The translations under genes and the position numbers were made by a program. From contig JAUHYJ010000077.1 of NCBI GenBank assembly GCA_030425785.1, forward strand, positions 1-10,212: a DNA stretch of 10,212 bases, in the 5' to 3' direction. The stretch comes from Acidimicrobiia bacterium. Lineage in GTDB: Bacteria; Actinomycetota; Acidimicrobiia; Acidimicrobiales; Ilumatobacteraceae. The notes under the pieces are model-generated. The model was not told the origin of the DNA, did no database searches, and saw only the letters and a list, made by a program, of their open reading frames with translations. Shown in pieces: positions 1 through 10,212 of this stretch (its first letter is position 1; the number at the start of each line of letters is the position of its first letter).

Positions 1-7
1 CAGCATC

Positions 8-41
8 AAGAAACCCCGGATCCGCCGAGGCGGTTCCGGGG
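8..41 (-). terminator. Rho-independent terminator closing the minus-strand operon
   Basis: The outer arms 14-20 (CCCCGGA) and 35-41 (TCCGGGG) pair perfectly. After one T-T mismatch (21/34) the inner arms 22-26 (CCGCC) and 29-33 (GGCGG) pair around a tiny loop. Read on the minus strand the stem is followed at once by UUUCUU (positions 13 down to 8), so it works as an intrinsic terminator in that direction. On the plus strand the stem is followed by CGAAGTCAG, with no U tract. It lies about 160 bases beyond the last stop codon of the operon (200). It may originally have served the intact 3' end of the ATPase gene or another gene lost at this junction. Confidence 0.75.
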
Positions 42-156
42 CGAAGTCAGGAGAGAGCGTGAACCGGTTGCCCGAACCTGGAATGGTTACGGGCAGCGGC
101 CACACTCATATGGGAGCAAAATCACCGCGTCCGCAAGGCTTCCTGATCCGGAACCA

Positions 157-192
157 GGCGGCTGCTCCGCACGAGGAAGCAGAGCAGCCGCC
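157..192. repeat. Perfect 11-bp inverted repeat just past the ATPase stop
   Basis: Arms 157-167 (GGCGGCTGCTC) and 182-192 (GAGCAGCCGCC) are perfectly complementary, with a 14-base loop. The first arm met by minus-strand transcription begins 8 bases after the stop codon at 200-202. No U tract follows on either strand, so it is not a standard intrinsic terminator. It could be an mRNA 3'-stabilising hairpin, a partial terminator, or a DNA element linked to the rearrangement that seems to have cut the ATPase short. The rest of 42-199 holds no convincing gene on either strand. Confidence 0.6.
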
Positions 193-199
193 GCTTCCC

Positions 200-1369
200 C
201 TACGACATCATCGCGATCATCTTCTTGAACAGGACGAGGTCTTCGCGGGCGTCGGCCAGCGAGCCGGTGTCGAGGACGAGGACACGGTGGTCGGTGCCCA
301 CGTCGGTGAGCGACGACTCGTCGGACCGGGCCCACACGGTCCAGTCGGCGAGGCCGAGGTTCGAGATCCGCTGGGCGAGCCGTCGGCTCGCCTCGTCGAA
401 CCGTGCGAGCAGCGCAGCGTCGAGGTCGGCGGCGTCATAGGGCCGGTCGCCGAGCTCGCGGTGGACCTCGATGAGCGCGTGGTACTGGTCGGGATGGTCG
501 AGCGGGTCGAGCTGCATCGTCAACGCCTGCTCGGCGAGGGTGAGGTCGGACAGGTGGATCCGGAGCGGCAGGTCGCCGTCGCGTGCGCTCGCGACAGCGA
601 CGTCGGCGTGAGCGGTGTAGCGATCGCGCAGTGCCGCGTGATCGGCCGCCGACAGCTTGGTCGCCGCGAAGCGATTGATCGCGGTGCGGCTGTCGATCCG
701 GCCGAGGTTGACGTAGTCGGAGTTCGGGTCGACGATGATCACCGGCAAGTCGGTCTCGTTCAGCAACCGCTCGAGCACGACGCCGAGTGAGAACGTCTTG
801 CCCGACCCGGACTGCCCGCACATGAAGGTGTGGCGGGCGAAGCCCTTGGGGCGCAGGCGGGCCGGCACCGCCGATGATCGCAGCGTGCCGATCTCGAGCC
901 CGGGACCGCCGCCCACGACCCCGTCGAAGTAGGCGGCGACGGTGTCGTCGTCGGCGGGCTCGATCGTCGCGTCGTCGAACGCGCCGACCTCGCCGTCACC
1001 GTCGAGACGGCCGAGCACGACACCGGCGCCTTCGACGACGCGTGCCTGGAGGCTGACGGTCGCGCGCTGGATGCCGAAGTCGTCGACCGGCTCGCGGTCG
1101 GCGGCTCGGTCGTCGGCGACGCCCAGGCCGGCGGGATCGAGCTCGACGGTGATGCCCTGGCGCGAGACGGCACCCAGTTCGTGGAGTTGGACGAGCAGTC
1201 GCTCGCCGTTCGGTGGTGTCACGATCAGCAGGTCGCCGGGCTCGATCGACAGGTCGAACCCGGCGACGAGACGGACGTCGCGCCCGTTGACCGACCACGC
1301 GGCGGTCACCGAGCGGAGCCGTTCGAGGAGGCGGGAGCGGGCCGCCGCGGTCGTCGATCGGTCGGTCAT
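200..1369 (-). CDS. HerA/DUF87-type P-loop ATPase, C-terminally truncated
   Basis: This 389-residue protein resembles HerA/VirB4-type (DUF87) ATPases, hexameric motors that usually translocate DNA or protein. Residues about 25-85 look like the N-terminal HAS-type beta barrel. The Walker A motif GQSGSGKT is at 185-192, followed by the family-typical strand VIIVDPNSDYV (210-220). Residues 230-360 fit the helical insert. A strand VLVLDTGSL (363-371) follows, and the protein ends about 18 residues later. In relatives this is just before the segment carrying Walker B (often DEAH), sensor and arginine-finger residues. No continuation of that kind is readable in any minus-strand frame down to position 1, so the gene looks truncated and probably cannot hydrolyse ATP alone. 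The ATG at 1369 overlaps the TGA of the upstream gene (ATGA, 1366-1369), with AGGAG ten bases before it. The reading frame stays open further upstream to about 2386, but that part is a shadow of the neighbouring gene. Family call confident; truncation likely; function unknown. Confidence 0.8.
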   Translation of the reverse strand: MTDRSTTAAARSRLLERLRSVTAAWSVNGRDVRLVAGFDLSIEPGDLLIVTPPNGERLLVQLHELGAVSRQGITVELDPAGLGVADDRAADREPVDDFGIQRATVSLQARVVEGAGVVLGRLDGDGEVGAFDDATIEPADDDTVAAYFDGVVGGGPGLEIGTLRSSAVPARLRPKGFARHTFMCGQSGSGKTFSLGVVLERLLNETDLPVIIVDPNSDYVNLGRIDSRTAINRFAATKLSAADHAALRDRYTAHADVAVASARDGDLPLRIHLSDLTLAEQALTMQLDPLDHPDQYHALIEVHRELGDRPYDAADLDAALLARFDEASRRLAQRISNLGLADWTVWARSDESSLTDVGTDHRVLVLDTGSLADAREDLVLFKKMIAMMS

Positions 1370-3318
1370 GACGAAGTGGCTCCTACCGGGTCGAGGGTCG
1401 TGGTCTGGTCGTCGCGGGCGGCCGTGGCGTCGCCGTAGAGCAGGGTCAGGGCGATGGCGGCGAGTGGCACCGTGAGGGCGTACACCAGTGCTGCGAGTGC
1501 CGAGAACGCCCACAACGGCAGACCGCTGGCGACGATCAGCAACAGCAGCGCCGTGACCAGTGTGAGCAGCGCCACCCCGCCGTTGAGCGCCGTGGTCACG
1601 AGCGCGGTGTGGAACCACCTGCCGCGTACGAGCTCGCTGCTGCGATCGAGCGCGTCCTGGCCCGAGCGGTCTTCGTACATGACCGTCTGGGGGACGAACT
1701 GGTAGCGAACGAGCTGACGGATGCCCCATGGCGCACCCACGAACGACGCGAGCAGTACGAAGACGATGGCGAACGATCGGACGAACGCCCTGGCGAGGTC
1801 GCCGCGCCGAGCCCATGTGTCCCTGATCGCCGTGACCGCCGCGGCGGTGCCGCGCCCGTCGCCGTCGAGGTACTGGGCGACGATCGCGCTGATCACGACG
1901 AACGCGGCGATGTTCGCGATGCTGCCGACGAGCGCCGCCAGCACGAGGCTCGTGCCGCTCGCCCCACCCGCCAGCGACATCAGGCTCGAGACGAACGGCA
2001 CCAGTTCGATGAGCGCGGCGAGCATCCCGGTCACGATCGCCGCGGGGACGTACACGAGCCCGAACAGGATGTACACCGCCGGTGATCGGCGATACAGCGT
2101 GAACGCGGCGCGGACGATCTGGCCGGCTCGTCGCTCGGCCACGACCGGCTCGGGATCGACCGCTGTCCAGTCGGTCCGGCCGACCAGGAAGCGGACGAGC
2201 AGGGCCAGGAGGAGCAGGCCGACGATGATCCGGGCCGGCGACACCGTGAACGTGATGAGGGCGCCAGAGCCACGCTCGACCGCGCCACAGAACACGTCGA
2301 TGACGCCCGCCGCGCTCGAGTCGCCGGCCGGGATGAGCACGCTGTTGTCGCGGAGCTCCTCGAACCACGGCGCCGGCTCGAGCCAACGGTCCTTCGCCGC
2401 CGGCCCGGTCGGCCCGTTGAAGGCCCCGTTCTGGCGCTCGCCCCAGCGGCCTCGGTACGACACCCAGGCGAGCGGGTCGTCGGGGTCGGTGACCTCGTCG
2501 GGCAGCACGACGACCTCGGGTACCACCCGGTCGGACGGCCCCGTCGTGTCGTCACACCCGAATCCCTCGCTCGCGCCGCGGCCGAGGTAGAGCGCGGACT
2601 GGAAGTAGCTCGCGTGCGAACGTGCCGACGAGTAGACGACCGGGCGGTCGCCCTCGCGCGACAGCTTCTCATTGCCCCAGTCGGCACGCTCGCCGCCTTC
2701 GTGCTGCGAGAAGCCGACGGCGACCGGCTCGCCGCGCAGCGCCTCGTCGATCGATGACGCCTCGAACTTGAGGGTGATGCCCTCCCAGTCGCTCTCGTGC
2801 TTGTTGTTCCAGTCGTTGTAGTACCAGTAGAACCAGTACTGGATGAACAGCAGCTCGGGCTCGTCCGGTTGCTGGACGATGTGGGCGTACACCGTTGGCG
2901 TCAGTTGCTCGGCGAAGGCGTCGAAGTCGCGCTCGTAGATGCAGGCCGGTGTCAGGGAGTTGCCGGGGAAGTCGAGGAAGAACCCCTCGCCGAGCCCGAA
3001 CAGGTCGGCCGCACCGGGTGCGCGCATCACGACCGGATCGTTCCGGCTCAGCTGGCGCAGCGCGATCTGGGGGTTGTCGAGGATCATCTCGACCGGCATC
3101 GGCACGAACGGCTCACCGTCGGTGTCGCAGTCCTCCTCCTGCTGCTTGACCATGATGATCGGCGCGAAGCGTTCTGCCAGTTCCTGGGCCGGGCCGGCCG
3201 GCTCGGGCTCTTGCGCGGCTGCTCCGGTGACGACGAGTGACGAGAGCGCGGCGCCCAATCCGGCCGCGAGGAGCACGCCTCGGCACCATGAGGATCCGCG
3301 TGGTCGCTGTCGTGTCAT
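1366..3318 (-). CDS. Secreted Vps62-like domain fused to polytopic membrane domain
   Basis: The product has 650 residues. The N-terminus has a basic start, a hydrophobic stretch (15-30) and an Ala-rich cleavage site near 35 (TGAAA before QEPEP), so the next part should lie outside the membrane. Residues about 48-345 resemble the Vps62-related family: an aromatic run YWFYWYYNDWNNKHESDWEG (161-180), HEGGE (206-210), SHASY (234-238) and a Trp/Arg-rich region near 286-312. A membrane segment at 361-378 leads into a C-terminal domain with hydrophobic segments near 412-437, 456-482, 515-532, 572-599 and 603-628. A DALDRSSELVRGRW motif (555-568) resembles the glycerophosphodiester phosphodiesterase membrane-domain/YciC-like group. 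No catalytic site is recognised, and the role is unknown. The ATG at 3318 is preferred because GGAG lies six bases upstream and a signal peptide follows directly. A 36-residue in-frame extension is basic, Pro-rich and overlaps the upstream gene. It sits 40 bases after the receptor gene and is coupled by ATGA to the ATPase. Confidence 0.8.
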   Translation of the reverse strand: MTRQRPRGSSWCRGVLLAAGLGAALSSLVVTGAAAQEPEPAGPAQELAERFAPIIMVKQQEEDCDTDGEPFVPMPVEMILDNPQIALRQLSRNDPVVMRAPGAADLFGLGEGFFLDFPGNSLTPACIYERDFDAFAEQLTPTVYAHIVQQPDEPELLFIQYWFYWYYNDWNNKHESDWEGITLKFEASSIDEALRGEPVAVGFSQHEGGERADWGNEKLSREGDRPVVYSSARSHASYFQSALYLGRGASEGFGCDDTTGPSDRVVPEVVVLPDEVTDPDDPLAWVSYRGRWGERQNGAFNGPTGPAAKDRWLEPAPWFEELRDNSVLIPAGDSSAAGVIDVFCGAVERGSGALITFTVSPARIIVGLLLLALLVRFLVGRTDWTAVDPEPVVAERRAGQIVRAAFTLYRRSPAVYILFGLVYVPAAIVTGMLAALIELVPFVSSLMSLAGGASGTSLVLAALVGSIANIAAFVVISAIVAQYLDGDGRGTAAAVTAIRDTWARRGDLARAFVRSFAIVFVLLASFVGAPWGIRQLVRYQFVPQTVMYEDRSGQDALDRSSELVRGRWFHTALVTTALNGGVALLTLVTALLLLIVASGLPLWAFSALAALVYALTVPLAAIALTLLYGDATAARDDQTTTLDPVGATSS

Positions 3319-3324
3319 GGGCGT

Positions 3325-3328
3325 CTCC
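3325..3328 (-). promoter_or_regulatory. Ribosome binding site of the Vps62-like gene
   Basis: GGAG on the minus strand lies six bases before the ATG at 3318. It sits in the 40-base gap after the upstream receptor gene and decides between this start and the longer in-frame ATG at 3426. Confidence 0.6.
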
Positions 3329-3358
3329 GACCGTGTGTGGGCAGGTGGGTGCGTGGGG

Positions 3359-5416
3359 TCATGGCTCGGTCGAGGTCGGTGCGATCGTCGAGAGTCGCGA
3401 CGCGCCGGACTCGTCGGCATCCGCATGCCAGTCGTCGGCGAGCACGACCCCGTCGCCGGCGCGTGCGCTCAGTGCGACCGCAGCGGTCACCGGCATGCCC
3501 CAGAGCGTGAACGACACCTGACGGGAGCCGAGCACTCCGGTGGCGACCAGTCCGGCCGACAGGCCGGCGCTCGCCGTCAGGACGAGGCCCTGGTCGGCGC
3601 CGATCTCGGCGACGGTCGACAGCACCGCCTCGGCGAACGTCGCCGCCGCTTCGGCGTCGGTGCCGTCGCGGCCGCGACCGGAGACGAAGAGCTGGTGTTC
3701 GAGGGCGACCTGTGCGCGCTCGACCCCGTGTTCGGCGGCCAACCGGCCGATCTCGCTCGCGAGCCGCGTGGTCAGCTCGAGCACACTGTCCTGCTCGGCT
3801 CCCGACGGGGCCGGGATGCCGCGGATCGAGATCGACACGACCGTGGCCGTGTCGACGACCTCGGCCAGTTCGCGCTCGCCCGACCTGACGCGTTCGACGA
3901 GCGAGTCGGGCAGGACGGTGGCGAGCATCCGGTTGATCCGCGCCTCTTCGTCGTCGATCGCCCGCTCCTGGTCGCGAAGCTGGCCGGCGACGGCGTCGAG
4001 TTGTCGGCCGACGTCTCCGAGCTCGTTGCGGCCGAGGTCGGGGAGGTCTGTCTCGTAGTCGCCGTCGGCGATCCGGCCGGCGGCCTCGACCAGCGGCTGG
4101 ACCGGCCGGGCCAGCATGCGGGCGAGCACGAGCCCGACGACCACGAGGACGGCCAGCAGTACGGCCAGGACGATCGCGATGGCGACGACGAAGCGCATCA
4201 GCTCGTCGCCGGTCTCACTCGTCTGCTGCTCGGTGACGAGGACCCAGCCGAGGTCGGTGACCGCGAGTGGCGACGCCGACGCGATGGTGGCTCGATCGAG
4301 CGGATTGTCGACGCCTCCGACGAACGTCTCGCCGTCGAGCGCCGACGCGACGGCATCGTTGTCGACCTCGTGGATCAGGACCGGCGAGCCGGTGAACTCG
4401 ATCAGCCCGGCGGCCCGCTCGTCGTCGGTGACGTCGGCGAACCGGTCGAGATAGCCGTCGGGATCGTCGAACCACTGGCGCGGCACGGTCCGGAGGCGGC
4501 GATCGCTGCCGACGATGTACGCGTCGCCGGTGTCGCCGAGTCCGAGCGCATCCCACTGCTGGCCGGCCGTGACGATGTCGGTGAGCCGTTCGGTCCGCAG
4601 GACGAGCACCAGTGCACCCACGACCTCCGCATCGTTGCGAACGGCGACCGCCACGTGCAGCACCGGGGCGGCGGAGTTCGGGAGATAGAAGCTCGTGTCG
4701 GCGAGGACCGCCGAGTCGACGGCGGCGCCGTCGAGCTTGCCGACGGCTCGACCGAGCCCGGCGTCGGCGTACGGGCCGTCGAACGCGTTCGTGCCGAGGT
4801 CGACGAACTTCGAGGTCGAGTAGAGCACGTCGCCGTCGTCGGCGTCGACGAAGAGGAGATCGGCGGCACCGACGCTCGCAGCGAGGCCGCGGAGGAAGGC
4901 GTGGTGCTCGGCGTGCGCGGCGTCGTACTCGCTGCTGCCACCGCTGTCGACCAGTTCGGCGCGATCGTCGCCGGCGTTCGTGGCGATGTACTGGTACTGC
5001 AGATAGCGGCCGGCGTCGCTCGTCGGGAGCAACTCGTCGACCGATGGCCGGTCGACACCGGCCGCGTCGTAGCGGCCGACCACGTCGTCGTAGACATCGA
5101 CGACCTGCTCGAGTTGGTCGGGGTCGAGCCCGCTGTCGAGCGCCTGGTAGCCCGCTTCGAGATCGACGAAGGCGTCGGCGACACCAGGGTCGGTGCCGAA
5201 CACGGCGGCCCGCACGAGCAGGCGGTTCATCGCGATCTCGATCGCGTCGGCACGCGAATCCCGGAGCCCCTCGAGCTGGGTCTGCGTGCTGCTGTTGAGC
5301 AGACCTCGCACGACGAAGAAGTTCACCGTCGCCAACAGGATCACCGAGACGAGCCCGAGTCCGACGAGCGCACGCGTGAGACGCGATCGCAGCGAGGTGT
5401 TGCGTCGATCGGTCAT
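3359..5416 (-). CDS. Cache-HAMP receptor with degenerate class III cyclase domain
   Basis: A 685-residue membrane receptor. Transmembrane segment 1 is at about 17-39. A long extracytoplasmic Cache-type sensor (40-405) carries the block LLFVDADDGDVLYSTSK (187-203), the dCache-like GDTGDAYIV (294-302) and a membrane-proximal DLGWVLVTEQ (388-397). Transmembrane segment 2 is at about 408-432, HAMP at 433-485 and a linker with a conserved LP (502-503). The cyclase homology domain spans about 522-665. Aligned by eye to active class III cyclases, the first metal Asp is Ser530, the second is Glu573, the purine-selecting Lys is Gln569, the Asp of Y-D-x-W-G is Thr637, the Asn is Thr644 and the Arg is Ala648. 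The fold landmarks LWG (638-640) and the VATGVLGSR stretch (624-632) remain. It is probably a non-catalytic pseudocyclase that passes a ligand signal to a partner. Its ATG overlaps the TGA of the channel gene (ATGA, 5413-5416), implying coupled translation. Architecture certain; ligand unknown; loss of activity inferred. Confidence 0.85.
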   Translation of the reverse strand: MTDRRNTSLRSRLTRALVGLGLVSVILLATVNFFVVRGLLNSSTQTQLEGLRDSRADAIEIAMNRLLVRAAVFGTDPGVADAFVDLEAGYQALDSGLDPDQLEQVVDVYDDVVGRYDAAGVDRPSVDELLPTSDAGRYLQYQYIATNAGDDRAELVDSGGSSEYDAAHAEHHAFLRGLAASVGAADLLFVDADDGDVLYSTSKFVDLGTNAFDGPYADAGLGRAVGKLDGAAVDSAVLADTSFYLPNSAAPVLHVAVAVRNDAEVVGALVLVLRTERLTDIVTAGQQWDALGLGDTGDAYIVGSDRRLRTVPRQWFDDPDGYLDRFADVTDDERAAGLIEFTGSPVLIHEVDNDAVASALDGETFVGGVDNPLDRATIASASPLAVTDLGWVLVTEQQTSETGDELMRFVVAIAIVLAVLLAVLVVVGLVLARMLARPVQPLVEAAGRIADGDYETDLPDLGRNELGDVGRQLDAVAGQLRDQERAIDDEEARINRMLATVLPDSLVERVRSGERELAEVVDTATVVSISIRGIPAPSGAEQDSVLELTTRLASEIGRLAAEHGVERAQVALEHQLFVSGRGRDGTDAEAAATFAEAVLSTVAEIGADQGLVLTASAGLSAGLVATGVLGSRQVSFTLWGMPVTAAVALSARAGDGVVLADDWHADADESGASRLSTIAPTSTEP

Positions 5417-6984
5417 GACGTCCCCGGGTCGTCGGTGGGTGCGCGGTCGGCGGCTGTGCCGTCGACGCCCGGCTCGGGTGATGCCTCGGCGTCGACGATG
5501 GCGACCAGCGCCTCGGCATCGGCGGCGTCACGTTCGAGCCGGGCTCGCCGGACGACCCGGTGGACGCGTCGTCGCCGGCTCGACGTGATCTGCTCGACAG
5601 CGGCGTTGAGATCGACCGATCGCGAGATGGCGCCACCCACGGCATCGGCTCGCACCGTGATCACGTCGCAGTCCGAGATCGCCACGACGGACACGCCGTG
5701 GCCGAGGACCTCGTCGCGGGCGAGTGACGTGGCGAGGTCGGAAGCCGCCAGGTCGAGCACCGGTGTGGGGTGGCCGTCGATGTCGACGGTGAGCTGGGCG
5801 GACCCCCGCTCGATGAGCACCATGTCGTCGTCACCCGGGTCGAGGATGGTCTCGCCGTTCGCATACCGCGCCGACACCGCGGCACCGGCGAGCTGATCGA
5901 GCTCGTCGTCGCCGAGCTGGTCGAGCAGCGATGAGGTGCGAAGGCCCCGGAGCAGCGACGCGCGATCGCGCTCACCGACGGCGGCGCTTCGCTCGCCGTC
6001 CCACAGGAAGAGATCCTGCGCCGGGCTCGGCAGCGGGACACCGCGTCGGTGCGAGTGGTACCAGACGAGTGAGCCGAAGTCGCTCTTGACCCGTGGGGCG
6101 ATCGTGTAGTCGTCGACCCACATCTGGACCTCGTACCCCATGAGCGGGTCGTCGATCTGGACGACGACGGCGTTCGGGGGTGGGTCGGACAGCACGCCCG
6201 GCGTCGACTCGGCGGCGGCGAGCAGCATCGCCTTCGCGTCGGTCGGCGAGTTGACGTACGCGACCTGGACGGGCACGACGACGCGGTGCAGGCGGGTCGG
6301 CTCGTCGAAGTTCGTGATCGTCGCACCGGCCAGCTGGCCGTTCGGCACGACGACGAGGTCACCGTCGCGGGTCTGGATGCGCGAGCTGCGCCAGTTGATG
6401 TCGACGACCTGGCCCTCGACGTCGTCGGCTCGGATCCAGTCGCCGGGTTGGAACGGCTGGTCGGCGAGCAGCGTGAAGCCGGACGCGATGCCGCCGAGCG
6501 TGTCCTGCAGCGCGAACGAGACGACCAGCGACGTGACGCCGAGCGCCGTCATGGCCGCCGACAGGTCGACGTCCCAGACGCCGGCGATCAGCAGCCATGC
6601 GAGGACGAGGATGAGCACGAGGCGGGGGAACGCGAGCAGCAACCGTGGGACCGAACGGCGGCCGTCGCGGCCGCGGTCGCGAATCCGTTCGATCACGATC
6701 GCGAGCGCGGCCAGCGCCGCCGCGCCCAGAGCGACCACGAGTCCCGAGGCGATCAGCTGGACGAACGGATTGGTGCTCGAGGCGTCGAACAGCACGCGCA
6801 CGAGTGCCCACACGGCGAAGAGCGGGAGCACCCAGTTCCGGACCGCAGCGATCGGGCGCTGGAGCGACGAGTCGCGCTGGCGCAGGCGCTCCTCGAGCTC
6901 GCCGCTGCCGATGATGACGAGCGGGAGCAGGACGACCAGCATCGCCGCCCAGCCGGCGGTCGGGTCGCGGAAGACGTCGGTCAT
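5413..6984 (-). CDS. MscS-type channel with degenerate CNBD-like C-terminus
   Basis: A 523-residue small-conductance mechanosensitive channel homologue with the bCNG (bacterial cyclic-nucleotide-gated) layout. Hydrophobic segments lie near 12-27, 50-66, 74-99 and 113-135. The pore-lining helix is at about 142-170 (SFALQDTLGGIASGF, 156-170), followed by the MscS beta domain with the signature VVVPNGQLAGATITNF (211-226). The alpha/beta domain runs to about 315. Residues about 342-465 resemble a cyclic-nucleotide-binding domain: a helix LLRGLRTSSLLDQL (344-357), then NGETILDPGDDDMVLIERG (376-394). Where active domains have F-G-E and R-x-A-T/S in the phosphate cassette, this one has ATS (418-420) and HGVS (429-432), so cAMP/cGMP binding is doubtful. 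The tail from 466 is basic, then acidic and disordered-looking. It is coupled by ATGA to receptors on both sides, which suggests it is their output. A GAGG lies seven bases before the start. Confidence 0.88.
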   Translation of the reverse strand: MTDVFRDPTAGWAAMLVVLLPLVIIGSGELEERLRQRDSSLQRPIAAVRNWVLPLFAVWALVRVLFDASSTNPFVQLIASGLVVALGAAALAALAIVIERIRDRGRDGRRSVPRLLLAFPRLVLILVLAWLLIAGVWDVDLSAAMTALGVTSLVVSFALQDTLGGIASGFTLLADQPFQPGDWIRADDVEGQVVDINWRSSRIQTRDGDLVVVPNGQLAGATITNFDEPTRLHRVVVPVQVAYVNSPTDAKAMLLAAAESTPGVLSDPPPNAVVVQIDDPLMGYEVQMWVDDYTIAPRVKSDFGSLVWYHSHRRGVPLPSPAQDLFLWDGERSAAVGERDRASLLRGLRTSSLLDQLGDDELDQLAGAAVSARYANGETILDPGDDDMVLIERGSAQLTVDIDGHPTPVLDLAASDLATSLARDEVLGHGVSVVAISDCDVITVRADAVGGAISRSVDLNAAVEQITSSRRRRVHRVVRRARLERDAADAEALVAIVDAEASPEPGVDGTAADRAPTDDPGTS

Positions 6985-9137
6985 CGGGCCGCCTCGTCGG
7001 TGAGCCGAGCGGTGACGGCCGCGCTGCCCTCGGTCGGCTCACCTGCGGTCACGAACTCGTCGGGGAGCTGGGCGCGCACGGTGTCGGACACCAGGATCGT
7101 GCCGTCGGGCGCGGACGCGGCGAGCTGTTCGGCGCGAGCGACCGTGTCACCCCAGACGTCGTAGAGCAGCGCGGCGCGTGCAGCGAGGCCGACCGAGACC
7201 GGGCCACTCGCCACACCGCCGCGCACGGCCAGGCGACCGTCCCCGAGTTCGTCGACGATGTCACGGGCCGCGAGTCCGAAGCCCACGGCGCGCGGCGCGT
7301 GGTCGAGCAGCGGCCGCGTGGCACCGCACACCGCGTAGTAGGTGGCGCCGGTGAGCTTGATGCGTTCGAGCCCGAAGTCGGTGGCGAGCGCATCGACCTC
7401 GTCGACGATCTCGGCCAGGAGGTCACGAACCTGCTGATCGGGCTCGCCACCCACGAGATCGGCGACGCCGTCGAGGGTCAGGACCACGACGCTCGCGTTG
7501 CCGACGTGGTCGAGGACCTCGCCGTCGCTCTCTTCGCTGCGGCGCGCCACGTTGGCGGGCAGGAACTGCCGGAGCAACCCCACCCGTTCCGCGTTCCGTG
7601 CATCGACCGCCGCCTGACGATCGGCGAGCCGCCGGAGCATGTCGTCGACGTTGTCGGCGAGCTCGCGGTACTCGCGTGGGCCGTCCTCCGGGACGTCGAC
7701 GGTCCCCGCCGGCGTCGGCCCGCCGCTGGTGCGGACGCTGCGGAGCCGACGCGCGATCGCCCGGAGCGGGGCGACGATGCGATCGGACCACCGCACGGCG
7801 ACGAAGGTGACGCCGACGACGAAGAGCGCCATCGCGAGCAGCATGTCGCGGGCGTACCGCTCGATCGGGTCGTCGAGTTCGTCCCGGGCGATCTCGCTGA
7901 CGATCGTCCAGTCGACGTCGTCGATCGCGAGCGGCCGGTATGCGGTGCGGACCTCGACGCCCTGGTAGTCGACCGAGTCGACCAGCCCCGGTCCGTCGGC
8001 TGCGGCGTCGACGATGCGGCGGTCGATGGGTTGGACGAGGGCGGTCGTGCCGGTGCGGCTGATCCGACGTCGCTGGTCGTCGCTGAGCTCGCCCGGGCCG
8101 GGCTCGGTGGCAACGGCGAGGAACTCGGCCGGTTCGGTCGCGTAGCGACGCGACGTCGTGCGCATGATGCCGTCCGGCCCGGCGAGGAAGACGTCGCCGG
8201 TCTCGCCGGCACCGTCCCAGTCGTCGTTGCCGGACAGGACCGCGTCGAACTGCTCGACCGACAGTGCTCCGGCGATGTAGCCGATCAGACGACCGTCGTC
8301 GAGGACGGCACTGGCGACGAAGGTGGTGGGCGCCTCGCCCGCCGGCACGTAGGGGGCGAAGTCGCTGAGCCGGGCGCCGCCGGTCGGGTCGTCGGCGATC
8401 GTGCCGAGCAACCGAGCGAGCGCGCTGCCGCTGTGCGGGCCGACGTCGAGGCTCGTCGCGAAGTCGATGCGCTTGCGGAACGAGTACACGATCGTGTTGT
8501 CGCGGGCGTCGACGAGGAACAGGTCGTCGAACCCCGAGATGGTGCCGATCCGACCATACGTCTGGTGGACGGCCGGGTGGAGCGACGAGTACGTCGACCC
8601 GTCACCGGGGTCGAGGACGAGTTCGGGATCGATCGTGGTGCCGGTACCGCCCTCGGCGTCTTCGGCGTCTCCGGCGTCGTCGCCCGGCACGGTGTACGCG
8701 CCCTGCAGGTAGATGGCTTGCGGCGCCGTCGGAACGAGGAACGACGGCCCGATCCGAGTGTTGCGGACGAGCTCGAGGTCGGGGATGACCTCGGCGAGGT
8801 AGAACTCGGTGAGCGCGTCGACCCTCGCACGGTCGGTCGGCTCGGCCCGCAACTCCTCGACGGCGTCGCCGAGGGCGCTGATCGACTCGCCGGTCGCGGG
8901 GCTCGTCGCGAGCGCCTCGACCTCGCGTCGGATCGCAGTGAGCGCGACCTCGACCGCAGTGGCGCGCGACGCCGACACGGAGACGAGCTGGTCGTCGGCC
9001 ACCTCACCGGCGAGGTCACTGCCGCGCATCAGGCCCACCGTCGCCGTCACCGTGAGCGACACGAGGGTGACGACGAGCGCCACCAACGACAGTCGTGTCG
9101 CCAGCGAGATGTTGCCGAGTGGGCGCGGTCGGGCCAT
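6981..9137 (-). CDS. Cache-HAMP receptor with partly degenerate class III cyclase domain
   Basis: A 718-residue paralogue of the receptor on the far side of the channel gene. Transmembrane segment 1 is at about 17-36. The Cache-type sensor (40-428) has DDLFLVDARDNTIVYSFRKR (204-223), GETGDVFLAG (311-320) and VDWTIVSE (408-415). Transmembrane segment 2 is at about 431-449 and HAMP at 450-505. A cyclase homology domain spans about 545-690. This copy is better preserved: the first metal Asp is present (Asp556 in LTLDG), as are the substrate-selecting Lys594 (IKLTG) and Y-D-V-W-G-D-T-V (659-666) with Asp660. However, the second metal Asp is Ala598, the transition-state Asn is Ala667 and the Arg is Gln671. 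Activity as a homodimer is unlikely, though a heterodimer with another cyclase chain cannot be excluded. It starts 19 bases after the SHOCT gene with no clear Shine-Dalgarno, so it may depend on re-initiation. Its TGA overlaps the ATG of the channel gene (6981-6984). Confidence 0.86.
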   Translation of the reverse strand: MARPRPLGNISLATRLSLVALVVTLVSLTVTATVGLMRGSDLAGEVADDQLVSVSASRATAVEVALTAIRREVEALATSPATGESISALGDAVEELRAEPTDRARVDALTEFYLAEVIPDLELVRNTRIGPSFLVPTAPQAIYLQGAYTVPGDDAGDAEDAEGGTGTTIDPELVLDPGDGSTYSSLHPAVHQTYGRIGTISGFDDLFLVDARDNTIVYSFRKRIDFATSLDVGPHSGSALARLLGTIADDPTGGARLSDFAPYVPAGEAPTTFVASAVLDDGRLIGYIAGALSVEQFDAVLSGNDDWDGAGETGDVFLAGPDGIMRTTSRRYATEPAEFLAVATEPGPGELSDDQRRRISRTGTTALVQPIDRRIVDAAADGPGLVDSVDYQGVEVRTAYRPLAIDDVDWTIVSEIARDELDDPIERYARDMLLAMALFVVGVTFVAVRWSDRIVAPLRAIARRLRSVRTSGGPTPAGTVDVPEDGPREYRELADNVDDMLRRLADRQAAVDARNAERVGLLRQFLPANVARRSEESDGEVLDHVGNASVVVLTLDGVADLVGGEPDQQVRDLLAEIVDEVDALATDFGLERIKLTGATYYAVCGATRPLLDHAPRAVGFGLAARDIVDELGDGRLAVRGGVASGPVSVGLAARAALLYDVWGDTVARAEQLAASAPDGTILVSDTVRAQLPDEFVTAGEPTEGSAAVTARLTDEAAR
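8653..8679. repeat. Three tandem 9-bp repeats coding for an acidic loop
   Basis: TCGGCGTCT occurs twice in tandem (8653-8661, 8662-8670), followed by the variant CCGGCGTCG (8671-8679). In the receptor frame this encodes the Asp/Ala/Glu-rich loop around residues 154-162 of the 6981-9137 protein. The segment is absent from the equivalent place in the paralogue at 3359-5416. In-frame replication slippage is the simplest origin. Confidence 0.7.
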
Positions 9138-9156
9138 GCGATCGTCGAGCCGACCG

Positions 9157-9516
9157 TCAGCCGAGCAACTTGGCCTTGGCGGCTGCGAACTCTGCGTCGT
9201 CGAGGATGCCGGCGGCCTTCATGTCGGCGAGCTGCTGGAGCTTCGCCATGAGATCGTCGCCGGCAGGTGCTGCAGCCGGGGCGGGGGCCGGCGGTGGCGG
9301 CGGCGCCTGCATCGCGTTCATCTGGGCCTGCATCTCGGCCAGTTGGGCCTGGGACTCGAAGGCGGCCTGCTGGGCCGCCTGCTGCTGGTTCGCGGCCTGC
9401 GCCTGCGCTGCCTGGCGCCGGTTCATGGCACCGACGGTCGCGTTGGCGGTGCCGGCGATGACCGCGGTACGGGCCATCGTGCCGACCAGTCCGGGGCGTC
9501 CGATTCGTCGTGGCAT
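9157..9516 (-). CDS. SHOCT-domain small protein
   Basis: This 119-residue protein has four parts. A basic, mildly hydrophobic N-terminus (1-32) contains RPGLVGTMARTAVIAGTA (7-24), a pattern common in actinobacterial SHOCT proteins. Next is a Gln/Ala-rich stretch likely to form a coiled coil (33-70), then a Pro/Ala linker (71-86). A C-terminal SHOCT domain (87-119) has LMAKLQQLADMKAAGIL and DAEFAAAKAKLL. SHOCT domains are short helical elements found at protein ends and thought to mediate oligomerisation or membrane-associated assembly; no enzyme activity is implied. It follows the DUF6325-type gene after 33 bases and precedes the first receptor by 19, so it should be co-transcribed with both. 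The ATG at 9516 is supported by AGGAG seven bases upstream. Domain call confident; biological role unknown. Confidence 0.85.
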   Translation of the reverse strand: MPRRIGRPGLVGTMARTAVIAGTANATVGAMNRRQAAQAQAANQQQAAQQAAFESQAQLAEMQAQMNAMQAPPPPPAPAPAAAPAGDDLMAKLQQLADMKAAGILDDAEFAAAKAKLLG

Positions 9517-9523
9517 GGTGCTG

Positions 9524-9528
9524 CTCCT
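9524..9528 (-). promoter_or_regulatory. Ribosome binding site of the SHOCT gene
   Basis: AGGAG on the minus strand lies seven bases before the ATG at 9516, inside the 33-base gap after the DUF6325-type gene. Confidence 0.65.
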
Positions 9529-9549
9529 GTTCGTGTCGTGAAGGGTCGG

Positions 9550-9981
9550 TCAGTCGAGCGCGGCCAGCTCGTCGAGCAATTCGTCGACGACCATGCCGGG
9601 CACGCGGAAGTTGGCGGCGAGCACGCCGCCCGAGGCGACGATCGCGTCGCGGAACGGCTTGGCCCACGTGTGTTCGAACACGAGCATCGCCGCCGAGCTG
9701 TCGGGCTCGAGGCCCTCGGCGAGGGTGGCGACGTCCTCGTCGGAGATCAGCGACTCGACCTCGTCGAGCAGCGCGGCGAGCCGGGCGACGCTGTCGTCGC
9801 TGCCGACCTCACCGAGCTCGAAGAACTCGACCTCGCTGTCGCCGTCCTTGCGGAGGAACAGCCCGTCCACGATGGAGATGGTCCCCGCCTCGACGAGCCG
9901 TTCGAGCTCGGGCAGGATCTCACCGTTGAACTGGTTCCCTGGGAAACCGATCACGATCACTTCGATGGGTCCGAGTGCCAT
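9550..9981 (-). CDS. DUF6325-type protein of unknown function
   Basis: A 143-residue acidic, soluble-looking protein with no signal peptide or membrane helix. The start GPIEVIVIGFPGNQF (4-18), the block GTISIVDGLFLRKD (33-46), and later AAMLVFEHTWAKPFRDAI (97-114) and GGVLAANFRVP (118-128) match my memory of the DUF6325 family of actinobacteria. These are small alpha/beta proteins often encoded beside SHOCT proteins. No catalytic motif is seen and the function is unknown. The ATG at 9981 is chosen because GGAGG lies seven bases upstream. A 19-residue in-frame extension to 10038 is basic and would place the promoter-proximal hairpin inside the coding region, so I reject it. It is the first gene of the proposed operon, 108 bases after the flippase-like gene. 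Confidence 0.8.
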   Translation of the reverse strand: MALGPIEVIVIGFPGNQFNGEILPELERLVEAGTISIVDGLFLRKDGDSEVEFFELGEVGSDDSVARLAALLDEVESLISDEDVATLAEGLEPDSSAAMLVFEHTWAKPFRDAIVASGGVLAANFRVPGMVVDELLDELAALD

Positions 9982-9988
9982 CTTGCGT

Positions 9989-9993
9989 CCTCC
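9989..9993 (-). promoter_or_regulatory. Strong ribosome binding site of the DUF6325-type gene
   Basis: GGAGG on the minus strand lies seven bases before the ATG at 9981. It is the strongest Shine-Dalgarno in the window and fixes the start of the first operon gene. Five bases at its upstream edge can pair in a short CCGTG/CACGG stem (9993-9997 with 10000-10004), but the 2-base loop makes that doubtful. Confidence 0.7.
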
Positions 9994-10006
9994 CGTGTCC
10001 ACGGTC

Positions 10007-10025
10007 CGCGCCGACCTTCGGCGCG
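10007..10025 (-). promoter_or_regulatory. Perfect 8-bp hairpin in the operon leader
   Basis: Arms 10007-10014 (CGCGCCGA) and 10018-10025 (TCGGCGCG) are perfectly complementary around a three-base loop. The element lies between the flippase-like gene stop and the Shine-Dalgarno of the DUF6325-type gene. No U tract follows, so a classic terminator is unlikely. It may be a leader hairpin or a palindromic protein-binding site. Confidence 0.45.
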
Positions 10026-10034
10026 AACGGGTCA

Positions 10035-10063
10035 ACACTAGAACGCACCGCGAGCCCCGGCCA
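10035..10063 (-). promoter_or_regulatory. Weak candidate promoter for the seven-gene operon
   Basis: On the minus strand TAGTGT (10035-10040) is a fair match to an actinobacterial -10 box. The hexamer 17 bases upstream (TGGCCG, 10058-10063) matches TTGACA poorly. The position is sensible, in the only gap above 100 bases before a long run of close or overlapping genes. The call rests mostly on position. Confidence 0.25.
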
Positions 10064-10089
10064 CACCCGGATCGGGTGGACCGGAGCGA

Positions 10090-10212
10090 CTACAGGAAGC
10101 CGTCGCGCTCCATCCGCTTCATGGCGAAGAACCCCACCACCGGTGGGAGGTACGTCGTCAGCAGCCGGTGAGTGAGGGCGGCGGCGAGCGCCACCGACTC
10201 GGGCACACCGAA
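10090..10212 (-). CDS. C-terminal end of flippase-like LPG-synthase TM protein (partial)
   Basis: The open frame runs in from the window edge for 40 residues to a TAG at 10090-10092. It reads PESVALAAALTHRLLTTYLPPVVGFFAMKRMERDGF in two parts: a hydrophobic helix with the polar HRLLTTYLPP hinge, then a short basic tail. This resembles the last transmembrane helix of lysylphosphatidylglycerol synthase transmembrane (YbhN/UPF0104, flippase-like) proteins, which often end with an R-L-x-x-Y-x-L-P-type motif followed by an arginine-rich tail. The role would be lipid or isoprenoid-linked substrate handling in the membrane. Only the tail is visible, so the family call is moderate. It is in the same orientation as the downstream operon but separated by 108 bases. 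Confidence 0.6.
   Translation of the reverse strand, partial: FGVPESVALAAALTHRLLTTYLPPVVGFFAMKRMERDGFL

What the first reader, a model, noticed from the sequence alone, without database searches (positions are those of the whole stretch)
3359..9137. Coupled pseudocyclase-channel-pseudocyclase module
Two Cache-HAMP-cyclase-like receptors flank an MscS channel with a CNBD-like tail, and all three are joined by 4-base ATGA overlaps. The classical reading is receptor to cNMP to channel. Here both cyclase domains and the CNBD have lost key residues, so the second messenger may have been dropped and the receptors may gate the channel by direct contact. I know of no described system of this form.
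Basis: partly seen in the sequence, partly recalled or inferred. Interest (0 to 1): 0.72.

Follow-up and report, generated by a model that had tools for sequence, protein, structure and literature searches.

The report
Dead-cyclase receptors flanking a channel
Two bacterial sensor proteins whose signal-making enzyme parts have lost their working residues sit in an inherited three-gene unit around an ion channel whose signal-binding pocket has also lost key residues, which suggests that sensor and channel talk to each other without the usual small messenger molecule.

The parts
6981..9137 (-). rec1: Cache-HAMP-pseudocyclase receptor, 718 aa, first gene of the unit
7896..8537 (-). rec1 dCache_1 match (aa 201-414)
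   Evidence: E 2e-9, below Pfam cut-off
7623..7781 (-). rec1 HAMP (aa 453-505)
   Evidence: E 5e-4, below Pfam cut-off
7062..7499 (-). rec1 class III cyclase domain (aa 547-692), catalytic signature T K A D A Q instead of D K D D N R
6981..6984 (-). ATGA overlap rec1/channel
5413..6984 (-). MscS-family channel with C-terminal CNBD, 523 aa
6307..6618 (-). pore helices TM2/3 and beta domain of MscS (aa 123-226)
5572..5970 (-). degenerate CNBD (about aa 339-471); cassette Glu and Arg positions are Ser and His
5482..5616 (-). long C-terminal helix (aa 457-501) with a basic stretch (R470 nearly invariant)
5413..5416 (-). ATGA overlap channel/rec2
3359..5416 (-). rec2: second Cache-HAMP-pseudocyclase receptor, 685 aa
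3971..4129 (-). rec2 HAMP (aa 430-482)
   Evidence: E 1.8e-11
3458..3850 (-). rec2 class III cyclase domain (aa 523-653), signature S Q E T T A

Best explanation
The three genes encode one membrane signalling unit. Periplasmic Cache domains of rec1 and rec2 bind an unknown ligand; HAMP and the cyclase-transducing element pass the signal to pseudocyclase domains that do not make a cyclic nucleotide; those domains, probably as dimers and perhaps as a rec1:rec2 heterodimer, act directly on the cytoplasmic part of the MscS-type channel, most likely its degenerate CNBD and C-terminal helix, and shift its gating. Shown: gene order, overlaps, shared inheritance, predicted folds of channel and rec2, loss of catalytic and cassette residues in the members tabulated. 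Inferred: no cNMP made or bound, receptor-channel contact, effect on gating, heterodimer.
For: Linkage: the channel (E<=1e-40) is in 14 of 221 family genomes and 12 of 397 order genomes, 9 of them new; all 23 have a receptor next to it. Both receptors were found in the same 14 family genomes plus G004, where N runs fill the place of the channel. Overlap of exactly 4 bases at 42 of 47 triplet junctions (the in-frame start nearest to that value was taken). The three gene trees agree: Spearman 0.72-0.90, 10-12 of 15 splits shared over 18 genomes. Degeneration: 0 of 55 channel-linked receptors keep all six catalytic residues; cassette Glu in 1, Arg in 36, both in 0 of 146 channels (120 listed of 782 found, plus 26 loci). 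Selection: in rec1 metal Asp A, Asp B, Asn and Arg rank 147, 124, 182 and 226 of 226 for conservation, while the transducer proline is 0.99 conserved (1.00 in rec2) and the Lys and base Asp rank 33 and 10: signal transfer kept, chemistry dropped. Different residues are lost in different lineages; each of the six is still present somewhere among linked receptors, so the ancestor was probably active and inactivation repeated. Contrast: of 9 relatives found by their cyclase domain, with no channel match in the fetched DNA, 8 keep all six and one keeps five. Own-genome control: all 6 PF00027 matches outside the window keep Glu and Arg.
Against: No contact was shown: complexes cannot be predicted here, coevolution was not analysed, and no fused protein was noticed in the lists read. 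A dimeric receptor and a heptameric MscS channel do not match in symmetry (general knowledge). rec1 keeps Lys and base Asp, so nucleotide binding may still matter. The cassette Arg survives in 36 of 146 channels, and the doublet channels tested score clearly as cNMP_binding. G753 rec2 keeps both metal Asp and its rec1 keeps Lys and base Asp, so in that genome a weak heterodimeric activity is not excluded. The active relatives P0174-P0176 nest among channel-linked receptors in the tree, and their own neighbourhood could not be fetched; if they are channel-linked too, '0 of 55' would not stand for the whole group. The 9 unlinked controls were found by similarity to an active cyclase domain, a biased choice, in stretches of 2.3-9.4 kb. 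MscS channels also open by tension alone.
Confidence: 0.5

Rival explanations
1. Nucleotide-sensing pseudocyclases: rec1 (alone or with rec2) still binds ATP or GTP without cyclising it, and that binding sets receptor or channel state, so the unit senses an outside ligand and cell energy together.
For: Base-recognition Asp 1.00 and Lys 0.92 conserved in rec1 (ranks 10 and 33 of 226) while metal and transition-state residues drift; rec2 mostly lost both base residues (Lys in 7, Asp in 6 of 113 rows), so a rec1:rec2 dimer would have one vestigial pocket.
Against: The same residues may be kept for the fold or the dimer interface; the window's rec1 has lost both metal Asp, which normally hold the triphosphate.
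Confidence: 0.3
2. Classical relay: the receptors still make a cyclic nucleotide by an unusual mechanism, or recruit an active cyclase, and the channel binds it without the canonical cassette.
For: Domain order is that of a cyclase plus a cyclic-nucleotide channel; two doublet channels of the mycobacterial-looking group score well as cNMP_binding (E 1e-14 and 6e-16) and their receptors keep one metal Asp; the cassette Arg is kept in 36 of 146 channels; G753 composite residues.
Against: 0 of 55 receptors with all six residues and 0 of 146 cassettes with Glu and Arg; in the window both metal Asp are gone from both receptors.
Confidence: 0.1
3. Co-expressed but not physically coupled: the channel is a tension-gated valve, and the receptors act elsewhere, for example by pairing with other proteins.
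For: MscS pore and beta domains are well preserved; among 10 neighbour proteins of 7 loci tested, chosen by eye, 3 are Na/H exchangers and 2 sulfate permeases.
Against: The receptor is adjacent in 23 of 23 channel genomes of two scans, doublets keep the same order, and the CNBD keeps its predicted fold after losing its pocket residues.
Confidence: 0.2
4. Decaying relic: the three genes are pseudogenes in the making.
For: Residues lost in all three proteins; rec1 of G162 is split over two frames; 3 of 14 channel matches list one stop.
Against: No stop inside any receptor match listed; many positions are fully conserved; folds predicted with high confidence.
Confidence: 0.02

Closest known systems
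Mycobacterial Rv2435c-Rv2434c pair (Cache-HAMP-cyclase gene beside a CNBD membrane-protein gene; adjacency from gene numbers, recalled)
   Same: Two-gene homologues in four genomes of one genus (G801, G834, G854, G903): receptor then channel, same domains in the two checked with Pfam, except that dCache_1 was found in one of the two. G903 looks mycobacterial (pentapeptide-repeat PPE-like protein and proA nearby). dCache of Rv2435c is in print (PMC4822843, passages read).
   Different: One receptor instead of two; residues lost are others (Asp A and base Asp kept; Lys, Asp B and Arg lost); CNBD less degenerate. That these four genomes are mycobacteria, and that their pair is Rv2435c/Rv2434c, is inferred. 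PMC2447327 names both genes (search listing only; body not readable).
bCNG channels (bacterial cyclic nucleotide gated, MscS superfamily; Caldwell 2010, Malcolm 2012, seen only in the reference list of PMC4560390; content recalled)
   Same: MscS pore plus C-terminal CNBD
   Different: Cassette Glu and Arg are lost here; flanked by receptor genes
Class III adenylyl cyclases of the Rv1625c/Cya type
   Same: Best PDB sequence match for both receptors; same output fold for rec2; transducing element kept
   Different: Catalytic residues lost; Cache-HAMP front
Pseudo-subunits of heterodimeric cyclases (AC C1/C2, soluble guanylate cyclase; recalled)
   Same: A cyclase fold with one altered site used for regulation
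   Different: There the pair is catalytic; here neither receptor keeps the residues

Membership tests
Catalytic class III nucleotide cyclases | two metal Asp, adenine Lys/Asp, Asn and Arg | tested here: not met
   rec1 TKADAQ, rec2 SQETTA; 0 of 55 linked receptors keep all six
Catalytic class III nucleotide cyclases | class III cyclase fold | tested here: met
Catalytic class III nucleotide cyclases | cNMP synthesis | not testable with these tools
   needs an assay
bCNG channels (MscS + cNMP-binding CNBD) | MscS pore and beta domain | tested here: met
   PF00924 E 8.6e-20; Foldseek 7dlu E 6e-16
bCNG channels (MscS + cNMP-binding CNBD) | C-terminal CNBD fold | tested here: met
bCNG channels (MscS + cNMP-binding CNBD) | phosphate-binding cassette with Glu and Arg | tested here: not met
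   Ser and His in the window; Glu 1, Arg 36, both 0 of 146 channels
bCNG channels (MscS + cNMP-binding CNBD) | gating by cyclic nucleotide | not testable with these tools
   needs electrophysiology
Rv2435c-Rv2434c type receptor-channel module | Cache-HAMP-cyclase gene directly followed by MscS-CNBD gene | tested here: met
   rec1-channel order in window; same order in 11 doublets incl. G801, G834, G854, G903
Rv2435c-Rv2434c type receptor-channel module | homologous receptor and channel | tested here: inconclusive
   receptor and channel of G834 match window rec1 and channel at 225 and 150 bits, tree; but G834 is unnamed and no direct comparison with the named M. tuberculosis proteins was made

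The most novel reading that the evidence does not exclude
A second-messenger system that repeatedly dropped its messenger: across Actinomycetota, cyclase receptors coupled to CNBD-bearing MscS channels lost catalysis in parallel while the channels lost the binding cassette, turning receptor and channel into a directly coupled ligand-gated channel, in the triplet with a pseudo-heterodimer of two receptors.
Probability: 0.42. Interest if true: 0.82.

Novelty: new variant of a known kind. Interest (0 to 1): 0.6.

Why it matters
If true, proteins annotated as adenylyl cyclase and cAMP-binding channel in many actinobacteria are neither, and cAMP network counts in those genomes are inflated. It would also be a natural case of an enzyme-messenger-receptor chain collapsing into direct contact, which makes the question of how signalling chains evolve testable by comparing lineages that lost different residues.

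Tried and rejected
Window-only oddity: rejected, the triplet is conserved. Genome-wide loss of cyclase or CNBD residues: rejected. Own-genome PF00211 matches outside the window: 5 on three contigs. C110 keeps Asp, Lys, Asp, Asn and Arg with Thr at the adenine Asp; C829 and C60 keep both metal Asp in one half and Asn and Arg in the other. All six PF00027 matches keep Glu and Arg: four by motif search; L199 and L200, for which one search had hit wrong frames and one search found nothing, by reading the right frame.

Restored activity in a rec1:rec2 heterodimer: rejected for the window (no metal Asp in either receptor), left open for G753. A fused receptor-channel protein was not seen in the lists and loci that I read; no dedicated search for fusions was made. 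Coevolution analysis was judged useless with about 40 pairs and not run. Context of the active relatives P0174-P0176: not found in scans of 397, 228 and 246 genomes.

Papers: nine of ten searches used. None listed a paper on a messenger-free receptor-channel module; subscription journals are mostly not held, so this is weak evidence. PMC2447327 is held with abstract and references only, although the search counts Rv2435c 10 times and Rv2434c 3 times in it.

Rows left out of the 55: receptors cut by contig ends or N runs (G004 both, G025b rec1, G034 rec2, G161b rec1, G312c rec2, the front piece of split G162 rec1). G501 was left out because its match has no cyclase domain. One search used 49 of 61 rec1, 93 of 102 rec2 and 120 listed channel entries. 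Fold searches list what was found only; no family is excluded by absence.

Full report
Close relatives carry names such as Ilumatobacter and Acidimicrobiia. On the minus strand it carries DUF6325, a SHOCT protein, rec1, the channel, rec2, a Vps62-like protein and, by eye, part of a HerA-like ATPase.

Catalytic residues. On the 7yz9 chain I read the two metal Asp, the adenine Lys and Asp, and the transition-state Asn and Arg (roles recalled). Window rec1 has T K A D A Q, rec2 S Q E T T A. Of 22 triplet rec1, 0 keep the first metal Asp; of 22 rec2, 1 does (G753); of 11 doublet receptors, 4 do (G801, G834, G854, G903). None of the 55 keeps all six. In the homologue lists, 3 of 70 rec1 rows are intact, all three the distant P0174-P0176, and 0 of 113 rec2 rows (4 of those rows are gaps there, and a few rows are other proteins). 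The first metal Asp position is also D in P0144, P0150 and P0210, without the full set.

Cassette. In the curated 60-row alignment the Glu after the cassette Gly is present in 1 (G465), the Arg in 11, both in 0. Adding all listed homologues (120 of 782 found) gives 146 rows: Glu 1, Arg 36, both 0. So the Glu is almost always gone, the Arg in about three quarters. The column choice rests on the alignment, on the Gly being kept in 106 of 146, and on G465 aligning as FGE with protein kinase CNBDs.

Neighbourhood. A scan of 221 family genomes found the channel in 14, rec1 in 15, rec2 in 15; the extra genome G004 has both receptors with N runs (959-2539 and 2941-3466 of L109) where the channel would lie. 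A scan of 397 order genomes found 12, of which 9 are new. All 23 have a receptor beside the channel. Further triplets: G726, G753, G755, G761 (same class, other family) and G845 (same phylum, other class). Exact equality of contig length links 19 rec1 and 23 rec2 contigs with channel contigs, ten carrying all three; shifted lengths gave 0.24 coincidences on average for rec1 (49 of 61, 93 of 102 and 120 of 782 entries used). The module is patchy: most genomes scanned lack it.

Junctions. 42 of 47 triplet junctions overlap by exactly four bases (ATGA, GTGA or TTGA); the others are G026 and G034 (rec1-channel) and G156, G271 and G845 (channel-rec2), G271 being disturbed by Ns. The script took the in-frame start nearest to a 4-base overlap, which favours that value. 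The 11 doublets range from a gap of 10 bases to an overlap of four, 4 of 11 at exactly four.

Evolution. In a tree of 58 receptors rec1 (20) and rec2 (22) each form one group at 100/100; doublet receptors and the active P0174-P0176 form the rest, the active ones among the doublets. Over 18 genomes the gene trees of rec1, channel and rec2 agree, so the unit was probably inherited as a whole after an old duplication. All six catalytic residues can be found somewhere among linked receptors: Asp A in the G834 group, Lys and Asp B in rec1, the base Asp in both, Asn in G801, G834 and G971, Arg in G971 and G228. The common ancestor was therefore probably active, and inactivation took different routes (inference; it does not depend on the root).

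Selection. In rec1 (73 rows) the catalytic positions rank 147 (Asp A), 124 (Asp B), 182 (Asn) and 226 (Arg, last) of 226 output-domain positions, while Lys ranks 33 and the base Asp 10. In rec2 (111 rows) all six rank 73-170 of 220. The transducing-element proline is 0.99 conserved in rec1 and 1.00 in rec2. This is what one expects if signal transmission is kept and chemistry is not; it also leaves room for nucleotide binding by rec1.

Controls. Of 9 relatives found through the cyclase domain of P0176, with no channel match in 2.3-9.4 kb of fetched DNA, 8 keep all six residues; the ninth (G759) has Glu for the base Asp. These were chosen by similarity to an active domain, so they show only that intact relatives exist apart from the channel. 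In the own genome all 6 PF00027 matches keep Glu and Arg, and the other cyclases keep metal Asp, Asn and Arg, so loss is particular to this unit.

Mechanism. The best-supported reading is a receptor-channel unit that no longer uses a cyclic nucleotide, with the pseudocyclase domains acting on the channel's cytoplasmic part. Steps shown: linkage, predicted folds, residue loss, conserved transducer. Steps inferred: no synthesis, no binding, contact, gating. My probability for direct contact is about one half; nucleotide-dependent but non-catalytic control by rec1 is the main rival and the two can both be true.

Known relatives. G903 carries a PPE-like pentapeptide-repeat protein and proA near its receptor-channel pair, which points to Mycobacterium, where Rv2435c and Rv2434c are named. 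PMC3961136 (passages) places Rv2435c among mammalian-type cyclases, lists MSMEG_3578 as its counterpart, and says that five annotated H37Rv cyclases have not been shown to be active, without naming Rv2435c among them in what I saw. PMC11205783 (passages) calls Rv2434c a membrane protein possibly in the cAMP pathway. I saw no paper that draws the consequence that both sides are degenerate.

Noticed in passing
window 1366-3426, minus strand: Vps62-like protein (PF06101 E 2.5e-9) with hydrophobic C-terminal stretches directly downstream of rec2; also downstream in the same direction in G001 and G005, on the other strand in G059.
   Followed up: partly
window 9157-10038, minus strand: SHOCT and DUF6325 genes near the triplet in several genomes (G000, G001, G026, G025, G163), on either side.
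   Followed up: partly
window about 200-1300, minus strand: Walker-A containing HerA-like ATPase by eye (SGSGKTFSLG); not searched.
   Followed up: no
L038, L040, L102, L037, L036: Na/H exchangers (3 loci) and sulfate permeases (2 loci) near triplets, among 10 neighbour proteins of 7 loci tested; hints at an ion or osmotic role.
   Followed up: partly
L102 3675-5580: rec1 of G162 is split over two overlapping frames; frameshift or assembly error.
   Followed up: no
P0178, P0179: Chemoreceptors (MCP signal domain) whose matching part is related to rec1, so parts of this receptor are shared among output types.
   Followed up: no
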